Shown here piece by piece: positions 1 through 64,000 of a stretch of 64,000 nt of DNA (position 1 is its first letter; each line of letters opens with the position of its first letter). This stretch comes from an uncultured Bacteroidales bacterium. GTDB lineage: Bacteria > Bacteroidota > Bacteroidia > Bacteroidales > Paludibacteraceae. Below the pieces are notes generated by a model. That model searched no databases. It was not told the DNA's origin and worked only from the letters and a program-made list of their open reading frames with translations. The stretch is from NCBI GenBank assembly GCA_900321005.1, contig ONUF01000002.1, positions 39,294-103,293 of the forward strand. The letters are read 5' to 3'. The position numbers were made by a program, and so were the translations under genes.

Positions 1-148
1 AGAACGACGTCATCTGGTCGTCGGGATAACCTACACTCTTCAGAATCGCTTCGTGCAACTGCAAGAAGGTTGCATCGGCGTCTGCCTCAAACACGCGGCG
101 GAAAGCAGGATCACCTTCCTCACACGAAAATGTAAATCGGTATATCAT
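1..148 (-). CDS. pRiA4b ORF-3-like protein, N-terminal part (cut by window edge)
   Basis: Only the first 49 codons are present; the rest lies beyond the left edge. The protein starts MIYRFTFSCEEGDPAFRRVF and continues with a segment on the pattern DATFLQLHEAILKSVGYPDD. This resembles the opening of the plasmid pRiA4b ORF-3-like family, a common Bacteroidales protein of unknown role. The ATG at 148 is preceded by a clear Bacteroidota promoter at 178-209, which supports the start. Assignment rests on the short N-terminus, so function stays open. Confidence 0.6.
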   Translation of the reverse strand, partial: MIYRFTFSCEEGDPAFRRVFEADADATFLQLHEAILKSVGYPDDQMTSF

Positions 149-177
149 AACTTTTTGAATTTATTCAAAACCGGGCG

Positions 178-209
178 CAAAGGTACAAAAAAAATCCGAT
201 ATATGCAAA
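178..209 (-). promoter_or_regulatory. Bacteroidota-type promoter for the partial gene at 1-148
   Basis: On the minus strand a -7 box TACCTTTG (178-185) follows a -33 box TTTGC (205-209) with a 19-bp spacer. The -33 box runs into ATATAT, an extension that recurs at many promoters in this window. Confidence 0.7.
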
Positions 210-230
210 TATAAAAACACAACAATTTGC

Positions 231-253
231 ATATATATACAAAGTATATATAT
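231..253. repeat. AT-only perfect palindrome
   Basis: ATATATATAC and GTATATATAT flank a 3-nt AAA spacer, a perfect 10-bp inverted repeat between the MATE stop codon and the next promoter. It may end the pckA-mrp-MATE transcript, although no clear U tract follows. Confidence 0.45.
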
Positions 254-270
254 TCTCTTTACGGAAAAGA

Positions 271-1626
271 TTATTCTTCCTGCATTTGCATATGCAAACT
301 GCGTCGGGAGAGCAAAAGAATGATGACAGCCGTGATAGCAGAGAGGGTGTCACTCGTCGGAATTGCCCACCAAACGCCATCGATAGGTTCTGCAAAAAGC
401 GTCGGCATCCAGAGCACAAGCGGTATCAGATAGAGCACTTGGCGCGTAAGGCTTAAGAAGATAGCCTTCCCGGCTCTGCCGATCGAGGTAAAGAGGTTTC
501 CCGTGACCATTTGGAAACCGATGATGAGCATGGAAGAGCAGATGATCCGCATGGGCTTGATGGTCTGCGCTACGAGTACAGGGTCATGGGTGAACATACG
601 CGTGACTATTTCCGGACAAAACTCACCCAAAAAGAAGACGATGCCCATAACCCCGGTAGCGTACAATGCGGTAAGATAAAACGATTGCAACATGCGGTCG
701 TATTTCTTTGCGCCGTAGTTGTATCCGGCTATCGGTTGCATACCCTGATTGAGTCCCATCACCATCATCGCAAAAACGAAGGTCAAACGGTTGATCACCC
801 CATATGATGCGATTGCCATATCGCCTCCGAAATGCTTTAATTGGTTATTGATAATGATGACCACAAAACAGTGGGCAATATTATACAAAAACGGAGACAT
901 TCCGATAGCCAAAGCGCGGAAAGTTATCTCCTTATTGAGTCGCCAAATTCCCCGATGAAATCGAACTAATTCGTTCTTATTCATGAATTTTGTAAACTGC
1001 CATACGACCGCTATTCCTTGACTGATGACGGTAGCTAAAGCAGCGCCTCGAACTCCCATTTCCATGCCAAAAATGAAGAGCGGATCGAGGATGATATTGA
1101 CCACCACTGCGACGATTGTTGCCGTCATCGAAAAACGCGGATGGCCGGCCGAACGAAGCATCGCATTGAGGCCGAAATAGATATGCGTAAGGATGTTTCC
1201 GTAGAGGATAATCTCCATGTATTCGTGCGCATAGACGATGGTGTCTGCGCTCGCACCGAACGCATATAAAATAGGGTCTAACCAGATGAGTCCCACCGCC
1301 ATGACGATGGCAGAAAGGAGCACGTTCATCACAATGACATTGCCCAAAACACGGTTTGCCTTCTCATAGTCTTTCTGACCCAAATAGATAGCCAAGAGTG
1401 AAGAAGCGCCCACGCCGACCAAGCTACCGAATGCAGCGCATATATCCATGAATGGTTTGGCTACCGTGAGCGCACCCAAGGCTAACGCACCACAACCGTG
1501 ACCGATATAGATCGAATCGACGATGTTATACAGCGAGGTAGCCGTCATCGCGATGATGGCAGGCATAGCATACTGGAAAAGCAGTTTGTTTACCGGTGCT
1601 GTACCGAGTTCTGCAGTGCGGGACAT
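271..1626 (-). CDS. MATE family multidrug/Na+ efflux transporter
   Basis: A 451-residue polytopic inner-membrane protein with two homologous halves of about six membrane segments, the size and layout of MATE (NorM/DinF-like) antiporters. These export cationic drugs or metabolites in exchange for Na+ or H+. The first half opens with NKLLFQYAMPAIIAM and contains YIGHGCGALALGAL, both typical MATE features. Substrate cannot be told from sequence. The start ATG lies 3 bp after the mrp stop, so it is probably the last gene of a pckA-mrp-MATE transcript. Confidence 0.9.
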   Translation of the reverse strand: MSRTAELGTAPVNKLLFQYAMPAIIAMTATSLYNIVDSIYIGHGCGALALGALTVAKPFMDICAAFGSLVGVGASSLLAIYLGQKDYEKANRVLGNVIVMNVLLSAIVMAVGLIWLDPILYAFGASADTIVYAHEYMEIILYGNILTHIYFGLNAMLRSAGHPRFSMTATIVAVVVNIILDPLFIFGMEMGVRGAALATVISQGIAVVWQFTKFMNKNELVRFHRGIWRLNKEITFRALAIGMSPFLYNIAHCFVVIIINNQLKHFGGDMAIASYGVINRLTFVFAMMVMGLNQGMQPIAGYNYGAKKYDRMLQSFYLTALYATGVMGIVFFLGEFCPEIVTRMFTHDPVLVAQTIKPMRIICSSMLIIGFQMVTGNLFTSIGRAGKAIFLSLTRQVLYLIPLVLWMPTLFAEPIDGVWWAIPTSDTLSAITAVIILLLSRRSLHMQMQEE

Positions 1627-1629
1627 AGG

Positions 1630-2673
1630 TTATCGAAGTTTCGCCGCGATGGATTCAAAAGCCGCAGCGGCAGGATGGCCTATTTGCAGGGCAATAGGAG
1701 TACCTTCGTCTCCGCCTTCGCGGATAGATTGAACGAGCGGGATCTGGCCCAAGAGCGGGATGTTCAGTTCGGCCGCCAATGCTTTACCGCCGTCTTTACC
1801 GAAGATATAATATCTGTTTTCCGGCAGTTCGGCAGGCGTGAACCACGCCATGTTCTCAATCAGGCCGAGAATAGGAACATTCACCTTCTCGTTGCGGAAC
1901 ATCTCCACGCCTTTACGGGCATCGACAAGGGCCACAGGTTGAGGGGTCGTGACGACGATGACACCGGTCAATTGTACCGATGAAATCAGGGTTAAATGAA
2001 TATCGCTCGTGCCGGGCGGAAGGTCTATCAGGAAATAATCGAGTTCGCCCCAATGGGCATCGTCAATGAGTTGTTTGATGGCATTGGAAGCCATGCCTCC
2101 ACGCCAGATGACAGCCTGCCCGGGATCGACAAAGAAACCGATGGAGAGCATCTTCACACCATACTGCTCGATTGGTTCGATGAGGGTGCGGCCGTCTTCT
2201 TCAACCGAGAAAGGCCGACAATCCTCGGTATGGAACATCTTCGGCATCGAAGGTCCGTGAATATCCGCATCGAGCAATCCGACGCGATAACCCTGCTGCG
2301 CCAATGCCACCGCCAGATTCGCCGTCACCGTGGATTTCCCTACTCCGCCCTTACCGCTATGAATGGCGATGACATGCGAAGCATGTATTGGAGATTGATG
2401 ATTGGAAATTGGAGATTGGATATTCTGCTTAACGAACTTCGTATGAATATGCGGCACGATATTCGGGTCAATATAGGTACGCAACGCCGTCTCCGCAGCT
2501 TTGACCACGGATTTGAGGAAGGGATCATTATCCTTTTGAAAGATAAGCGAGAACGAGATCTCGAAACCCGATATACGAATATCGTCTTCGAGCATCCCGC
2601 TCTCTATCAAATCTTTACCTGTCCCCGGATAGCGCACATGGCGCAGGGCTTCTATGACTTGTTGAGGATACAA
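1630..2673 (-). CDS. mrp: Mrp/NBP35-type P-loop ATPase, iron-sulfur carrier
   Basis: A 347-residue cytosolic ApbC/Mrp protein that probably binds and transfers Fe-S clusters. Residues 1-80 form a MIP18/DUF59 domain. A short linker follows, then the ATPase domain with deviant Walker A HSGKGGVGKST (about 105-115) and DADIHGPSMPKMF. No CxxC pair is seen near the usual cluster site, where the sequence reads ENMAWFTPAELPENRYYIFG. The start is TTG, one base after the pckA stop; no ATG fits the conserved N-terminus YPQQVIEALRHVRYPGTG. The linker NIQSPISNHQSPI is encoded by a period-7 array (2388-2422). Confidence 0.93.
   Translation of the reverse strand: MYPQQVIEALRHVRYPGTGKDLIESGMLEDDIRISGFEISFSLIFQKDNDPFLKSVVKAAETALRTYIDPNIVPHIHTKFVKQNIQSPISNHQSPIHASHVIAIHSGKGGVGKSTVTANLAVALAQQGYRVGLLDADIHGPSMPKMFHTEDCRPFSVEEDGRTLIEPIEQYGVKMLSIGFFVDPGQAVIWRGGMASNAIKQLIDDAHWGELDYFLIDLPPGTSDIHLTLISSVQLTGVIVVTTPQPVALVDARKGVEMFRNEKVNVPILGLIENMAWFTPAELPENRYYIFGKDGGKALAAELNIPLLGQIPLVQSIREGGDEGTPIALQIGHPAAAAFESIAAKLR
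2388..2422. repeat. Period-7 degenerate tandem array inside mrp
   Basis: Five exact 7-bp units in register: TTGGAGA, TTGATGA, TTGGAAA, TTGGAGA, TTGGATA. They lie between the DUF59 and ATPase domains and encode the Ser/Pro/Ile/Asn-rich linker. Because 7 is not a multiple of 3, the reading frame cycles through the unit. Confidence 0.8.
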
Positions 2674-2674
2674 A

Positions 2675-4279
2675 TCAGAGCTGAGGACCGGCAGCTACAA
2701 GTGCCTTACCAGCCTCGTTAGAGGTGTACTTATCAAAGTTCTTGATGAAGCGGGCAGCGAGGTCTTTCGCCTTTATTTCCCACTCAGCAGCGTCCTTATA
2801 AGTGTCGCGCGGATCAAGGATAGCAGGATCTACACCCGGCAGAGCGGTCGGAACCTCGAAGTTGAAGAACGGAATCTTCTTCGTCGGAGCCGTCAGGATG
2901 TCGCCACCGAGGATAGCGTCGATGATACCGCGGGTGTCGCGAATCGAGATACGCTTGCCCGTACCGTTCCAACCGGTATTCACGAGGTATGCCTTCGCGC
3001 CGGATTTCTCCATCTTCTTTACGAGCTCCTCTGCGTATTTCGTCGGATGGAGCTCCAAGAAGGCCTGACCAAAGCAAGCGGAGAAAGTAGGAGTCGGCTC
3101 GGTGATACCGCGCTCGGTACCTGCGAGTTTTGCGGTAAAACCGGAGAGGAAGTAATACTTCGTCTGTTCCGGAGTCAGGATGGATACCGGAGGCAGTACG
3201 CCGAAGGCGTCCGCACTCAGGAAGATAACGTTCTTTGCTGCCGGACCTGCAGAGATCGGGCGAACGATCTTCTCGATATGGTTGATCGGATACGATACGC
3301 GGGTGTTCTCCGTTACGCTCTTGTCCGCGAAATCAATCTTGCCATTCTCGTCCACGGTAACATTCTCCAGAAGTGCGTTACGACGGATTGCTGCGTAGAT
3401 GTCCGGCTCGGACTCTTTGTCGAGGTTGATAACCTTTGCATAGCAACCGCCTTCGAAGTTGAACACACCCTGATCGTCCCATCCGTGCTCGTCGTCACCG
3501 ATAAGCAGACGTTTCGGGTCGGTGGACAGAGTGGTCTTACCGGTACCGGAGAGACCGAAGAAGATAGCGGTGTTCTTGCCTTCCATGTCGGTGTTTGCCG
3601 AGCAGTGCATGGATGCGATACCCTTCAGCGGCAGGTAGTAGTTCATCATCGAGAACATACCTTTCTTCATCTCACCGCCATACCAGGTGTTGAGGATAAC
3701 CTGCTCACGGCTCGTGGTGTTGAAAGCCACGCAAGTCTCAGAGTTCAAACCGAGCTCTTTGAAGTTCTCTACCTTCGCGAGGGAAGCGTTGTAGATAACA
3801 AAGTCCGGCTCGAAGTTAGCGAGCTCTTCCTCGCTCGGCTGGATGAACATGTTCTTCACAAAGTGAGCCTGCCAAGCTACCTCTACGATGAAGCGAACAG
3901 CCATGCGGGTGTCTTTGTTTGCACCGCAGAAAGCGTCCACTACATACAGGTTCTTGCCGCTGAGCTCTTTGATAGCCAGCTCTTTTACTTTTGCCCAAAC
4001 GTCCTCGGACATCGGGTGGTTATCGTTCTTGTAGCCCTCGGAGGTCCACCAAACTGTGTCCTTCGAGTTCTCATCCATCACGATGTATTTGTCCTTAGGC
4101 GAACGGCCGGTATAGATACCGGTCATGACGTTCACTGCGTTCAGCTCGGTGTTCTGACCTTTTGCGAAGCCTGTGAGCTCCGGCTTGGTCTCCTCCGCGA
4201 ACAGATACTCGTACGACGGATTGTGCGCAATTACGGTAGCACCCGTAATGCCATACTTGGTAAGATCTAATTCTTTCAT
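2675..4279 (-). CDS. pckA: ATP-dependent phosphoenolpyruvate carboxykinase
   Basis: A 534-residue cytosolic enzyme interconverting oxaloacetate + ATP and PEP + CO2 + ADP. In fermentative Bacteroidales it usually runs in the carboxylating direction, feeding the succinate/propionate branch. The kinase-1a P-loop [11 protein letters not shown] and kinase-2 [10 protein letters not shown] are present, as is the substrate segment [11 protein letters not shown] near the N-terminus. Length matches the ATP-type family. The start ATG follows a good promoter at 4329-4360, giving a leader of about 45 nt. mrp and MATE follow on the same strand with almost no gap. Confidence 0.97.
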
Positions 4280-4328
4280 TGTAGTATAATATTTTGAAAT
4301 TTTACGTTGTTCGTTACTAAACCGGCTA

Positions 4329-4360
4329 CAAAAGTACTACATTTTTTGCAATTGTGCAAG
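4329..4360 (-). promoter_or_regulatory. pckA promoter
   Basis: Minus-strand -7 box TACTTTTG (4329-4336) with a -33 box CTTGC near 4356-4360. It faces away from the tsaC promoter at 4407-4438, so the two form a divergent pair. Confidence 0.65.
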
Positions 4361-4406
4361 GGAGAAACGTATTTTTTAAGAAATTTTCTTAAAATTGCCC
4401 TCATTA

Positions 4407-4438
4407 TTTGCCAAATTCAATATTTTATTGTACCTTTG
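4407..4438 (+). promoter_or_regulatory. tsaC promoter
   Basis: -33 TTTG (4407-4410), 20-bp spacer, -7 TACCTTTG (4431-4438). The ATG at 4457 leaves a leader of roughly 12-14 nt. Confidence 0.7.
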
Positions 4439-4456
4439 CACCCCAAATTGCGAATA

Positions 4457-5068
4457 ATGCGATACGACAAAGAGGACATACAAGCGGCATTGCGGGTGTT
4501 ACGCGAGGGCGGTATCATCGTCTATCCTACGGATACGGTCTGGGGATTAGGATGCGACGCGACGGATGCCGAAGCCGTGAAGCGACTCTATGCACTCAAG
4601 GAACGCGAGGAATCGAAATCGATGCTCGTGCTGTTGGACAGTCCGGCCAAACTGAACTACTATGTGACAGATGTGCCGGAAGCCGCTTGGGCGTTGTTGG
4701 AGGCCTCTGATTATTCGGAAAACTCAGATTATTCCGAATTCTCCGATCAAAAGCCCTTAACCATCATCTATCCAGGGGCGCGAAATATAGCCGCGAACCT
4801 GATTGCGGAAGATGGGAGTATTGGTATTCGCATTACGCACGAGCCGTTCAGTAAAGCGCTCTGCGAGCAATTACGACATCCCTTGGTATCCACCTCGGCG
4901 AACATTAGCGGGCATCCCACGGCGCGGTTCTTTCGCGAGATAGAGCAGGCGGTATTGGATCGCGCAGACTACGTCTGCCGGTATCGGAGAGAAGATGACG
5001 TGCCGTGCGAACCGAGCAGTATCATCCAAGTGAACACAGACGGTACGTTCCGTATTATTCGTGAATGA
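4457..5068 (+). CDS. tsaC: L-threonylcarbamoyladenylate synthase (YrdC/Sua5 family)
   Basis: A 203-residue YrdC-domain enzyme making threonylcarbamoyl-AMP from threonine, bicarbonate and ATP, the first step of tRNA t6A37 synthesis. Hallmarks are GGIIVYPTDTVWGLGCDA near the N-terminus, KEREESKSMLVLL, and PLVSTSANISGHP. An in-frame ATG exists 150 bp upstream, but it lies ahead of the promoter; the conserved domain begins at MRYDKEDIQAALRVL. Residues about 84-99 carry a repetitive acidic insert (SDYSENSDYSEFSDQ), encoded by a 9/18-bp repeat. The TGA stop overlaps the next gene's ATG. Confidence 0.93.
   Translation: MRYDKEDIQAALRVLREGGIIVYPTDTVWGLGCDATDAEAVKRLYALKEREESKSMLVLLDSPAKLNYYVTDVPEAAWALLEASDYSENSDYSEFSDQKPLTIIYPGARNIAANLIAEDGSIGIRITHEPFSKALCEQLRHPLVSTSANISGHPTARFFREIEQAVLDRADYVCRYRREDDVPCEPSSIIQVNTDGTFRIIRE
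4706..4750. repeat. Period-9 tandem array inside tsaC
   Basis: Units TCTGATTAT, TCGGAAAAC, TCAGATTAT, TCCGAATTC, TCCGATCAA share the pattern TCnGAnnnn. The array is in frame and encodes SDYSEN-SDYSEF-SDQ, an insertion in the YrdC fold. Confidence 0.7.
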
Positions 5069-5090
5069 AAAATGAGAATGGAAGAATGAA
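5063..5090. repeat. Period-7 array spanning the tsaC stop and next start
   Basis: Four heptads GAATGAA, AAATGAG, AATGGAA, GAATGAA. They contain the tsaC TGA and two in-frame ATG codons for the downstream gene. Confidence 0.65.
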
Positions 5091-6354
5091 CCTACGACGC
5101 AAACAACAATTGATATATCTGATAGCAGACCTCATTAGTAGCGAACTGGTATGGATATGCTTCCTGGCCTTCCGATGGATGGTATATGACGGCCGTACGG
5201 TACTGTTAGACGACGTGCTGATACCGGCCTTCAGTTTCTGGTTGCCGATGTTGGTGTATCCGGTGATTTGTTTGGTGATATACTACCTCTCGGGATATTA
5301 CCTACGGCCGTTCCAAAAACCGCTCTGGCGCGAGTTTTTACGCACGTTCGGTTCGGCCATCATCATCTCCATCATCTTCTTTTTCATCATCATCATTGAT
5401 GACCCGACGGAGTATTACTCGCGTTATCTCGTTTCGTTGGCCGTGCTTTTCGGCATGCAGTTTGTGCTGAGTTATATCCCGCGTCTGACGATCACCCTGC
5501 TCTCTCGTCGCCGCGGTATCCTACGCACAAAGACCGTCCACTCTATGGAGGAGGCGCGCCAACTCATACCGGGCGAGCAGGACGAGGTGATTATTGACTT
5601 GCCCAAAGGATATACCGACAGCCAGCTATACCAACTCATCGCCCAACTCTACCCGCTCTCCTGCGAGATCAGTATGGTCCCGCGCGTATATGATATGCTC
5701 ACCGGTGCAGCGCGTATCGGTCACTTGGACCACCCGTCGCTCATCCGCATCACCGAGCAGACGATGACCGACTCGGAGTTGTGTATCAAGCGTGCGTTCG
5801 ACGTGGTGGTTTCCGCCACGGGCATGGTGTTGCTCTCGCCGCTTTTAGGATTGATTGCGCTGCAGGTGAAGATTTCCTCCAAAGGACCGGTTTTCTACTC
5901 ACAGCAACGCGTCGGATTATACGGCATCCCGTTCCATATCTTTAAGTTCCGCACGATGATTGACCATGCAGAGAATGGTACGCCGCACCTGACGCTTGAC
6001 AACGATCCGCGTATCACGAAAATAGGCAAATGGTTGCGCAAATACCGCTTGGACGAACTGCCGCAATTATGGAACATTCTGCGTGGCGACATGTCAATTG
6101 TGGGTCCGCGACCGGAAAGACCGTATTTCATTGCGAAAATCATGGATGAGGCACCGTATTACTGCCTCATCTATAAGGTGCGTCCGGGTCTGACCAGTTG
6201 GGGTCCTATCCGCGTGGGATACACCGACACGATGGAGAAGATGATCGAGCGACTGAATGCCGACGTGGTCTATGTGGAGAACATGTCGTTACTGCTCGAT
6301 ATGAAAATCATGTTCTTTACGATAAGCGTTATTCTTCATGGAAAAGGAAAATAA
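5065..6354 (+). CDS. Exopolysaccharide polyprenyl glycosylphosphotransferase (WcaJ/WbaP-like)
   Basis: A 429-residue membrane enzyme. The N-terminal half has about four hydrophobic segments. The C-terminal half is a bacterial sugar-transferase domain with KRAFDVVVSATGMVLLSP, SKGPVFYSQQRVGL, FKFRTM and VGPRPERPYF. Such enzymes load the first sugar phosphate onto undecaprenyl phosphate at the inner membrane to start capsule, exopolysaccharide or O-antigen units. The start is uncertain: ATG 5065 overlaps the tsaC stop (ATGA), but the first seven codons come from a heptad array, so ATG 5086 (MNLRRKQQLI) is equally plausible. No other polysaccharide genes adjoin it. Confidence 0.9.
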   Translation: MKNENGRMNLRRKQQLIYLIADLISSELVWICFLAFRWMVYDGRTVLLDDVLIPAFSFWLPMLVYPVICLVIYYLSGYYLRPFQKPLWREFLRTFGSAIIISIIFFFIIIIDDPTEYYSRYLVSLAVLFGMQFVLSYIPRLTITLLSRRRGILRTKTVHSMEEARQLIPGEQDEVIIDLPKGYTDSQLYQLIAQLYPLSCEISMVPRVYDMLTGAARIGHLDHPSLIRITEQTMTDSELCIKRAFDVVVSATGMVLLSPLLGLIALQVKISSKGPVFYSQQRVGLYGIPFHIFKFRTMIDHAENGTPHLTLDNDPRITKIGKWLRKYRLDELPQLWNILRGDMSIVGPRPERPYFIAKIMDEAPYYCLIYKVRPGLTSWGPIRVGYTDTMEKMIERLNADVVYVENMSLLLDMKIMFFTISVILHGKGK

Positions 6355-6523
6355 ACTCACATACGACGAAGCCATACAGCGCGCGGAATCGATCATCGCG
6401 CACTTGGAACAGGCTGAAGCCCTAAGTATGGACGAGTATAAGCGTTCCGCCAAAGAAGCGGCAGAATTGCTGCAATACTGCAAATCACTCCTCGCTGAAA
6501 TGCACGAGGACGTGGCGGTATGA
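6338..6523 (+). CDS. xseB: Exodeoxyribonuclease VII small subunit
   Basis: A 61-residue protein matching the helical-hairpin XseB family in length and pattern: LTYDEAIQRAESIIAHLE followed by a LSMDEYKRSAKEAAELL-type second helix. XseB coats the XseA catalytic subunit of exonuclease VII, which degrades single-stranded DNA. It overlaps the preceding gene by 17 bp, so it is translationally coupled. The large subunit gene xseA, a frequent neighbour of xseB, is not in this window. Its last 13 codons run antisense to the 3' end of the ClC gene. Confidence 0.88.
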   Translation: MEKENKLTYDEAIQRAESIIAHLEQAEALSMDEYKRSAKEAAELLQYCKSLLAEMHEDVAV

Positions 6524-8293
6524 ATTGAAAATCTTCGACTTGGATACGAAGCCTAAGTAACGGCGCTCGCTATCCACAACCGGCAGGTTCCACGCACCGG
6601 TATCTTCAAATATCTCCATCACTTTCTCCATCGGCAGATCGTACCGCAACACCGCGGGTGGAGAAGTCATGAGTTGCTCCACCGTAAAGCGCTTGTACAG
6701 CCGCGGTTGGAACATGATGTTTCGCACCTCATCCAGCAACAAGATGCCGCGCAGATGACCTTTCTTGTCAATCACAGGGAAGATATTACGCTTGCTTTCG
6801 CTGATCACTTTGACTAACTCGCCTAAGGTCATCTCCGGGAGTACCGTCACAAAATCCGTCTCGAGCACACTGTCCATCTTCAGCAGCGTCAGCACGTTGC
6901 GGTCTTTGTTATGCGTAAGCAGCTCGCCTTTCTGCGCCAGACGCATCGCGTACAACGAATGCGGCTCAAAGAGCATGATTGTCAGATACGAGATGACGCT
7001 CACGATCATCAGGGGCATGAAGAGGTGATAGCCGCCGGTCAGTTCGGCAATAAGGAAGATACCGGTCAGCGGCGCGTGCATCACGCCCGACATCAGGCCG
7101 GCCATACCCACCAGCGCAAAACTGGTCTCCGGCACCATCAGTCCGCAGATATTCATAATACGCGCGGTGACAAAACCGACGATTGCACCCATGAAGAGCG
7201 AGGGCGCAAAGATTCCTCCGACACCGCCACCGCCGTTGGTTGCTACCGAGGCCACTATCTTTAACAAGATGATCGCGATGAAATAGACAAGCAGCAACAG
7301 TTGCGTATTCAGCGTTGAGAGGCCCGCATAGAAATCCGTAGGAATGAGGTATTTCTCAAACGGACTGTTATGCAGCGCACTGAGGTTATCGCCATTGATG
7401 AGTTGGTGAATGACATCGTAGCCCTCACCATAGAGCGGCGGGAAAAGGAAGATGAGCAAACTCAACGTCAGGCCGCCTACCACGATCTTCAGTCCCGTTG
7501 AGTGCACATTATGCTTCATCCACTGCTCAAGGGTGTTCATGCCTCGCGTGAAATAGAGACTGACCAAACCGCATATCGCGCCTAAAATCAGATACCACGG
7601 AATACGGGCAACTGCAAACACCTCGATATACTTGAGCGGGAACATCGGTTGCGTACCGGTCAGGATATACGAGAGGGCGGTTGCCGTAACGGAGGAGATA
7701 AGCAAAGGCGCAACGGACGTCATCGTCAAGTCCATCATCAGTACTTCGAGCGTGAAGACAAGTCCCGCTATCGGGGCTTTGAAGATTCCGCCTATCGCAC
7801 CGGCAGCGCCGCAGCCGATCATGAGCATCATCGTCTTCTGGTCGAGACGGAAAGCCTTCGCGAGGTTGGAACCGATAGCAGCACCGGTGAGCACGATAGG
7901 TGCCTCCGCACCGACGGATCCACCGAAACCGATCGTTAGACCTGAACCGACAATGGATGACCACATGTTATGCGCCTTGATGATCGACTTGCGCTGCGAG
8001 ATAGCGTAGAGAATCTTCGTGATACCATGCGAGATATCGTCCCGCACGACATACTTGACGAAAAGCGCCGCAAGCGTGATGCCGATGATCGGCGTGATGA
8101 GGTACCACCAGGTATGACCATTTCCGATCAGTTGCTCTTCTACAATCCATTGGATGAGATGGATGAACGACTTCAGCAAAGCCGCAGCGGCAGCCGAGAA
8201 AGCACCTACGAAGAAGGAGAGCAGGAGCACTAAGTGCTTCTCGCTCATGTGACGCTCGCGCCACTCAATCATCCTATCGTAGAATGCAGCCAT
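6485..8293 (-). CDS. ClC-family chloride channel/antiporter with CBS domains
   Basis: A 602-residue protein: about 430 residues of ClC membrane core, then a cytosolic tandem CBS pair (about 470-600). The anion-path motif GGSVGAEAPIV holds the gating Glu at about residue 130. GIFKAPIAGLVF and GGVGGIFAPSLFMGA (GxFxP) are also present. It should move Cl- or a related anion, as a channel or H+ antiporter, with CBS domains sensing nucleotides. The C-terminal 39 bp overlap xseB tail to tail. It follows obg across a short heptad array and is probably part of the adk-obg-ClC transcript. Confidence 0.93.
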   Translation of the reverse strand: MAAFYDRMIEWRERHMSEKHLVLLLSFFVGAFSAAAAALLKSFIHLIQWIVEEQLIGNGHTWWYLITPIIGITLAALFVKYVVRDDISHGITKILYAISQRKSIIKAHNMWSSIVGSGLTIGFGGSVGAEAPIVLTGAAIGSNLAKAFRLDQKTMMLMIGCGAAGAIGGIFKAPIAGLVFTLEVLMMDLTMTSVAPLLISSVTATALSYILTGTQPMFPLKYIEVFAVARIPWYLILGAICGLVSLYFTRGMNTLEQWMKHNVHSTGLKIVVGGLTLSLLIFLFPPLYGEGYDVIHQLINGDNLSALHNSPFEKYLIPTDFYAGLSTLNTQLLLLVYFIAIILLKIVASVATNGGGGVGGIFAPSLFMGAIVGFVTARIMNICGLMVPETSFALVGMAGLMSGVMHAPLTGIFLIAELTGGYHLFMPLMIVSVISYLTIMLFEPHSLYAMRLAQKGELLTHNKDRNVLTLLKMDSVLETDFVTVLPEMTLGELVKVISESKRNIFPVIDKKGHLRGILLLDEVRNIMFQPRLYKRFTVEQLMTSPPAVLRYDLPMEKVMEIFEDTGAWNLPVVDSERRYLGFVSKSKIFNSYRHVLVHFSEE

Positions 8294-8328
8294 CAGTATT
8301 CAGTTATCAGTATTCAGTTATCCGTTAT
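8294..8328. repeat. Period-7 array between obg and the ClC gene
   Basis: Five heptads CAGTATT, CAGTTAT, CAGTATT, CAGTTAT, CCGTTAT. On the coding strand they read as TGAATAC/TGATAAC units. The obg stop codon (8318-8320) lies inside, and the ClC ATG abuts the left end. Confidence 0.85.
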
Positions 8329-9499
8329 CCCAACCGATACCTTTGTATTTGTCGAGGTCCCATTCCTCCTCTACCTCATTGAGGTAAATCGTACCCTCTT
8401 CTTCCTCTGAATCCTGAAGGCTGACTTCTGACGGCTCCACTACCGTCACATCGATCGGGGCATGGGATATCTCGATGACTTGGTTCTGCTCCTTGTTCAG
8501 TTCGGTCCAAAGCGCATCTTTGAGCGCCTCGATACCTTCGCCGGCCACCGACGAGATGGGCAGCACTTCGATACCGAGTTTCTTGCTTAGTTTCGCGTAG
8601 TTGACGGCCGGCAGTTGCTTACCTTCGTCATCTACGCGCGGCAGGTCTGTCTTTGTGACCGCCAGGATACGCGCCTTGGTGAGCAGTTCGGGATTATACT
8701 GCTCCAACTCGCGCAACAGGATGTTATACTCCGCTTCGATATCGGGCGAAGTAGCCGGCACCATGAAGAGCAACACCGCGTTGCGCTCGATATGTCGCAG
8801 GAACCTCAATCCGAGACCTTTGCCTTCACTCGCGCCCTCGATGATACCCGGTATGTCGGCCATGCAGAACGATCGGCCGTCGCGATACGAGACGATACCG
8901 AGTTGCGGCGTAAGCGTCGTAAAGGGATAATCGGCTATCTCGGGTTTGGCGGCAGAGACGACGCTGAGCAGCGTGGATTTTCCGGCATTCGGGAACCCCA
9001 CCAGACCGACATCGGCCAGCACCTTCAGTTGCATAATTACCGTGCGCTCCTGCGCGGGTTCTCCGGGCTGGGCATAACGCGGCGCCTGATTCGTAGCTGT
9101 GCGGAAATGCCAGTTGCCCAAGCCTCCGCGACCACCTTTGAGCAACACCACGCGCTCTTTATGCTCCTTCACCTCGCAGATGAACTCACCTGTTACGCCG
9201 TCATAGACCACCGTGCCGCAGGGCACTTCGATGATCTTATCCTCGCCGTCTTTACCGAACGAACGACTCTGACCGCCTTTGCCACCGTCAGTCGCCATGA
9301 TATGCTTCTGGTACTTCAGGTGCAGCAACGTCCAGAGGTTTCGGTTGCCTTCTAAGATAATCGACCCGCCTTTACCGCCATCGCCGCCGTCAGGTCCACC
9401 TTTGGGCAGATATTTCGCACGATGAAGGTGCATACAGCCCGCGCCGCCCTTTCCGGAGCGGCAGTAGATCTTGACATAGTCGATGAAGTTAGCGGCCAT
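8318..9499 (-). CDS. obg: Obg GTPase (ribosome assembly)
   Basis: A 393-residue essential GTPase acting in 50S subunit maturation and stress responses. The glycine-rich Obg fold fills residues 1-160 (GGDGGKGGSIILEG, GGRGGLGNWHF). The G domain follows, with G1 GFPNAGKSTL, G3 DIPGIIEGAS and the G4-like AVTKTDLP. An acidic C-terminal tail (SEEEEGTIYLNEVEEEWD) ends the protein. Its start overlaps adk by 11 bp. The last residues and stop are formed by the period-7 array at 8294-8328. Confidence 0.97.
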   Translation of the reverse strand: MAANFIDYVKIYCRSGKGGAGCMHLHRAKYLPKGGPDGGDGGKGGSIILEGNRNLWTLLHLKYQKHIMATDGGKGGQSRSFGKDGEDKIIEVPCGTVVYDGVTGEFICEVKEHKERVVLLKGGRGGLGNWHFRTATNQAPRYAQPGEPAQERTVIMQLKVLADVGLVGFPNAGKSTLLSVVSAAKPEIADYPFTTLTPQLGIVSYRDGRSFCMADIPGIIEGASEGKGLGLRFLRHIERNAVLLFMVPATSPDIEAEYNILLRELEQYNPELLTKARILAVTKTDLPRVDDEGKQLPAVNYAKLSKKLGIEVLPISSVAGEGIEALKDALWTELNKEQNQVIEISHAPIDVTVVEPSEVSLQDSEEEEGTIYLNEVEEEWDLDKYKGIGWDNG

Positions 9500-10064
9500 A
9501 ATTATCTATGATACGCATAATCTGCAGGAAGACGTCGGCCATCGAGTGGTTTCCGTTCACTGCACAATAATTCCCGTGATGCAGGTAGTAATGGGCGATG
9601 GGTTCCGTCTGCTGGTGATAGACGGCGATACGATGACGGATGGTGTTGAGGTTATCATCCGCGCGTCCGCTTACTTTCCCGCGCTCGATGAGGCGTTGGA
9701 TTAGCAGTTGCTCGTCCACCAAGAGATCGATCATAATGGCCTCCATATTGTATTTATTGAGCAACTTCGTCAACGACTCCGCTTGCGCAACCGTACGGGG
9801 ATAACCGTCAAAGATCGTACCCTTGCAATCCGCAGGCAGATTCGCAATGTAGTTCTCAATCACACCGTACATCATGTCGTCGGGCACTAAGTTTCCCTTC
9901 GAGATGAGCGCTTCTATCTGCTTGCCCAACTCACTGCCCGTAGCTATCTCCGCACGCAGGACATCTCCGGTAGACAGGTGTTGCACACCGTATTTGTTGA
10001 CGATAAAGGCCGACTGCGTTCCTTTTCCGCTACCCGGCGCACCACTTAAAATGATATTCAGCAT
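9489..10064 (-). CDS. adk: Adenylate kinase
   Basis: A 191-residue cytosolic kinase catalysing ATP + AMP = 2 ADP. It starts MLNIILSGAPGSGKGTQS with the P-loop at residues 8-15. AMP-site features STGDVLR and FDGYPRTVAQAE follow. The lid is the short type without zinc cysteines. An in-frame ATG further upstream would add 17 non-conserved residues that include part of a terminator region, so 10064 is preferred. An intrinsic terminator (10090-10122) stands between HU and this start, and no clear separate promoter is seen. Confidence 0.96.
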   Translation of the reverse strand: MLNIILSGAPGSGKGTQSAFIVNKYGVQHLSTGDVLRAEIATGSELGKQIEALISKGNLVPDDMMYGVIENYIANLPADCKGTIFDGYPRTVAQAESLTKLLNKYNMEAIMIDLLVDEQLLIQRLIERGKVSGRADDNLNTIRHRIAVYHQQTEPIAHYYLHHGNYCAVNGNHSMADVFLQIMRIIDNYGR

Positions 10065-10089
10065 ACAAAAAAAATAATAAACAGACAAA

Positions 10090-10122
10090 AAACGAGTCGC
10101 CCTATTTGCGGGCAACTCGTTT
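10090..10122 (-). terminator. Intrinsic terminator after the HU gene
   Basis: Thirteen-bp arms AAACGAGTYGCCC (one G-U pair) around a 7-nt loop. On the minus strand this is followed by a U-rich run. It ends 25 bp before the adk start, so adk depends on read-through or an unseen promoter. Confidence 0.8.
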
Positions 10123-10140
10123 AAAAGCTACATTGCCTAA

Positions 10141-10404
10141 TTAGAGAGCAAATCTAGCACCCGGTTTGATGCGAACAACCTTGCGAGCCGGAACGTTGAT
10201 AACGGCGCCGGTGCGCGGGTTTTTAGCTTTGCGAGCTGCCTGCTGTTTGATAGCGATGGAAGCTACACCGATGAGCTGTACGCCTTCGCCCTTCTTAACT
10301 GCCTCTACTGCTGCCTCAATAGCTGCGTCGAGAACTTTGCCTGCCAATGCTGCAGATACCTCAGCCTTAGCTGCTGCTGCCTTAATAAGTTCTGATTTGT
10401 TCAT
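10141..10404 (-). CDS. HU-family nucleoid protein
   Basis: An 87-residue basic DNA-bending protein of the HU/IHF family, starting MNKSELIKAAAAKAEVS. The beta-arm region carries KNPRTGAVINVPA, close to the usual RNPxTG arm motif, and the protein ends VVRIKPGARFAL. It is monocistronic: promoter at 10468-10498, terminator at 10090-10122. HU dimers compact DNA and assist replication and recombination. Codon composition is Ala/Lys-rich, as expected for abundant HU. Confidence 0.93.
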   Translation of the reverse strand: MNKSELIKAAAAKAEVSAALAGKVLDAAIEAAVEAVKKGEGVQLIGVASIAIKQQAARKAKNPRTGAVINVPARKVVRIKPGARFAL

Positions 10405-10467
10405 ACCTTTGATTTTTAAAAGTTATTAATAATGTGAACTATTGGTTCCTTATTCGGAATACGCTTG

Positions 10468-10498
10468 CAAAATTACTAAAAATTCTTTATTCTGCAAA
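10468..10498 (-). promoter_or_regulatory. HU gene promoter
   Basis: Minus-strand -33 TTTGC (10494-10498), 18-19 bp spacer, -7 TAATTTTG (10468-10475). The leader is about 60 nt and AT-rich. Confidence 0.7.
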
Positions 10499-10563
10499 TA
10501 TTTTCGGAAAAAAAATTCACTTTTTTATAAAAAAAACTATATTTTCCTCAAAAATGCACACTT

Positions 10564-10599
10564 TTTGTGCTGTTTATTCGTGATTTTTTACTAATTTTG
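10564..10599 (+). promoter_or_regulatory. Probable rhomboid gene promoter
   Basis: -7 box TAATTTTG at 10592-10599, only 8 nt before the ATG, implying an almost leaderless mRNA. The best -33 candidate, TTTG at 10564-10567, gives a long 24-bp spacer, so the upstream box is uncertain. Confidence 0.5.
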
Positions 10600-10607
10600 T
10601 CGCCGTT

Positions 10608-11366
10608 ATGAGAAATATACCTACTGTTACGCGCTACCTGTTAGTAGCCAATTTAGTGATCTTCCTGCTTGCTGTCTTCCTGCAGCGGTATGGCGTGGAT
10701 TTGAACGACTGGGGCGGATTGCATTATCTCTCCGCATCGACCTTCCATTGGTGGCAACCGGTCACCTATATGTTCCTGCATGCGAACCTGAGTCATATCT
10801 TTTTTAACATGTTCGCGGTATGGATGTTCGCGCCGGTCATTGAGCGCGAATGGGGTGCCGGTCGGTTCCTGATTTATTATATTGTGTGCGGTCTTGGCGC
10901 AGCAATCGTACAAGAAGCCGTGTGGGCATTGATGCTCTCCAATATGAGCGCGACTTACGATGCTGCAAGTATCGCATATTACAGCGCTATGCTCAACACC
11001 ATTGGTGCGTCGGGGGCTGTCTTCGGTATCCTTTTCGCCTTCGGATGGCTCTACCCCGATGTACCCATGTATATCATCTTCCTGCCTATCCCTATACGCG
11101 CGCGTACGTTCGTTATTATATATGCGCTCATTGAACTCTTTGCCGGCCTTGGTTCGGTAGCCGGTTTGACGGCCGACCATGTAGCGCACTTCGCGCACTT
11201 AGGCGGATTGCTCTTCGGTTGGTTGCTCATCCTCTATTGGCGTCATATCAACTGGCGCGAGCCGAAGATCATCGGCTGGTGGCAAGCTCTAATGCAACGC
11301 CTTCGCCGCGATTCCGACGATTCCGACGACCGCTTTAAGGACTACCACTACCATCAGCGGCTATAA
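10608..11366 (+). CDS. Rhomboid-family intramembrane serine protease
   Basis: A 252-residue polytopic protease with about six membrane segments. The HANLSHIFFNMF segment (oxyanion/His-Asn motif), GASGAVFG with catalytic Ser at about 135, and HFAHLGG with catalytic His at about 197 are all present. Rhomboids cut single-pass membrane proteins within the bilayer; the substrate is unknown. The charged tail (RRDSDDSDDRFKDYHYHQRL) is cytosolic. The gene is monocistronic and converges on the phosphatase gene at 11368; a perfect terminator hairpin for it lies inside that neighbour. Confidence 0.94.
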   Translation: MRNIPTVTRYLLVANLVIFLLAVFLQRYGVDLNDWGGLHYLSASTFHWWQPVTYMFLHANLSHIFFNMFAVWMFAPVIEREWGAGRFLIYYIVCGLGAAIVQEAVWALMLSNMSATYDAASIAYYSAMLNTIGASGAVFGILFAFGWLYPDVPMYIIFLPIPIRARTFVIIYALIELFAGLGSVAGLTADHVAHFAHLGGLLFGWLLILYWRHINWREPKIIGWWQALMQRLRRDSDDSDDRFKDYHYHQRL

Positions 11367-11367
11367 T

Positions 11368-12258
11368 TTACCACTCAAGAGTTGCGACTACCGGTTTATG
11401 ATCAGAACCGGTAGTTTCTTGTATGGAACAAGAAGTGGGGATAAGCGATTCGGACGAGAGGATATAGTCGATGCGGAGTCCGATACCGCGGTGCTCACAG
11501 GTAGCGCCGTAGCCCAGATGGTTGTATCGCCAAGCGTCGTGCAAGCCTTGACTGATATGCCGGTAGGCATAACTCAGAGCAATGGCATTGAAGTCTCCCG
11601 CGACGATAACCGGATACGGGCTTGCTTCTATCTCGCTTCGAATGACCCGTGCCTGGGCATTGCGCAAAGGTGTTGCGCGACGCCATTTGGCTTCAAGACG
11701 TTTGGCGGACGCCCGAAGGCCTTCGTAGTTATGTAACGAATCCATCTCCGCTAAATCTTCGGAGGTGAAGCTATACGACTCGAGGTGGTTGTTAATCAGT
11801 CGCAATGTGTCGCCTTCCACTACGATGTCGCAACGGTTACTGATGTTTCCCCGCGTCTCATAATGGATACTTTGCTTGTTGATGAGCGGGTAATGCGACC
11901 AGACCATTGTGCCGAACTGATGGCGACGGTCGTACACCGAGAAATCCAAATACGAATAGCGGTATTTGCTACCTAGCACGTCCTTTACTTCCTGCAGCGT
12001 CAAGAACTGCGGATGCTTGTACACATCGACTTCCTGCAGACATATCACATCCGCATCTTGCGCCATCAGATAGCGCAGAACGTCGTTCTTATCGGGTTTG
12101 GCAAAATTGCCCATACGCTCCGTATTCCAAGTGAGCACGGTGAGTCGATGCGAAGTGTCGGGATGGGGTTGATGGCACGACCAAAAGGCTACGCACACCG
12201 CCACCAGCACCAGGCCGGCGAGGCACCACAAGACTCTATTTCGCGTACGGGATTTCAT
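11368..12258 (-). CDS. Endonuclease/exonuclease/phosphatase-family protein, membrane-anchored or exported
   Basis: A 296-residue protein with an N-terminal hydrophobic segment (residues 8-27, LWCLAGLVLVAVCVAFW), then an EEP metal-dependent hydrolase domain. The domain shows WNTERMG, ICLQEVD, INNHLESYS, VAGDFNA and the terminal SDHKPVVA, which carry the metal ligands and catalytic His/Asp residues. The substrate may be a phosphodiester or phospholipid and cannot be told here. Its start overlaps the porX stop by 4 bp, making it the last gene of the PASTA-rluD-porX operon. Confidence 0.88.
   Translation of the reverse strand: MKSRTRNRVLWCLAGLVLVAVCVAFWSCHQPHPDTSHRLTVLTWNTERMGNFAKPDKNDVLRYLMAQDADVICLQEVDVYKHPQFLTLQEVKDVLGSKYRYSYLDFSVYDRRHQFGTMVWSHYPLINKQSIHYETRGNISNRCDIVVEGDTLRLINNHLESYSFTSEDLAEMDSLHNYEGLRASAKRLEAKWRRATPLRNAQARVIRSEIEASPYPVIVAGDFNAIALSYAYRHISQGLHDAWRYNHLGYGATCEHRGIGLRIDYILSSESLIPTSCSIQETTGSDHKPVVATLEW
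11387..11415 (+). terminator. Terminator hairpin of the rhomboid gene, inside the antisense neighbour
   Basis: Perfect 10-bp stem ACTACCGGTT / AACCGGTAGT with a 9-nt loop, followed by TTCTTG on the plus strand, 20 bp after the rhomboid stop. The same bases encode the conserved C-terminal GSDHKPVV of the antisense phosphatase. Confidence 0.6.
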
Positions 12259-13817
12259 CGTTTCGGGACCAAAGTGACTAAGGGGATGATCATCTCTTCC
12301 AGCGAGATACCGCCATGTTGGAACGTGTTACGGTAATATTGAGCGTAGTAGTTAAACTGATTCGGGTAAGCGAAGAAATCGCTGCCGGTGCAGAAGGCAT
12401 AGCTGCTGCTGACATTCGGGCAGGGCAAGCCTACACGCTTGGGTTGCTCTATGGAGAAGACGTTCTTCGAACTGCAATTGAGGGCCTTACCGACCTTATA
12501 GCGGATATTCGTGTTGGTGTTCTTATCTGCCACAATCTGCACGGCGTTCTTCACGCGCGTCGTACCATGATCGGTGGTAAGCACTAAGGTAAGTCCCATT
12601 TCAGACGCGAGCCTCAGCAGTTCGTATATCGGCGAATGACGGAACCAACTGAGCGTGAGGCTGCGGTAAGCCGCCTCATCGTTCGCCAACTCCCGCATCA
12701 TCTTACTCTCCGTGCGCGAATGCGAGAGCATGTCGATGAAGTTGAGCACAACGATGTTCAGAGGCGCCTGCGAACTTTTGAGTTGTTGGATGACACGTTC
12801 GCAGAAATCACTCTCGTTAACCTTCCAATAATTAAAACTTTCGCGACGGCGATACCGGTCAAAAAGCGTCTGAACGAGTTCTTTCTCGTGCTGGTTTTTA
12901 CTCTCCTCGTCGCCTTCCTCCACCCAAAGATGCGGAAACATCTCTTGGATTTGCAACGGCAGCAGTCCGGAGAATATCGCGTTGCGGGCATACTGGGTAG
13001 CCGTCGGCAGGATAGAAGTATATTGCTCTTCGGCGCGGACAGTATAACACTCACTGACGAGCGGCTGAATGGTCTTCCATTGATCGTAGCGGAAATTATC
13101 AATCACACATAGCAGCACTTTCTCGCCCTTATCGAGCAAAGGAAAGACAGAATGCTTCATCAGATCATGGGACATCAGAGGTTTATCACTTCGCGGTGTA
13201 GTAGCGTTTATCGCTTCGCGGTTTATAAACCAACTCTCGTAGTTCTTGGCAATCCATTTAGCGAAGGCGGCATTGGCCTGCGTGCGTTGGTCCTCTATAA
13301 GCGACCGCATGGCGGAGTTCTCGAGATCGATATCCCATTTGCTAAGCGTGCGCTCAATCGCCTGCCACTCCTCTATCGTACTGGCAGTGTCGATCATATA
13401 GGAGATATCTCCCCACTCCTGACGGTAATTCTGCTGTACCTGCTCGCTGACAATTGCCTGCTGATGTACATGTTTCTTCAAGCACAATAGGATCTGGCTG
13501 GGGTTGACAGGTTTGATGAGGTAATCGGCAATCTTCTCACCGATAGCCTGCTCCATGATATGTTCCTCTTCGGACTTGGTGATCATCACTACCGGCACTT
13601 CGGGGTGCAGGCGCTTCATCTCCTGGAGCGTCTCGAGTCCGGTCATACCCGGCATGTTCTCATCCAGAAAGACAATGGCCGGCACCGATTCCGACAAGCG
13701 GTCCAAGGCATCTTCGCCATTCGTGGCAGTCGTCACGTCATAGCCTTTGCCTTTGAGGTAAATGATATACGGTTGCAAGAGATCTATCTCATCGTCAACC
13801 CAGAGTATTTGGCTCAT
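12255..13817 (-). CDS. porX: PorX-type response regulator with PglZ phosphodiesterase domain
   Basis: A 520-residue two-domain protein. Residues 1-120 are a CheY-like receiver with the acidic pair VDDE, phosphoacceptor Asp at about 52 (FLDENMPGMTG), and Lys in LIKPVNP. A helical linker leads to a PglZ domain of the alkaline phosphatase superfamily with DNFRYDQW and TTDHGTTRVKNAV metal-site segments. In Porphyromonas gingivalis PorX is the response regulator of type IX secretion (with kinase PorY and sigma factor SigP) and hydrolyses nucleotides. No porY or T9SS structural gene lies in this window. It overlaps rluD by 23 bp. Confidence 0.9.
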   Translation of the reverse strand: MSQILWVDDEIDLLQPYIIYLKGKGYDVTTATNGEDALDRLSESVPAIVFLDENMPGMTGLETLQEMKRLHPEVPVVMITKSEEEHIMEQAIGEKIADYLIKPVNPSQILLCLKKHVHQQAIVSEQVQQNYRQEWGDISYMIDTASTIEEWQAIERTLSKWDIDLENSAMRSLIEDQRTQANAAFAKWIAKNYESWFINREAINATTPRSDKPLMSHDLMKHSVFPLLDKGEKVLLCVIDNFRYDQWKTIQPLVSECYTVRAEEQYTSILPTATQYARNAIFSGLLPLQIQEMFPHLWVEEGDEESKNQHEKELVQTLFDRYRRRESFNYWKVNESDFCERVIQQLKSSQAPLNIVVLNFIDMLSHSRTESKMMRELANDEAAYRSLTLSWFRHSPIYELLRLASEMGLTLVLTTDHGTTRVKNAVQIVADKNTNTNIRYKVGKALNCSSKNVFSIEQPKRVGLPCPNVSSSYAFCTGSDFFAYPNQFNYYAQYYRNTFQHGGISLEEMIIPLVTLVPKR

Positions 13818-14823
13818 AATGTCTCCATTTATTGATTACATTCGTCATATCTTCCGGCCATTGGCTGTCGAAGAACATGCGTTCTCCGGTGCGCGGGTGG
13901 GTAAAACCGAGCGTACGCGCATGCAGCACTTGACGCGGACAGAGGGCGAAACAATTCTCTATATATTGGCGGTATTTCTGCGTGCGCAGACCTTTGAGGA
14001 TCTCGCACCCGCCGTATTTCTCGTCGCAGAAGAGCGGATGGCCGATATGCTTCATGTGCACGCGGATTTGGTGAGTACGACCGGTCTCCAAGCGGCACTC
14101 CACGAGCGTGACGTACGGGAATTGTTCAAGTACACGCCAGTGCGTGACAGCCTCTTTGGCCTGCGGACACTCCTCCGGATCCCATACTTTATAAATCGTG
14201 CGGTCACGGTTGTCACGCGCGAGAGCGCCTTCGATCGTGCCACTCTGCTCTTTGAACGTGCCCCATACGAGAGCGTTATAGGTGCGCTCCGTCGTATGAT
14301 CGAAGAACTGCTTGGCAAGATGCGCCTTCGCCTCAGGAGTCTTCGCGATAAGCAACAAACCCGAAGTATCCTTGTCGATACGATGCACAAGACCGATAGA
14401 AGGATCGTTGATGTCCAGTTCCTCTCCGAAATGCCATGCAAGTGCATGCAAGAGCGTGTGCACATAGTTGCCATGACCGGGATGGACAACAAGTCCGGCA
14501 GGTTTGTTGACCACCAACAGGTCATCGTCTTCATACACGATATCGAGCGGAATATTCTCCGGCGTGATGGTGAAGTCATGAGGCTCGTGGTCCAGCAGGA
14601 CTTGGATGACATCTCCGGGTTTGATGCGATAGTTAGAAGCTACGGCTTTACCGTTCACCCATACATTCCCTGCATCCGCTGCCGTCTGGATGCGGTTGCG
14701 GCTAGTGTTGGTCATGTGCTCCGCGAGATATTTGTCAATGCGTTCTTTGCCTTGACCTTTATCCACCTCGCAGCGCCAACGTTCGAAGAGTTCTTCCGAT
14801 TCTATGTTCCAATCCTCTTCCAT
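13795..14823 (-). CDS. rluD: Ribosomal large-subunit pseudouridine synthase, RluD family
   Basis: A 342-residue enzyme converting uridine to pseudouridine in 23S rRNA. An N-terminal S4-like RNA-binding segment (ERIDKYLAEHM, VWVNGKAV) precedes the catalytic domain. The catalytic Asp lies in VHRIDKDTSGLLLIAK, and RTHQIRVHM is conserved. The ATG at 14823 overlaps the upstream PASTA stop as TGATG, which favours it over the in-frame ATG at 14832. It is the second gene of the PASTA-rluD-porX-phosphatase unit. Confidence 0.93.
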   Translation of the reverse strand: MEEDWNIESEELFERWRCEVDKGQGKERIDKYLAEHMTNTSRNRIQTAADAGNVWVNGKAVASNYRIKPGDVIQVLLDHEPHDFTITPENIPLDIVYEDDDLLVVNKPAGLVVHPGHGNYVHTLLHALAWHFGEELDINDPSIGLVHRIDKDTSGLLLIAKTPEAKAHLAKQFFDHTTERTYNALVWGTFKEQSGTIEGALARDNRDRTIYKVWDPEECPQAKEAVTHWRVLEQFPYVTLVECRLETGRTHQIRVHMKHIGHPLFCDEKYGGCEILKGLRTQKYRQYIENCFALCPRQVLHARTLGFTHPRTGERMFFDSQWPEDMTNVINKWRHYEPNTLG

Positions 14824-15644
14824 CAGAACCATTCATCCTCTTGGTCTATATTGGTATTATTTTTCGATGCTTTGCGGATATCCACCGAGAATCGCAAAGC
14901 GACCGTTTCTCCTTCTATCATTTTCTCGCCGGCACTCGGCGTTTGGCGGTACACATATTGCACCTTAGTCCCTTCTTTAGGTTCGTCATATGAGACAGCG
15001 CCTATCGTCAGATGATGGTTGAGCAACGTGCTGCGGGCCTCTTGCATGGTCATACCTACGACGTTCGGCACAATGACCATCTCTGTGCCGCGGCCTTGAC
15101 CTACCACCAGACGCACCTGCGTGCCAATTGCCACTTTCGTGCCGGGACTAAGACTCGTCTCGCCGGCCCTGACATCCAGCACGAGGTCCTTGTACTCCGA
15201 TGGTTCATACTCGTAGATCGTATCCACTTGCAGTCCCAAACCGCGTAGGGTGGTCTCGGCCTGACGATAACTCATATCCTGCAAGTCAGGCATCGTCACT
15301 TGCCGACGCGTTGTAGCGTTAATAGTCACATACACCGCCCGACCGTGCTTGGCATGACTCATCGGCTTTGGATCCTGTTCAACAATCGTGCCAAACGGAA
15401 CTTTGTCCGAATACGTGGAGTCCACCACGATCAGCCGAAGCCCCTGTGCCTCCAATAAAGGCGCCGCTTCCGCTTCTACCAATCCTCGCACGTCTTCCAC
15501 CTCTACCTCCACACCATGTTGCGTATAGTCCTTTAGCCAAATGATTAGACCGACAAGAATCGCAATACCTACTATAACGGCTAAAACGATGTTAAACCCC
15601 ACAAATTTGAGGTCAGATTTATCAAAAAAGCCCCTTTTTTCCAT
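14823..15644 (-). CDS. Membrane-anchored triple PASTA-domain protein
   Basis: A 273-residue protein starting MEKRGFFDKSDLKF. One membrane segment (about 15-39) is followed by three extracytoplasmic PASTA repeats; the clearest motifs are VEDVRGLVEAEAAPLLEAQG, MPDLQDMSYRQAETTLRGLG and VPNVVGMTMQEARSTLLNH. PASTA domains bind peptidoglycan or muropeptides in other bacteria, but here no kinase or transpeptidase domain is attached. A longer frame upstream lies ahead of the promoter, so 15644 is preferred. It leads the rluD-porX operon, so envelope sensing might be linked to PorX; that is inference. Confidence 0.9.
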   Translation of the reverse strand: MEKRGFFDKSDLKFVGFNIVLAVIVGIAILVGLIIWLKDYTQHGVEVEVEDVRGLVEAEAAPLLEAQGLRLIVVDSTYSDKVPFGTIVEQDPKPMSHAKHGRAVYVTINATTRRQVTMPDLQDMSYRQAETTLRGLGLQVDTIYEYEPSEYKDLVLDVRAGETSLSPGTKVAIGTQVRLVVGQGRGTEMVIVPNVVGMTMQEARSTLLNHHLTIGAVSYDEPKEGTKVQYVYRQTPSAGEKMIEGETVALRFSVDIRKASKNNTNIDQEDEWF

Positions 15645-15664
15645 AAAATGTAAAATTAATTGCG

Positions 15665-15696
15665 CAAAATTACAATTTTTTTTGCACATATCCAAA
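15665..15696 (-). promoter_or_regulatory. Promoter of the PASTA-rluD-porX operon
   Basis: Minus-strand -33 TTTG (15693-15696), 20-bp spacer, -7 TAATTTTG (15665-15672). It overlaps the opposite-strand promoter at 15681-15712. Confidence 0.7.
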
Positions 15697-15712
15697 AAAT
15701 GTTGTACTTTTG
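15681..15712 (+). promoter_or_regulatory. Promoter of the first small lipoprotein gene
   Basis: Plus-strand -33 TTTGC (15681-15685), about 19-20 bp spacer, -7 TACTTTTG (15705-15712). Both -33 boxes of this divergent pair lie inside the other promoter's spacer. Confidence 0.7.
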
Positions 15713-15785
15713 CAGCGTTTTTCGCAAAAAGGCGAGAGATTTTAGTAAAATAAAGCTTTATTAACTTAAAAATTATTGGTAAACT

Positions 15786-15935
15786 ATGAAGAAGATGCTT
15801 CTTATCGTAGCTGTAGCATTTGCTGCTATGAGCTGCGGCAACAAGTGCTGCGAGAAAAAATGCTGCCAGGACACCTGCGCTAACGCTGAGGTAGAGGTAG
15901 TAGAGGTTGTTGAAGTAGACACCATCGCTGAGTAA
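15786..15935 (+). CDS. Small Cys-rich lipoprotein
   Basis: A 49-residue protein. The signal peptide MKKMLLIVAVAFAAMSC ends in a lipobox with the lipidated Cys at 17. The mature part is only about 32 residues: a Cys-rich start (GNKCCEKKCCQDTC) and an acidic valine-rich tail (AEVEVVEVVEVDTIAE). Besides the lipobox there are five Cys in 11 residues, which could bind metal or form disulfides. It has its own promoter, a leader of about 65 nt and a terminator. The signal peptide is nearly identical to that of the gene at 16102, so the two are tandem paralogs with unrelated mature parts. Function unknown. Confidence 0.85.
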   Translation: MKKMLLIVAVAFAAMSCGNKCCEKKCCQDTCANAEVEVVEVVEVDTIAE

Positions 15936-15976
15936 TTTGTTGCTCAAAGGAAAGGTACAAAAAACCTTGGGAAAGA

Positions 15977-16010
15977 AGCGACCCGTTTGGGCCGCTCTTT
16001 TTTTTTACGC
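15977..16010 (+). terminator. Terminator of the first small lipoprotein gene
   Basis: Stem AGCGACCC / GGGCCGCT (one mismatch), 4-nt loop GTTT, followed by a run of nine T. Confidence 0.85.
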
Positions 16011-16026
16011 AAAAAATGCCGATTTA

Positions 16027-16058
16027 TTTGGAGATATGAATAAAAAGCAGTACCTTTG
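16027..16058 (+). promoter_or_regulatory. Promoter of the second small lipoprotein gene
   Basis: -33 TTTG (16027-16030), 20-bp spacer, -7 TACCTTTG (16051-16058). The leader is about 40 nt. Confidence 0.7.
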
Positions 16059-16101
16059 CCGTGATTTTTGTTTTTTACTAACTCTAAAATCAATTAACGT
16101 T

Positions 16102-16323
16102 ATGAAAAAGATGATGCTTATCGTAGCTGTTGCACTGGCTGCACTCAGTTGCGCAAACAAGGCCGAGAAGGCTGAAGAGGCAGAGGCTGCTGCTCCTGCT
16201 GCTGTTGAAGTTGCTGCTCCTGCACAAGAAGAGGCTGCTGCCCCTGCTGAGGAGAAAACGCTTCTTGAGCGTGCCGTTGAACTCGGCGAAGACGTTGCTG
16301 CAGAGGTTGAGAAAAACAAATAA
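16102..16323 (+). CDS. Small Ala/Glu-rich lipoprotein
   Basis: A 73-residue protein with signal peptide MKKMMLIVAVALAALSC and lipidated Cys at 17. The mature part is a low-complexity Ala/Glu/Pro stretch (about 20-52) followed by an amphipathic helix (TLLERAVELGEDVAAEVEKNK). It is a paralog of the 15786 gene by signal sequence and arrangement, but lacks the Cys cluster. An upstream in-frame start exists, but it precedes the promoter. It could be a periplasmic spacer or a peptidoglycan-facing lipoprotein; no function is recognised. Confidence 0.85.
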   Translation: MKKMMLIVAVALAALSCANKAEKAEEAEAAAPAAVEVAAPAQEEAAAPAEEKTLLERAVELGEDVAAEVEKNK

Positions 16324-16342
16324 TCAACTCCTTCAAAAACGA

Positions 16343-16373
16343 AGCGACCCACATTCTGTGGGTCGCTTTTTTT
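16343..16373. terminator. Perfect terminator between the lipoprotein and gpmI, possibly bidirectional
   Basis: Ten-bp perfect stem AGCGACCCAC / GTGGGTCGCT with a 5-nt loop, then TTTTTTT on the plus strand. The left arm matches the terminator at 15977, consistent with tandem duplication. It may also serve gpmI on the other strand. Confidence 0.85.
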
Positions 16374-16392
16374 CTCTAAACACTAAAACCAT

Positions 16393-17928
16393 TTAGTCCT
16401 TAATTAAACATCTGCCTGTCATCTCCTTCGGTTGCTCGATTCCCATGATATGGCAGAGTGAAGGCGCTACATCCGCGAGAATACCATCTTCCACGTGTGC
16501 GTGCGTGTGCTCCTTACTTATATACACGAAAGGTACAGGGTTCAATGAGTGCGCGGTATTCGGTGTACCGTCGGCATTGATGGCATTATCGCAGTTTCCG
16601 TGATCGGCGATGACGATAACCTCGTAGCCGTTCTCCAGTGCGGCTTCTATCACGCGATGCGAGCAGTCGTCGATAGTCTTTACCGCTTTCTCGATAGCCT
16701 CGTATACGCCGGTATGGCCCACCATGTCACCATTGGCGAAATTGAGGGTGATATAATCGAATTTCTGCGTCTTAATCGCTGCAATGAGGGCTTCGGTTAC
16801 TTCGGGCGCACTCATCTCGGGTTTCATATCATAGGTCGGTACCTTCGGACTCGGGATCAGGATACGCTCCTCGCCCGGGTACTCGGCTTCGCGGCCTCCG
16901 TTGAAGAAGAAGGTCACGTGTGCAAATTTCTCCGTCTCGGCGATACGCAATTGCTTGAGACCCAAGTTGCTGACTACTTCGCCGAGCGTATTCTCCACGT
17001 TCTCTTTCGGGAAGAGAATATGCAAGCCGGTGAAGGACGAGTCATACGGCGTCATACAGCAGTAGTGCAGATTGGGAATGGTATGCATACCTTGCTCCGG
17101 CATGTCTTGTTGGGTGAGCACAATGGTGATCTCCTTTGCGCGATCGTTGCGGTAGTTAAAGAAGATGACTACATCGCCTTCTGTAATACGTCCATCGCAA
17201 TTAGCGTTCACCAGCGGTTCCATGAACTCATCGGTATCTTTATGCTCCTCCGTGTGGCGGTCGTAGCAACCCTGTACTGCCGCTACCATGTCCGTCTCCT
17301 TGCGGCCCTCGCCATTTACCAACTGGTCATACGCCACTTTGATACGCTCCCATCGTTTGTCGCGGTCCATCGCATAGAAACGACCTATAATGGATGCGAT
17401 GTGTGCACCGGTGCGGTCACAAACGCCCTGTAACTGCTCAATAAAGCCTTTTCCGCTGCGCGGGTCAGTATCACGGCCGTCCATGAAGCAATGTACGAAC
17501 GTGCGATTGGCTACACCGTATTCCTTCGCAATCTCCACAAGTTTGAAGAGGTGATCCAGACTGGAGTGTACACCGCCGTTGGAGCACAGGCCCATGATAT
17601 GCAGTTTCTTGCCGGCTGCTTGCGCTGCCTTGTAAGCAGCCACGATCTCCGGATTCTGCATGATCGAGTTGTCGCGAATAGAACGGTTGATCTTCACCAG
17701 ATCCTGATAAACCACACGACCGGCACCGATATTCAGGTGTCCCACTTCGGAGTTTCCCATCTGTCCATCGGGCAGACCTACGTTCTCACCGCTGGCCTGT
17801 AACTGTGAGTGCGGGTATTTCGCCAACAGCGCATCCCAATTAGGCGTCGGCGTTACGCTGATGACATCGGCTTTGGACTTGTTACCAATGCCCCAGCCAT
17901 CCAAAATCATTAATAGTGCTTTACTCAT
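16393..17928 (-). CDS. gpmI: 2,3-bisphosphoglycerate-independent phosphoglycerate mutase
   Basis: A 511-residue glycolytic enzyme interconverting 3- and 2-phosphoglycerate, using two Mn ions and a phosphoserine intermediate. [11 protein letters not shown] supplies the first metal-site Asp, and [20 protein letters not shown] holds the catalytic Ser at about residue 62. [14 protein letters not shown] and [11 protein letters not shown] supply further ligands. Length is typical. It overlaps smpB by 8 bp and is the third gene of the CNNM-smpB-gpmI operon. Confidence 0.97.
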
Positions 17929-18385
17929 ATATTCGTTTTTTTAATTGATCCATTTGCCGTTTGTCATCCGCTTCGCGGAGAGACTGCCGTTTGTCATAGG
18001 TACGCTTACCTTGGCAGAGCGCTATCTCCATCTTCGCTAGTCCACGGTCATTGATGAAGAGCACCAAAGGGATGATGGTCTTGCCTGAATCCTGCGTAGC
18101 CTTCGCGAGTTTACGTATTTCGCGGCGTTGTAGCAGTAACTTGCGATCGCGGCGCACCTCGTGGTTAGCGTACGACCCGAAGCGGTATTCCGCGATATGC
18201 ATCTGCTTGACATACATCTCCCCATGTTCCACTGCGCAATAGCTGTCTACCAACGAAGCCTTTCCTTCCCGGATAGACTTAATCTCTGTACCAAACAACT
18301 GAATGCCGGCCGTGTAGCGGTCCAAGATGATATACTCAAATTTCGCCTTTTTATTCAGAATCCGTATGTCACTTTTCTGCTTCAT
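17921..18385 (-). CDS. smpB: SsrA-binding protein SmpB
   Basis: A 154-residue tmRNA partner for trans-translation on stalled ribosomes. Conserved segments are [46 protein letters not shown] and the basic tail [19 protein letters not shown]. The start is set at MKQKSDIRI, the usual SmpB N-terminus; an ATG four codons upstream is possible. It lies within the 3' end of the CNNM gene (17-bp overlap), so it is coupled to it. The tmRNA gene itself is not in the window. Confidence 0.96.
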
Positions 18386-19505
18386 CGTTAGCCTCATCTT
18401 GGCTTTGACTGTCGGTTGACTGTCGGTTGACCGTCGGTTGACTGTCGGTATTCACCGCTAATTTCTTGTATTTCTTCTGCCGTTGTTCCCAGCGCTCACG
18501 CGCGTACTGCTGCATGTCGATGACGGTATCGTTCTCATCGATGATTTCGAGTCCGAAGATGGTCTCGATGATATCTTCGAGGGTAAGGATACCCACAAAC
18601 ATGCCGTACTCATCGATGATTTGTGCGATCTGGCTTTTTTGTTTGAGCATCGAATCGAAGATAACGCCGAGCGTCAAGTCCTGGTCGAAGGCCGGCAAAG
18701 GACGCTTGATGCCGCCGAGGGTCTTACGGAAATGGTCTTCCGTCAGTTCCTCCAATGCATCATTACGCAGCACGTAGCCGGTGATATACTCCGGCGCCTC
18801 GGGTTTGTAGAGCGGGATACGCGAGAAATGGTCGTATTCATCGTTGTCATAATACGCCCGTAGTGTCATGTTCTCCGGCGCAATCTTCGCTACCACGCGC
18901 GGGGTCATCACATCGTAGGCATGGATAGAATCGAGGCGCATAAGGTTAGAGAAGATTTTATTCTCGTCTTCGTCCACAACCCCTTCTTCTTCGCCTACGT
19001 TTACCATCGCCAGCACTTCTTCACGGCTGACCGAAGGATCGTCTTCGTTATCCGGAAACATGTGTGTGATGAGTTCTACCAACAGCACAAACGGATAGAG
19101 AATGAAGATAAGCGCACGAATCGTACGAGCGGTGAAGCCCATCAATTCGCGCCAATAGGTGGTGCCGATGACCTTCGGGATGATTTCCGCAAAGACCAGA
19201 ATAAGAATCGTGGTCATCGCCGATACCAAACCGAAGAAGAGTTTGTTATCCGGCGCAATCGCTGCGGCTTGCATACCGACACCGGCAGCACCGATTGTAT
19301 TAGCAATGGTGTTCAGCGATAAAATAGCCGCTAAAGGACGACCTGTGTCATCCTTGTACTTGCTCATCAGTGCGGCCGGCGCATAGCCTTCTTCCTCACG
19401 TAAGTTGATATAACTGAGCGACGTTGACATCAGTACCGATTCCAGCACGGAACACAGGAAACTGACCGCCATGGCGCCAAATAAAAACAATAAAAGTAGT
19501 CCCAT
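18369..19505 (-). CDS. CNNM (DUF21) membrane protein with CBS pair
   Basis: A 378-residue protein related to CorB/CNNM magnesium exporters. Residues 1-140 hold three to four membrane helices (CNNM fold; [26 protein letters not shown]). Residues about 190-320 form a CBS pair ([35 protein letters not shown]). The C-terminal CorC_HlyC transporter-associated domain found in many relatives is absent. The protein ends in a Gln/Ser/Asp tail encoded by the 11-bp array. It is first in the operon with smpB and gpmI. Mg2+ or Co2+ transport is family knowledge, not shown here. Confidence 0.88.
18407..18450. repeat. Period-11 tandem array in the 3' end of the CNNM gene
   Basis: Four 11-bp units GACTGTCGGTT, GACTGTCGGTT, GACCGTCGGTT, GACTGTCGGTA, just ahead of the smpB start. 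Three units equal 11 codons, so all three frames are used, producing the tail [16 protein letters not shown]. Confidence 0.9.
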
Positions 19506-19521
19506 AAATCCAATTTGGGTG

Positions 19522-19553
19522 CAAAAGTACTGCTTTTTTAGGACATATGCAAA
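19522..19553 (-). promoter_or_regulatory. Promoter of the CNNM-smpB-gpmI operon
   Basis: Minus-strand -33 TTTGC followed by ATATGT (19549-19553), about 19-bp spacer, -7 TACTTTTG (19522-19529); the leader is about 10 nt. Confidence 0.7.
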
Positions 19554-19562
19554 TATTTTGCA

Positions 19563-19586
19563 TAAAAAAGATGCCCGACGGGCACC
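19563..19586 (-). terminator. Terminator at the end of the nfeD-to-kinase operon
   Basis: On the minus strand GGTGCCC pairs with GGGCATC (one G-U pair) around a 3-nt loop, followed by TTTTTTATG, just after the stop at 19589. Confidence 0.85.
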
Positions 19587-19588
19587 TT

Positions 19589-20536
19589 TTATCCTACATT
19601 AAACTGGCTTCCTCCGATGAATTCGCGCAGAATAGAGGTACGCGGAATATACGAAGACGGCAGCGGTTCGAAGAAATTGAGATAGAAAAGCAGCAACTTA
19701 GCGGTTTCATACTCTTTGGCTGTAGCAGGTACTGTCTGTAACGCCGTCTCAACCGTCATACGCAGCGCCGGCATCTCATAAGTCATCGAGGTATCAAAGA
19801 GCGCATCGGCTTCTTTTTTAAACGGTTCTATCCACTGCGCCTCTCCTTCTACCACGGAGGGCCAAACCATAAGAGTTTTCAGGGGAGACTTCCCGCGTGT
19901 ACGCAAGTCTCGACTCATACGGCGCAACAAACGATTGACGTAGGTCGGCACCCACCGTTCGCCGTCTAACGATATCGAACTCATCGGCGCCGCATAGACC
20001 TTGAACTTACTCGACGCATCGATATGCTCGGTCAGGATCGGATTGAGCGCATGGATACCCTCCATCACCAAGATCCCGTCACTCTCCAGCTGTAAAGTAT
20101 CCCCCGTATATTCTCGCTTCTCTTCGGCGAAGTTGAAGGTCGGCAATGCAATCTCCTGACCGGCTATCAAGGCTTTCAGATCAGACTCTAACTGCTTCAG
20201 ATCAATAGCATACACCGATTCGTAATCCTTGGTGCCATCGGCCTTGAGAGGCGTGAGGCTTCCATCCACATACCAGTTGTCGAGCGACAAGGCAACCGGT
20301 TGTTTGCCTTGCGCGAGCAATTCCAAACATAGCCGATGACTGGTACTGGTTTTTCCGCTGGATGAAGGTCCTGCAATCAGCACTACGCGTACTTGAGGAC
20401 GCGAACAAATCTCTTGCGCTATCTCACGGAGCTGTTTCTCGTGGTAATCTTCGCCTTCTTTGACTAACTTAGCGGCCCATCCGCTCTCAATCATCTCATT
20501 GATATGCGCCACACGGCGTTTCGACTCTTCTATCAT
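19589..20536 (-). CDS. Uridine kinase/phosphoribulokinase-family nucleoside kinase, short form
   Basis: A 315-residue P-loop kinase with Walker A IAGPSSSGKTSTSHRL, SLDNWYVD and EGIHALNP. This is the catalytic core of the uridine-kinase-like proteins of Bacteroidota, which probably phosphorylate a nucleoside or related sugar. Those relatives are usually near 550 residues, with an N-terminal TGS/ThrRS-like half; here the protein begins just before the kinase domain. The ATG at 20536 overlaps the priA stop (ATGA), so the start is firm. It is the last of seven genes before a terminator. Confidence 0.85.
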   Translation of the reverse strand: MIEESKRRVAHINEMIESGWAAKLVKEGEDYHEKQLREIAQEICSRPQVRVVLIAGPSSSGKTSTSHRLCLELLAQGKQPVALSLDNWYVDGSLTPLKADGTKDYESVYAIDLKQLESDLKALIAGQEIALPTFNFAEEKREYTGDTLQLESDGILVMEGIHALNPILTEHIDASSKFKVYAAPMSSISLDGERWVPTYVNRLLRRMSRDLRTRGKSPLKTLMVWPSVVEGEAQWIEPFKKEADALFDTSMTYEMPALRMTVETALQTVPATAKEYETAKLLLFYLNFFEPLPSSYIPRTSILREFIGGSQFNVG

Positions 20537-22542
20537 ATCGGATCGCAATCTATGATTATTTTGACATTTTTATTCGTTGACTTCGAGAGAATATAGTCTA
20601 TTGACTCCTTCAGCCGACGTTTGGCTTCGGTAATATTGGCGCCCTGCTCGATACGGAGATTCAATTCGCGGATCGTATAGGCTTGTACACGCTCGACAGG
20701 CGGTATGATAACAGACGATATACGCGTACCGAACACCTGGTTCAAGTGCATCTGTAATTGCATCGCTACGCTTTGTACACGCACCGCATTGTGATCGCGC
20801 AATTGCACACGAATTATCCGATGAAATGGGGGATAATGGAAGGTTTCGCGGTCTGCAATCTGGTGATTATACAGTGCCGTATAATCATGGTTTTGTACCA
20901 TCCCTAAGACGACATTCTTGGTGTCGAAGGTCTGAATCCACACTTCGCCTTTTGTACCTTTCCTTCCAGCACGTCCTGCTACCTGCTCCAGCATCTGGAA
21001 AGCACGCTCGTAAGCCCGGAAGTCGGGTTGGTTAAACAGCGGATCGGCATTGAGAACGGCTACCAGCCGGACATCGTCAAAATGCAGACCTTTGGTGACC
21101 ATCTGCGTTCCAACTAAGATATCGCATTCGTGTCGCGCAAAGGCATTGATAATATCCTGATAGGCGGTCTTGCTGCGGGTAGAGTCCAAGTCCATGCGTA
21201 ACACACGTGCTTCCGGAAAGAGTTCTTGGATCTCATCTTCGATACGCTCCGTACCGAAACCTATGGACTTGAGTTCACCGCCACATTGCGGACAGACAGG
21301 CGGGACAGGCGCATGATAACCGCAGTAATGGCAACGTAATTCCTTGGCTCGCAGATGCAACGTCATCGGCACATCGCATTGCACACAGCGCGGCGGCTGA
21401 CCGCAGGACACACACTGCAACTGAGGCGCATAACCGCGGCGGTTCTGAAACAAGATGACTTGTTTATGTTCCGCCAAGGTCTCACGGATACGCGCAACAA
21501 GCGGATCGCTGAAATGACCGTACATCTCTTTGCGCTCATACTGCTTCTTGAGATCTATCAATCGGATATCCGGCAGTTCGACACCGCCAAAGCGCTCGGT
21601 AAGGGAGACTAATCCGTATACACCTTTCTGCGCCAAATAATAGGACTCCACCGAAGGTGTAGCGGTTCCTAAGAGTACTTTTGCCTTATGGATCTGTCCC
21701 AGCATAATAGCCGCAGCCCGCGCATGATAGCGTGGAGCAGGTTCGGCTTGTTTGTAACTGGGTTCATGCTCCTCATCGACAATCACCAGACCTATGTTCG
21801 GGATAGGCAAAAATACCGCACTGCGGGCGCCGATGACCACATGCGGTTCGGGACGAGCAGAAGCCAGATAGAGTTCTTCCCGTTCGGCGTCTGTGAAACG
21901 GCTATGATACACCGTCAGTTGGTCTCCGAAGATATGCTGCAGACGCGAGGTGAGTTGGGTGGTCAGTGCTATCTCCGGCACTAAGTACAGCACATTCTTT
22001 CCAATTTCTAACTGCGATTGAATCAGATGAATATACATATCCGTCTTACCGCTGGACGTGACGCCATGCAATAAGACAATATCTTTGCCTTGCGCCCAGA
22101 AACGCTCGATTTCATCGGCACTTTTCGCCTGTGCGGGTGATAGCGGATGCATGGGTTCGATAGGTCCTTCGTAAGGCGCAAGATGCGCGCGTCTGCGTTT
22201 CGGCGGATTGAGTAAGCGGTTGTCCAGACCAGAAGGCAAAGCGGCCGCCATCACTTCGCCAAGCGTACACATGTAGTACGCGCTCATCCATTGCCATAAC
22301 GCCAATTGTTCCGGCGATACGACCGGTGCGGTCTCGCTGACAGAGAGGATAGGTTTGACTTTTGCCGCGAAGTCCGACGATATCGGTTCGGTGTGTTCGC
22401 GCAACACGATACCCCGCACTTCTTTGCGCATCAAAGGAACGAGCACGCGGGTACCCGGTGCAGGTATAGACAAACCATCCGGGATGCTATACGTATAACA
22501 ATCTCGGATGGCTAGAGGTAATATGATATCAACAAAGCTCAC
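20533..22542 (-). CDS. priA: Primosomal protein N', replication-restart helicase
   Basis: A 669-residue helicase that reloads the replisome at stalled forks. Residues 1-105 are the 3'-DNA-binding domain. The helicase core has [11 protein letters not shown] (Walker A), [17 protein letters not shown] and QVAGRAGR. An eight-Cys zinc module ([25 protein letters not shown]) interrupts it. The winged-helix domain normally lying between 3'BD and helicase seems missing: only about 30 residues separate them, which explains the short length. It overlaps tdk by 14 bp. Confidence 0.95.
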
Positions 22543-23119
22543 CGGCTATGGCTTTGTTATAGCACGCACGACAGAGGGGTTCGTAACTATCGGTTTCACC
22601 GAGTAAAACGCGTTTCTCGGAAGCTACCAGACGATGGCTCACATAGGCCAAATCGCCGCAATGGACGCATATCGCATGGGTCTTATAGACATCTTCGGCA
22701 ATGGCCATCAAAGCCGGCATCGGACCAAAAGGAATCCCCTTGAAATCCATATCCAGACCCGCACAGATGACACGGATACCGCGCTCCGCCAGCTGCTTGC
22801 ATACATCAACAATGCCCATGTCGAAGAATTGCGCCTCATCAATACCCACTACATCGATATCGTTCGCGAGTAACAGGATGTTCTGGCTCGAATCAACGGG
22901 CGTGGATTGAATAACATTCCGGTCATGACTCACCACATCCTCTTCGCTGTAACGCACATCAATGGCGGGCTTGAAAATCTCTACGCGTAGTTTCGCGAAT
23001 TTTGCGCGTTTCATACGGCGAATCAACTCTTCGGTCTTTCCGCTGAACATCGATCCGCATACTACTTCAATGGATCCGCGGCGTAATACCGGTCCTTTGG
23101 TGTCTCGTTCTGAAAACAT
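22529..23119 (-). CDS. tdk: Thymidine kinase (type II)
   Basis: A 196-residue cytosolic salvage enzyme phosphorylating thymidine. P-loop [28 protein letters not shown], and a zinc site [13 protein letters not shown] with CRACYNK near the C-terminus. The start is set at [10 protein letters not shown], after a GAAAG ribosome-binding-like sequence; an in-frame ATG six codons upstream would overlap recJ. It sits between recJ and priA in an operon of DNA-metabolism genes. Confidence 0.95.
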
Positions 23120-23123
23120 ATAT

Positions 23124-23137
23124 CTTTCAACTTTCAA
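23124..23137. repeat. Heptad pair at the recJ-tdk junction
   Basis: Two CTTTCAA units followed by a related CTAACTT. The recJ stop codon (23127-23129) and the tdk leader are made of this sequence. Confidence 0.5.
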
Positions 23138-24845
23138 CTAACTTTATGTCCTGTGCATTCATCTGCAGGGTTGTTCGACCGCGATAGCTGTTCTCCTCCA
23201 GATAGAAACACACATCGATACGCTTGCCGTTTTGCAAATGCTCAGCCTTATCACCTTGGCCGAATGCGATGCCGTCCATCGCTACAACACAATCCGTCAG
23301 GTCCAGATGCAGGTGCTTTCCGTCACTCACCGCACGCGTATTGCGGTTATTGATGAGATTTTTACATAGGAAGAGCGGACGCTCGTTGCCGGGTCCGAAA
23401 GGTTCGAGGCACTGCAAGATCTTATACATCTTCCAGTTCATATCGCTCAGTTCCACTTCGGCTTCTACATCCAACGTCGGCACTTGCTGTTCGGGCGTGA
23501 TATGCGCAGCCACATATTCTTCGAAACGGCGCTTGAACTCCGGCAAATCCGCCTTGTGCATACTCAGTCCGGCAGCGAACTTATGTCCTCCGAAATTCGT
23601 TAACAGGTCTCTACATGAGTCAATCGCTGTATAGATATCGAAATCACTGACCGAACGCGCACTACCGCTGATGATATCGTCATCTCCGGCTGTCAGGACA
23701 ATCGTCGGTCGGTAATAGGTCTCTGTCAGACGACTCGCAGCGATTCCTACAACGCCTTTATGCCACTCCGGAGAATAGACCACGGTAGTGAATTTGCCCG
23801 GATTCATCGGGTCTTTTTCCAACTGTGAGAGCGCTTCATCCGTCGTCTTGCTGTCGAAATCGCGGCGATCCTGGTTATAGGAGTCTATCTCGCGTGCGAA
23901 ACGTAATGCCGCCTCCGCATCGTTGGTGATAAGCAGTCGCACCGCCTCCGCGCCACTTTTGATACGCCCCGCGGCGTTGATACGCGGACCTATTTTATAC
24001 ACGAGGTCGCTGATCGTGATGGTCTTGCCTTCTATACCTGCCACCTGCATGATAGCCTGTATGCCTACGGAAGGCTGCGCATTGAGTGCACGCAAGCCGT
24101 AGAACGCCAAGATGCGGTTCTCGCCCGTGACAGGTACGATATCGCTGGCAATACTCATCGCCAAGAGCGGTAGGAGACGATAGACCTCCTGCATCTCTAT
24201 TCCGCGGCGCTGCGCATAGGCTTGTACTAACTTAAATCCCACCCCGCAACCGCTCAGTTCTTTGAACGGATACTGGCAGTCGGCGCGTTTCATATTCAGC
24301 ACCGCTACCGCATCGGGAATGACGGCTCCCGGCGTATGGTGGTCGCAGATGATGAAGTCGATACGCTTCTCATTGGCATACGCGATCTTATCTACGGCCT
24401 TGATACCGCAATCCAACGCAATGACCAGTGTACATCCTTTTTCCTGGGCTGTATCAATACCTTTGGTGGATATACCGTAGCCTTCGGTATAGCGGTCGGG
24501 GATATAATAAAGGAGGTTATCCGTCTGCGTGCGGAGGAAAGAATACATCAGCGCCACGGCCGTCGTACCATCTACATCGTAGTCGCCGTAGACCATGATA
24601 CGCTCATTGTCGTCGATGGCGCGGCAGAGCCTGTCCACCGCTGCGCCCATGTCACGCATGAGGAACGGGTCATGCAGACTATCCAATGACGGGCGGATAT
24701 ACGCCCGTGCTTCCGCACCAGTGCGCAGGCCCCTGCCGGCTAAGATACGCGCGGCTACCAGACTGATATCCAGTTCAGTACTCAAACGCTCTGCGGCTGC
24801 CTGTTGTTCAGGCGTCAACTGTTTAATATGCCAATTGGTATTCAT
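23127..24845 (-). CDS. recJ: Single-strand-specific exonuclease RecJ
   Basis: A 572-residue DHH-family 5'-3' exonuclease for recombination and mismatch repair. Motifs in order: [38 protein letters not shown], the [10 protein letters not shown] region, and the DHHA1 motif [15 protein letters not shown]-terminal OB-like domain ends the protein. Start and stop overlap the nitrilase gene (23 bp) and abut tdk. It is the fourth gene of the nfeD-led operon. Confidence 0.96.
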
Positions 24846-25602
24846 CTGCTTCTTGCCATTGCGGCAGTACTTCTCTAAAATGTCTCAATTTCTCTATAGA
24901 GAGGTCCACTATCTTCGTTCCCGCCTCATAGTCCTCAAAGCCCGCGACATCCTTGAGCCAGGTGTCATAGGCTGCCGAATGACCGTTATAATCCATCTGC
25001 AACCCGTCCGTTCCGACCATGTTCACGCCGATGCCATAGCAGTGGTTCTCTGCCGCACGGGCAGGGAGGAGCGCATCCCAGTACTGGATACGCACGGTAG
25101 GCCAGCAGGCTACGACGACGAGGATGTCGTACAGGTTACGCTTATCCTGCCGCAGCCATACAGGAAAACGCAGGTCATAACATACGGCCAGACGAATCTT
25201 AACTCCTCGGTATTCAAAGATCGGCCGCTCATTGCCGGGCGTGAAGAACTCCGCTTCCCCGCCGCTGGCGTACAAGTGATGCTTGTCATAGTACTGCGGA
25301 CTATCGTTGGGGCGGAAGAGAAAACCGCGGTTGAACAGTTTTCCGCTATCCGTCACCATCAACGAACCGACAATCGCCAGGTCATACATGTCCGCCATGC
25401 GTTGCAGCGCCTGACAGGTCGGTCCGGTAAGCCATGGTTCCGCCAATCCGGGACGGTCGGTACAGAAACCGGTACTGAACATCTCCGGCACTACGGCGAT
25501 GTCAGCCCTGCCGGCTACTGCCCGCAGACGCTCGTCCAACAGGCCTATGTTCGCCTGCGGATTAGCCCACTCAATAGGATATTGTAAAAGCGCTATCTTC
25601 AC
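24823..25602 (-). CDS. Nitrilase-superfamily amidohydrolase (omega-amidase/YafV-like)
   Basis: A 259-residue carbon-nitrogen hydrolase with the full Glu-Lys-Cys triad: Glu in VVPEMFSTGF, Lys in YYDKHHLYA, Cys in LAVCYDLRFPVW. Sequence style matches YafV/omega-amidase enzymes, which hydrolyse alpha-ketoglutaramate-type substrates in metabolite repair. The exact substrate is inferred from the family. It follows floA by 3 bp and overlaps recJ. Confidence 0.9.
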   Translation of the reverse strand: MKIALLQYPIEWANPQANIGLLDERLRAVAGRADIAVVPEMFSTGFCTDRPGLAEPWLTGPTCQALQRMADMYDLAIVGSLMVTDSGKLFNRGFLFRPNDSPQYYDKHHLYASGGEAEFFTPGNERPIFEYRGVKIRLAVCYDLRFPVWLRQDKRNLYDILVVVACWPTVRIQYWDALLPARAAENHCYGIGVNMVGTDGLQMDYNGHSAAYDTWLKDVAGFEDYEAGTKIVDLSIEKLRHFREVLPQWQEADEYQLAY

Positions 25603-25605
25603 CTT

Positions 25606-26589
25606 TTATTTCTTACTCTTCTTTTCTCCCCCTCCAGCAATCTGTTCGCGCATAGCGGTGTCCGCCTGCATATTCTGCATGCGATAGTAATCCATAATAC
25701 CGAGGTTTCCGCTACGGAACGCCTCTGCCATAGCCTGCGGCACCAGTGCCTCGGCTTCTATCACCTTCGCACGCGCCTCTTGGGCTTTCGCTTTCATCTC
25801 CTGCTCCGAGGCAATCGCCATGGAGCGGCGCTCTTCGGCTTTGGCTTGCGCGATATTCTTGTCAGCCTCCGCCTGATCCATCTGCAGTTGTGCACCGATG
25901 TTCTTACCTACATCGATGTCAGCGATATCAATGGAGAGTATCTCAAAAGCGGTTCCGTCGTCAAGACCCTTTGAGAGCACTAATTTACTGATGGAATCGG
26001 GGTTCTCGAGCACCATCTTGTGGCTCTCGGCACTACCGATGGAGCTGACGATACCTTCACCGACACGGGCAAGAATCGTATCTTCTCCTGCGCCACCGAC
26101 GAGCTGTTTGATATTGGCGCGCACGGTCACACGGGCTTTGGCAATCAGCTGAATACCGTCTTTCGCCACTGCGGTTACCGGCGGGGTATCAATGACGCGG
26201 GGGTTAACACTCATCTGCACGGCTTCGAACACATCACGACCGGCAAGGTCGATTGCCGTCGCCATCTGGAACGGCAGATTGATACCGGCTTTGGAAGCCG
26301 ACACGAGGGCATGTACCACGCGTTCAATATGTCCGCCCGCGAGGTAGTGGGCCTCCAGACCGTCTCGTTTGACATCCGTCAGACCAGCCTTGTGCGCCTC
26401 TATCATACAATTGACGATCTTGGTGGGCGGCACTTTACGGATACGCATCAAAAAGAGTTGTATCAAACTGATATGCACTCCGCTCACGACGGCATTGATC
26501 CAAAGCATGAACGGCACATAATACAAGAAAATGATCACGCAGACGCCTATCAAGGCATACAGCACGATAGAGAGAGCACTGATATCCAT
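25606..26589 (-). CDS. floA: Flotillin-like protein FloA
   Basis: A 327-residue membrane scaffold of the FloA/YqfA family. An N-terminal membrane hairpin (residues 8-32) precedes an SPFH-like region ([20 protein letters not shown]) and an Ala/Glu/Lys-rich helical segment (about 225-290), where flotillins oligomerise. It organises membrane microdomains. The partner nfeD lies immediately upstream, the usual pairing. A Lys-rich tail (GGGEKKSKK) ends the protein. Confidence 0.95.
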
Positions 26590-26600
26590 AGTATTTTCAA

Positions 26601-26614
26601 TTTATGATTTATGA
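26601..26614. repeat. Heptad pair between nfeD and floA
   Basis: TTTATGA twice, followed by TTTTTTG, just upstream of the floA start and abutting the nfeD stop. Confidence 0.45.
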
Positions 26615-26935
26615 TTTTTTGTTTTTCTTCTCTTCTTTTTGGAGTTTGTTGTTCGCCAACTCGACATGGCTGTCAATCTTCGCATCCAGCGCCATCTTAT
26701 CCAACGCATTGCTGCGCACGAATCCGAAGATAGCGAGTCCGGTCAAGATCACGCAAGCTCCCAAGGTGATCAGTCCCGCGACATGACCGATCCAGACCCA
26801 TGCCACAACGACCGCTCCTATCAGCGCCAGAAAACCACTCACGCCCGCAATGCCAAAGCCCGGCAAAAGGAACATCTCCATTAATAATAACGCGACGCCC
26901 GCGAGCACTAATAATACGACTAAAAAGGTATTCAT
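26609..26935 (-). CDS. Short NfeD-family membrane protein
   Basis: A 108-residue protein with three or four membrane segments packed in residues 1-75 (LLLMEMFLLPGFGIAGVSGF is the diagnostic segment) and a Lys-rich cytosolic tail. The OB-fold domain at the C-terminus of many NfeD proteins is absent. NfeD proteins accompany flotillins and may anchor or regulate them. The ATG at 26935 sits about 40 nt after its promoter; an in-frame start nine codons upstream is less likely. It leads the seven-gene operon. Confidence 0.85.
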   Translation of the reverse strand: MNTFLVVLLVLAGVALLLMEMFLLPGFGIAGVSGFLALIGAVVVAWVWIGHVAGLITLGACVILTGLAIFGFVRSNALDKMALDAKIDSHVELANNKLQKEEKKNKKS

Positions 26936-26983
26936 GCAAGTCCTTTCTGTAAAAAATTTCAAATATTTTTTTCAATTCGGCTG

Positions 26984-27015
26984 CAAAGATACTAAATATC
27001 TTTGATATATGCAAG
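26984..27015 (-). promoter_or_regulatory. Promoter of the nfeD-floA-nitrilase-recJ-tdk-priA-kinase operon
   Basis: Minus-strand -33 CTTGC running into ATATAT (27011-27015), 19-bp spacer, -7 TATCTTTG (26984-26991). It lies back to back with the topA promoter. Confidence 0.65.
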
Positions 27016-27028
27016 CGAAAAAAAATAA

Positions 27029-27060
27029 TTTGCACAAATAAATTATTTATACTACTTTTG
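27029..27060 (+). promoter_or_regulatory. topA promoter
   Basis: -33 TTTGC (27029-27033), 19-bp spacer, -7 TACTTTTG (27053-27060). Confidence 0.7.
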
Positions 27061-27098
27061 CGGCGATTTTTTGAGGGACACCTTATTATATATTGCAT

Positions 27099-29414
27099 AT
27101 GAGCAAAAATCTGGTAATAGTTGAGTCTCCGGCAAAGGCGAAGACGATTGAGAAGTTTCTCGGGAACGACTATCATGTGTTGAGTAGTCAAGGTCATATC
27201 CGTGATATTGAACCGCTGGGAAAGAACTCGATGGGTATTGATTTTGAGAACGGCTATCAGCCTAATTATGTGATTGATGCGCATAAGGAGCACTTGCTGG
27301 ACCAATTGACCAAAGAAGTAAAGAAAGCCGATACCGTTTGGTTGGCATCCGATGAGGACCGCGAGGGAGAAGCGATTGCCTGGCATTTGAAAGAAGTGCT
27401 TGGTCTGGATAAAAAAGACACGAAGCGTATTGTCTTTCATGAGATTACCAAGTCGGCTATTCAGGAAGCTATCCAGCATCCGCGTGATATTGATTACAAT
27501 CTGGTGAATGCGCAACAGGCGCGTCGCGTACTGGACCGTATCGTTGGATTTGAGTTGTCCCCTATCCTCTGGAAGAAAGTGACGACAGGTCTTTCGGCGG
27601 GGCGCGTGCAATCGGTAGCGGTTCGTTTGATCGTAGAGAAAGAGCGCGAGATAGAAGCCTTCCGCGCGTCGTCATCCTATCGTATTTTTGCCGATTTCAT
27701 CGGTACAAATCCCGGTGATGCGTCCGTACTTCGATGCGAATTAAACCATCGTTTCTCGCATAAGAAAGATGCGATTGAGTTTCTCGAGAGCCTGCCGAAG
27801 TCGCAGTTCATCGTGCGCGATGTACAGCGCAAACCGGTAAAGCATCTTCCGGCTCCTCCGTTTACCACTTCCTCCTTGCAACAGGAAGCGGCGCGTAAAT
27901 TGAAATTCCCCGTATCGAAGACCATGCGCCTGGCGCAGTCGCTGTACGAAAGCGGAAAGATCACCTATATGCGCACGGACTCCGTGAACCTCTCTTCGTT
28001 GGCCCTCGCTACGAGCAAGGAGGTGATTGCGCAGTTGTACGGCAACGAGTATGTGCATACGCGTCAGTTCCACACCAAGGCAAAGGGGGCGCAGGAAGCT
28101 CACGAGGCGATTCGTCCGACCTATATGAATGTACAGGCTGCGGGTGCAACGCGAGACGAGCAGCGCTTGTATGAACTGATATGGAAACGCACGATTGCAT
28201 GCCAGATGGCGGATGCAGAGAGCGAGAAGACCAATATTGAAGTGTCCGTGCACGGAAGCAAGTATGCGTTTACGGCCGTAGGCGAAGTGATTACGTTTGA
28301 CGGTTTTACCCGCGTCTATGTACAATCGTCCGATGAGGAGGAAGAGACACGCCGCGTACTGCCGGCTATGTCTCCGCGCGAGCGATTGAGACTACAGGGC
28401 GCCGAGGGAATCCAGACCTATGCCAAACCACCGTTGCGGTATAACGAGGCGACACTCGTGAAACGCATGGAAGAATTAGGTATCGGTCGTCCGTCCACCT
28501 ATGCCACCATTATCGAGACTATTCAGAATGTCAAATACGTAGAGAAAGGATCGGTAGCCGGTCAAAAACGCGACACCACCATTCTGACACTTAAGAACGG
28601 AGAAGTCACAGAACACCAGAAGTCAGAGATTTACGGCGCAGAGACACAACGATTGTTACCGACAGACTTGGGTCGCATCACGAATGATTTCCTGGTAGCG
28701 CATTTCCCGCAGATACTCAGTTATGATTTCACAGCGCACTCGGAAGAGCAGTTCGACCGCATCGCAGAAGGTAAAGCCGAATGGGCAAATACCGTTGATA
28801 CGTTTTATAAGACTTTCAAACCCTTATTATCTTCGATTTCATCGGGAAAAGTAAGCGGACGGTTGTTAGGCAATGATCCCGAAACAGGCCTGCCGGTAAT
28901 CGCGAAGATCAGTAAAATCGGCCCGTGCGTGCAGTTAGGTGATGCAGCGAATGAAAAACCGAAGTTTGCCAGTTTGAAGAAAGGTCAGTCTATCTTCTCT
29001 ATCACACTATCGGAAGCGCTGGATCTGTTCCGCGCGACTCAACCGGCTTCCTTGGGAGAATATGAAGGCGAGCCTATCTCTTCCGGAACCGGCAAATACG
29101 GTCCGTATATCCACTTCGGAAAAACCTATATCAGTCTGCCGCGCGGAAAAGAGGTGTCTTCCTTGACGCACGATGAGGCGGTGGCATTGATTGAACAGCA
29201 GAAAGCGAAAGAAACACCTATTCAGTCTTGGGGCGATGTACAGATTATGCGGGGGCGTTACGGAGCATACATTCGGACGGATCATGGTAATTACCAGTTA
29301 CCGCGAACAGCGATAGCGGACACCATCACGGAGGCCGAAGTGCGTGAATTTATTGCCAAATCGGAGCCATTAAAGCCCCTAAAACGCACTTTTAAACGAA
29401 AAAGTGTAAAATAA
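27099..29414 (+). CDS. topA: DNA topoisomerase I
   Basis: A 771-residue type IA topoisomerase relaxing negative supercoils. The Toprim domain opens the protein (LVIVESPAKAKTIEKFLG, LASDEDREGEAIAWHL). The active-site Tyr lies in GKITYMRTDS at about residue 290, and GIGRPSTYATII is conserved. The C-terminus holds TopoI C-terminal repeats (GTGKYGPYIHFG, GRYGAYIRTD) and a basic tail. No four-Cys zinc fingers are present. ATG 27099 is preferred over an in-frame TTG two codons upstream. It is followed by its own gap with a new promoter for tRNA-Pro. Confidence 0.97.
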   Translation: MSKNLVIVESPAKAKTIEKFLGNDYHVLSSQGHIRDIEPLGKNSMGIDFENGYQPNYVIDAHKEHLLDQLTKEVKKADTVWLASDEDREGEAIAWHLKEVLGLDKKDTKRIVFHEITKSAIQEAIQHPRDIDYNLVNAQQARRVLDRIVGFELSPILWKKVTTGLSAGRVQSVAVRLIVEKEREIEAFRASSSYRIFADFIGTNPGDASVLRCELNHRFSHKKDAIEFLESLPKSQFIVRDVQRKPVKHLPAPPFTTSSLQQEAARKLKFPVSKTMRLAQSLYESGKITYMRTDSVNLSSLALATSKEVIAQLYGNEYVHTRQFHTKAKGAQEAHEAIRPTYMNVQAAGATRDEQRLYELIWKRTIACQMADAESEKTNIEVSVHGSKYAFTAVGEVITFDGFTRVYVQSSDEEEETRRVLPAMSPRERLRLQGAEGIQTYAKPPLRYNEATLVKRMEELGIGRPSTYATIIETIQNVKYVEKGSVAGQKRDTTILTLKNGEVTEHQKSEIYGAETQRLLPTDLGRITNDFLVAHFPQILSYDFTAHSEEQFDRIAEGKAEWANTVDTFYKTFKPLLSSISSGKVSGRLLGNDPETGLPVIAKISKIGPCVQLGDAANEKPKFASLKKGQSIFSITLSEALDLFRATQPASLGEYEGEPISSGTGKYGPYIHFGKTYISLPRGKEVSSLTHDEAVALIEQQKAKETPIQSWGDVQIMRGRYGAYIRTDHGNYQLPRTAIADTITEAEVREFIAKSEPLKPLKRTFKRKSVK

Positions 29415-29425
29415 TTTGCAAAAAA

Positions 29426-29457
29426 TTTGCTCAATTCAAAAAAAAGCAGTACTTTTG
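29426..29457 (+). promoter_or_regulatory. Promoter for tRNA-Pro and probably proS
   Basis: -33 TTTGC (29426-29430), 19-20 bp spacer, -7 TACTTTTG (29450-29457). It lies about 60 bp before the tRNA, and no other promoter is seen before proS. Confidence 0.7.
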
Positions 29458-29502
29458 CACCCGCTTTCGTAGAAATCGAGAAAATTTGCGCCAGCAAATA
29501 AT

Positions 29503-29520
29503 CGAAGTGAACGAAGTGAA
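29503..29520. repeat. Nine-bp direct repeat directly before tRNA-Pro
   Basis: CGAAGTGAA occurs twice in tandem and abuts the tRNA 5' end, whose acceptor arm (CGAGAAGTAG) resembles the unit. Confidence 0.5.
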
Positions 29521-29596
29521 CGAGAAGTAGCGCAGTTGGTAGCGCACTACGTTCGGGACGTAGGGGTCGGGCGTTCGAGTCGCCTCTTCTCGACCA
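29521..29596 (+). tRNA. tRNA-Pro (anticodon CGG)
   Basis: A 76-nt cloverleaf: acceptor CGAGAAG/CTTCTCG, D-stem GCGC/GCGC, anticodon stem CTACG/CGTAG with loop TTCGGGA giving anticodon CGG, T-loop TTCGAGT, discriminator A and encoded CCA. It decodes CCG proline codons. A strong terminator overlaps its last bases, and the prolyl-tRNA synthetase gene follows 60 bp later. Confidence 0.95.
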
Positions 29597-29624
29597 AAAG
29601 GACAGTCAGAGGGCTGTCCTTTTT
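29596..29624 (+). terminator. Terminator between tRNA-Pro and proS
   Basis: Stem AAAAGGACAG / CTGTCCTTTT, 8-nt loop, U-rich 3' side, starting at the tRNA CCA end. It stands 32 bp before the proS ATG, with no promoter between, so proS expression seems to require read-through. Confidence 0.8.
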
Positions 29625-29655
29625 GGAAAAAGAACAATCATAGCATAGCAATACA

Positions 29656-31146
29656 ATGGCTAATTTTCAAAAACTGACTCCTCGTAGTGAGGACTATTCC
29701 AAGTGGTACAACGAACTGGTAGTGAAAGCTGATCTGGCCGAGCAGAGTGCCGTTCGCGGATGTATGGTAATTAAACCTTATGGCTATGCCATTTGGGAGA
29801 CTATTCAGGCTGAACTGGACCGTAGATTCAAAGAGCAAGGTGTAAAGAACGCGTATTTCCCCCTGCTTATTCCGAAGTCTTTCTTAAGTCGTGAGGCAGA
29901 GCACGTAGAGGGTTTTGCCAAGGAGTGCGCCGTCGTGACGCACCACCGCTTGATGAATGATCCGAACGGTCGCGGCGTAGTAGTTGACCCACAGGCGAAG
30001 TTAGAGGAAGAACTCATCATTCGTCCGACAAGTGAGACTATCATCTGGAGCACGTACAAGAACTGGATCTCGTCCTATCGCGACCTGCCTATCCTTTGCA
30101 ACCAGTGGTGCAACGTGATGCGTTGGGAGATGCGTACGCGCCTGTTCCTCCGTACGGCGGAGTTTCTTTGGCAGGAAGGTCATACGGCGCATGCTACCAA
30201 AGAGGAGGCAGAGGACTATGCCCGTCAGATGCTGGATGTATATGCCGATTTCGCAGAGAACGTGATGGCTATTCCGGTGCTGAAGGGTGTGAAGAGTCCA
30301 AACGAGCGTTTTGCAGGCGCGCTGAACACCTACTGTATCGAAGCGATGATGCAGGACGGCAAGGCGCTGCAAGCCGGTACGAGTCACTTCCTTGGACAGA
30401 ATTTCGCAAAGAGTTTTGACGTACAATTCCTGACCAAGGAGAACAAATACGAGTATGTATGGGCGACATCCTGGGGTGTTTCGACCCGTCTGATGGGTGC
30501 GCTCATCATGACGCACTCGGACGACAACGGTTTGGTTCTTCCGCCGCACTTGGCACCGATACAGGTGGTTATTGTGCCTATCTTCAAGAAAGAAGAGGAC
30601 TTGGCGAAGTTGATGGAGAAACTCAATCCAATTGCCGATCAGATGAAAGCGCTCGGCATCCGCGTGAAGGTGGATACGGATGAGAAATATACGCCGGGTT
30701 ATAAGTTCGCGGATTATGAGTTGAAGGGAGTTCCCGTTCGTCTGGCTATGGGTGGCCGCGATTTGGAGAACGGCACTATCGAGATCGCTCGCCGTGACAC
30801 GCAGACCAAAGAGACGATTTCTATCGATGGAATCGTAGAAAAAGTACAAGCTTTGCTGGAGGAGATCCAGAAAAACTTACTTAAGAAAGCTCTCGACTTC
30901 CGTATCGCCAACACACGCGAGGTGAACAGCTACGAGGAGTTCAAAGAGGAACTGAAGAAAGGCGGTTTCCTGCTTGCGCACTGGGACGGTACCGCCGAGA
31001 CCGAGCAACGCATCAAAGATGAGACGAAAGCGACCATCCGCTGTATTCCGTTGGCTGACCTGCCCGGTCACAAGAACGAACCGGGCGTATGTATGGTAAC
31101 AGGCAAGCCCTCTGCCGGTCGCGTGGTTTTCGCGCTGAACTATTGA
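29656..31146 (+). CDS. proS: Prolyl-tRNA synthetase (archaeal/eukaryotic-like type)
   Basis: A 496-residue class II synthetase charging tRNA-Pro. It is the short form without the bacterial editing insertion. Motif 2 region [20 protein letters not shown] and EGHTAHAT, motif 3-like [19 protein letters not shown], and a C-terminal domain ending GRVVFALNY match the archaeal/eukaryotic-like group common in Bacteroidota. A tRNA-Pro gene and terminator form its leader. The stop overlaps the start of the DUF4294 gene. Confidence 0.96.
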
Positions 31147-31757
31147 GAAAAACAATACTGATAGTAGTGGGATTGGCAGTGGGTATGAATATGCTCGCTG
31201 CCAATGTTTTAATTAGCCCCGTGACCGAGGTTAAGCGGACGTATCTGGACTCCTGCATGATTCGCGTGACAGGTAACGACACGCTGTATCTGGCGTGGTT
31301 GCACGAAGTATGGGTGTATCCGCCGATGAAGTTCAAGAACAAGAAGCAGGAGAAGTTCTATTGGCGCACCGTGCGGGACGTGAAGAAATGTCTGCCGTAC
31401 GCGAAGAGTATCACCAAAGATATGGAGTATGCGAATTGGGAGTTGGCGAAATTACCGGACCAGAAGAGCCGCAAGAAATGGTGGCGCGCGTACGAGCGAT
31501 ACCTCTTTAAGAAATACGAGAAAGATTTTCGGGGTATGTACGCCAGTCAGGGCATGATGCTGATGAAACTCATGGACCGCGAGACGGACAAGACGAGTTA
31601 TGAGTTAATCAAACAGTACAAGGGCAAGGCAAGTGCTAATTTCTGGCAATTCATTGCCAAACTCTTCAAGAACGATCTGAAGGAAGAATACGACGCGGCG
31701 GATAAAGACCGTATCACGGAGCGGATCATCAATCTGGTAGAAGCAGGGCAGTTATAG
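31143..31757 (+). CDS. DUF4294 exported protein
   Basis: A 204-residue protein with an N-terminal signal-like segment ([20 protein letters not shown]) and a basic/aromatic-rich mature part. Features include [36 protein letters not shown]-type sequence, given here as key residues W, H, Y, K-rich, [13 protein letters not shown], characteristic of DUF4294 of Bacteroidota. Function unknown. The likely start is TTG at 31143, overlapping the proS TGA; ATG 31185 would remove the signal. It is translationally coupled to proS. Its last codons form the left arm of a terminator. Confidence 0.8.
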
Positions 31758-31773
31758 CGCTGCTTCTTTTTTT
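31739..31773 (+). terminator. Terminator of the proS-DUF4294 transcript
   Basis: AGAAGCAG (31739-31746, inside the coding region) pairs with CTGCTTCT (31760-31767), followed by TTTTTTT. The opposite strand's pdxB stop overlaps the U tract. Confidence 0.75.
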
Positions 31774-32734
31774 AGCGTAAGGGGTAGTTCCTACGAAGCG
31801 CTTCGAAGGCTTCGGGGTGCGCTTGTAAGTCACAGGTGATTCGTTCCAACCATCCCGGGGCGGTGTCTCCGCGCGAGGGAAAAGCAGGAAGGGTGACGGG
31901 CGGGAGCGAGAAAGTTTTCGCGATGGTGTCGAGACAGGTCTGCGAGGCATTGCGCTTGCCTTCCATCGAATAACCGGCGATATGCATCGAGGCGCGCAAG
32001 GCGCGGTGCAAGACTTCGGGATTAATATGCGGTTCGTTCTCCCAGGTGTCAAGGATGAAGGGGTGACCGCTAGCCAGCAGTGCCTGCTCATCCACTACCC
32101 CTCCTCGCGCAGCATTGATAATCAATGCATTAGGTTTGCAGCGAGCAAGGAAGGTCTCATCGCAAAGGTGATAGGTGGACTTGTCCAAAGGCACATGGAA
32201 GGTGATGATGTCGCAATCAGCGATTTCTCCGCCGCTAAAGGGCTCGATTCCTTCGGATGCATCGAGGGAAACGCCGATGCCTTTAGGCGGGTCATTGAGG
32301 AGCACTTTCAGTCCGCGACGCTCCGCCATTCTGGCAACAAGACTTCCTACATGCCCTACCCCTACGATACCGAGGGTATGAATACTGAATCCTGAATTCT
32401 TAATACTGACTTCTTCTATCGCTTCTTCGATATAGTCGCAGACGGCTTGGGCGTTGCACCCCGGGCAGGCGGTCCACTGGATGTTATGCGCGTCGCAGTA
32501 GGCGGTGTCTATATGGTCAAAACCGATGGTGGCGGTGCATACCAGTCGCACGGACGAACCTAAGAGCAATGCTTCGTTTACTTTCGTACGCGTACGCACC
32601 ACCAACACCTCCGCATCACGCGCAGCCGCAGCATCTATTTGCTCCGGTTCCATCGGGAAAATATCTACCTGAGGCCAAGCTTTACGGATGGCTTCAACGA
32701 TATACGGAATATGGGAATCGATGACGACCCTCAT
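31772..32734 (-). CDS. pdxB: 4-phosphoerythronate dehydrogenase
   Basis: A 320-residue D-isomer 2-hydroxyacid dehydrogenase for the DXP-dependent vitamin B6 pathway. Family segments: VVIDSHIPYIVEAI at the start, CTATIGFDHIDTAYC, CPGCNAQAVCDYI, NAD-binding GIVGVGHVGSLVA, INAARGGVVDEQAL with the catalytic Arg, LDTWENEP with Glu, and HIAGYSMEGKRNA with His. ATG 32734 is preferred over a GTG one codon earlier. The linker SIKNSGFSIHT before the NAD fold is encoded by a heptad array, and the start codon sits in another. panC lies just upstream, in the same operon. Confidence 0.93.
   Translation of the reverse strand: MRVVIDSHIPYIVEAIRKAWPQVDIFPMEPEQIDAAAARDAEVLVVRTRTKVNEALLLGSSVRLVCTATIGFDHIDTAYCDAHNIQWTACPGCNAQAVCDYIEEAIEEVSIKNSGFSIHTLGIVGVGHVGSLVARMAERRGLKVLLNDPPKGIGVSLDASEGIEPFSGGEIADCDIITFHVPLDKSTYHLCDETFLARCKPNALIINAARGGVVDEQALLASGHPFILDTWENEPHINPEVLHRALRASMHIAGYSMEGKRNASQTCLDTIAKTFSLPPVTLPAFPSRGDTAPGWLERITCDLQAHPEAFEALRRNYPLR
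32379..32413. repeat. Period-7 array inside pdxB
   Basis: Units TGAATAC, TGAATCC, TGAATTC, TTAATAC, TGACTTC. The array encodes the loop just before the NAD-binding glycine motif. Units match those at 8294-8328 (other strand) and 55623-55657. Confidence 0.85.
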
Positions 32735-32757
32735 CACTCAACACTCAACTCTCAACA
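32730..32757. repeat. Period-7 array at the panC-pdxB junction
   Basis: Units CTCATCA, CTCAACA, CTCAACT, CTCAACA. It fills the whole gap between the panC stop and the pdxB start and supplies the pdxB ATG/GTG. Confidence 0.8.
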
Positions 32758-33612
32758 TTAATATTTTATGTTATCAATCAGTCGGACAGGTCCGCAATAG
32801 ACGGTGATACATCCGATAGCGTGTTCGAAGGTGTCGGTGGGCAGGAGGGTCGTTTGATCGACGATCTCGTAGTACTCCACTTCCAAACCAGGTACGGCAT
32901 TGACGGTGTCGATGACACGTTGCTGCACGGCTGCCACGGATGCATCTTTTGCCCATTTCAACGACTCAAAAAGGGTACGGGAGATAGCAAGCGCGGTTTG
33001 TTTCTCGGCTTCAGAGAGTCGTTCATTACGGCTGGAGAGTGCCAGACCCGATTCTTCACGCACAATCGGACAGTCGATGATTTTCAAGTTACCAAATGTA
33101 CCGGCCATCGTGCTGCGTTCTACCATATGGTGGATGATGGCCAACTGCTGGAAGTCTTTCTCTCCGAAATAGGCTTTGTTGGGTTGCACGAGATAGAAGA
33201 GCCGGCTGACCACTTGTACCACACCGTTGAAATGGCCCGGGCGCATCTTGCCTTCCATGACCTTATCGAGTCCGGCGAAGTCAAATTCGAAGGTAGTGTT
33301 CATCTCTTCGGCGGAGTACATCTCTTCGGGCGTAGGGGCAAAGACGAAATGGGCGCCTATAGAACTGAGTAACTCCGCATCGCGCTCGATATTACGGGGG
33401 TATTTGGCGAGGTCCTCTTTGTTATTGAACTGCGTGGGGTTCACGAAGACGGAAACGATGCACACATCGTTTTCCGATACGGCACGGCGCACCAAGGACG
33501 CATGTCCGGCATGCAACGCACCCATGGTGGGCACCAAACCAATCGTTTTGTTCGCATTCTTGCAGGCCTGTACGGCAGCCTGCAGCTCTTTCTTAGTGGT
33601 GATGATTTGCAT
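32758..33612 (-). CDS. panC: Pantothenate synthetase
   Basis: A 284-residue enzyme condensing pantoate and beta-alanine with ATP. Key motifs: GLVPTMGALHAGHASLV (HIGH-like), SVFVNPTQFN, KMRPGHFNGVVQVV, FGEKDFQQLAII and ALSSRNERLS. The start MQIITTKKEL follows its promoter at 33640-33671 with a leader of about 20 nt; upstream in-frame codons precede the promoter. It leads panC-pdxB, two cofactor genes. Confidence 0.96.
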   Translation of the reverse strand: MQIITTKKELQAAVQACKNANKTIGLVPTMGALHAGHASLVRRAVSENDVCIVSVFVNPTQFNNKEDLAKYPRNIERDAELLSSIGAHFVFAPTPEEMYSAEEMNTTFEFDFAGLDKVMEGKMRPGHFNGVVQVVSRLFYLVQPNKAYFGEKDFQQLAIIHHMVERSTMAGTFGNLKIIDCPIVREESGLALSSRNERLSEAEKQTALAISRTLFESLKWAKDASVAAVQQRVIDTVNAVPGLEVEYYEIVDQTTLLPTDTFEHAIGCITVYCGPVRLIDNIKY

Positions 33613-33639
33613 TTCTGTGTTCTTAAAAATTTTGCGTTG

Positions 33640-33671
33640 CAAAATTACTGCTTTTTTCTGACATATGCAAA
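33640..33671 (-). promoter_or_regulatory. panC-pdxB promoter
   Basis: Minus-strand -33 TTTGC continuing ATATGT (33667-33671), 19-bp spacer, -7 TAATTTTG (33640-33647). Confidence 0.75.
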
Positions 33672-33679
33672 TTTTATAC

Positions 33680-33706
33680 AAAAAAAAAGAGCCCCAGAGG
33701 GCTTTT
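33680..33706 (-). terminator. Terminator of the prsW-NUDIX transcript
   Basis: On the minus strand AAGCCC pairs with GGGCTC (one G-U pair), 4-nt loop, followed by nine T. It ends 9 bp before the panC -33 box. Confidence 0.8.
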
Positions 33707-33768
33707 GGGCGCGGCTTAGTTGTTAAACCAGCGAGAAATAAGTAATATTAAAAATGTTTGATTTGTCG

Positions 33769-33813
33769 GATTGCCCCCGAGATGACCACGAGATTACCCC
33801 GAGGTTACCCCTA
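33769..33813. repeat. Period-11 array at the 3' end of the NUDIX gene
   Basis: GATTGCCCCCGA (12 bp), then GATGACCACGA, GATTACCCCGA, GGTTACCCCTA in exact 11-bp register. The last unit includes the NUDIX stop codon. The opposite strand reads as GGGTAATCTCG-type units, similar to the array at 47252. Confidence 0.75.
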
Positions 33814-34386
33814 TGGAAATAGGACATTTTTTCGGGAGGCGAAGTAACGCCAGAGGGGTGCGGCGTGGAGGGCTTGGATGATCTCGCCGTCGCGAAGCAT
33901 CTCCAGCACCTGATCCGGTTCGAGCACATCGACATGGATGTCTTCCGTCGGCTCCTGATGCTGTTCCCGTACTTTCTCTACGCCCGTAGCCAGGAAGGTG
34001 TACGAGCGGTTGTTATGATTCGTCGGATTGGGCGACAAGGTCATGAACAACTGCCATTCGCCACCTTCATAGCCTGTCTCTTCGCTCAACTCGCGTTGCG
34101 CCGCTTGCAGCGGTGTCTCGCCCGGGTCTATCACGCCTGCTACGAGTTCGTAATGCGTCTCGCCGAGCGCATGGCGGTACTGGTCCACTAACACCATCTT
34201 GCCGTCTTTGGTAACGGCAATGACGTTAATCCAATCGGGAAACTCCAGCACGAACCACGTCGGGATCTGCTTGCCGGACGGTAGTTCTACGCATTCCTGG
34301 CGTACGGACAACCAGGGTCCGATACGTAAGATATTCTCACTTTTCACCACCTTCCACCGGCGGTTCGCTAATTTCGGATAAGCCAT
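33811..34386 (-). CDS. NUDIX hydrolase, ADP-ribose pyrophosphatase-like
   Basis: A 191-residue hydrolase with a full Nudix box: GVIDPGETPLQAAQRELSEETGY (G-x5-E-x7-REL-xEE-xG). The preceding beta-sheet region (VLEFPDWINVIAVT, VLVDQYRHALGE) fits the NudF/ADP-ribose pyrophosphatase group, which clears nucleotide sugars and ADP-ribose. Substrate is inferred from the family. It follows prsW by 38 bp on the same strand, without a clear promoter, so co-transcription is likely. Confidence 0.88.
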   Translation of the reverse strand: MAYPKLANRRWKVVKSENILRIGPWLSVRQECVELPSGKQIPTWFVLEFPDWINVIAVTKDGKMVLVDQYRHALGETHYELVAGVIDPGETPLQAAQRELSEETGYEGGEWQLFMTLSPNPTNHNNRSYTFLATGVEKVREQHQEPTEDIHVDVLEPDQVLEMLRDGEIIQALHAAPLWRYFASRKNVLFP

Positions 34387-34424
34387 TATTCGTTACTTGA
34401 CTTGTACACCTGTCGGGGTGCAAA

Positions 34425-35111
34425 TTATTGTTTGTTGACGAGTTCCTGAACGCGTTTCTGCGCTGCTTTCTGCAGTTTGATACAGAAGAAGATCAGCACG
34501 AAGAAGGATATACCTCCTGCTATAGGATCGACCGAACCGCTCATGGCTATCGCGTCATAGACGCCGTGCGCCATGACGGGCAGGAGCAACATCTTTGCCG
34601 CGTTCTTCGGCGTGCGCGCTACGAAATGGTAGATTGAGTAATAATAGCCCATGATGATAGCAAATGCATAGTGTCCGGGCACCGCGAGCAGTGCCCGCAT
34701 CGCCGCTACCGTGATCCATCCTTCGCCGGCCTGCATCACGTACGCCACATTCTCGATGGCGGCAAAACCCAGACCGACACATACGGCATAAACAATACCG
34801 TCAAAATGCTCATCGAAATAAGGGTTCCTGCGCAGTATCAACCAAAGGACCAGCAGCTTTGCTGCTTCTTCCGGTACCGCTGCGACGAAGAAAGCCTGCA
34901 CGGTTGTGCCGAACAAGGTGGCGGGCGAGCCGTCTCCGAAGATCAGATGCGAGATACCCGCTTCTACAAAAGCGACGGGCACACAGATACACACTCCCGC
35001 TATGAAGGTTCGCAGGAGCCAGGAGAAGGGTTCCTTCACCGGGTCGCGGAAATAGATGTACAATCCTAAAACAAGAGCCGGCAACAAGGCCGCAATAATC
35101 ATCCAAGTCAT
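34425..35111 (-). CDS. PrsW-family glutamic intramembrane protease
   Basis: A 228-residue protein with about seven membrane segments. The PrsW signature is present: VPEEAAKLLVLW (paired Glu), FDGIVYAVCVGLGFAAIENVAY-type region (key residues E, N), LAVPGHYAF and MAHGVYDA. PrsW of Bacillus cleaves an anti-sigma factor at site 1; the target here is unknown. The start MTWMIIAALL follows a promoter at 35133-35164. Divergent from the GT5-like gene. Confidence 0.9.
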   Translation of the reverse strand: MTWMIIAALLPALVLGLYIYFRDPVKEPFSWLLRTFIAGVCICVPVAFVEAGISHLIFGDGSPATLFGTTVQAFFVAAVPEEAAKLLVLWLILRRNPYFDEHFDGIVYAVCVGLGFAAIENVAYVMQAGEGWITVAAMRALLAVPGHYAFAIIMGYYYSIYHFVARTPKNAAKMLLLPVMAHGVYDAIAMSGSVDPIAGGISFFVLIFFCIKLQKAAQKRVQELVNKQ

Positions 35112-35132
35112 AGTTCTTCCGGTTTTGCGGTG

Positions 35133-35164
35133 CAAAAGTAACAAAAATAGTTGATTCTTGCAAC
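35133..35164 (-). promoter_or_regulatory. prsW promoter
   Basis: Minus-strand -7 TACTTTTG (35133-35140), 19-bp spacer, -33 TTGC near 35160-35163. Confidence 0.6.
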
Positions 35165-35199
35165 AAAATACAGAATTTTTTAATAAAAAGTTATTAAAA

Positions 35200-35231
35200 T
35201 TTGTGCATATGAATATTTTTTCGTACCTTTG
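35200..35231 (+). promoter_or_regulatory. Promoter of the GT5-like/DUF4270 operon
   Basis: -33 TTTG followed by TGCATATG (35200-35203), 20-bp spacer, -7 TACCTTTG (35224-35231). Confidence 0.75.
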
Positions 35232-35254
35232 CAGTGCGAAAATGTGCATGCCTT

Positions 35255-36091
35255 ATGAAAGAGCCGAATCGTATCCTGTTTATCTCGCAAGAGATTAGCC
35301 CTTATCTGGCAGAAGAGACGCCTATCCGGTTGCTCAATCGTCAGTTGCCGGAGTTCTTCCAGTCTCATGGTTTTGAGACCCGTACATTCATGCCGAAATT
35401 CGGCGAGATTAACGAGCGTCGCAACCAGTTGCATGAAGTGATTCGGCTTTCGGGCATGAACCTGATTATCGAGGAGTCCGATCATCCGCTGCTAATCAAA
35501 GTGGCGTCGATTCAGACGGCGCGTATTCAGATCTATTTCATTGACAATGATGACCTTTTCCATCGTCGCAAGGGCGTAGCGGACGAGGCGGGTGTGGAGT
35601 ACGCGGACAATGACGACCGCGTGATTTTCTACGCGCGCGGCGTGATCGAGACAGTGAAGAAGCTGCGTTGGACGCCGAACATCATCCTGTGCTCGGGTTG
35701 GATGTCGGCCCTGGCTCCGCTGTATCTGAAAAAAGCCTATAGCGACGAGCCTTTCTTTGCGAAGTCGAAGATCGTGCTGATGCTGGACGATAACGAATAC
35801 AAGAAGCCGTTCCCTACCCGCTTCACGGAGAAACTGCGCATCGAAGGTATATCCAACTCGGATGTACGCCCGATAGACGGATTCCCGATCGGTTACGAAG
35901 AGTTGATGCGTCTGGCGATTGACTTCTCGGACGCGATCGTCTATGCTACGCCGCATGTCAACCAGCGACTGATGAACTACGCGGAGACGAAAGGCAAACC
36001 GAGCCTGCCGTATCAGGAGACGGAGGACGTGGTGGCTGCATGTCAGCGGCAATATGATTTTTATCAGCGATTATTAGAGACGAATGAGTAA
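35255..36091 (+). CDS. Starch-synthase catalytic-domain (GT5 N-terminal) protein
   Basis: A 278-residue protein matching only the N-terminal Rossmann half of glycogen/starch synthases: ILFISQEISPYLAEETPIR, GFETRTFMPKFGEINERR, DEAGVEYADNDDRVIFYARG, and PNIILCSGWMSALAPLYLK. The C-terminal nucleotide-sugar-binding half is absent, so it cannot be a standard glycogen synthase. Stand-alone proteins of this kind next to a DUF4270 gene are typical of Bacteroidales; their role is unknown. ATG 35255 is preferred over an upstream GTG that overlaps the promoter. It overlaps DUF4270 by 8 bp. Confidence 0.85.
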   Translation: MKEPNRILFISQEISPYLAEETPIRLLNRQLPEFFQSHGFETRTFMPKFGEINERRNQLHEVIRLSGMNLIIEESDHPLLIKVASIQTARIQIYFIDNDDLFHRRKGVADEAGVEYADNDDRVIFYARGVIETVKKLRWTPNIILCSGWMSALAPLYLKKAYSDEPFFAKSKIVLMLDDNEYKKPFPTRFTEKLRIEGISNSDVRPIDGFPIGYEELMRLAIDFSDAIVYATPHVNQRLMNYAETKGKPSLPYQETEDVVAACQRQYDFYQRLLETNE

Positions 36092-37535
36092 ACGCTTTGC
36101 GTGCATAGGGTGGATGATGATGGTGATTGCGTGCTGTTTTACGGCATGCAAGGATGACACAGCGAGTGCCGGTAGAGCCGTGCTGGGTCCGGAGGATGCC
36201 ATCATAGTGATGGCGGATACCTTCCCTTTGACCTCCATGGTAGAGAACAGCGGATCGATCGTGGCGCAATCCGACTCGTGCCTGTTAGGCGAAATAGAGA
36301 CGGACTTCGGCGTGCTGCGCGCATCTATCATGACGCAGTTGGCTTGTCCGGAAGGGTATCATTATCCATCGGGAGACCTCATCAAAGATCTGAAGGTGGA
36401 CTCGATATGTCTGTATATCTATTATTCGAGTTGGGTAGGTGACGGTTTTTCGCCCTTGGCGCTCAACGTCTATATGCTGGACAAGAAGACTTTCTCGTAC
36501 TACGGCAAGTATCCGTCGGATATCAACATTGATGACTACTGCTCGCGCGAAGTGCCGGTATTGAGCAATCACCGCGTCGTGGTAGCGTCCGAGAAACTCG
36601 ACTCGATACAAGATTCGGAAGGCAATTATGTGCCGATGTTGCGCATGCGCGTGAACGATGAGTTCCGGGATTATTTCTGGTCCATCCAATCGTTCGAGAG
36701 TCAGGAGAAATTCAACCGGCAATTTAAAGGTCTGCTTATCGAGAGTTCGTTCGGTTCCTCGACGATGCTCAATATCTCCGATATGGCCCTGGGCGTGTTC
36801 TACAGTTTCAGCTATTCGAAAGCCGGTCGCGACACGACGGTACACGACATGAAGCCGTTCTATGCCAACTCGGAAGTGCGTACGGTGAACCACCTGCGGT
36901 ATGAAGACAAAGCGGCGCTGGTAGAAGAGCTGAAACAAGACTCCGACACCTATAATTATATTATTGCGCCTGCGGGCGTACACACGCGTATTACCTTCCC
37001 GATGGGTCGTATCGCCGACACGATTATGTCGAAGATGAAAGAGGGCGACCGCGTAGTCAAACGGGCATATGTCAATAAGGCGCAAGTGAACATCTCCGTG
37101 GAGAATATGTTTGAAGGCTCGTCATCCGATGTCACGCGTAATGATTGGTTGCAGCCGTCGAATTATATGCTGCTGATCAAAGAGGAGAGCATGGAGCGTT
37201 TCTTCGCCAACCGCGAGGTGCCATCCGATACCTGCGCGCTGCTCGGCTCGCTCATACAAGGTACGGATTCGGTAGGCGACAATATCTATTACTATACCTT
37301 CGACATGTCGGATTTCCTGACGAACCAGTTGCGTAAAAAGAACCAACCCCGCGAGTTGAACATGCTCCTGATACCGGTGAGTGTGAATACCGGTACCACC
37401 AGTATCACGACCACCGTCTCGTCCGTCAAGCAACAAGAGACGCTGGCGGCGACCGTCATCCGGTCGGCCAAGAACGGAATGAAGTTCGAGATTGTCTATT
37501 GCGGATTCGCCATTCCAAAGACGGCACAAGAATAA
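36084..37535 (+). CDS. DUF4270 lipoprotein
   Basis: A 483-residue exported lipoprotein. The signal MSKRFACIGWMMMVIACCFTAC ends in a lipobox (Cys about 22). The rest is beta-rich and matches DUF4270 in size and position after the GT5-like gene. Features include GEIETDFGVLRASIMTQL, VDSICLYIYYSSWVGDG and NMLLIPVSV. No enzymatic motif is seen; an outer-membrane surface or periplasmic role is inference. Its stop lies 13 bp from the converging clpX stop, with a shared terminator. Confidence 0.85.
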   Translation: MSKRFACIGWMMMVIACCFTACKDDTASAGRAVLGPEDAIIVMADTFPLTSMVENSGSIVAQSDSCLLGEIETDFGVLRASIMTQLACPEGYHYPSGDLIKDLKVDSICLYIYYSSWVGDGFSPLALNVYMLDKKTFSYYGKYPSDINIDDYCSREVPVLSNHRVVVASEKLDSIQDSEGNYVPMLRMRVNDEFRDYFWSIQSFESQEKFNRQFKGLLIESSFGSSTMLNISDMALGVFYSFSYSKAGRDTTVHDMKPFYANSEVRTVNHLRYEDKAALVEELKQDSDTYNYIIAPAGVHTRITFPMGRIADTIMSKMKEGDRVVKRAYVNKAQVNISVENMFEGSSSDVTRNDWLQPSNYMLLIKEESMERFFANREVPSDTCALLGSLIQGTDSVGDNIYYYTFDMSDFLTNQLRKKNQPRELNMLLIPVSVNTGTTSITTTVSSVKQQETLAATVIRSAKNGMKFEIVYCGFAIPKTAQE

Positions 37536-37565
37536 AAAAACGCGGTTTCTACACCGCGTTTTTTA
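37535..37565. terminator. Bidirectional terminator shared by DUF4270 and clpX
   Basis: Perfect stem AAAAAACGCGGT / ACCGCGTTTTTT with a 6-nt loop. It is flanked by A and T tracts, so it can act in both directions. One arm is the coding sequence for the last clpX residues (KNAV). Confidence 0.9.
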
Positions 37566-38805
37566 ATCTGTACAGGTCCACCTTTTCCAGTTTCTCTTGC
37601 GCAAAGGCTTTCGTCACCGTGAAAGGTTTGGGCGCTGCGCCTACTTGTTTATGGGCCGGTAACTCATACATCACATCCATCATCACCGCTTCCATCAGGC
37701 CGCGTAATCCGCGTGCGCCTAACTTATACTCGAGCGCCTTATCAACGATATAATCCAAGGCGTTGTCGTCAAAACTGAGCGTGACGTTATCCATCGCCAT
37801 CAGTTTCTTATATTGCTTGGTAAGCGCGTTCTTGGGTTGGGTAAGGATATTACGCAAAGCCTCGCGACCCAGCGGGTTAAGATACGTCAACACCGGAAGA
37901 CGACCGATGATCTCGGGTATCAATCCGTAGGACTTGAGATCCTGCGGCGCGATATACTGCAGCAGGTTGTTCTTATCAATCTTAGCCGCAGTTTCTTGCG
38001 CTGCAAAACCCACGGTTTGGGCATTCATGCGTTGGGAGATCTTACGCTCGATACCGTCGAATGCACCGCCGCAAATAAACAGGATGTTTTTCGTATCCAC
38101 CTGGATCATCTCCTGTTCGGGGTGCTTGCGTCCACCCTGAGGCGGCACGTTGACGATCGATCCCTCGAGCATCTTCAACAGGCTCTGCTGCACACCCTCT
38201 CCGCTCACATCGCGCGTGATAGAGGGGTTCTCGGACTTACGGGCGATCTTATCCACCTCATCGAGGAAGATGATACCCCGTTGGGCTTTCGCTACATCGT
38301 AGTTAGCGTCTTGTAACAGACGTACGAGCAGCGTCTCCACGTCTTCGCCCACATAACCCGCTTGCGTCAGGGAAGTGGCATCACCGATAGCGAAAGGCAC
38401 TTTCAGCATCTTCGCTATCGTTCGCGCGAGAAGGGTCTTTCCTGTACCGGTAGAGCCGACAAGCAGGATGTTACTCTTCTCTATCTCCACATCGTCATTG
38501 GTAATCTCCTGCAGCACGCGCTTGTAGTGGTTGTACACCGCTACGGAGAGGAAACGCTTGGCGTTATCCTGGTCAATGACATATTGGTCAAGGAACGCTT
38601 TGATCTCCTGCGGCGTAGGCAGGGTATCAAGCGAGAGTCCTTTGTTGTTCGCCAGTTTGTTCTTCGGGTTGGCCATCACCATGCGGTGCCCGGACTCGAT
38701 GCACTCATCACAGATGAGCACATTCTCTTCCAAGCCCGTGTACATGACAGGCATCGAGCGCCCGCAGAAACTACAGGTGAGCGAGTTAGTGTTGCGTTTT
38801 CCCAT
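37549..38805 (-). CDS. clpX: ClpX ATPase, specificity subunit of ClpXP
   Basis: A 418-residue AAA+ unfoldase. An N-terminal zinc-binding domain ([19 protein letters not shown]) precedes the AAA core: [16 protein letters not shown] (Walker A), [13 protein letters not shown] (Walker B) and the [19 protein letters not shown] segment. The ClpP-docking IGF-type loop region falls in the middle of the chain. It unfolds tagged substrates, including SsrA-tagged products from SmpB/tmRNA. It overlaps clpP by 1 bp (TAATG). The final codons form a terminator arm. Confidence 0.97.
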
Positions 38806-39491
38806 TAGTCTTTATGGATATACAAGCGATCGATCATTCCGTACTCGAGTGCCTCTTTCGAGGTCATCCAATGGTCGCGGTCTGCGTCCTGACGAATCTG
38901 CTCAATCGCTTTGCCGGAATGGTCAGAGATAATCTGATAGAGTTCCTCCTTGAGTTTGAGAATCTCCTTGGCAGTGATCTCGATATCACTGGCCTGGCCC
39001 TGAATACCTCCGAGGGGTTGATGAATCATCACGCGGCTATGGGGCAGCGCAGCACGCATACCCTTCTCACCGGCTACCAGCAATACCGCACCCATCGAAG
39101 CAGCGAGACCCGTGCAGATAGTAGCTACACGCGCCTTGACGAACTGCATCGTGTCGTAGATGCCCAAGCCGGCATATACCGAACCGCCCGGCGTATTCAG
39201 ATAGAGGTTGATATCGCGCTCGCTATCCACGGAATCCAGATAGAGCAGCTGCGCCTGGATGACATTCGCCGTATAGTCGTTCACCTCCGTTCCGAGGAAA
39301 ATGACACGGTCCATCATCAAGCGGCTGAACACATCCATCTGGGTCACGTTCAGTTGACGCTCCTCGAGGATAGTGGGCGAAATATAGCCGTACGAAGATT
39401 GTACGTTATTTGCACTCTGCGACAAGACCTTCTCCACATGCATGGAGTTAAGGCCTTGCGCAGTAGCAAATTTCAGAAAATCGTTATTCAT
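38805..39491 (-). CDS. clpP: ClpP serine protease subunit
   Basis: A 228-residue peptidase. The triad is visible: Ser about 132 ([11 protein letters not shown]), His about 157 (VMIHQPLGG) and Asp in [28 protein letters not shown] is conserved. The first 30 residues form a propeptide-like extension. It lies between secDF and clpX on one transcript; a heptad repeat separates it from secDF. Confidence 0.97.
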
Positions 39492-39504
39492 GTACGATGT
39501 ACGA
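39491..39504. repeat. Heptad pair at the secDF-clpP junction
   Basis: TGTACGA twice, then TTTATTT. It overlaps the first base of the clpP start codon and abuts the secDF stop. Confidence 0.55.
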
Positions 39505-39505
39505 T

Positions 39506-42500
39506 TTATTTTTTCTCAGCAGCTTTCTTCTCTGCACGACGAGCCTGTGCGCACTGAATCTCATACGCAATCGGCGATGCGATGAACAGAGACGAATAGG
39601 TACCTACGATCACACCCATGAGGAGTGCGAATACGAAGCCCTGGATGGTCTCACCACCGAAGATAAAGATCGCCAACAATACCACGAACGTGGACATAGA
39701 GGTCGAGAACGTACGGCTCAGCGTGTTGTTCAACGCGTCGTTGATGTTGACGTTCTTCTCGCGCTTCGGATAGAGTTTGTTGTACTCACGTACACGGTCG
39801 AAGATAACCACCGTATCGTTGATCGAATAACCGATAACGGTCAGGATAGCTGCGATAAACGCCTGGTCGATCTCCATGGAGAAAGGCATGATCTTCCAAA
39901 GGATAGCATACAGACCTAGGATGATTACCGTATCGTGCGCCAATGCCGTCAAAGCACCTACCGAGTAAGCGAAGTTGCGGAAACGAATCAAGATATAGAG
40001 GAAGATCACGATCAGCGCGGCGAGGATAGCCCAAACGGCACTCGTCTTGATATCGTCTGCGATTGCCGGACCTACCTTCTGGCTCGACATGATACCTACC
40101 TCTGCATTCGAATCGGTCGAGCGGAAGTCATCGAACGTGATCTGGTCGCCCAAGAACGGCTTGCAGCCCTCATAGAGCAGTGCCTCGATAGCCTCGTCAG
40201 CCTCAGCGTTGTCCTCGTGAATACGGAAGTTGGTCGAGATACGAACCTGGTTGGCATCGTTACCAAAGGTAATCACATTGACCGCAAAGGTCTCACCGTC
40301 CTCGTTGTTGGCCTTGAGGACATCCTCGATGCTGGCAGCTACGGCGTCCGTCTTGATATTCTGGTCAAAACGAACGACATAGTTACGTCCACCGGAGAAG
40401 TCGATACCGAGGTTCAGTTTACCGAACAAGTGCGGCTCGAGACCGAGGATAGCAAAGATAACCAGTGCACCGGACAGGCAGTAAGCCCATTTGCGTGCAG
40501 CCACGAAGTCGAAGTGGATATCCTGGAGGAAGTTCTTCATCAGACGAGTGGTGAAGCTCAACTCCTTCGCACCCTCACGTTTTGCATAGTCCTCGAGCAA
40601 CAGACGGGTGATGAACACAGCCGTCAGGAACGAAGAGATGATACCGATCATGTAGGTAACAGCGAAGCCCTTGATAGGACCGGTACCGAAGATAGCCAAG
40701 ATAGCACCCGTCAGGAACGAAGTTACGTTCGCATCGACGATTGCGCTGATGGCACCCTTGAAACCATCCTCGATAGCCTTACGCATACCCTTGCCGGCCT
40801 TCAACTCCTCGCGGATACGCTCGTAGATAAGCACGTTCGCATCCACCGCACAACCCATCGTCAAGACGATACCGGCGATACCCGGCAGGGTCAGTACTGC
40901 GCTGAACGAAGCGAGGATACCTACCAACAGGAAGACGTTGCAAACCAATGCCGCATCGGCAATCAGACCCGGGATCCAACCGTAGTAGAAGATCATGTAA
41001 ATAAGGATGAGCACGAAGCCCAGTGCGAAGGACCAGAGACCCGATTGAATAGCCTCACGACCCAACGACGGACCAACCACACTCTCCTCGATGATACGAG
41101 CAGGAGCCGGCATCTTACCGGACTTCAAGGTGTTAGCCAAGTCCTTTGCCTCTTCTACGGTAAAGTGTCCGGTGATCTGGCTATTACCGCCTGCAATCTC
41201 GTTCTGTACGGTCGGGAAGGAATATACGAATCCGTCGAGCACGATAGCTACGGACTTACCGATATTATCTTTGGTCAGACGCTGCCAGGTCTTAGCACCT
41301 TCCGCGTTCATCGACATCGATACGTTAGCATAAGCGCTGAACTGCGAGAAGTCCGCACGTGCGTCGGTGATCACGTCGCCCTCGAGGGACGCGCGGCCGT
41401 CGCGCTGCGCTTTGAGCGCTACGAGTTGATAGTATGCGTTTGCCTCATCGATAGCCTTAACGGTCCAGTAGAAACGTGCGTCACGCGGCAGAACAGCCTT
41501 GGCGATCTGCGAGTTGAGCATCGCGTTTACCTTCGCGGTATCTACGTAATGTACGGTACCAACCACCGGACCGCGATAAGCCTGACCGGCCTGGTTAACA
41601 GACGGGTTGAGGATAGCGAACAACGGGTTGTTCTTCTTGTACTCAGCGAGTTGAGCAGCCTGATCTGCCTCAGCAGCCAGGGAGTCCGAACCGAGGTTGT
41701 CTACGAGGTCTGCGAGTTCGTCACCCTCAGCCTTCGGAGCCTCTTCAGCCTTTACTTCTTCGGCTTTCGGAGCTTCCTCAGCCTCAGCTTGAGCGCCGGC
41801 TGCAAACTCACGGTTGATCTGCGCTAACATCGGCAGGAGTTCAGAAGCCTCATAGGTCTCCCAGAACTCGAGGTTAGCCGAACCTTGGAGGAGTTTACGA
41901 ACACGCTCCGGCTCTTTGATACCCGGCAACTCAATCAGGATACGACCCGGTTGAGCAAGTTTCTGGATGTTCGGTTGAACGACACCGAAGCGGTCGATAC
42001 GGGTACGGAGTACGTTGAACGAGTTCTGGATAGCACCGTCAACCTCCTCGCGAATCACTTTCTCTACCTCTGCATTGGTGGAGTTCAGCGTCACTTTGTC
42101 TTTGAGTTCGAACGTTGAGAAGATAGAAGCCAACTGGCCTTCCGGATCAATCTCTCTGTACGACTCGATAAAGAGCGTTACGAAATCCGCACCGCTTGCT
42201 TTCTGTTTCTGCTTTGCCGCAGCCAATGCTGCTTTGTAGTTCGGGGTCTCGTTATGACCACTCAACGCATCGAGAATGTCCGGAACAGACACCTCCATCG
42301 TTACGTTCATACCGCCCTTGAGGTCCAGACCGAGGTTGATCTCTTTCTCACGGCACTCTTTGAGCGTGTAACCAAACCACACTTTCTTTGCTGCAATCGA
42401 ATCCAAGTATTGGTACTCTTTCGCATCATCACCCGCTGCATACTCCTTAGCGGCTTTGTCATAATGACTCGTCACCAACGAGAACGACAGGTAGAACGCA

Positions 42501-42553
42501 CATACCAATGCAAGGCACACAGCCAAAATTCTAACAAGTCCTTTGTTTTGCAT
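39506..42553 (-). CDS. secDF: Fused SecD-SecF protein-export subunit
   Basis: A 1015-residue inner-membrane protein that uses the proton gradient to pull translocating proteins across. The SecD half starts with one membrane helix and P1 domain (LGLDLKGGMNVTMEV), then VDANVLIYERIREELKAGK. The SecF half has GIDFSGGRNYVVRF and INDTVVIFDRVREYNKL. Twelve membrane segments are expected. Residues about 250-300 contain a Glu/Ala/Lys/Pro-rich insert (AEAEEAPKAEEVKAEEAPKA). It has its own promoter, a leader hairpin, and is followed by clpP-clpX. Confidence 0.97.
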   Translation of the reverse strand: MQNKGLVRILAVCLALVCAFYLSFSLVTSHYDKAAKEYAAGDDAKEYQYLDSIAAKKVWFGYTLKECREKEINLGLDLKGGMNVTMEVSVPDILDALSGHNETPNYKAALAAAKQKQKASGADFVTLFIESYREIDPEGQLASIFSTFELKDKVTLNSTNAEVEKVIREEVDGAIQNSFNVLRTRIDRFGVVQPNIQKLAQPGRILIELPGIKEPERVRKLLQGSANLEFWETYEASELLPMLAQINREFAAGAQAEAEEAPKAEEVKAEEAPKAEGDELADLVDNLGSDSLAAEADQAAQLAEYKKNNPLFAILNPSVNQAGQAYRGPVVGTVHYVDTAKVNAMLNSQIAKAVLPRDARFYWTVKAIDEANAYYQLVALKAQRDGRASLEGDVITDARADFSQFSAYANVSMSMNAEGAKTWQRLTKDNIGKSVAIVLDGFVYSFPTVQNEIAGGNSQITGHFTVEEAKDLANTLKSGKMPAPARIIEESVVGPSLGREAIQSGLWSFALGFVLILIYMIFYYGWIPGLIADAALVCNVFLLVGILASFSAVLTLPGIAGIVLTMGCAVDANVLIYERIREELKAGKGMRKAIEDGFKGAISAIVDANVTSFLTGAILAIFGTGPIKGFAVTYMIGIISSFLTAVFITRLLLEDYAKREGAKELSFTTRLMKNFLQDIHFDFVAARKWAYCLSGALVIFAILGLEPHLFGKLNLGIDFSGGRNYVVRFDQNIKTDAVAASIEDVLKANNEDGETFAVNVITFGNDANQVRISTNFRIHEDNAEADEAIEALLYEGCKPFLGDQITFDDFRSTDSNAEVGIMSSQKVGPAIADDIKTSAVWAILAALIVIFLYILIRFRNFAYSVGALTALAHDTVIILGLYAILWKIMPFSMEIDQAFIAAILTVIGYSINDTVVIFDRVREYNKLYPKREKNVNINDALNNTLSRTFSTSMSTFVVLLAIFIFGGETIQGFVFALLMGVIVGTYSSLFIASPIAYEIQCAQARRAEKKAAEKK

Positions 42554-42613
42554 AATAGTTTTTTGTTATTTGTTTATGTTTATTTTTATGCATTTTTTGC
42601 TCTTTTTTGCGCA

Positions 42614-42640
42614 CGTGTAAGGCATGTGTGCCTGTGCACG
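42614..42640 (-). promoter_or_regulatory. Hairpin in the secDF 5' leader
   Basis: An 11-bp stem with one bulged base (inner pair AGGCA/TGCCT, tetraloop TGTG or its complement) lies about 25-30 nt after the expected transcription start and 60 nt before the secDF ATG. It could affect mRNA stability or translation. Confidence 0.5.
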
Positions 42641-42656
42641 CCGCAGAAAAAGCGTG

Positions 42657-42688
42657 CAAAGGTACGGAAAAAAAATGACATACACAAG
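42657..42688 (-). promoter_or_regulatory. secDF promoter
   Basis: Minus-strand -7 TACCTTTG (42657-42664) with a weak -33 TTGTG (42683-42688). The -33 box lies inside the terminator of the upstream gene. Confidence 0.6.
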
Positions 42689-42697
42689 AGTGTATGC
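42668..42697 (-). terminator. Terminator of the CoA-transferase gene
   Basis: Minus-strand CATACAC / GTGTATG perfect stem, 4-nt loop, then TTTTTTTT. It overlaps the secDF -33 region. Confidence 0.75.
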
Positions 42698-42741
42698 CAC
42701 TTTTCGCTATTTTTTTTGTTTTTTTACGCCTTTTTAGCCTT

Positions 42742-44238
42742 TTATCGCTTGTAATTCTCCCATTTCGTGTTCCGCATGTCCCCCGATTTGAGGAATTCCT
42801 CATGCATGGCGAAGGCGCAACTCAGTTCGTGTTGGGTCTGTCCGTGACGTGCGATTTTGAGATAATCACGCAGCATCTCGCGGTACTCCGGAGCCACACA
42901 ATTGTTGATGATCTCCTCGGCACGCTGACGCGGACTCTTGCCACGCAAATCGGCTACACCTTGTTCGGTCACCAGCACTTTCACACTGTGCTCGCTATGA
43001 TCGAGGTGAGTTACCATTGGCACAATCGAAGAGATGGCGCCGTTCTTCGCGGTCGAAGCGGTCGTGAAGATGGAGAGGTAGGAATTACGGGCGAAATCAC
43101 CTGATCCACCGATACCGTTCATCATCTTCGTACCGCATACATGCGTCGAATTGACATTGCCATAGATATCCGCTTCGAGAGCGGTGTTGATGGCGATGAT
43201 ACCGAGTCGACGGGCAATCTCCGGACTGTTCGAGGTCTCCTGCGGACGCAGTAAGAGTTTGTCGCGGTAGAAATCCAAATCCGCCAGCACTTCAGCCATC
43301 TTCGACTCTACGAGTCGCAGCGAGCAGCCTGAAGCGAACTTACAATGCCCCGCTTTAATAAGATCGACTACGGAGTCTTGAATCACCTCGGAGTACATCT
43401 CAAACGGCGGGATATGCGGGTTCTTGCCCAACTCGCCAAGCACTGCATTCGCCACGTTTCCTACACCCGATTGGATAGGCAGGAAAGACGCCGGAATACG
43501 TCCTGCTTTGAGTTCAGCCTCCAGGAAAGCGGCTACATTCGCGCCGATCTTCGCCGTCGTCTCATCAACGGGCGTGAAGGCCGGAATCTCGTTCGGACGG
43601 TTGGTCTTTACGACCGCAGCGATCTTCGACGGATCGACCTTGATATGATCAGAGCCGCAGCGGTCGGAGGGTTTATAGATAGGTATCTCGCGACGCTGGG
43701 GCGGGTCAAGGGGTTCGTACAGATCGTGCATACCGCGCATCGAAGCGGGGAACATCTCGTTCAGTTCGACGATGATCTTATCCGCCATGCGGCAGATAGT
43801 CGGCATGATACCGATACCTGCGGCCGGAACAATCACACCGTCTTCGCCGACATACGAAGCCTCGATAATCGCCCAATTGGGTTTGGGTAAGAAGCCGTAA
43901 CGCAAGTCCTGCGCCATATGGCTCAGGTGCATGTCGAAATAATGGGTACTCTCTGCATTGATCTCCTCGCGCATCGACTTGTTCGACTGATACGGCGTAC
44001 GGAACTCCACCGCGTGAGCGCGGGCCAAAGCACCGTCACAACTGTCACCCATCGAAGCGCCTGTCTCCAGACCTACACGGAAGGGGATACCTTGCTCATG
44101 CAGTTTCTCTGCGCGTTGCGCCAAAGCAAAAGGAACCGCCTTAGGCACTCCCGTGGCCGTAAAACCACCCATGCCTAAGACGTCACCATGTTGAATCAAT
44201 TCGGCGGCTTGCTCAGCCGTCATGAAAGGTAAAGCCAT
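42742..44238 (-). CDS. Succinate/acetate-type class I CoA-transferase (acetyl-CoA hydrolase family)
   Basis: A 498-residue cytosolic enzyme of the AarC/Cat1 family. The signature NTALEADIYGNVNSTHV with GTKMMNGIGGSGDFARN contains the catalytic Glu. Relatives move CoA between succinate, acetate and propionate; in propionate-forming Bacteroidales they make succinyl-CoA or release propionate. The exact acceptor is inferred. It begins 24 bp after the aldolase stop, so it probably shares a transcript with the aldolase and ends at the terminator at 42668-42697. Confidence 0.92.
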   Translation of the reverse strand: MALPFMTAEQAAELIQHGDVLGMGGFTATGVPKAVPFALAQRAEKLHEQGIPFRVGLETGASMGDSCDGALARAHAVEFRTPYQSNKSMREEINAESTHYFDMHLSHMAQDLRYGFLPKPNWAIIEASYVGEDGVIVPAAGIGIMPTICRMADKIIVELNEMFPASMRGMHDLYEPLDPPQRREIPIYKPSDRCGSDHIKVDPSKIAAVVKTNRPNEIPAFTPVDETTAKIGANVAAFLEAELKAGRIPASFLPIQSGVGNVANAVLGELGKNPHIPPFEMYSEVIQDSVVDLIKAGHCKFASGCSLRLVESKMAEVLADLDFYRDKLLLRPQETSNSPEIARRLGIIAINTALEADIYGNVNSTHVCGTKMMNGIGGSGDFARNSYLSIFTTASTAKNGAISSIVPMVTHLDHSEHSVKVLVTEQGVADLRGKSPRQRAEEIINNCVAPEYREMLRDYLKIARHGQTQHELSCAFAMHEEFLKSGDMRNTKWENYKR

Positions 44239-44262
44239 GTTGTCTGCCTTTTTTAGAATGAC

Positions 44263-45261
44263 TTACGCCTTTCCGTCGCTACCAAGCACGTTGATGATCT
44301 TGTGCTTGTACAACTCCTCCATGAAGTCACGTGCTACGCCGCAGTACTTACGCGGATCAAACTCGCCCGGTTTCTCGGTGAGGACCTTGCGAACAGCAGC
44401 GGTGAAGGCCAGACGGCTATCAGAGTCGATGTTGATCTTGCAGACAGCGGATTTCGAAGCCTTGCGCAGTTGCTCCTCAGGAATACCTACTGCGTCAGGC
44501 AATTTGCCGCCGTATTGGTTGATCATATCCACATACTCCTGCGGAACAGAAGACGAACCATGGAGAACGATCGGGAAGCCCGGCAGTTGCTCCATGATAG
44601 CGTCCAATACGTCAAATGCCAAGGGGGGCGGAACGAGTTTGCCCGTCTTCGGATCACGCGTACACTGCTCCGGAGTGAACTTATATGCTCCGTGGCTGGT
44701 ACCAATCGAGATAGCGAGGCTGTCGCAACCCGTACGAGTAGCGAAATCTACCACCTCTTCCGGCTTCGTATAATGGCTAACTGCAGACGAAACCTCATCC
44801 TCAACACCTGCCAATACACCGAGCTCTGCCTCAACGGTTACATCAAACTGATGGGCATAATCAACCACTTTCTTCGTCAATGCGATATTCTCCTCATAAG
44901 GCAGCGAAGAAGCATCGATCATCACGCTCGAGAAACCGAAATCTACACAACTCTTGCAAAGCTCGAAGCTGTCTCCGTGGTCGAGGTGCAAACAGATCTG
45001 CGGGTGCTCCCAACCAAGTTCCTTAGCGTACTCAACAGCGCCTTGCGCCATGTAACGCAACAGGGTCTGGTTAGCGTAGTTACGCGCACCCTTCGATACC
45101 TGAAGGATCACCGGACTCTTGGTCTCTGCAGCAGCCTTGATGATAGCCTGCAACTGCTCCATGTTGTTAAAGTTAAATGCAGGGATAGCATAACCTCCCT
45201 TGATAGCTTTGGCGAACATCTCACGGGTGTTCACCAAACCCAATTCCTTGTAACTTACCAT
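44263..45261 (-). CDS. fba: Class II fructose-bisphosphate aldolase
   Basis: A 332-residue zinc aldolase of glycolysis and gluconeogenesis. Zinc ligands are seen in ICLHLDHGDSFE and later His residues (SIGTSHGAYKF, VLHGSSSVP); VTVEAELGVLAGVEDEV is conserved. Length and the LHLDHG form suit the class II ketose-bisphosphate aldolases. No standard TAnnTTTG box precedes it; the 65-bp upstream gap is a period-8 repeat, so it is probably co-transcribed with the 45327-46415 gene. Confidence 0.95.
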   Translation of the reverse strand: MVSYKELGLVNTREMFAKAIKGGYAIPAFNFNNMEQLQAIIKAAAETKSPVILQVSKGARNYANQTLLRYMAQGAVEYAKELGWEHPQICLHLDHGDSFELCKSCVDFGFSSVMIDASSLPYEENIALTKKVVDYAHQFDVTVEAELGVLAGVEDEVSSAVSHYTKPEEVVDFATRTGCDSLAISIGTSHGAYKFTPEQCTRDPKTGKLVPPPLAFDVLDAIMEQLPGFPIVLHGSSSVPQEYVDMINQYGGKLPDAVGIPEEQLRKASKSAVCKINIDSDSRLAFTAAVRKVLTEKPGEFDPRKYCGVARDFMEELYKHKIINVLGSDGKA

Positions 45262-45290
45262 AATCTATTAAATTTTATTTTTTTATTTTG

Positions 45291-45334
45291 TCATTAATTC
45301 ATTTATTCTCTCATTCATTCACTCCTTTACTCAC
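45291..45334. repeat. Period-8 array upstream of fba
   Basis: Units TCATTAAT, TCATTTAT, TCTCTCAT, TCATTCAC, TCCTTTAC in exact 8-bp register, running to the stop codon of the upstream gene. Confidence 0.65.
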
Positions 45335-46415
45335 GCCAGAATTTCGCGGCATGGTGACCCTTGATCAGCACATGGTGGTTCGCAATCGGCGAAGTCAACA
45401 GATATTGGCTTACTATCGGAGTCGATTGAATCCATACCTGCGTACGGCACATGTTCTTCTCATACTGGCAACGCGTAACCTTCACATTCACAGCCAATAA
45501 GCGCTTCAGGTCGTGACTCAGTTTGACTAAGGTATAATCGCCGGCAGGTACCTCTCCATGAATCGCTACACCGATACCCGATTCGAAATGCGTAGTGAAC
45601 TCATGCTTCTCGGTCATGCTCAGCGCGATCGTACATTTCGCCAACAGGATCTGTCCGTCCGGTTGAATACGTGCGGGGTTCGCCATCCAACCCGGCTCGC
45701 CCGTCAGGTTCTTGCAAGCAATCATCGTCAACAGTACCGGAATGTCACTCTCGCAACCAGCCGGAATACCTTCGTCTTGCAACTTACTGATAGCCAAACA
45801 ACCCGTGTTCTTGACGGTCTTGAACAGATCGAAGCAACGCATCGTGATACCGTCCAAATGGTTCTTCTTGATGATCTCCTTCAAGCGCTCGTAGATAGCC
45901 TCAGCTCCATTCATACCCGAATCTACCTCACCCAGACTCGATATCTCCGTGAACGGGATATCAATCAACTGGCAGTTCATCGAAGTCAGTATTTCCTTGT
46001 AGTCCACATTCGATGCAATCAACCAATCCGAAGAAGCGCCGACAACGCCCAGACGCAAGATCTTATCGTTATGCAGCACTTTTTCCAGCGGTACACGCGT
46101 CAACGAATCTGTCTCGCTCGGGTCCGGGAAAATAGTGTCATTCTCATGCATCATAATCTTAGCCAAACCGTTGCGCTGACGAATAAAACTCAAAATCTCC
46201 AAGGCCGCCGGAAGCGAGTTACTGAACTCACTCACCATTAGATATATAGGACGTTTCAGATCTACTTTCTTCTCGCGAATAAGATCAACAAACTGCGCCT
46301 CTGTACCACCCGACAGAACGGCGATAACTTGGTTCTCTTCAATGAACGAATCCGAAATCTTGAAGGGCATTCCGGACACCTCGGTATGGAGGTTGGAACA
46401 TAAAGTGTGTAACAT
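45327..46415 (-). CDS. L-fucose/L-arabinose isomerase-fold protein
   Basis: A 362-residue protein resembling the family of short L-fucose isomerase-like proteins. Key segments: TEISSLGEVDSGMNGAEAI, TMRCFDLFKTVKNTGCLAIS, EGIPAGCESDIPVLLTM, and HVLIKGHHAAKFWRE at the end. Residues such as Cys/Asp in CESDIP and the terminal His pair suit a metal-sugar site, but substrate is unknown. It has a strong promoter and precedes fba, consistent with sugar catabolism. Confidence 0.8.
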   Translation of the reverse strand: MLHTLCSNLHTEVSGMPFKISDSFIEENQVIAVLSGGTEAQFVDLIREKKVDLKRPIYLMVSEFSNSLPAALEILSFIRQRNGLAKIMMHENDTIFPDPSETDSLTRVPLEKVLHNDKILRLGVVGASSDWLIASNVDYKEILTSMNCQLIDIPFTEISSLGEVDSGMNGAEAIYERLKEIIKKNHLDGITMRCFDLFKTVKNTGCLAISKLQDEGIPAGCESDIPVLLTMIACKNLTGEPGWMANPARIQPDGQILLAKCTIALSMTEKHEFTTHFESGIGVAIHGEVPAGDYTLVKLSHDLKRLLAVNVKVTRCQYEKNMCRTQVWIQSTPIVSQYLLTSPIANHHVLIKGHHAAKFWRE

Positions 46416-46455
46416 GGTTGTATGTTGTTTGTTATAGTTGTTACAAATTGCGGTG

Positions 46456-46487
46456 CAAAATTACTAAAAAGTTTGCATATATGCAAA
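46456..46487 (-). promoter_or_regulatory. Promoter of the isomerase-like gene and probably fba/CoA-transferase
   Basis: Minus-strand -33 TTTGC continuing ATATATGC (46483-46487), 19-bp spacer, -7 TAATTTTG (46456-46463). Confidence 0.75.
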
Positions 46488-46491
46488 TATT

Positions 46492-47001
46492 TTATGTTTT
46501 TTTCACGCGAAAAGAGTAATATTTCTGTCCAAAATAACTGATTATGACCGTTATGACGGTGATAAACATCTTACTCGGCGTCGGATACCAACCCCAAATC
46601 TCTACGCAGAGCTTGAGTCCGAAATAGTTGATCGCCAGGTTAATTGCCACGATCGTGATATACCGTATTAGCTGCCGCGCGCCGTGCAAATCCGATTGCG
46701 TGAAAGTCACGTATTTCTGCAACCAGAACCCCGTCAATAGCGTGATTGGAAAGACGATACAAAGGGTCGCGATATGCGGGGTGAGGGCTTGTTCAAATGA
46801 GCAATTACCAATGACAAATGATAAATGAACTATCTCATGTCCGATAATAAAGTTATAAATCAAGAAATAGAGCACCCAATCGAGGACCATATTTCCCCCG
46901 CCGCACGCCGCATAACGAAACATCTGTTCCGGCATAATCTTCCGGAACGGGGTATAAAAAAAGTCAATTATTTTGGTAATAAACTCAGCTAATCTATTCA
47001 T
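46492..47001 (-). CDS. GtrA-family membrane protein
   Basis: A 169-residue protein with four membrane segments and the GtrA pattern: FRYAACGGGNMVLDWVLYFL, FPITLLTGFWLQKYVTF, and a final helix ending ISYFGQKYYSFRVKK. GtrA-like flippases help carry lipid-linked sugars across the membrane, but no glycosyltransferase adjoins this copy. The start MNRLAEFIT is only 8 nt after the -7 box, so the mRNA is nearly leaderless. A second GtrA gene lies at 54442-54882. Confidence 0.88.
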   Translation of the reverse strand: MNRLAEFITKIIDFFYTPFRKIMPEQMFRYAACGGGNMVLDWVLYFLIYNFIIGHEIVHLSFVIGNCSFEQALTPHIATLCIVFPITLLTGFWLQKYVTFTQSDLHGARQLIRYITIVAINLAINYFGLKLCVEIWGWYPTPSKMFITVITVIISYFGQKYYSFRVKKT

Positions 47002-47009
47002 ATCGGCTG

Positions 47010-47041
47010 CAAAATTACTACAAAAATTGCATATATGCAAA
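47010..47041 (-). promoter_or_regulatory. Promoter of the 46492-47001 gtrA gene
   Basis: Minus-strand -33 TTTGC continuing ATATATGC (47037-47041), 19-bp spacer, -7 TAATTTTG (47010-47017). It is almost identical to the promoter at 46456-46487. Confidence 0.75.
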
Positions 47042-47251
47042 CTTTTGCGCATTTTTTTGCTTTTAGGACTCGGCCATAGGCGGGTTAGGCCTTCGTTGTC
47101 CGCCCTCTGCGCGCGGACGGTGCGCCCACTCGCGTCCGTCATATTCGCGTCTTGTTCCTCAATGCCGCGAAAGATGCCGCCCCGCCCGCGAGGTGCTCAA
47201 TGCGGGTGTAGCGCCATGCGGAATGTACGTTGGCAGGTAATTGCCTATCCG
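47042..47251. other. GC-rich non-coding stretch
   Basis: About 210 bp, visibly richer in GC and CpG than its surroundings, with short inverted repeats such as GGACG/CGTCC. No convincing gene is seen; the only long open frame is an upstream extension of gtrA without family features. It continues into the period-11 array. Confidence 0.5.
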
Positions 47252-47361
47252 CCACCTGGTTTCCACCTGGTCCCAAAGGGTGCTCAATGGGTGCTGAAAG
47301 GGTGATCAAAGGCTGCTCGGCCCAAGATCACCCCAACGTCATTCCAATATCCTTCCTACAG
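47252..47361. repeat. Period-11 degenerate tandem array (ten units)
   Basis: Units in exact 11-bp register: CCACCTGGTTT, CCACCTGGTCC, CAAAGGGTGCT, CAATGGGTGCT, GAAAGGGTGAT, CAAAGGCTGCT, then decaying units CGGCCCAAGAT, CACCCCAACGT, CATTCCAATAT, CCTTCCTACAG. It ends at the stop of the next minus-strand gene. Confidence 0.75.
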
Positions 47362-47363
47362 CT

Positions 47364-47990
47364 CTACCTAACCATCTTTCCTTGGGTGTCGTAGATGTGA
47401 TCGGGACTTTCGATATACACTTGATCTTTTTTGAGTACTTTGCGTGCCGACTTCCGCGGAGCCGAAGGTGTTTCTACATCCTGTGCTTCACCGTTGCCAG
47501 GAAGAGAATAAATACGTGCCCCCTGACCATAAGATTTGGACACAATTAACAAGTATTTTCCATCAACGCTAACTATATATGAATTGTACCCGTACCCACC
47601 TTCAAGCAAAGTTTCTACTAATTGTCCATCTTCATTATATATACAAAGTTTGCCATCGCCAGTCGTTACCGTAAAACAGACCTTATTATCCGTGGTAAAA
47701 ATATTTCTTGATACTAATTCGGCAAATCCACAATCACCAATATTAGTAATATGAACTGATTTGTATAATGAAAAATCATCCTTCTCGTATAAATTCAAAA
47801 TAAGGCCTTCATTATTACTATCTTGGTCAGATTCATAGAAATATGGGGCTTCTATGTTATAACCATAGATACTAGCATAAGGGTTAACAGTTACTGACAC
47901 ATTGCTTTCAAAAATGTGCAACAGCGTAATTTGAGCGTTAGCAAATGTAGCCGCAAATAAGGCTGTGAGAATAAAGATAGATTTTTTCAT
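47364..47990 (-). CDS. Secreted protein with C-terminal sorting-like tail
   Basis: A 208-residue protein with a signal peptide (MKKSIFILTALFAATFANAQ, cleavage after ANA). The middle resembles beta-propeller-like blades (GGYGYNSYIVSVDGKYLLIV). It ends in a tail KVLKKDQVYIESPDHIYDT-QGKMVR, which aligns with the tail of the protein at 59771-61318: KVL+xxQ-x-IE-xxD-xxY-xxxG-xxV+. Such tails may be type IX secretion or surface-sorting signals. No enzymatic motif is seen. Its leader contains the structured element at 48021-48156 and no standard promoter. Confidence 0.75.
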   Translation of the reverse strand: MKKSIFILTALFAATFANAQITLLHIFESNVSVTVNPYASIYGYNIEAPYFYESDQDSNNEGLILNLYEKDDFSLYKSVHITNIGDCGFAELVSRNIFTTDNKVCFTVTTGDGKLCIYNEDGQLVETLLEGGYGYNSYIVSVDGKYLLIVSKSYGQGARIYSLPGNGEAQDVETPSAPRKSARKVLKKDQVYIESPDHIYDTQGKMVR

Positions 47991-48020
47991 AATGATTCAA
48001 TTATTATATGATTAAACAAA

Positions 48021-48156
48021 AAAATGGACGTTCCTTATCCATTTCGAGGCTGTAGGAATTGCCCACCAAGTCGATAAGTCACGCCCATATATACTATGGA
48101 CGTCCGCTGACTTATTTAGACTTGGTTCAAAACTTCCTACATTCCGAAATGTCTAA
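48021..48156 (-). ncRNA. Candidate structured RNA / attenuator
   Basis: Four nested helices on the minus strand: CATTTCG/CGAAATG extended through a tandem G-A mismatch to TTA/TAA; TGTAGGAA/TTCCTACA; CCAAGTC/GACTTGG; ATAAGTCA/TGACTTAT. They enclose an apical 7-bp hairpin GTCCATA/TATGGGC. An 8/7-nt internal loop interrupts the stack. The 3' strand (AATGGATAA) can instead pair within ATGGA...TCCAT followed by seven T, a competing terminator. It lies between a Bro-N gene and a secreted-protein gene. No known RNA family is recognised. Confidence 0.65.
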
Positions 48157-48219
48157 TAAATCGCAAACGCGAAATTCAATATGTCCTTGCTTTTTTACGC
48201 TGTCAAGGCCAGCGATATA

Positions 48220-49104
48220 TTAGTTTTTCTTATCTTCTTCCTCGAATGGCAACTCTTCCGCCTTACTTTCTTCTATTGATTTAAGGTAATCTGATGCCTT
48301 CGCCGAAGAGATAATACTGCGTCCGAGACCTTTTTCGATGTTTTCACGCGCTGCACGCGCTGCGTCACCACCTTTTTTAGCTACTTTCTTATTTGCCGCA
48401 ACTCCTTTAGGATTATATTGCTTCGAGTACTCAGTAGTAGCGGCCTCTGCTAAGGTATTGAGCGCCAATTCCAAATTGGTCATATTGTCTCGAAGGTTCT
48501 CTTTCTTGAGACCTTTAAATTTCTTATATTCTCCTGTTGTCTTACCGCTCCATGCCTTCGTGATAATATCCGTCAAAAGCGCAAAATCGCGACCTTCTTG
48601 CATCCCTCCACGTTTCCACTCATCCGTCAACTCCTTACGGGTTTCGATGGACTTGACACGCTGGTTAATCCAATTCTCTCCGTAGCCTAAGCGGCGATAG
48701 TCATTAATAGCTTGTTGTATCGATAATTCCGGATCTTGTACTTGATCTAAACGGGCGCTACCCACTTGCGCTAACCATTGTTTGACAGGTTCTGCTTTCT
48801 TGGAAGGAATAGACTGAATAATACGTAGTAGTCGCTCTGTATCAGCTACATCCGTAGAGTAGTTTTTCCCATCAGCAGCTGGCAATTTCAGTTGCTTACA
48901 ATTTGTAATCAACTCATTTGCACCTTCTTGTTTAAGGCGTTTCTTAAGTACAGCCCAATAGGTACTTGCACCGCGCGCATCAGGTTGGTCAGTTAATACA
49001 CCAACGACATCAGTAACAGAAAAATAGTATTTCTGTTCCTCGTCATCCCATACGATGCGTACTTGCTTGTCGTCAAATGCTTGTATTTTTAGTTCACGAG
49101 ACAT
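48220..49104 (-). CDS. Bro-N domain protein, DinD-like (copy 1)
   Basis: A 294-residue protein whose first 110 residues resemble the Bro-N domain (VRIVWDDEEQKYYFSVTDVV, YWAVLKKRLKQEG, LKLPAADGK). The rest matches DinD-like proteins: SIPSKKAEPVKQWLAQ, LTDEWKRGGMQEGRDFALL, NLRDNMTNLELALNTLAE. DinD of E. coli is damage-inducible and inhibits RecA filaments; that role here is inference. The acidic end EELPFEEEDKK may bind a partner. A 294-residue paralog lies at 58800-59684. A short 22-nt leader follows its promoter. Confidence 0.85.
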   Translation of the reverse strand: MSRELKIQAFDDKQVRIVWDDEEQKYYFSVTDVVGVLTDQPDARGASTYWAVLKKRLKQEGANELITNCKQLKLPAADGKNYSTDVADTERLLRIIQSIPSKKAEPVKQWLAQVGSARLDQVQDPELSIQQAINDYRRLGYGENWINQRVKSIETRKELTDEWKRGGMQEGRDFALLTDIITKAWSGKTTGEYKKFKGLKKENLRDNMTNLELALNTLAEAATTEYSKQYNPKGVAANKKVAKKGGDAARAARENIEKGLGRSIISSAKASDYLKSIEESKAEELPFEEEDKKN

Positions 49105-49125
49105 GTCTTAAATAACTTTCGGCTG

Positions 49126-49157
49126 CAAAAATACTATTTTTTTTGCAAATATACAAA
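49126..49157 (-). promoter_or_regulatory. Promoter of Bro-N copy 1
   Basis: Minus-strand -33 TTTG (49154-49157), 20-bp spacer, -7 TATTTTTG (49126-49133). No obvious LexA-type operator is seen. Confidence 0.6.
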
Positions 49158-49183
49158 TAAAAACATCGTTTTTTGTTAAAATA

Positions 49184-49215
49184 CTTGCGTATGTCAAATA
49201 TTTGTAGTACTTTTG
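49184..49215 (+). promoter_or_regulatory. rsmA-corA promoter
   Basis: -33 CTTGC continuing GTATGT (49184-49188), 19-bp spacer, -7 TACTTTTG (49208-49215). The leader is about 95 nt, with a TCCCC/GGGGA hairpin and a 26-codon upstream frame starting at 49278 that overlaps the rsmA start. Confidence 0.7.
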
Positions 49216-49312
49216 CAGCCGCAAAAGCCTGGAAGGGTCCCCTATACAAATATTTTATCGGGGGAAAGTTTAACTAAATGAACACAATCTATGGACGATT
49301 ATCACGCGGACA

Positions 49313-50083
49313 ATGCAACAAGTACATGCCAAAAAGTTTTTGGGGCAGCACTTCTTGACGGACCTGAACGTCGCCCGCAGAATTGCTGAGACCATCACCT
49401 CGGGCCGAACGATTGAAATCGGACCGGGTATGGGTGTGCTTACTCAATTTCTCCTCAAAAATCCCAATATCAACCTTACCGCGATCGAGATCGACCGCGA
49501 GTCCGTGGCATACCTCAAAGAGTGGTACCCCGAACTCCATCTCATCGAAGGAGACTTCCTCAAACTTGACCTCAATACCATCGTGCCTGAAGGCGAATTC
49601 AATGTCATCGGCAATTATCCGTATAACATCTCCTCGCAGATATTCTTTAAGGTATTGGACTACAAAGACCGTATCCCCGTTTGCTCGGGTATGATCCAGA
49701 AAGAAGTAGCGGAGCGCCTGGCCTCCAAGCCCGGCAAGAAAGCGTATGGCATTCTCTCCGTGCTGCTCCAGGCTTATTATGATATAGAATACTTATTTAC
49801 AGTAGATGAGTATGTGTTCAACCCGCCGCCTAAAGTCAAATCGGCCGTAATACGTATGACGCGCAACCGACGACGACGGTTGGATTGCGACGAAGCGCTC
49901 TTTAAGACAGTCGTCAAGACCGCCTTTAACCAGCGACGAAAACAGATGCGCAATTCTCTTCAACAGCTGGTAGGAAAGGGAAATCCCATCCTCGAAGAGA
50001 AAATATTTACAATGCGCCCCGAACAGCTGAGTGTTGAACAATTTATTGAATTAACCACTTTAATCGAAAATAATCATGTCTGA
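49313..50083 (+). CDS. rsmA: 16S rRNA dimethyladenosine transferase KsgA
   Basis: A 256-residue SAM-dependent enzyme dimethylating A1518/A1519 of 16S rRNA. Motif I IEIGPGMGVLTQFLL, AIEIDRESV, motif IV NVIGNYPYNISSQIFFK and the PPPKVKSAVIRM segment are intact. The start MQQVHAKKFLGQHFL is the classic KsgA N-terminus. It overlaps corA by 8 bp. Confidence 0.97.
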   Translation: MQQVHAKKFLGQHFLTDLNVARRIAETITSGRTIEIGPGMGVLTQFLLKNPNINLTAIEIDRESVAYLKEWYPELHLIEGDFLKLDLNTIVPEGEFNVIGNYPYNISSQIFFKVLDYKDRIPVCSGMIQKEVAERLASKPGKKAYGILSVLLQAYYDIEYLFTVDEYVFNPPPKVKSAVIRMTRNRRRRLDCDEALFKTVVKTAFNQRRKQMRNSLQQLVGKGNPILEEKIFTMRPEQLSVEQFIELTTLIENNHV

Positions 50084-51026
50084 AATCAAGATATTCTATA
50101 AAGATAAGGAGAAAATCAAAGTAGCTCGCGCTATCTCCGCACTCAAAGAGATCGACAAGAAAGATATTATCTGGATCGACCTGCTCGATGTATCCGACAA
50201 GACCGAGGATACGCTCGAGGGATTCCTCAAAATCGATATCCAGGAAGATGAAGAGATGGAAGAGATCGAGCTCTCGAGCCGTTATATCCAGACGGATGAC
50301 TCGATTGTCGCAAACTCTAACTTCCTCAAGAATAACTTCGAGATGGAGCCGGTGAACTTTATCATCAAGAACTCTATCCTCGTCTCTATTCGCGATAACG
50401 AATTGGATACTTTCAACGAGACCTTCAAGAAAATCTTCGTCAATACCCGCAACTATCCGACGGGTTATCACGTGTTGGTGGCGCTCTTCGAGACGCGAGT
50501 TGAGAAGGATGCCGACTTGATCGAGGACACGACGGATTTGATTACCGAACTCTCCCAACAGATCAATGCCGAATCGGATCACGTAGATGAAGACTTGCTC
50601 GTACAGATTAAGGACTTACAAGAAAAAGTGACCATCATCCGTCAGAACATCATGGATAAACAGCGAGTTATCTCCAACATCCTCAAATGCGATTTCTTCC
50701 CCGAAGAACTCAACCCTCGTTTGACGATGATTATTAAGGATATCAACTCGCTCTTCGACTATACCCGTTTCGGTTTTGACCGTCTGGACTACCTCCAGGA
50801 TACCTTCCTCGGTTTGGTAAACATCGAGCAGAACCGTATCATTAAAATCTTCACGGTCATCAACATCATCTTCCTGCCGCCTACCCTCATCGGTAGCCTC
50901 TATGGTATGAACTTCGACTTTATGCCGGAACTGCATTGGCGACTCGGTTACCTCTTTGCCCTCGGATTGATGGTGATGTCAGTCGTCGTTATCTTGCTGA
51001 TTTTCAGACTGAAAAAATGGTTATAA
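50076..51026 (+). CDS. corA: CorA-family magnesium/divalent cation channel
   Basis: A 316-residue pentameric channel subunit. A large cytosolic acidic/helical domain (1-250) is followed by two membrane helices. The first ends in the GMN signature YGMNFDFMPE; the tail is LLIFRLKKWL. It imports Mg2+ or Co2+ along the membrane potential. It is translationally coupled to rsmA; no functional link is evident. Confidence 0.95.
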   Translation: MSEIKIFYKDKEKIKVARAISALKEIDKKDIIWIDLLDVSDKTEDTLEGFLKIDIQEDEEMEEIELSSRYIQTDDSIVANSNFLKNNFEMEPVNFIIKNSILVSIRDNELDTFNETFKKIFVNTRNYPTGYHVLVALFETRVEKDADLIEDTTDLITELSQQINAESDHVDEDLLVQIKDLQEKVTIIRQNIMDKQRVISNILKCDFFPEELNPRLTMIIKDINSLFDYTRFGFDRLDYLQDTFLGLVNIEQNRIIKIFTVINIIFLPPTLIGSLYGMNFDFMPELHWRLGYLFALGLMVMSVVVILLIFRLKKWL

Positions 51027-51186
51027 ACAGATTGTTAACAACTGCTTTGTTACACAGTATAAAACTTGTTCCACATCGCATTTATCAAAACAAACAACAA
51101 TCTCATAACTTAAAATTTTTAGTATAAAATAGTATAAATCAATTACTTAGCTCACTTATTAACACTTTCAACACCTATTTATATTC
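51027..51186 (+). other. AT-rich gap before nadA
   Basis: 160 bp without a gene. AGTATAAAA occurs three times (two in tandem with a 10-bp period near 51120), plus a TTGTTAACAA palindrome. No TAnnTTTG promoter box is visible, although nadA should start here; the promoter may be of another class. Confidence 0.45.
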
Positions 51187-52131
51187 ATGGATTTAGAAAA
51201 GAAAGAATATATTGATAAGATAAAATCCTTAGCCCGCGAGAAGAATGCCGTTATTTTTGCGCACTACTATACGCGACCGGAGATTCAAGAGATAGCGGAC
51301 TTTATCGGTGATTCACTCGCACTCGCCCAACAAGCCACGCGCGTACAGGCGAATATATTAGTAATGTGTGGCGTGCATTTCATGGGGGAGACGATGAAGA
51401 TTCTTTGTCCGGATAAGAAAGTCCTCATCCCGGAACCCGCTGCAGGTTGTTCGCTCGCTGACAGTTGCAAAGCCGAAGACTTAGCAATCTTCAAAGCGCA
51501 ACATCCTGATCATATGGTAGTCAGTTACGTCAATACCACTGCCGAAGTGAAGGCTTTGACGGATGTAGTGGTTACTTCGTCTAACGCCAGGAAGATAGTG
51601 GATCAATTACCTAAGGATGCAAAGATCATCTTCGGTCCCGATCATAACCTCGGATCGTATATCAATTCCGTAACAGGCCGCAATATGCTTCTTTGGAACG
51701 GTGCCTGCCATGTACACAGCCGTTTCTCGCTCGAAGCCCTGCTGCAACTCAAAGCAGCCAACCCGGGCGTAGAAGTGCTGGCACATCCGGAGTGCAAAGG
51801 ACCTATTCTCGCACAGAGTGATGTCATTGGTTCTACTAAAGCGTTACTTGAATATACTATTAACTCTCCCGCGAAGCGATTTATCATCGCTACCGAATCC
51901 GGTATTCTCTTTGAGATGCAGCGTGCGTGTCCGGATAAAGAGTTTATCCCTGTGCCGCCTGAAGTTACCGAAGGAATAGGTTGCTCGTGTAACGAATGCG
52001 AGTACATGCGCATGAATACCCTTGAGAAAGTATATAACTGCCTCCTACACGAATCGCCTGAGATTCAAGTTTCGAAAGAGGTAGCCGATAAAGCGGTATT
52101 GTCCATCCAACGAATGTTAGAAATGAGTTGA
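51187..52131 (+). CDS. nadA: Quinolinate synthase A
   Basis: A 314-residue 4Fe-4S enzyme making quinolinate from iminoaspartate and DHAP in NAD synthesis. Cluster Cys residues appear in VMCGVHFMGET, AHPECKGPILAQ and GCSCNECEYM. AHYYTRPEIQEIADFIGDSLAL and NTTAEVKALTDVVVTSSNA are conserved. nadB and nadC are not in the window. It is followed at 2 bp by the glycosyltransferase cluster, so it may share a transcript. Confidence 0.96.
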   Translation: MDLEKKEYIDKIKSLAREKNAVIFAHYYTRPEIQEIADFIGDSLALAQQATRVQANILVMCGVHFMGETMKILCPDKKVLIPEPAAGCSLADSCKAEDLAIFKAQHPDHMVVSYVNTTAEVKALTDVVVTSSNARKIVDQLPKDAKIIFGPDHNLGSYINSVTGRNMLLWNGACHVHSRFSLEALLQLKAANPGVEVLAHPECKGPILAQSDVIGSTKALLEYTINSPAKRFIIATESGILFEMQRACPDKEFIPVPPEVTEGIGCSCNECEYMRMNTLEKVYNCLLHESPEIQVSKEVADKAVLSIQRMLEMS

Positions 52132-52133
52132 TT

Positions 52134-53690
52134 ATGAAAAATAAACTATACTATTTATTACTTGTATTAATAGGCGTAACGCTATTAGGTACCTATTCCT
52201 ATACGCTGGATGAAAAATTGGATCTTAATGGCGATAATGCCACGTATATCATCCTTGCCCGGAATATGGCGCAAGGTCTCGGATATTCGAGTGTAACGGT
52301 GGATGGCATCAAACCTGCAAGCCATTTTCCTCCGGGCTATTCGTTTATCCTCAGTATTTTCATGCGGATGGGAATAGATAATCTGCTGTTTTTCAAAATA
52401 CTAAACGCCCTATTCCTATTTGCTTCCCTATGTCTGTTATTCTTCGTGTTTAAGCGATGTACGAAGCAAGTATGGCTGATTGCCTGTATTTTGGTACTCA
52501 GTTGTTTCTCTACGCAACTGCTGCATTTTGCCGGAATGGTAATGTCCGAAATGAGCTATATGTTCTTTACGGTCTTAGGTGTGTTTGCTTTGTGGCAATA
52601 TGCGGAGAGTGATAAAAAAGAATGGTATAGTTCACCCTGGTTCTGGATAGCTATTATTGCTTCAATGTCCGCTTATCATATCCGTACGGTGGGTATGGCG
52701 TTAATGCTTTCTATCGTTATTTTCTTCCTCTTTAGAAAACAATGGATAGCTGCAGGTGCCAGCCTTGTTTCCCAAATTCTATTGATGGTCCCGTGGATTT
52801 TACGGAATAAACAGTACGGCATCGAATCCCGCTATTTCGGTACTATCATGACTGTCAATCCGTGGAGACCGGAAGAAGGAACAATCTCGTCTGTAGGGGA
52901 GTTTATAGAGAAGATGTGGACGAACTTAGACCAAACAGTTATTGCCGGTTTTCCGCAAGTTCTATTTCCTTTCGCCTTTACGGAAACCAATGAACCTTCC
53001 GGTGTAGGAATGATAATTATAGGACTTATCGTTCTGGCGATGGTTATATGGGGTGCGTGGAATACAGACAAAATGCGCTGGTTGATGCTTGCTCTGTTGG
53101 CAGGAAATATAGGCCTGTTTGCTCTTTGGCATGGAGGTAACGGCACACGTTATGTGACACCTATCATTCCTTTGGTTTATCTTTTTTTCTATAACGGTGT
53201 ATTCGCTTGCATCAAGTTATTATTGAAGGATAAAGTAGAAGATGATACCAAGTGGGCATTGATTCTCCTTTTCATGATTTTCCCGATGATCAAACCTCTT
53301 CAGGTCATGCATAAGCAATCGGCGATGCCGTATAATCCTGCTTATCGCAATTATTTCCATATGGCCAAAGAGATGAATAAGAAATTGCCTAAAGGAACGG
53401 TCGTATCTTGCCGTAAACCGGAATTATTCCTCTATTATGCGCCGAATCTCTATACTACCGGATACCGTTTTGATACGAATCCCGATAGCGTCATTATTCA
53501 GATGGTACGCCAGAAAGTGGATTATGTGATTTTCGATCAGTTAGGTTACAGCTCTACTCCGCGTTATCTGTTGCCGGCTATTCAGCATAGACCGCAGTTA
53601 TACCCGGTAGTGTGGAACTTGGAGCGACCGGATACCTACCTTTTGAAATTTGATAGAACGAAAGCAGAACAACTCTTGATAAATGAATAA
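52134..53690 (+). CDS. Membrane glycosyltransferase, GT39/ArnT-like (GT-C fold)
   Basis: A 518-residue protein with about ten membrane segments and a C-terminal periplasmic part. The first loop holds DLNGDNATYIILARNMAQGLGY-type sequence (acidic pair in LNGDNATY plus ASHFPPGYSF), as in GT-C enzymes using polyprenyl-phosphate sugars. It probably transfers a sugar from a lipid carrier to a glycan or lipid outside the membrane. ATG 52134 is preferred over TTG two codons upstream. The neighbours (GT2 dolichyl-phosphate-type synthase and GtrA) fit as donor makers. Confidence 0.85.
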   Translation: MKNKLYYLLLVLIGVTLLGTYSYTLDEKLDLNGDNATYIILARNMAQGLGYSSVTVDGIKPASHFPPGYSFILSIFMRMGIDNLLFFKILNALFLFASLCLLFFVFKRCTKQVWLIACILVLSCFSTQLLHFAGMVMSEMSYMFFTVLGVFALWQYAESDKKEWYSSPWFWIAIIASMSAYHIRTVGMALMLSIVIFFLFRKQWIAAGASLVSQILLMVPWILRNKQYGIESRYFGTIMTVNPWRPEEGTISSVGEFIEKMWTNLDQTVIAGFPQVLFPFAFTETNEPSGVGMIIIGLIVLAMVIWGAWNTDKMRWLMLALLAGNIGLFALWHGGNGTRYVTPIIPLVYLFFYNGVFACIKLLLKDKVEDDTKWALILLFMIFPMIKPLQVMHKQSAMPYNPAYRNYFHMAKEMNKKLPKGTVVSCRKPELFLYYAPNLYTTGYRFDTNPDSVIIQMVRQKVDYVIFDQLGYSSTPRYLLPAIQHRPQLYPVVWNLERPDTYLLKFDRTKAEQLLINE

Positions 53691-53693
53691 ATT

Positions 53694-54434
53694 ATGATAA
53701 ACGGAAAAAAGATTATTGCCGTAATGCCGGCTTATAATGCAGAGAAAACACTCGAGCAGACGTACGCAGAAATACCCATGGATATCGTGGATGAAGTGAT
53801 TCTTACGGATGACTGCTCGTCGGACGAAACGGTAAAGAAAGCCAAAGAATTAGGTATTAAAGAGGTGTTGGTGCACGAGCGTAACAAAGGTTACGGAGGA
53901 AACCAAAAAACCTGCTATAACCGTGCACTCGAACTTGGCGCAGACATCGTCATCATGATTCATCCGGACTATCAATATACGCCGAAACTGGTACAATCCA
54001 TGGTCTATATGATTGCCAATGAGGTCTATCCTGTATGCCTTGCTTCGCGTATCTTAGGTAAAGGCGCGCTCAAAGGCGGTATGCCGATGATTAAGTATAT
54101 TGCCAACCGGGGACTTACTTTGCTGCAGAATATCTTGTTAAACCAGAAATTGTCGGAGTATCATACCGGATACCGCGCTTTCTCTGCCGAAGTGTTACGC
54201 GCTATCAATTATAATATAGATAGCGATGATTTTATCTTCGATAACGAGATGTTAGCCCAGATTTTCTATAAAGGCTATGAGATAGGTGAAGTCACTTGTC
54301 CGACGAAGTATTTCGATGACGCCTCTTCTATTAATCTGCGTCGCAGTACGATCTATGGATTCGGATGTATTCGCGTCTCTTTGATCTATAGACTCTGTAA
54401 ATGGCATTTGATGAAATCCAAACTGTTTGCGTAA
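53694..54434 (+). CDS. GT2 polyprenyl-phosphate sugar synthase (DPM1-like)
   Basis: A 246-residue cytosolic GT-A enzyme: IIAVMPAYNAEKTLEQTY, VILTDDCSSDET, ERNKGYGGNQKTC and HPDYQYTP with the metal-binding acidic motif. It probably charges a polyprenyl phosphate with a hexose from a nucleotide sugar. The donor feeds the GT39-type enzyme next door, and GtrA may flip it. No membrane domain is present, as in DPM1-type enzymes. It starts 3 bp after the GT39 gene. Confidence 0.9.
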   Translation: MINGKKIIAVMPAYNAEKTLEQTYAEIPMDIVDEVILTDDCSSDETVKKAKELGIKEVLVHERNKGYGGNQKTCYNRALELGADIVIMIHPDYQYTPKLVQSMVYMIANEVYPVCLASRILGKGALKGGMPMIKYIANRGLTLLQNILLNQKLSEYHTGYRAFSAEVLRAINYNIDSDDFIFDNEMLAQIFYKGYEIGEVTCPTKYFDDASSINLRRSTIYGFGCIRVSLIYRLCKWHLMKSKLFA

Positions 54435-54441
54435 CACCACG

Positions 54442-54882
54442 ATGCAATTCCAAGATCTCAAGCAACATATCATCTCGCCTGCGAAGGGTATTTTTGAACA
54501 ACTGGTTCGATATGTCTTTTCCGGCGGAATAGCTTTTGTCGTGGATTTCGGTTTGCTATGGTTCGTCACGAGCGTCTGCCATGCCCACTACCTCGTCGGC
54601 GCCTTCTGCGGTTATACGGTCGGACTTATCATCACCTATCTGCTGAGTATCAAATGGATTTTTAACGAGCGAAAACTCGAAAACGCCAAACTGGAATTTG
54701 TTATCTTTACCTGTATCGGATTATGCGGACTTCTGCTTACCCAAGCATGTATGTATTGCTTTACCGAATTCCTGTTAGGAACCGATAACTACCTCTATTC
54801 CAAACTGATTACTACCGTCATCGTGGCGCTCTTTAATTTCGTCATGAAGAAAATACTTCTCTTTACCAATAAGAAAGAGTAA
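54442..54882 (+). CDS. GtrA-family lipid-linked sugar flippase subunit
   Basis: A 146-residue protein with four membrane segments: QLVRYVFSGGIAFVVDFGLL, AFCGYTVGLIITYLLSIKWIF and a C-terminal KKILLFTNKK. Here the GtrA-GT2-GT39 order is the classic set for making, flipping and using a lipid-linked sugar. ATG 54442 is chosen over an upstream TTG inside the GT2 gene. Confidence 0.9.
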   Translation: MQFQDLKQHIISPAKGIFEQLVRYVFSGGIAFVVDFGLLWFVTSVCHAHYLVGAFCGYTVGLIITYLLSIKWIFNERKLENAKLEFVIFTCIGLCGLLLTQACMYCFTEFLLGTDNYLYSKLITTVIVALFNFVMKKILLFTNKKE

Positions 54883-54964
54883 TTTCCTATTTTTAAGATA
54901 AATAATACTAACTATCATAAATTTCGTTTTATTTTAGGTTTTTATTTACGATTACTATTAAAGA

Positions 54965-54996
54965 CTTGTATATATTATAAAGAAGCAGTAATTTTG
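54965..54996 (+). promoter_or_regulatory. Promoter of the GT4-esterase pair
   Basis: -33 CTTG (54965-54968), 20-bp spacer, -7 TAATTTTG (54989-54996); leader about 28 nt. Confidence 0.65.
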
Positions 54997-55028
54997 TCGC
55001 CGGTTTAACAAAATTATTGCTTTTTTTT

Positions 55029-56279
55029 ATGAAGATTCTTTTTGTAATAGACACGTTTTATACGTCGAACAACGGTACTTCTATCTCTGCGCAGCGTTAT
55101 GCAACCGAACTCCGTAAACGCGGACACGAGGTACGTGTGTTATGCGGTGACAAACCCAAAACGGAACAAGACTCCTGTCTCACGGACGGAGATTATTGTA
55201 CGGGTATATTCCATTTTCCGATTTTCCAATTCCTTTGCGAGAAGCACGACTTCTTCTATGGGAATGCCAATAAAAAAATCATTCGCCAGGCGTGCAACTG
55301 GGCGGACATAGTACATATCTATACTCCTTTCTTTTTATCCAATGCAACCCTTTCATATTGTCAGCGAATAGGAAAACCCGTCACGGCGGCTTTCCATGTG
55401 CAACCGGAGAATATCACCTCTTCGTTTGCGTTAGGCAATATCAAATGGATCAACACGATGATTTATCGTATTTTCCGCCGCGTGACCTATAGTCGTGTGC
55501 GTCATATCCATACGCCTTCCCTTTTTATTGCCAAAGAGCTGGTCAAGAACGGTTATAAGGCGCAGACGCATGTTATCTCGAATGGTATCCATAACGAGTT
55601 TATAGAAGCCGGCGAAGCCAAACTAAAGACCAAAACTGACAACTTAAAACTGAATACGGATTGCTTTAACATCATGATGATCGGTCGTCTGAGTCGCGAG
55701 AAACGTCAGGACGTTATTATCAAAGCGCTGCAATACAGCAAGTACGGCGACCGTATCCAACTCATCTTTGCCGGTAAGGGTCCTGAATACAAGCGTTATG
55801 TCCGGATGGGGCAATCACTCAAGCATCAACCGATCTTTATCTATAAGCAACGCCCGGAACTGATTAAGCAGTTGCTTCAAACCGACCTCTATATCCACGC
55901 TTCCGATATGGAGATAGAAGCTATCAGTTGTATAGAAGCGTTTGCGACCGGTCTGGTACCTGTCATCGCCAATTCGGAGAATAGCGCGACGCCGCAGTTT
56001 GCGCTCACTGTGCATTCGCTCTTCAAAGCCGGCGATCCGGAGGACTTGGCACGCGTGATTGATTTCTGGTTGGATCATCCGGCCGAGCGCGCACGCATGG
56101 AAAAGAAATACCACGAGTCTGCGAAAGAATATACGCTTTCTCATTCCGTCATGCTCTTTGAGCAGATGTTACAGGCCGAGATCAACAATGAAGAAGTCGC
56201 TCCTTCTGTTATTCATCATATCCCTGTGCTTTCCGCTGTCAAACGCGGCGCTCTACGCCTCTACAAGCGAATCGCCTGA
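55029..56279 (+). CDS. GT4-family glycosyltransferase
   Basis: A 416-residue GT-B enzyme. The N-terminal domain has FVIDTFYTSNNGTSISAQR and IVHIYTPFFLSN. The C-terminal domain has MIGRLSREKRQDVIIKAL, FAGKGPEY and DMEIEAISCIEAFATGLVPVI with the donor-binding Glu residues. The style matches glycolipid or exopolysaccharide mannosyl/glucosyltransferases. The inter-domain linker (AKLKTKTDNLKLNTD) is encoded by a heptad array. The last 92 bp overlap the esterase gene. Confidence 0.9.
   Translation: MKILFVIDTFYTSNNGTSISAQRYATELRKRGHEVRVLCGDKPKTEQDSCLTDGDYCTGIFHFPIFQFLCEKHDFFYGNANKKIIRQACNWADIVHIYTPFFLSNATLSYCQRIGKPVTAAFHVQPENITSSFALGNIKWINTMIYRIFRRVTYSRVRHIHTPSLFIAKELVKNGYKAQTHVISNGIHNEFIEAGEAKLKTKTDNLKLNTDCFNIMMIGRLSREKRQDVIIKALQYSKYGDRIQLIFAGKGPEYKRYVRMGQSLKHQPIFIYKQRPELIKQLLQTDLYIHASDMEIEAISCIEAFATGLVPVIANSENSATPQFALTVHSLFKAGDPEDLARVIDFWLDHPAERARMEKKYHESAKEYTLSHSVMLFEQMLQAEINNEEVAPSVIHHIPVLSAVKRGALRLYKRIA
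55623..55657. repeat. Period-7 array inside the GT4 gene
   Basis: Units CTAAAGA, CCAAAAC, TGACAAC, TTAAAAC, TGAATAC. It encodes the linker between the two Rossmann domains and shares TGAATAC with the arrays at 8294 and 32379. Confidence 0.7.
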
Positions 56280-57126
56280 GATTATCCACACCATGTGGTA
56301 CAGCCACGACGAACACCTGTTTCGCCGCGTGGATATCTATGTGCCCGAGGTTTATAAAGAATGTACAGAACCCTTGCCCGTTCTCTATCTCATCCATGGT
56401 ATCAACGGGTATGAAGGGGCTTGGCAGGAACGGGGAAACGGAGTTGATACCTTTGCTACGATGATCGCCGAAGGGCGTTGCAAACCTATGATTCTCGTTA
56501 TGCCCGATTGTAACAAATGGCCGATCAAAGAACGACCTCTCACGCGGGGAAACAGGCTGCGTAGTGTGCTCGGTTATGCGAGTCTGAGTCATGAGCATAC
56601 ACTCGAGTACGCGCTGAGCGACCTCATCAATATGATCGATACGCTTTACGATGTCTCTCCCTATTGTGTGGTAGCGGGACTGAGTGATGGCGCGCGAATG
56701 GCGGCAAATCTGGCCAATATACGCCCGGAGCGGATACGGGAAGTAGGATTATTTTCACCCGTCTTACATAAAGAACAACTGCCGATGGATACCACGCAGC
56801 TCCTCTCTGTCTATATAGGTTCGGCGGATATCTTTGCTCCCAACGGCCGTCGGTTGCATCGGCGCCTGCAAAAAAAGAACTACCCGCATCAATGGATAGT
56901 TCTGCCCGGAAACCACGACTGGCCTGTCTGGCGTGTCTGTCTCTCGCATTTCTTGGAGCATCTTCGCCTCAACGGACGCGGAGAACAATCGGTAAATGGT
57001 CTGAATAACCGTTCTGATACCGATAGCCGTTATAGGTCCGCTTGGGCTTCAACCCCATGTATTTCTCGTCCGTCTCCTGTATCCATTCCGCATCATAGAC
57101 CTGAGCCTGCGAGAGGCTGTCTATAG
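56188..57126 (+). CDS. Exported alpha/beta-hydrolase esterase (EstD/feruloyl-esterase-like)
   Basis: A 312-residue protein with a signal peptide (MKKSLLLLFIISLCFPLSNA). The esterase domain has VLYLIHGINGYEGAW, the nucleophile elbow VVAGLSDGARMA (Ser about 176) and the late His in GNHDWPVWRVCL. The domain would normally end near HFLEHLR (about residue 261). The frame instead runs about 50 residues further, with a Pro/Arg/Ser-rich tail entirely antisense to the next gene's 3' end. It begins inside the GT4 gene (92-bp overlap). Confidence 0.82.
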   Translation: MKKSLLLLFIISLCFPLSNAALYASTSESPEIIHTMWYSHDEHLFRRVDIYVPEVYKECTEPLPVLYLIHGINGYEGAWQERGNGVDTFATMIAEGRCKPMILVMPDCNKWPIKERPLTRGNRLRSVLGYASLSHEHTLEYALSDLINMIDTLYDVSPYCVVAGLSDGARMAANLANIRPERIREVGLFSPVLHKEQLPMDTTQLLSVYIGSADIFAPNGRRLHRRLQKKNYPHQWIVLPGNHDWPVWRVCLSHFLEHLRLNGRGEQSVNGLNNRSDTDSRYRSAWASTPCISRPSPVSIPHHRPEPARGCL

Positions 57127-58126
57127 AAGGAGATACATAGAAATGGTCTAAATAAGTCCATCTTCCTTGATACTTATGCGTCCCCGGAGCGTCCTTCCGT
57201 TGAAGCGGAAGGAAGTCCGTGACCGCTCCGCCTGGAAAGGTTTCTTTTAACATTTTGTTGGTAAGCCCTTTTAGGTCTTCTACCGGCCCGCTATTCATAT
57301 CGCCCATGACGATGATTTTGGCATTCGGATCTATCCCGTACACCGAATCCACCGCTTGTTGCAACACCCGTTTCGCCACATTGCGCTTCCACTCGCTCTC
57401 TGCTTTTCCGCCTCGCTGACTCGGCAAATGACAAACAAAGAAATGAATCGTATCAGCCTGTTCCTTTTTTAAACCCTTTATTTGTGCGCAGACATACAAT
57501 ATATCGCGGGTCCTGAGTTCTGTAGCGACCTCGTCGCGTCCTGTAGGGCTTTGTCCGTCCTCCAACCTGACCCGTTCACCATTGAGCGAAGCGCTCACTC
57601 GTATCGCCCTTGTGGCGATGGTATCTATCCGCGACTTCTTATAAATAAGCGCCACGTCGATGCCTCGCCGGTCCGGACTCTCGTAGTGCACAAAATCGTA
57701 CTCCCCGCGCCGCAAGGTAGTGCATAAGCGTTTCACGCACAGCGCATTCTCCACTTCCTGCAAACCCACAACATCCACGCCTTTCCACTCGCCGATATTC
57801 GTCAACACCCGCGCGATATTCTCCACTTTCCGGTAATATCGGCTATAACTCCATCTCCTCTCCCCTTCCGGCGTCCATTCCCAATCGTCTTTCTCCACTA
57901 ACCTCTCACCCGTAACCGGTAACCCGTAACCGGTAACCCCTAATTCCCTAACCTCTAATCCTCTAACCCTTTCTACTACCGTGTCATGCTTAGGATGAAA
58001 CAGGTTTTCCACATTATAACTCACCACGCACAACTCTTCTGCCTGTCCTTCAGCCACGCGCAACCCCTCTGCTTGTATGCATACCAAGCAGCCCACTAAT
58101 CCCAATATGAACAACAGTTGTCTCAT
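56969..58126 (-). CDS. Secreted endonuclease/exonuclease/phosphatase-family protein
   Basis: A 385-residue protein with a signal peptide (MRQLLFILGLVGCLVCIQA). EEP motifs: VVSYNVENLFHP, VVGLQEVENA, RGIDVALIYK, FFVCHLPSQRGG, IVMGDMNSG and the final YSDHLPIVL. It is probably a periplasmic or secreted nuclease/phosphatase; the substrate is unknown. The start MRQLLF is preferred over an ATG 16 codons upstream. Residues about 55-80 (VRGLEVRELGVTGYGLPVTG) come from a period-7 array. Its last 158 bp overlap the esterase gene tail to tail. Confidence 0.85.
   Translation of the reverse strand: MRQLLFILGLVGCLVCIQAEGLRVAEGQAEELCVVSYNVENLFHPKHDTVVERVRGLEVRELGVTGYGLPVTGERLVEKDDWEWTPEGERRWSYSRYYRKVENIARVLTNIGEWKGVDVVGLQEVENALCVKRLCTTLRRGEYDFVHYESPDRRGIDVALIYKKSRIDTIATRAIRVSASLNGERVRLEDGQSPTGRDEVATELRTRDILYVCAQIKGLKKEQADTIHFFVCHLPSQRGGKAESEWKRNVAKRVLQQAVDSVYGIDPNAKIIVMGDMNSGPVEDLKGLTNKMLKETFPGGAVTDFLPLQRKDAPGTHKYQGRWTYLDHFYVSPSIDSLSQAQVYDAEWIQETDEKYMGLKPKRTYNGYRYQNGYSDHLPIVLRVR
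57902..57966. repeat. Period-7 telomere-like array inside the secreted EEP gene
   Basis: Units CCTCTCA, CCCGTAA, CCGGTAA, CCCGTAA, CCGGTAA, CCCCTAA, then TTCCCTAA, CCTCTAAT (8 bp each) and CCTCTAA. Consensus CCnnTAA, nine units. It is the longest heptad array of the window and lies in coding sequence between the first and second EEP strands. Confidence 0.9.
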
Positions 58127-58143
58127 TATTTTTCTTTTGTTGT

Positions 58144-58232
58144 GCCGGTTAGTAATCGGCGTCTCTTCGTTCATTAGCCCGGCATCTTATGCCGGTTTAG
58201 GTTTCGTCCATTGATGCGGGATTTTATCCCGC
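58144..58232. repeat. Cluster of three palindromic hairpins
   Basis: GCCG/CGGC (58144-58160), CCGGCAT/ATGCCGG (58179-58195) and GCGGGAT/ATCCCGC (58216-58232). On the minus strand the second and third are each followed by a similar linker, CTAATGAACGAA and TCAATGGACGAA. The last hairpin includes the stop codon of the 58224 gene and has a T tract on the plus strand. Confidence 0.65.
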
Positions 58233-58634
58233 GTTTTTTCTCTCCTTCAGCAGTACCATTCGTACGAACACGGGAAACATCCCGTAAACGACTTTCTCCG
58301 TCCGCCCTTCATTTAGAAACGCGTCGCCCCCGCCCTTAAACTGTGCATTCCATCTCGCCCGCAACTCCTCGTACCTCGGATGGTTCTTGTCCTTTATGAT
58401 CGCACTCGCCTCGCGGCAAACCTCGCTCCAGATTCTGGCCTGTCGTTCTTCCGCCTCCGTCCTTGGGCTATACTTATAATCCCGACTGTTCCGGCGAAAA
58501 TACTCCTGCGGCCCGACTTTTATCACGTGCCCCGAATCGTCCTTCCAGCGCTTAAACCGCATTTGCATTCCTGACTTACGCGCCAATTTCCCGCGCAAAC
58601 TGTCCAACCCCGGACTCAATTCTGCTACTGCCAT
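58224..58634 (-). CDS. Hypothetical basic protein
   Basis: A 136-residue cytosolic protein without a signal peptide or membrane segment. It is rich in Arg/Lys and aromatic residues: MQMRFKRWKDDSGHVIKVGP, EYFRRNSRDYKYSPRTEAEE, RYEELRARWNAQFKGGGD. No family is recognised. The basic first half suggests nucleic-acid binding, which is inference only. It has no strong promoter; a period-11 AT-rich array lies upstream. Its last codons form one arm of a palindrome. Confidence 0.65.
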   Translation of the reverse strand: MAVAELSPGLDSLRGKLARKSGMQMRFKRWKDDSGHVIKVGPQEYFRRNSRDYKYSPRTEAEERQARIWSEVCREASAIIKDKNHPRYEELRARWNAQFKGGGDAFLNEGRTEKVVYGMFPVFVRMVLLKERKNAG

Positions 58635-58649
58635 AAATACTTATTCTTT

Positions 58650-58715
58650 TTGTTTAATCTTTAGTTCTTATTTAGTACTATATTAGTTCATATTTAGTTC
58701 ATATTTGGTTCTTCT
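58650..58715. repeat. Period-11 AT-rich array
   Basis: Six units in exact 11-bp register: TTGTTTAATCT, TTAGTTCTTAT, TTAGTACTATA, TTAGTTCATAT, TTAGTTCATAT, TTGGTTCTTCT. It lies between the hypothetical gene and Bro-N copy 2, where a promoter for the former is expected. Beyond it, 58716-58799 shows nothing recognisable. Confidence 0.85.
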
Positions 58716-58799
58716 GCCTATCATCCCGATACTATTACGTAACGATCAACTACCCTGAAGCCAATATCCTTTGTCTATTAGTGTAGGATTTTTTGGGAA

Positions 58800-59684
58800 T
58801 TATTCGTCTTTCTTGTTATTCTCGGGATTCTCTTCAAACGGAAGTTCCTCAGCTTTTCCTTCTTCAATCGGGCGGATATGATCGGAAGCCTTTTCGGAGG
58901 ATATGACCGAGCGACCTAACTGACGTTCCAAGTCCTCGCGTGCGTTCTTTGCTACTTTTCCTCCCGCTTGAGCTGCCTGCTTACTTTCGCCTATGCCTTT
59001 GGGATTGCGCTGACGAGACAACTCCGTAGTAGCTACCTCAGCCAAGGTATTCAGCGCCAGTTCCACATTGGTCATATTATCGCGCAAATTCTCTTTTGTC
59101 AGGCCTTTGTAACGCTTGTATTCGCCGGTCGTCATTCCGCTCCATGCTTGCGTGAGGACATTCGTCAAGATGGCGAAGTCCTTATGCTCCGTGATGCCCG
59201 CACGTTGCCATTCGTCGGTTAACTCCTTGCGCATTTCTATGGAGCGCATTCGCTCGTTTATCCACTTATCTGAATAACCCTGCCGACGATAGTCCTCTAC
59301 CGCCATTTGGAAGGTCAGTTCCGGATCTATCATCTGGTCGATGCGCTGTTCGCCTAACTGCGCTAACCACTGCTTCACCGGCTCTGCTTTCTTGGACGGG
59401 ATGGACTGAATAATACGGAAAATGCCCTGTAAATCAGCAACATCCGTCTTATATTTCTTGCCGTCCGAAGATGGCAATTTCAGTTGGTTACAATTTGTAA
59501 CCGACTCATTTCCCTCTTTTTTAAGTCTGTTTTTCAGAACCTTCCAATAGGTTCGTCCATCAGCACTATCGGTTAATACTTGTACTATATCTACAACTGA
59601 GAAATAGTACTTTTCCTGCTCCGCGTCCCACACGAGGCGGACTTTCTTTCCTTCGAAAAGTTGTATGGCGAAATTGTCTTCCAT
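58800..59684 (-). CDS. Bro-N domain protein, DinD-like (copy 2)
   Basis: A 294-residue paralog of the 48220-49104 protein, equal in length and clearly similar throughout: IIQSIPSKKAEPVKQWLAQ, NLRDNMTNVELALNTLAEV, GRSVISSEKASDHI, EELPFEE. The N-terminal Bro-N region has VRLVWDAEQEKYYFSVVDIV. The start MEDNFAIQLF follows its promoter by about 15 nt. No phage or SOS genes adjoin it. A role in DNA-damage response is inferred from E. coli DinD. Confidence 0.85.
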   Translation of the reverse strand: MEDNFAIQLFEGKKVRLVWDAEQEKYYFSVVDIVQVLTDSADGRTYWKVLKNRLKKEGNESVTNCNQLKLPSSDGKKYKTDVADLQGIFRIIQSIPSKKAEPVKQWLAQLGEQRIDQMIDPELTFQMAVEDYRRQGYSDKWINERMRSIEMRKELTDEWQRAGITEHKDFAILTNVLTQAWSGMTTGEYKRYKGLTKENLRDNMTNVELALNTLAEVATTELSRQRNPKGIGESKQAAQAGGKVAKNAREDLERQLGRSVISSEKASDHIRPIEEGKAEELPFEENPENNKKDE

Positions 59685-59704
59685 AGTAAATACCTTTGCG
59701 GCTG

Positions 59705-59736
59705 CAAAGGTACAAAAAAAATCCCACATATGCAAA
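59705..59736 (-). promoter_or_regulatory. Promoter of Bro-N copy 2
   Basis: Minus-strand -33 TTTGC continuing ATATGT (59732-59736), 19-bp spacer, -7 TACCTTTG (59705-59712). Confidence 0.75.
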
Positions 59737-59770
59737 TTTATGCGGGACTTTTTCGGAATTATTTATGGGA

Positions 59771-61318
59771 TTATTTGACTTCTTGGCCGGTGAGGGTGTA
59801 GGTCTTATCGCCGCGCTCGATGAGGATCTGGGTACCACGGAGGACTTTCTTGGTAGTAGACGCAGGCTCCTCTTTGGTAATAGTTGTTGCGGAGCGGACG
59901 TAGTTAATTGTTCCGAAAACGGAATAGTTCCATTCCTCGCTGGTGAGCCAAATCTCATAGAGCCCGTCTTCCGTCAATTCCACAGAGATAGACTCCGTAA
60001 AGGAAGTAGGTTGTCCATTTTTACGAGCTCGCGCAGCCACATTATTAACAGACGTATTATTTAGAGTAAATGTAACTTGTGCACCCGTATTATTATGAAC
60101 AGTAAGCACATTGCCCATTAGCGTCGCGTATATCTGGTTCGGGTCCACCGGGTCTACGGTTGAAGAACCTGAATCATCCCGCGCGTAGAGCGGAATGGTG
60201 TCGGTAGGTAGGCCGGATTCATTGTTGGTTTCATCCAAGTGTTTGAAATACGTAAAATGCTGCTCTCCCTCCACCTCTTCCATCCACACCATTTCATCCA
60301 TGGTAAGTTTACATAATATATACTTTTCTTCGAAATTATCATCCCAGGGGCTATGTGAAGGAGATAGCATCCATCTACCGTCTTCTTTTTGTTCTATCTT
60401 GCAATCACATAGATATTTACTATCACCATTGGGAAGAATTTCAAAAATACTGATAAGTCCCTGCCGGCCTGTATGACAAATAGCGTAAGTAGAATTATCG
60501 TCGTCGCTTTTAGCATACCACTTACCGGTAATCAACACTTCTGCGTTATCCGAAACCGACTCATTTCGGATAAGTTGAAATTCTCGAATCAGTTTATTAT
60601 ATTCATACATGAATGAATCGAGTGTGAGAATGTCATTTTCTACGGAGTAAGTAGTGGAGAAGGAAATGCAGTTATATTCTTCTCCAGGCATATCAAGCAT
60701 GACACAATTTTGCTGCACATATAGTCTGTCACCTTTCTGTTTATAAATCAAATCTCCCCATTCTTTATCATAACTTCTTATCAAGCCACGAAAACCAAGA
60801 GAGTTGTAAAATGTACGGTCTATTATCAGCGTTTTTACTTCTTGATTATCATCTATAGCTATCCATGAACCCAGAAGTCCTGTAGGCTGACCAATAGGAT
60901 TCTCGGGATCTACTCCCTGATCCGAGAAATACTGAACATACAAACTATTGAGATTGTTTACCACTAAGAAATCAAAACTACCCTGGGTATAAGGAATACC
61001 GGTAGCGCTCGCCTGTAACGGTAACTGATATATGGCTGGAACAGGAGCCATTTCTATGCGATCTAAAAAGTCCTGCACCTCTTGGTTAGAGGAGCTTAGG
61101 TAATACGTCTTGTCGCTTGTTACAATGGCCGGTGTTATACACGCAGGACATACCTCTCCTTCCTCACAGGGGTTATCAAGCCATTGGATAGTACCACTCA
61201 CCGTAATATACGACGATTGTAAATTGTTCGGGGCTTGCGTTAAACATGACGCCCCTTCACTCATAATCCACAAACTGCTTACTATCGCAAGCACGAATGT
61301 CAAAAATATCTTTTTCAT
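59771..61318 (-). CDS. Large secreted protein with lipocalin-like segments and sorting-like tail
   Basis: A 515-residue exported protein with a signal peptide (MKKIFLTFVLAIVSSLWIMS). An N-terminal OB-like stretch with a CxxC pair (CEEGEVCPACITP) precedes two segments resembling lipocalin-like domains (GLLGSWIAIDD; ITGKWYAKSDDDNSTYAI). The tail KKVLRGTQILIERGDKTYTL then TGQEVK matches the tail of the 47364-47990 protein. No function is recognised; surface exposure through type IX secretion is possible. Its start overlaps the stop of the LuxR-type regulator by 4 bp (ATGA), so the two are co-expressed. Confidence 0.8.
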   Translation of the reverse strand: MKKIFLTFVLAIVSSLWIMSEGASCLTQAPNNLQSSYITVSGTIQWLDNPCEEGEVCPACITPAIVTSDKTYYLSSSNQEVQDFLDRIEMAPVPAIYQLPLQASATGIPYTQGSFDFLVVNNLNSLYVQYFSDQGVDPENPIGQPTGLLGSWIAIDDNQEVKTLIIDRTFYNSLGFRGLIRSYDKEWGDLIYKQKGDRLYVQQNCVMLDMPGEEYNCISFSTTYSVENDILTLDSFMYEYNKLIREFQLIRNESVSDNAEVLITGKWYAKSDDDNSTYAICHTGRQGLISIFEILPNGDSKYLCDCKIEQKEDGRWMLSPSHSPWDDNFEEKYILCKLTMDEMVWMEEVEGEQHFTYFKHLDETNNESGLPTDTIPLYARDDSGSSTVDPVDPNQIYATLMGNVLTVHNNTGAQVTFTLNNTSVNNVAARARKNGQPTSFTESISVELTEDGLYEIWLTSEEWNYSVFGTINYVRSATTITKEEPASTTKKVLRGTQILIERGDKTYTLTGQEVK

Positions 61319-62547
61319 AGTAGTGTAATTTTTTCAAGTTTTGTTTGTAATTGTCCGCCGGAGACGCCGAGTTTGCGGGCGGTGAGGTCTTTCAACTTGC
61401 CGATACTCTTTGGTGAACAGTTGAGCATTTCGGCTATCTCCTTATGGCTCAAACCAATGAGTACCAAGATACAAATACGGATATCCTGTTCATTCAAGTC
61501 TTGTGCCTGCAGCGTAGCGGCTAGGCCATGGAAGCGTTTGTTGATTTCCTGGCACAAGGCATCGAAATCATTCCACTCCAGTTCCTGGCGGATGTCTTCG
61601 CTTTCCAGCAAAAGTTGTCTGTTGTCGTTCAGTTCTTTGATACGCGTTTGCTCGAACTTCGCCTTCTCGGTACGCAGTTGATGTTGCTGCCAGGCTACAA
61701 AGATAAGCCAGCCTAATAGTGCTAATCCGCATACAATCAGTAAGATAAACCATACAGGCCGTGTCGGCTCTTCCGGATTCAGTTCCTGCTGAAGAAGGTT
61801 TACGGCAAGTGTCAATTGTCCGTGCCGTTCCTTGATGTGTTTCTGTACATCCGCGCGTTCGGACGACAGGCGGAGCAGCGTCTCTTTATCGGCCGCGGCG
61901 TCGTTATGCGTGAGGATATAATAGAGATCATCCAGATAGAACGGATTCGTCGTGCGCGGCAAAAGTTGCTTGGCATATACGCTCGCCGAGTCATCAATTT
62001 GCAGGAACGAGAAAGCCTGTGCACGAAGCATTAAAAGGTAGTCCGAACCATGCGAAGTGGCTGTATAATACAACACAGAGTCATATTCTTGCGTAAAGAA
62101 ACAGGCTGCGGCTTTCGTCTCAATGACTTTTTCGGTCAACGGATAATACGGATAACAGCTTACCGCCGAATCGACCAGCGCCAAGGCTTGTGGCTTATGA
62201 CCCATCGCCGCCTGTTCCCACGCCATATTATTTAATGCGTACGCATAAGTGAGGGAGTCGTACGATTTTGCGAAATGTGCTGTAGAAAGGGCATAGACTT
62301 CAAAAGCCGTCTCGTGGTCATTTGCCTGGCGGCACATATTGGCCATATTCGAATAGACGCGTCCGAGTAAAGACTCGTTATCGGTCTCGCAATGGGTAGC
62401 ACGGATGAAAGCCCGCATAGCTGCGACCTGTTCCCCTTTCTCGCGTAGCGCCTTGCCTTCTTCGTAATAGGAACGCGCATCTGCCGCGCGCCCATAGAGC
62501 GGGGCGAGGAACAACAGAAAAACGATAATCCGATAGCTTGCTTTCAT
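61315..62547 (-). CDS. TPR membrane regulator with LuxR-type helix-turn-helix
   Basis: A 410-residue protein: signal peptide or anchor (RIIVFLLFLAPLYGRA), periplasmic TPR-like helices (about 25-250), one membrane segment (PVWFILLIVCGLALLGWLIF), a coiled coil, and a cytosolic LuxR/GerE-like HTH (LIGLSHKEIAEMLNCSPKSI). This layout is a known Bacteroidota one-component sensor type. The start could be ATG 62559, only 9 nt after the -7 box, or ATG 62547. It is in an operon with the secreted protein at 59771, its likely output or ligand partner (inference). Confidence 0.82.
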   Translation of the reverse strand: MKASYRIIVFLLFLAPLYGRAADARSYYEEGKALREKGEQVAAMRAFIRATHCETDNESLLGRVYSNMANMCRQANDHETAFEVYALSTAHFAKSYDSLTYAYALNNMAWEQAAMGHKPQALALVDSAVSCYPYYPLTEKVIETKAAACFFTQEYDSVLYYTATSHGSDYLLMLRAQAFSFLQIDDSASVYAKQLLPRTTNPFYLDDLYYILTHNDAAADKETLLRLSSERADVQKHIKERHGQLTLAVNLLQQELNPEEPTRPVWFILLIVCGLALLGWLIFVAWQQHQLRTEKAKFEQTRIKELNDNRQLLLESEDIRQELEWNDFDALCQEINKRFHGLAATLQAQDLNEQDIRICILVLIGLSHKEIAEMLNCSPKSIGKLKDLTARKLGVSGGQLQTKLEKITLL

Positions 62548-62568
62548 CGCAGTTTTCATTTGACGGTG

Positions 62569-62600
62569 CAAAAGTACTGCTTTTTCAGCATATACGCAAG
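62569..62600 (-). promoter_or_regulatory. Promoter of the regulator-secreted protein operon
   Basis: Minus-strand -33 CTTGC continuing GTATATGC (62596-62600), 19-bp spacer, -7 TACTTTTG (62569-62576). Confidence 0.7.
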
Positions 62601-62697
62601 AAAATACCTTTGAAAAGGACAAAACGTAAAACCCTCATTATCAACAACTTACGGATTTGTCTATTTGAAAAGCGACTTTTTTGATGCTTTTTTGCCC

Positions 62698-63900
62698 TTA
62701 GCTCAGCATCATTTGGGCTTTTTGGAGGGCTGCGATGAAGAGGTCGATATCGTTTTTGTCGTTATACAGCCCGAACGAGACCCGCACTGTGCCCGGAACG
62801 CCCAATTCGTCTATCAGAGGCTCCGCACAATGATGACCCGTACGAACCGCAACTCCCTGCTGGTCCAAGAGTGTTCCTATATCAAACGGATGGATATCAC
62901 CCACGTTAAAACTGATCACTCCAACCTTTGGTTGGCCGGCGGCATACACGTTCACACTTTCTAACTCTCCCAACCGTTTCTCGCAATACTCCGTCAGTTC
63001 CCGCTCGTGCTTCTCAATCGCCTCCATACCCACATGCTCCATGTACTCGATCGCTTTCTGCAGCGCGAAACTGCCTACGAAATTCGGTGTTCCTGCTTCG
63101 AACTTATACGGCAGTTCATTATAGGTCGTGCCGCTCCAGCGCACATGGTTAATCATCTCGCCTCCCCCTTCATGCGGCGGCAGGTTCTCCAGCCACTTGC
63201 GCTTGCCGTACAACACGCCGATGCCCGTCGGGCCGTACATCTTATGACCGGAGAAGGCCAGAAAATCGCAATCCAGATCCTGTACATCCACGCGCATATG
63301 CGGCACACTCTGCGCTCCGTCGATACAAACCGGTATATTTCTCTCGTGCGCCAACTCAATAATCTCCTTCACCGGCTGAATCGTACCCAACACATTGCTC
63401 ACATGCGCCGCACTCACGAATTTCGTCTTTTCGCTCAGCATGCCCTTGAACGCCTCTATATCGAGCGACAAATCGGCCTTCAGCGGGATATGCCGTAGCA
63501 CCGCTTTCTTGCGTTCACACACCATCTGCCAGGGCACGATATTCGAGTGATGTTCCAAGCCGCTGACGATGATCTCATCGCCCTCGTTCAAGAGCAACTC
63601 CCCTATACTAAACGCGAGCGCGTTGATGGCGTCGGTCGTGCCTTTGGTGAAGACGATCTCTTCGGGTCCGCGAGCGTTGATAAACTGTGCTACCGCCTTT
63701 CGTGCCTCTTCATGATGCATCGTCGCCACCTGACTCAGATGATGCACGCCGCGGTGGATATTACTGTTCCACGTGCTATATGCCTCTACAATCGCATCCA
63801 GTACCTGCTGAGGCTTCTGACTCGTCGCCGCATTGTCCAGATACACTAACGGCCGACCGTGAACGGTCTCATTCAATATCGGAAAATCTGCTCTATTCAT
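62698..63900 (-). CDS. sufS: Cysteine desulfurase SufS (class V aminotransferase)
   Basis: A 400-residue PLP enzyme releasing sulfur from cysteine for Fe-S cluster assembly. VYLDNAATSQKP at the start, NIHRGVHHLS, and the PLP Lys in FSGHKMYGPTGIGVLYG are seen. The active Cys lies in the RTGHHCAEPL loop typical of SufS/CsdA. The gene ends 75 bp before the regulator promoter. It starts 9 bp after a partial upstream frame, so it is probably the last gene of an operon beginning beyond the window. Confidence 0.95.
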   Translation of the reverse strand: MNRADFPILNETVHGRPLVYLDNAATSQKPQQVLDAIVEAYSTWNSNIHRGVHHLSQVATMHHEEARKAVAQFINARGPEEIVFTKGTTDAINALAFSIGELLLNEGDEIIVSGLEHHSNIVPWQMVCERKKAVLRHIPLKADLSLDIEAFKGMLSEKTKFVSAAHVSNVLGTIQPVKEIIELAHERNIPVCIDGAQSVPHMRVDVQDLDCDFLAFSGHKMYGPTGIGVLYGKRKWLENLPPHEGGGEMINHVRWSGTTYNELPYKFEAGTPNFVGSFALQKAIEYMEHVGMEAIEKHERELTEYCEKRLGELESVNVYAAGQPKVGVISFNVGDIHPFDIGTLLDQQGVAVRTGHHCAEPLIDELGVPGTVRVSFGLYNDKNDIDLFIAALQKAQMMLS

Positions 63901-63909
63901 GGTTATTTT

Positions 63910-64000
63910 TCAATTCTTGATTTGTTTTGTTTTCTCTCCCAGTACGCACCATCTGATAACAGGAATTCGGCGTATTAGTTCTACTAACAGCGGCGACAAC
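63910..64000 (-). CDS. C-terminal fragment of an upstream gene (cut by window edge)
   Basis: The minus strand is open from the edge to a TGA at 63910-63912, giving LSPLLVELIRRIPVIRWCVL then GEKTKQIKN. It ends 9 bp before sufS, as expected for an operon partner. It does not look like the C-terminus of SufD. Too short to identify, and a second frame is also open here. Confidence 0.35.
   Translation of the reverse strand, partial: LSPLLVELIRRIPVIRWCVLGEKTKQIKN

Follow-up and report, generated by a model that had tools for sequence, protein, structure and literature searches.

What lies between a Bro-N domain gene and the gene for a predicted secreted protein in the genome of an uncultured Bacteroidales bacterium, and what might it do for its neighbours? 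The window, a 64,000-nucleotide stretch of DNA, contains on its minus strand, at 48021..48156, a segment that a sequence-only reading had put forward as a new structured RNA. It was described as a long hairpin of stacked helices, the distal 3' strand of which could either close the outer helix or form a local ATGGA...TCCAT hairpin in front of seven T, an arrangement likened to an attenuator or riboswitch, or to an independent small RNA with its own terminator. That description raises the questions of whether the fold is real, whether the alternative pairings are retained in homologs, and which genes such a device would serve.

The window RNA and its parts

The minus strand of 47990-48220 has a predicted minimum free energy of -71.1 kcal/mol, against a mean of -48.66 (s.d. 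4.41) for 200 dinucleotide shuffles of the same segment, none of which was as good (z -5.09). This upholds the proposed long hairpin of stacked helices. The individual helices are likewise present, with lengths that differ from the first description by a pair or so, and the P1/P2 internal loop is 7/6 rather than 8/7.

The element extends past 48021-48156. The RNA family core, comprising the long hairpin, the tail and the U-tract, was delimited by a covariance-model match to 48012..48174 (minus strand, as are all features of the element), and a 5' pseudoknot module is located at 48185..48214. The core scores 172.7 bits with model R1, built from 27 sequences, and 154.6 bits with model R2, built from 83, the window copy being among the training sequences of both.

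Read in the direction of transcription, the H-type pseudoknot module comes first, with a CGCTG/CAGCG stem and a CCTTG loop that pairs with CAAGG across an A-rich linker. It is followed by a small hairpin, CGCGTTTGCG (48162..48171), of which the three counted pairs are formed in 24-26 of 27 homologs, and by segment S, ATTTATTAGACA (48150..48161). Segment S was identified from duplex and swap tests (see below) as an alternative partner of arm A, with which it forms an 11-bp duplex with one bulge in the window (-7.4 kcal/mol). The main hairpin is built from P0 (5' strand 48144..48151, 3' strand 48040-48049), P1 (5' strand 48134..48141, 3' strand 48051-48058) and an apical part, in which segment A (48096..48126) contains the 5' strands of P2, P3 and P4 and segment B (48065..48088) their 3' strands; the boundaries of P0-P4 were counted by hand along the RNA. 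The A:B duplex has a predicted energy of -29.2 kcal/mol. Segment B can pair with A or with segment T, the tail GATAAGGAACGTCCAT (48024..48039), and the B:T duplex reaches -20.9 kcal/mol for the whole tail and -11.2 kcal/mol for its distal part. The end of T also makes a local 5-bp hairpin with 48038-48042 (-7.2 kcal/mol in the window), and the element closes with a U-tract of seven T (48018..48024).

Covariation supports mutually exclusive pairings

A MAFFT alignment was made of 27 homologs, 26 from the genus of the window and one from RUG14494. The 40 pairs of the hairpin are formed in 96.7% of 1070 alignment cells. Compensatory changes, which the sequence-only reading had named as the check on its proposal, are abundant: 20 of the 40 pairs have both partners changed (shuffle mean 13.1), and such double changes occupy 126 cells (shuffle mean 32.7), values reached in 0/500 shuffles in either case. 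When the partner strand was slid by 1-3 columns, pairing amounted to 32-47% (maximum 46.5%). All seven pairs of P0 change on both sides, and P1 is paired in 99.5% of cells and is flanked by conserved internal loops. Overall, the sequences of P0 and P2 vary almost freely while pairing is retained, and the letters around P1 are conserved.

The same alignment supports the B:T helix, its 13 pairs being formed in 351 of 351 cells. Five of the 13 are changed on both sides, with 15 such cells against a shuffle mean of 2.9, and the slid versions are 32-54% paired. On the MAFFT columns of these 27 homologs, S:A is 88.2% paired with zero double changes, and 500/500 shuffles were as high; its register differs between copies on this alignment.

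An alignment-free test was also applied, in which the duplex energy of a segment pair within one copy is compared with the energies of pairs swapped between copies. For 83 homologs the own pairs were more stable than the swapped pairs in all three cases (in kcal/mol: A:B -25.3 versus -16.6, z -25.7; B:T -20.1 versus -16.3, z -12.0; S:A -8.2 versus -6.3, z -9.7; 0/2000 for each). The control pairings S:B, A:T and S:T gave null results in the same 83 homologs (z 1.1, 0.0 and -0.4). Two further sets of hits from outside model building, some of them from genomes that also supplied training copies, behaved similarly. A:B, B:T and S:A gave z scores of -22.3, -13.1 and -7.2 in the 61-hit set (controls: S:B 3.0, A:T 0.3 and S:T -2.3, the last with 18/2000) and of -16.3, -10.0 and -8.0 in the 45-hit set (controls 0.9, 0.0 and -1.7). 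The A:B values in these sets arise partly by selection, the copies having been found with the hairpin model; B:T and S:A are not among the pairs of that model. When all 189 copies were pooled and thinned to 102 at a string similarity below 0.80, the three pairings scored -30.5, -17.8 and -12.5, with S:B, A:T and S:T at 1.8, -0.2 and -1.2.

These pairings exclude one another. A:B and B:T share arm B, so B cannot pair with A and T together, and S:A and A:B share arm A. On average 65% of the S:A positions on A are paired with B in the hairpin, and 93% of the B:T positions on B are paired with A. The earlier view of a tail with more than one possible partner is supported, and to it is added a longer chain that had gone unseen, S:A against A:B against B:T. 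Support extends to the attenuator layout proposed at the outset, in which pairings compete and the end resembles a terminator.

The 5' pseudoknot was examined in the same way with 26 candidate motifs from loci L001-L091, about four of which look like chance matches. Loop and tail were more stable in own than in swapped combinations (-5.06 versus -3.63 kcal/mol, z -4.9, 0/5000). Nine diverged relatives (L004, L005, L006, L007, L026, L028, L031, L037 and L040) share this module and have other long hairpins, with a complementary tail kept as judged by eye, and some of them give weak R1 scores. Diverged relatives with a common pseudoknot module suggest that several sub-families exist.

Terminator and promoter signals

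Of 189 copies, 89% have a terminal run of at least four T, compared with 23% of 752 control windows; about 11% of copies have no run of four T. Both the B:T stem and the local tail hairpin end at the U-tract. The two were compared in 181 copies, eight of the 189 having been left out for lack of a recognised tail or T-run or for a tail of insufficient length. For the local hairpin the own energy was -6.56 kcal/mol against -4.91 for swapped pairs (z -11.6), and for the distal part of B:T it was -9.35 against -8.0 (z -9.8). The local ATGGA...TCCAT hairpin before the seven T is real, and it co-varies across copies. It reaches -5 kcal/mol or better in 99 of the 181 copies, and 82 are without a predicted local hairpin. 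Distal B:T attains -5 kcal/mol in 165 of 181, a level to which the average swapped pair comes as well. Both stems are found in 92 copies, B:T alone in 73, the local hairpin alone in seven and neither in nine. Since the two co-vary about equally strongly, either may terminate transcription, and B:T need not be the terminator.

The motif TAnnTTTG, the Bacteroidetes -7 box, precedes the RNA by no more than 250 nt on its own strand in 135 of 186 copies (three of the 189 lacked flanks). The opposite strand carries it in 39 copies, and the downstream side in 27. In the 136 of 189 copies that have such a box, its median distance to the RNA is 57.5 nt and the middle half lies at 40-74 nt.

The window locus

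In the window, the downstream gene (47364..47990, minus strand) encodes a protein of 208 aa with a signal-peptide-like start by a crude test. It has no family match above cut-off (Pfam gave a sub-threshold Str_synth match alone and NCBIfam none). The upstream gene (48220..49104, minus strand) encodes a Bro-N domain protein of 294 aa (Pfam PF02498, 3.4e-9). Relatives of this protein, with 49-63% identity, are encoded in four human-gut phage records that carry no annotation and derive from faecal samples. The protein's NCBIfam match to DNA damage-inducible protein D falls far short of the cut-off. The RNA element begins a few nucleotides past the Bro-N stop codon, and the gap from the RNA to the downstream gene is 21 nt.

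Two candidate Bacteroidetes-type -7 boxes precede the Bro-N gene by pattern match, TATTTTTG (49126..49133, minus strand) and TATATTTG (49146-49153, minus strand). The same pattern search turned up no box over the 400 nt that precede the core of the window copy, and none was seen on reading the stretch from the U-tract to the gene, in agreement with the initial remark that the downstream gene has no other visible promoter. The boxes before Bro-N, together with their absence from the 400 nt before the core, suggest that a single transcript may span the Bro-N gene, the RNA and the gene for the secreted protein.

Elsewhere in the same genome, at L002, L003, L005 and L007, the gene before the RNA encodes a DUF2442 protein in two cases and a YoeB-type toxin or DUF1016 nuclease in the others. 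The genes upstream of the RNA in this genome, including the Bro-N gene of the window, have an accessory, defence-like character.

Family size and distribution

The 2.1-megabase draft genome that holds the window contains at least nine matches to R2, one of them a truncated copy; all nine candidates scored there were matches. At the DNA level, a 231-base stretch has two near full-length relatives in this genome, with 82% and 79% identity, and shorter matches elsewhere. A DNA search of 61 genomes (the own genome, 36 others of the genus and 24 of other families of the order) matched 25 at E 0.001 or better, all within the genus. Four uncultured Bacteroidales contigs (RUG372, RUG14494 and RUG281), presumably from rumen genomes, contain an exact copy of a 29-base pattern taken from this module at the 5' end of the RNA.

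The covariance models reached considerably further. In the genus R1 matched 45 of 61 genomes; the corresponding figures were 29 of 61 for the family and 25 of 198 for the order. R2, with up to seven candidates scored in each genome, matched at least 153 of 393 Bacteroidales genomes, in at least 93 of 206 genera, and across the phylum Bacteroidota at least 31 of 296 genomes, 29 of them outside Bacteroidales. The E-values of both models are rough, and the copy numbers are lower bounds, scoring having been capped at 7 to 47 candidates per genome. The finding is bigger than the sequence-only reading had it, the window RNA being one copy of a large, apparently undescribed Bacteroidota family.

Genes downstream of the RNA

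Within the group of the window (36 loci, 33 of the genus and three on uncultured Bacteroidales contigs), 29 of the 36 downstream frames have a crude signal-peptide signature. Two further shared motifs were noted by eye: a CCAAACGGGGCAAGACCUGCGAAGCCGCAAGAGCAGG-like leader motif that follows the U-tract and precedes the start codon of genes for secreted proteins at L011, L012, L015, L016, L021 and L034, and a common AAACCGATGnnGCGATGGGATA-type stretch just before the start codon at L006, L017, L020, L033 and L035.

Outside the genus, a DNA methyltransferase gene lies downstream in at least 43 of 122 Bacteroidales loci. These comprise 45 loci from the R1 scans of the family and order, with one locus of the own genus set aside, 17 from the R2 scans and a further 60. 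The 122 were taken from the upper part of the score range rather than drawn at random, and some stem from the same genome; the Pfam scan covered 61 of them, mostly those without evident signal peptides, so 43 is a lower bound. These methyltransferases comprise 13 of N6_N4, 12 of N6, seven of MmeI (three of which are under the Pfam cut-off), four of C5, three of EcoRI and one of D12 type, with three PADLOC type II methylases; some of the Pfam families cross-match, being different families of one broad fold. At L221, one of the 43, the methyltransferase lies 452 nt downstream. Across 45 methyltransferase or other defence-gene loci the start codon follows the model match at a median of 62 nt. Other downstream genes encode ResIII helicases (L127 and L205), a DarT-like protein (L145), a dynamin-like protein (L215) and lipoproteins or secreted proteins. 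No downstream frame was found at L099 (contig end), L162, L170, L173 or L244. Neither reverse transcriptase nor TnpB nor IscB was present among the Pfam-scanned downstream proteins. A 69-71 aa HTH-like protein of MEKVHIGSIIRGELRKQNK type was observed directly after the RNA, at -1 to 64 nt, in nine loci (L100, L122, L149, L150, L227, L228, L230, L232 and L236); L150 and L232 gave no Pfam match, and L100 and L232 gave weak NCBIfam matches only.

Among the 28 loci outside Bacteroidales (L157-L184), there were zero methylases in the six proteins scanned with Pfam, and L160 and L163 encode TonB-receptor Plug proteins by Pfam. In other orders, the RNA was seen some 220-370 nt before genes resembling TonB-dependent (SusC-type) receptors at L160, L163, L165, L167, L168, L171, L178 and L184.

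The methylase association was also approached from the opposite direction. Thirty EcoRI-type methylase loci were collected from 28 of 247 Bacteroidales genomes, and eight of the 30 carry an R2 match upstream, on the same strand and 53-74 nt before the methylase-profile match. Five of the eight have E-values of 0.0053 or better and three of 0.011-0.038. One, L254, is identical with L093, an R2 training locus, and the other seven are not training loci. The sole other R2 match in these loci (L272, E 0.93) lies inside a gene. That even the weak matches fall in the right place argues that R2 undercounts. By the same procedure 30 C5 methylase loci, taken from a longer list, gave one R2 match, 834 nt before the domain, which means that the association does not hold for methylases at large.

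In the methylase class, B has a further partner, T2, the 35-80 nt that separate the model match from the start codon. For 41 loci, namely 38 methylase loci with L127, L205 and L145 (four loci with other gaps were excluded), the own B:T2 energy was -24.4 kcal/mol compared with -18.9 for swapped pairs (z -9.0, 0/2000), and the same stretch with A, S and T gave z scores of 0.8, -2.3 and 0.5. In ten chosen examples, with energies from -27 to -46 kcal/mol, B:T2 takes up the greater part of the hairpin's 3' half. Outside the genus, secreted-protein loci give a weak B:T2 signal (n=29, z -2.6, 19/2000), and the group of the window gives none (n=7, z -0.2). After read-through, such pairing could control translation or stability.

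A proposed transcription attenuator and the alternatives

The order of the segments, S-A-B-T, and the competition of A:B against S:A plus B:T provide the logic of an attenuator. Judged from sequence, the RNA is probably a cis-acting leader that acts as a transcription attenuator. During transcription, S would first hold arm A. Once B emerged it could take A, forming the long hairpin as an antiterminator and permitting read-through into the secreted-protein gene; alternatively B would stay free and form a terminator by pairing with T immediately ahead of the U-tract. That role might instead fall to the local tail hairpin, or to both stems. The choice of state would most likely be made by a binder of the conserved core around P1, either a protein or a small molecule. 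We infer, rather than observe, transcription of the element, the stem that terminates it, the default state and the control of the switch by a ligand or protein. The calculated energies in the window, -29.2 kcal/mol for A:B versus -7.4 for S:A, also mean that folding may never leave the long hairpin.

A strict metabolite riboswitch, with the P1 core as aptamer and the exchange of A, B and T as expression platform, is possible though somewhat doubtful. The conserved internal-loop letters beside P1, set among helices P0 and P2 that change freely, speak for it, as does the attenuator-like platform; against it, the downstream genes (DNA methylases, secreted proteins and TonB receptors) have no pathway in common that would indicate a metabolite, and the conserved loops could equally be a protein site. 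This reading is a special case of the attenuator leader and overlaps with it.

An independent trans-acting small RNA, with its own promoter and terminator and with incidental neighbour genes, is unlikely. The promoter-like box before most copies and the U-tract at the end are consistent with it, as is the presence of many paralogs per genome, in the manner of the FopS family of Bacteroides (PMC11697453). The tight start-codon spacing in the methyltransferase class argues against it, both in the median distance and in the reverse test, as do gaps to the gene that are sometimes too short for another promoter (as in the window) and the use of one leader for different methylase families.

It is also improbable that the element is simply a strong terminator without a switch, which in the window would belong to the Bro-N 3' UTR and would act through the local ATGGA/TCCAT hairpin. 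That hairpin is stable in just over half of the copies and co-varies, and the position of the element so soon after the Bro-N stop codon would suit such a role, but this explanation leaves the co-variation of S:A and B:T unaccounted for, and the local hairpin is not predicted in the remaining copies. The other loci of the same genome, moreover, have different upstream genes, and a promoter-like box stands shortly before the RNA in most copies.

A mobile or recombining DNA element, such as a MITE or an attC-like site with palindromes acting as DNA, is very improbable: the family is multi-copy, lies before different genes and has several matches near contig ends, but the U-tract, the A-rich pseudoknot linker, the G-U pairs and the gene-ward orientation fit an RNA. 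Two specific candidates of this kind were rejected. An integron attC site has RYYYAAC and GTTRRRY boxes at its two ends, and such boxes flank one of 189 copies, the same as for shuffled flanks (1/189). For a phage or plasmid element, blastn gave no match for the queries tried (the window element and L098 against plasmids and phages, and L108 against phages).

Returning to the attenuator leader, a broader proposal can be made tentatively, with the balance slightly against it as it stands: that a phylum-wide Bacteroidota RNA switch governs defence genes (varied restriction-modification methylases) together with surface and secreted genes, and that the methylase class adds B:T2 as a translational or stability control. 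If this were true, the leader would let a host tune horizontally gained methylases whatever their sequence family.

Comparison with known systems

No Rfam 15 family matched the window at the gathering score except for tRNA elsewhere, the best score on the element being 19.3 bits for GP20-a against a threshold of 47.2, and 20 homolog loci gave tRNAs alone. The claim that the structured RNA is new is consistent with these searches. Unannotated by Rfam, yet present in about two fifths of the sampled Bacteroidales genomes, the family marks a large annotation gap in a major bacterial group. Its placement before varied methylases suggests a common RNA-level control of restriction-modification genes, whereas control of these genes is usually discussed in terms of proteins. 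A search of the open PubMed Central literature, by title and start of abstract, found no RNA leader of restriction-modification genes in Bacteroidetes.

The dismissal of a 6S-like fold was sound. 6S RNA, including 6S-Flavo (RF01685), is likewise a long interrupted hairpin and is usually present in one or two copies per genome; here there is no Rfam match, the own genome holds the several matches given above, and, by comparison with 6S-Flavo, the conserved core consists of P1 and its loops.

Three published sets of Bacteroidetes RNAs offer further comparisons. FopS and GibS of Bacteroides thetaiotaomicron form a multicopy family with an intrinsic terminator at the end, a feature that the RNA described here would share; the FopS RNAs are approximately 65-70 nt long, have a single-stranded 5' seed and act in trans, whereas the present RNA is approximately 165-230 nt, highly folded and situated before genes (PMC11697453). 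Fremin and Bhatt (2021) describe palindromic, terminator-associated candidates (HMP2_4205 and others), mostly from Bacteroidetes; the neighbours named for them, TPR, RuvA and TonB, differ from those found here, and overlap with the 3161 candidates is possible (PMC8040213). Many of the Bacteroidetes motifs of Weinberg et al. (2010) have an Rfam number, and the few that do not include Bacteroides-2 and GUCCY-hairpin (PMC2864571).

In its mode of operation, the proposed device most resembles two classical systems. Riboswitches with terminator platforms likewise combine a conserved core with exclusive pairings before a U-tract in an apparent 5' leader, and differ from the present family, which has no common downstream pathway and many copies per genome. 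In a trp-type attenuator, segments 1:2 and 3:4 compete with 2:3, and a U-tract follows 3:4. The same four-segment competition before a U-tract is found here, with the differences that no leader peptide was noticed on a casual look, that the large P0/P1 core interrupts the segments, and that the RNA precedes defence and secreted-protein genes rather than amino-acid genes. Overall, this is an apparently new RNA family of a known kind of device.
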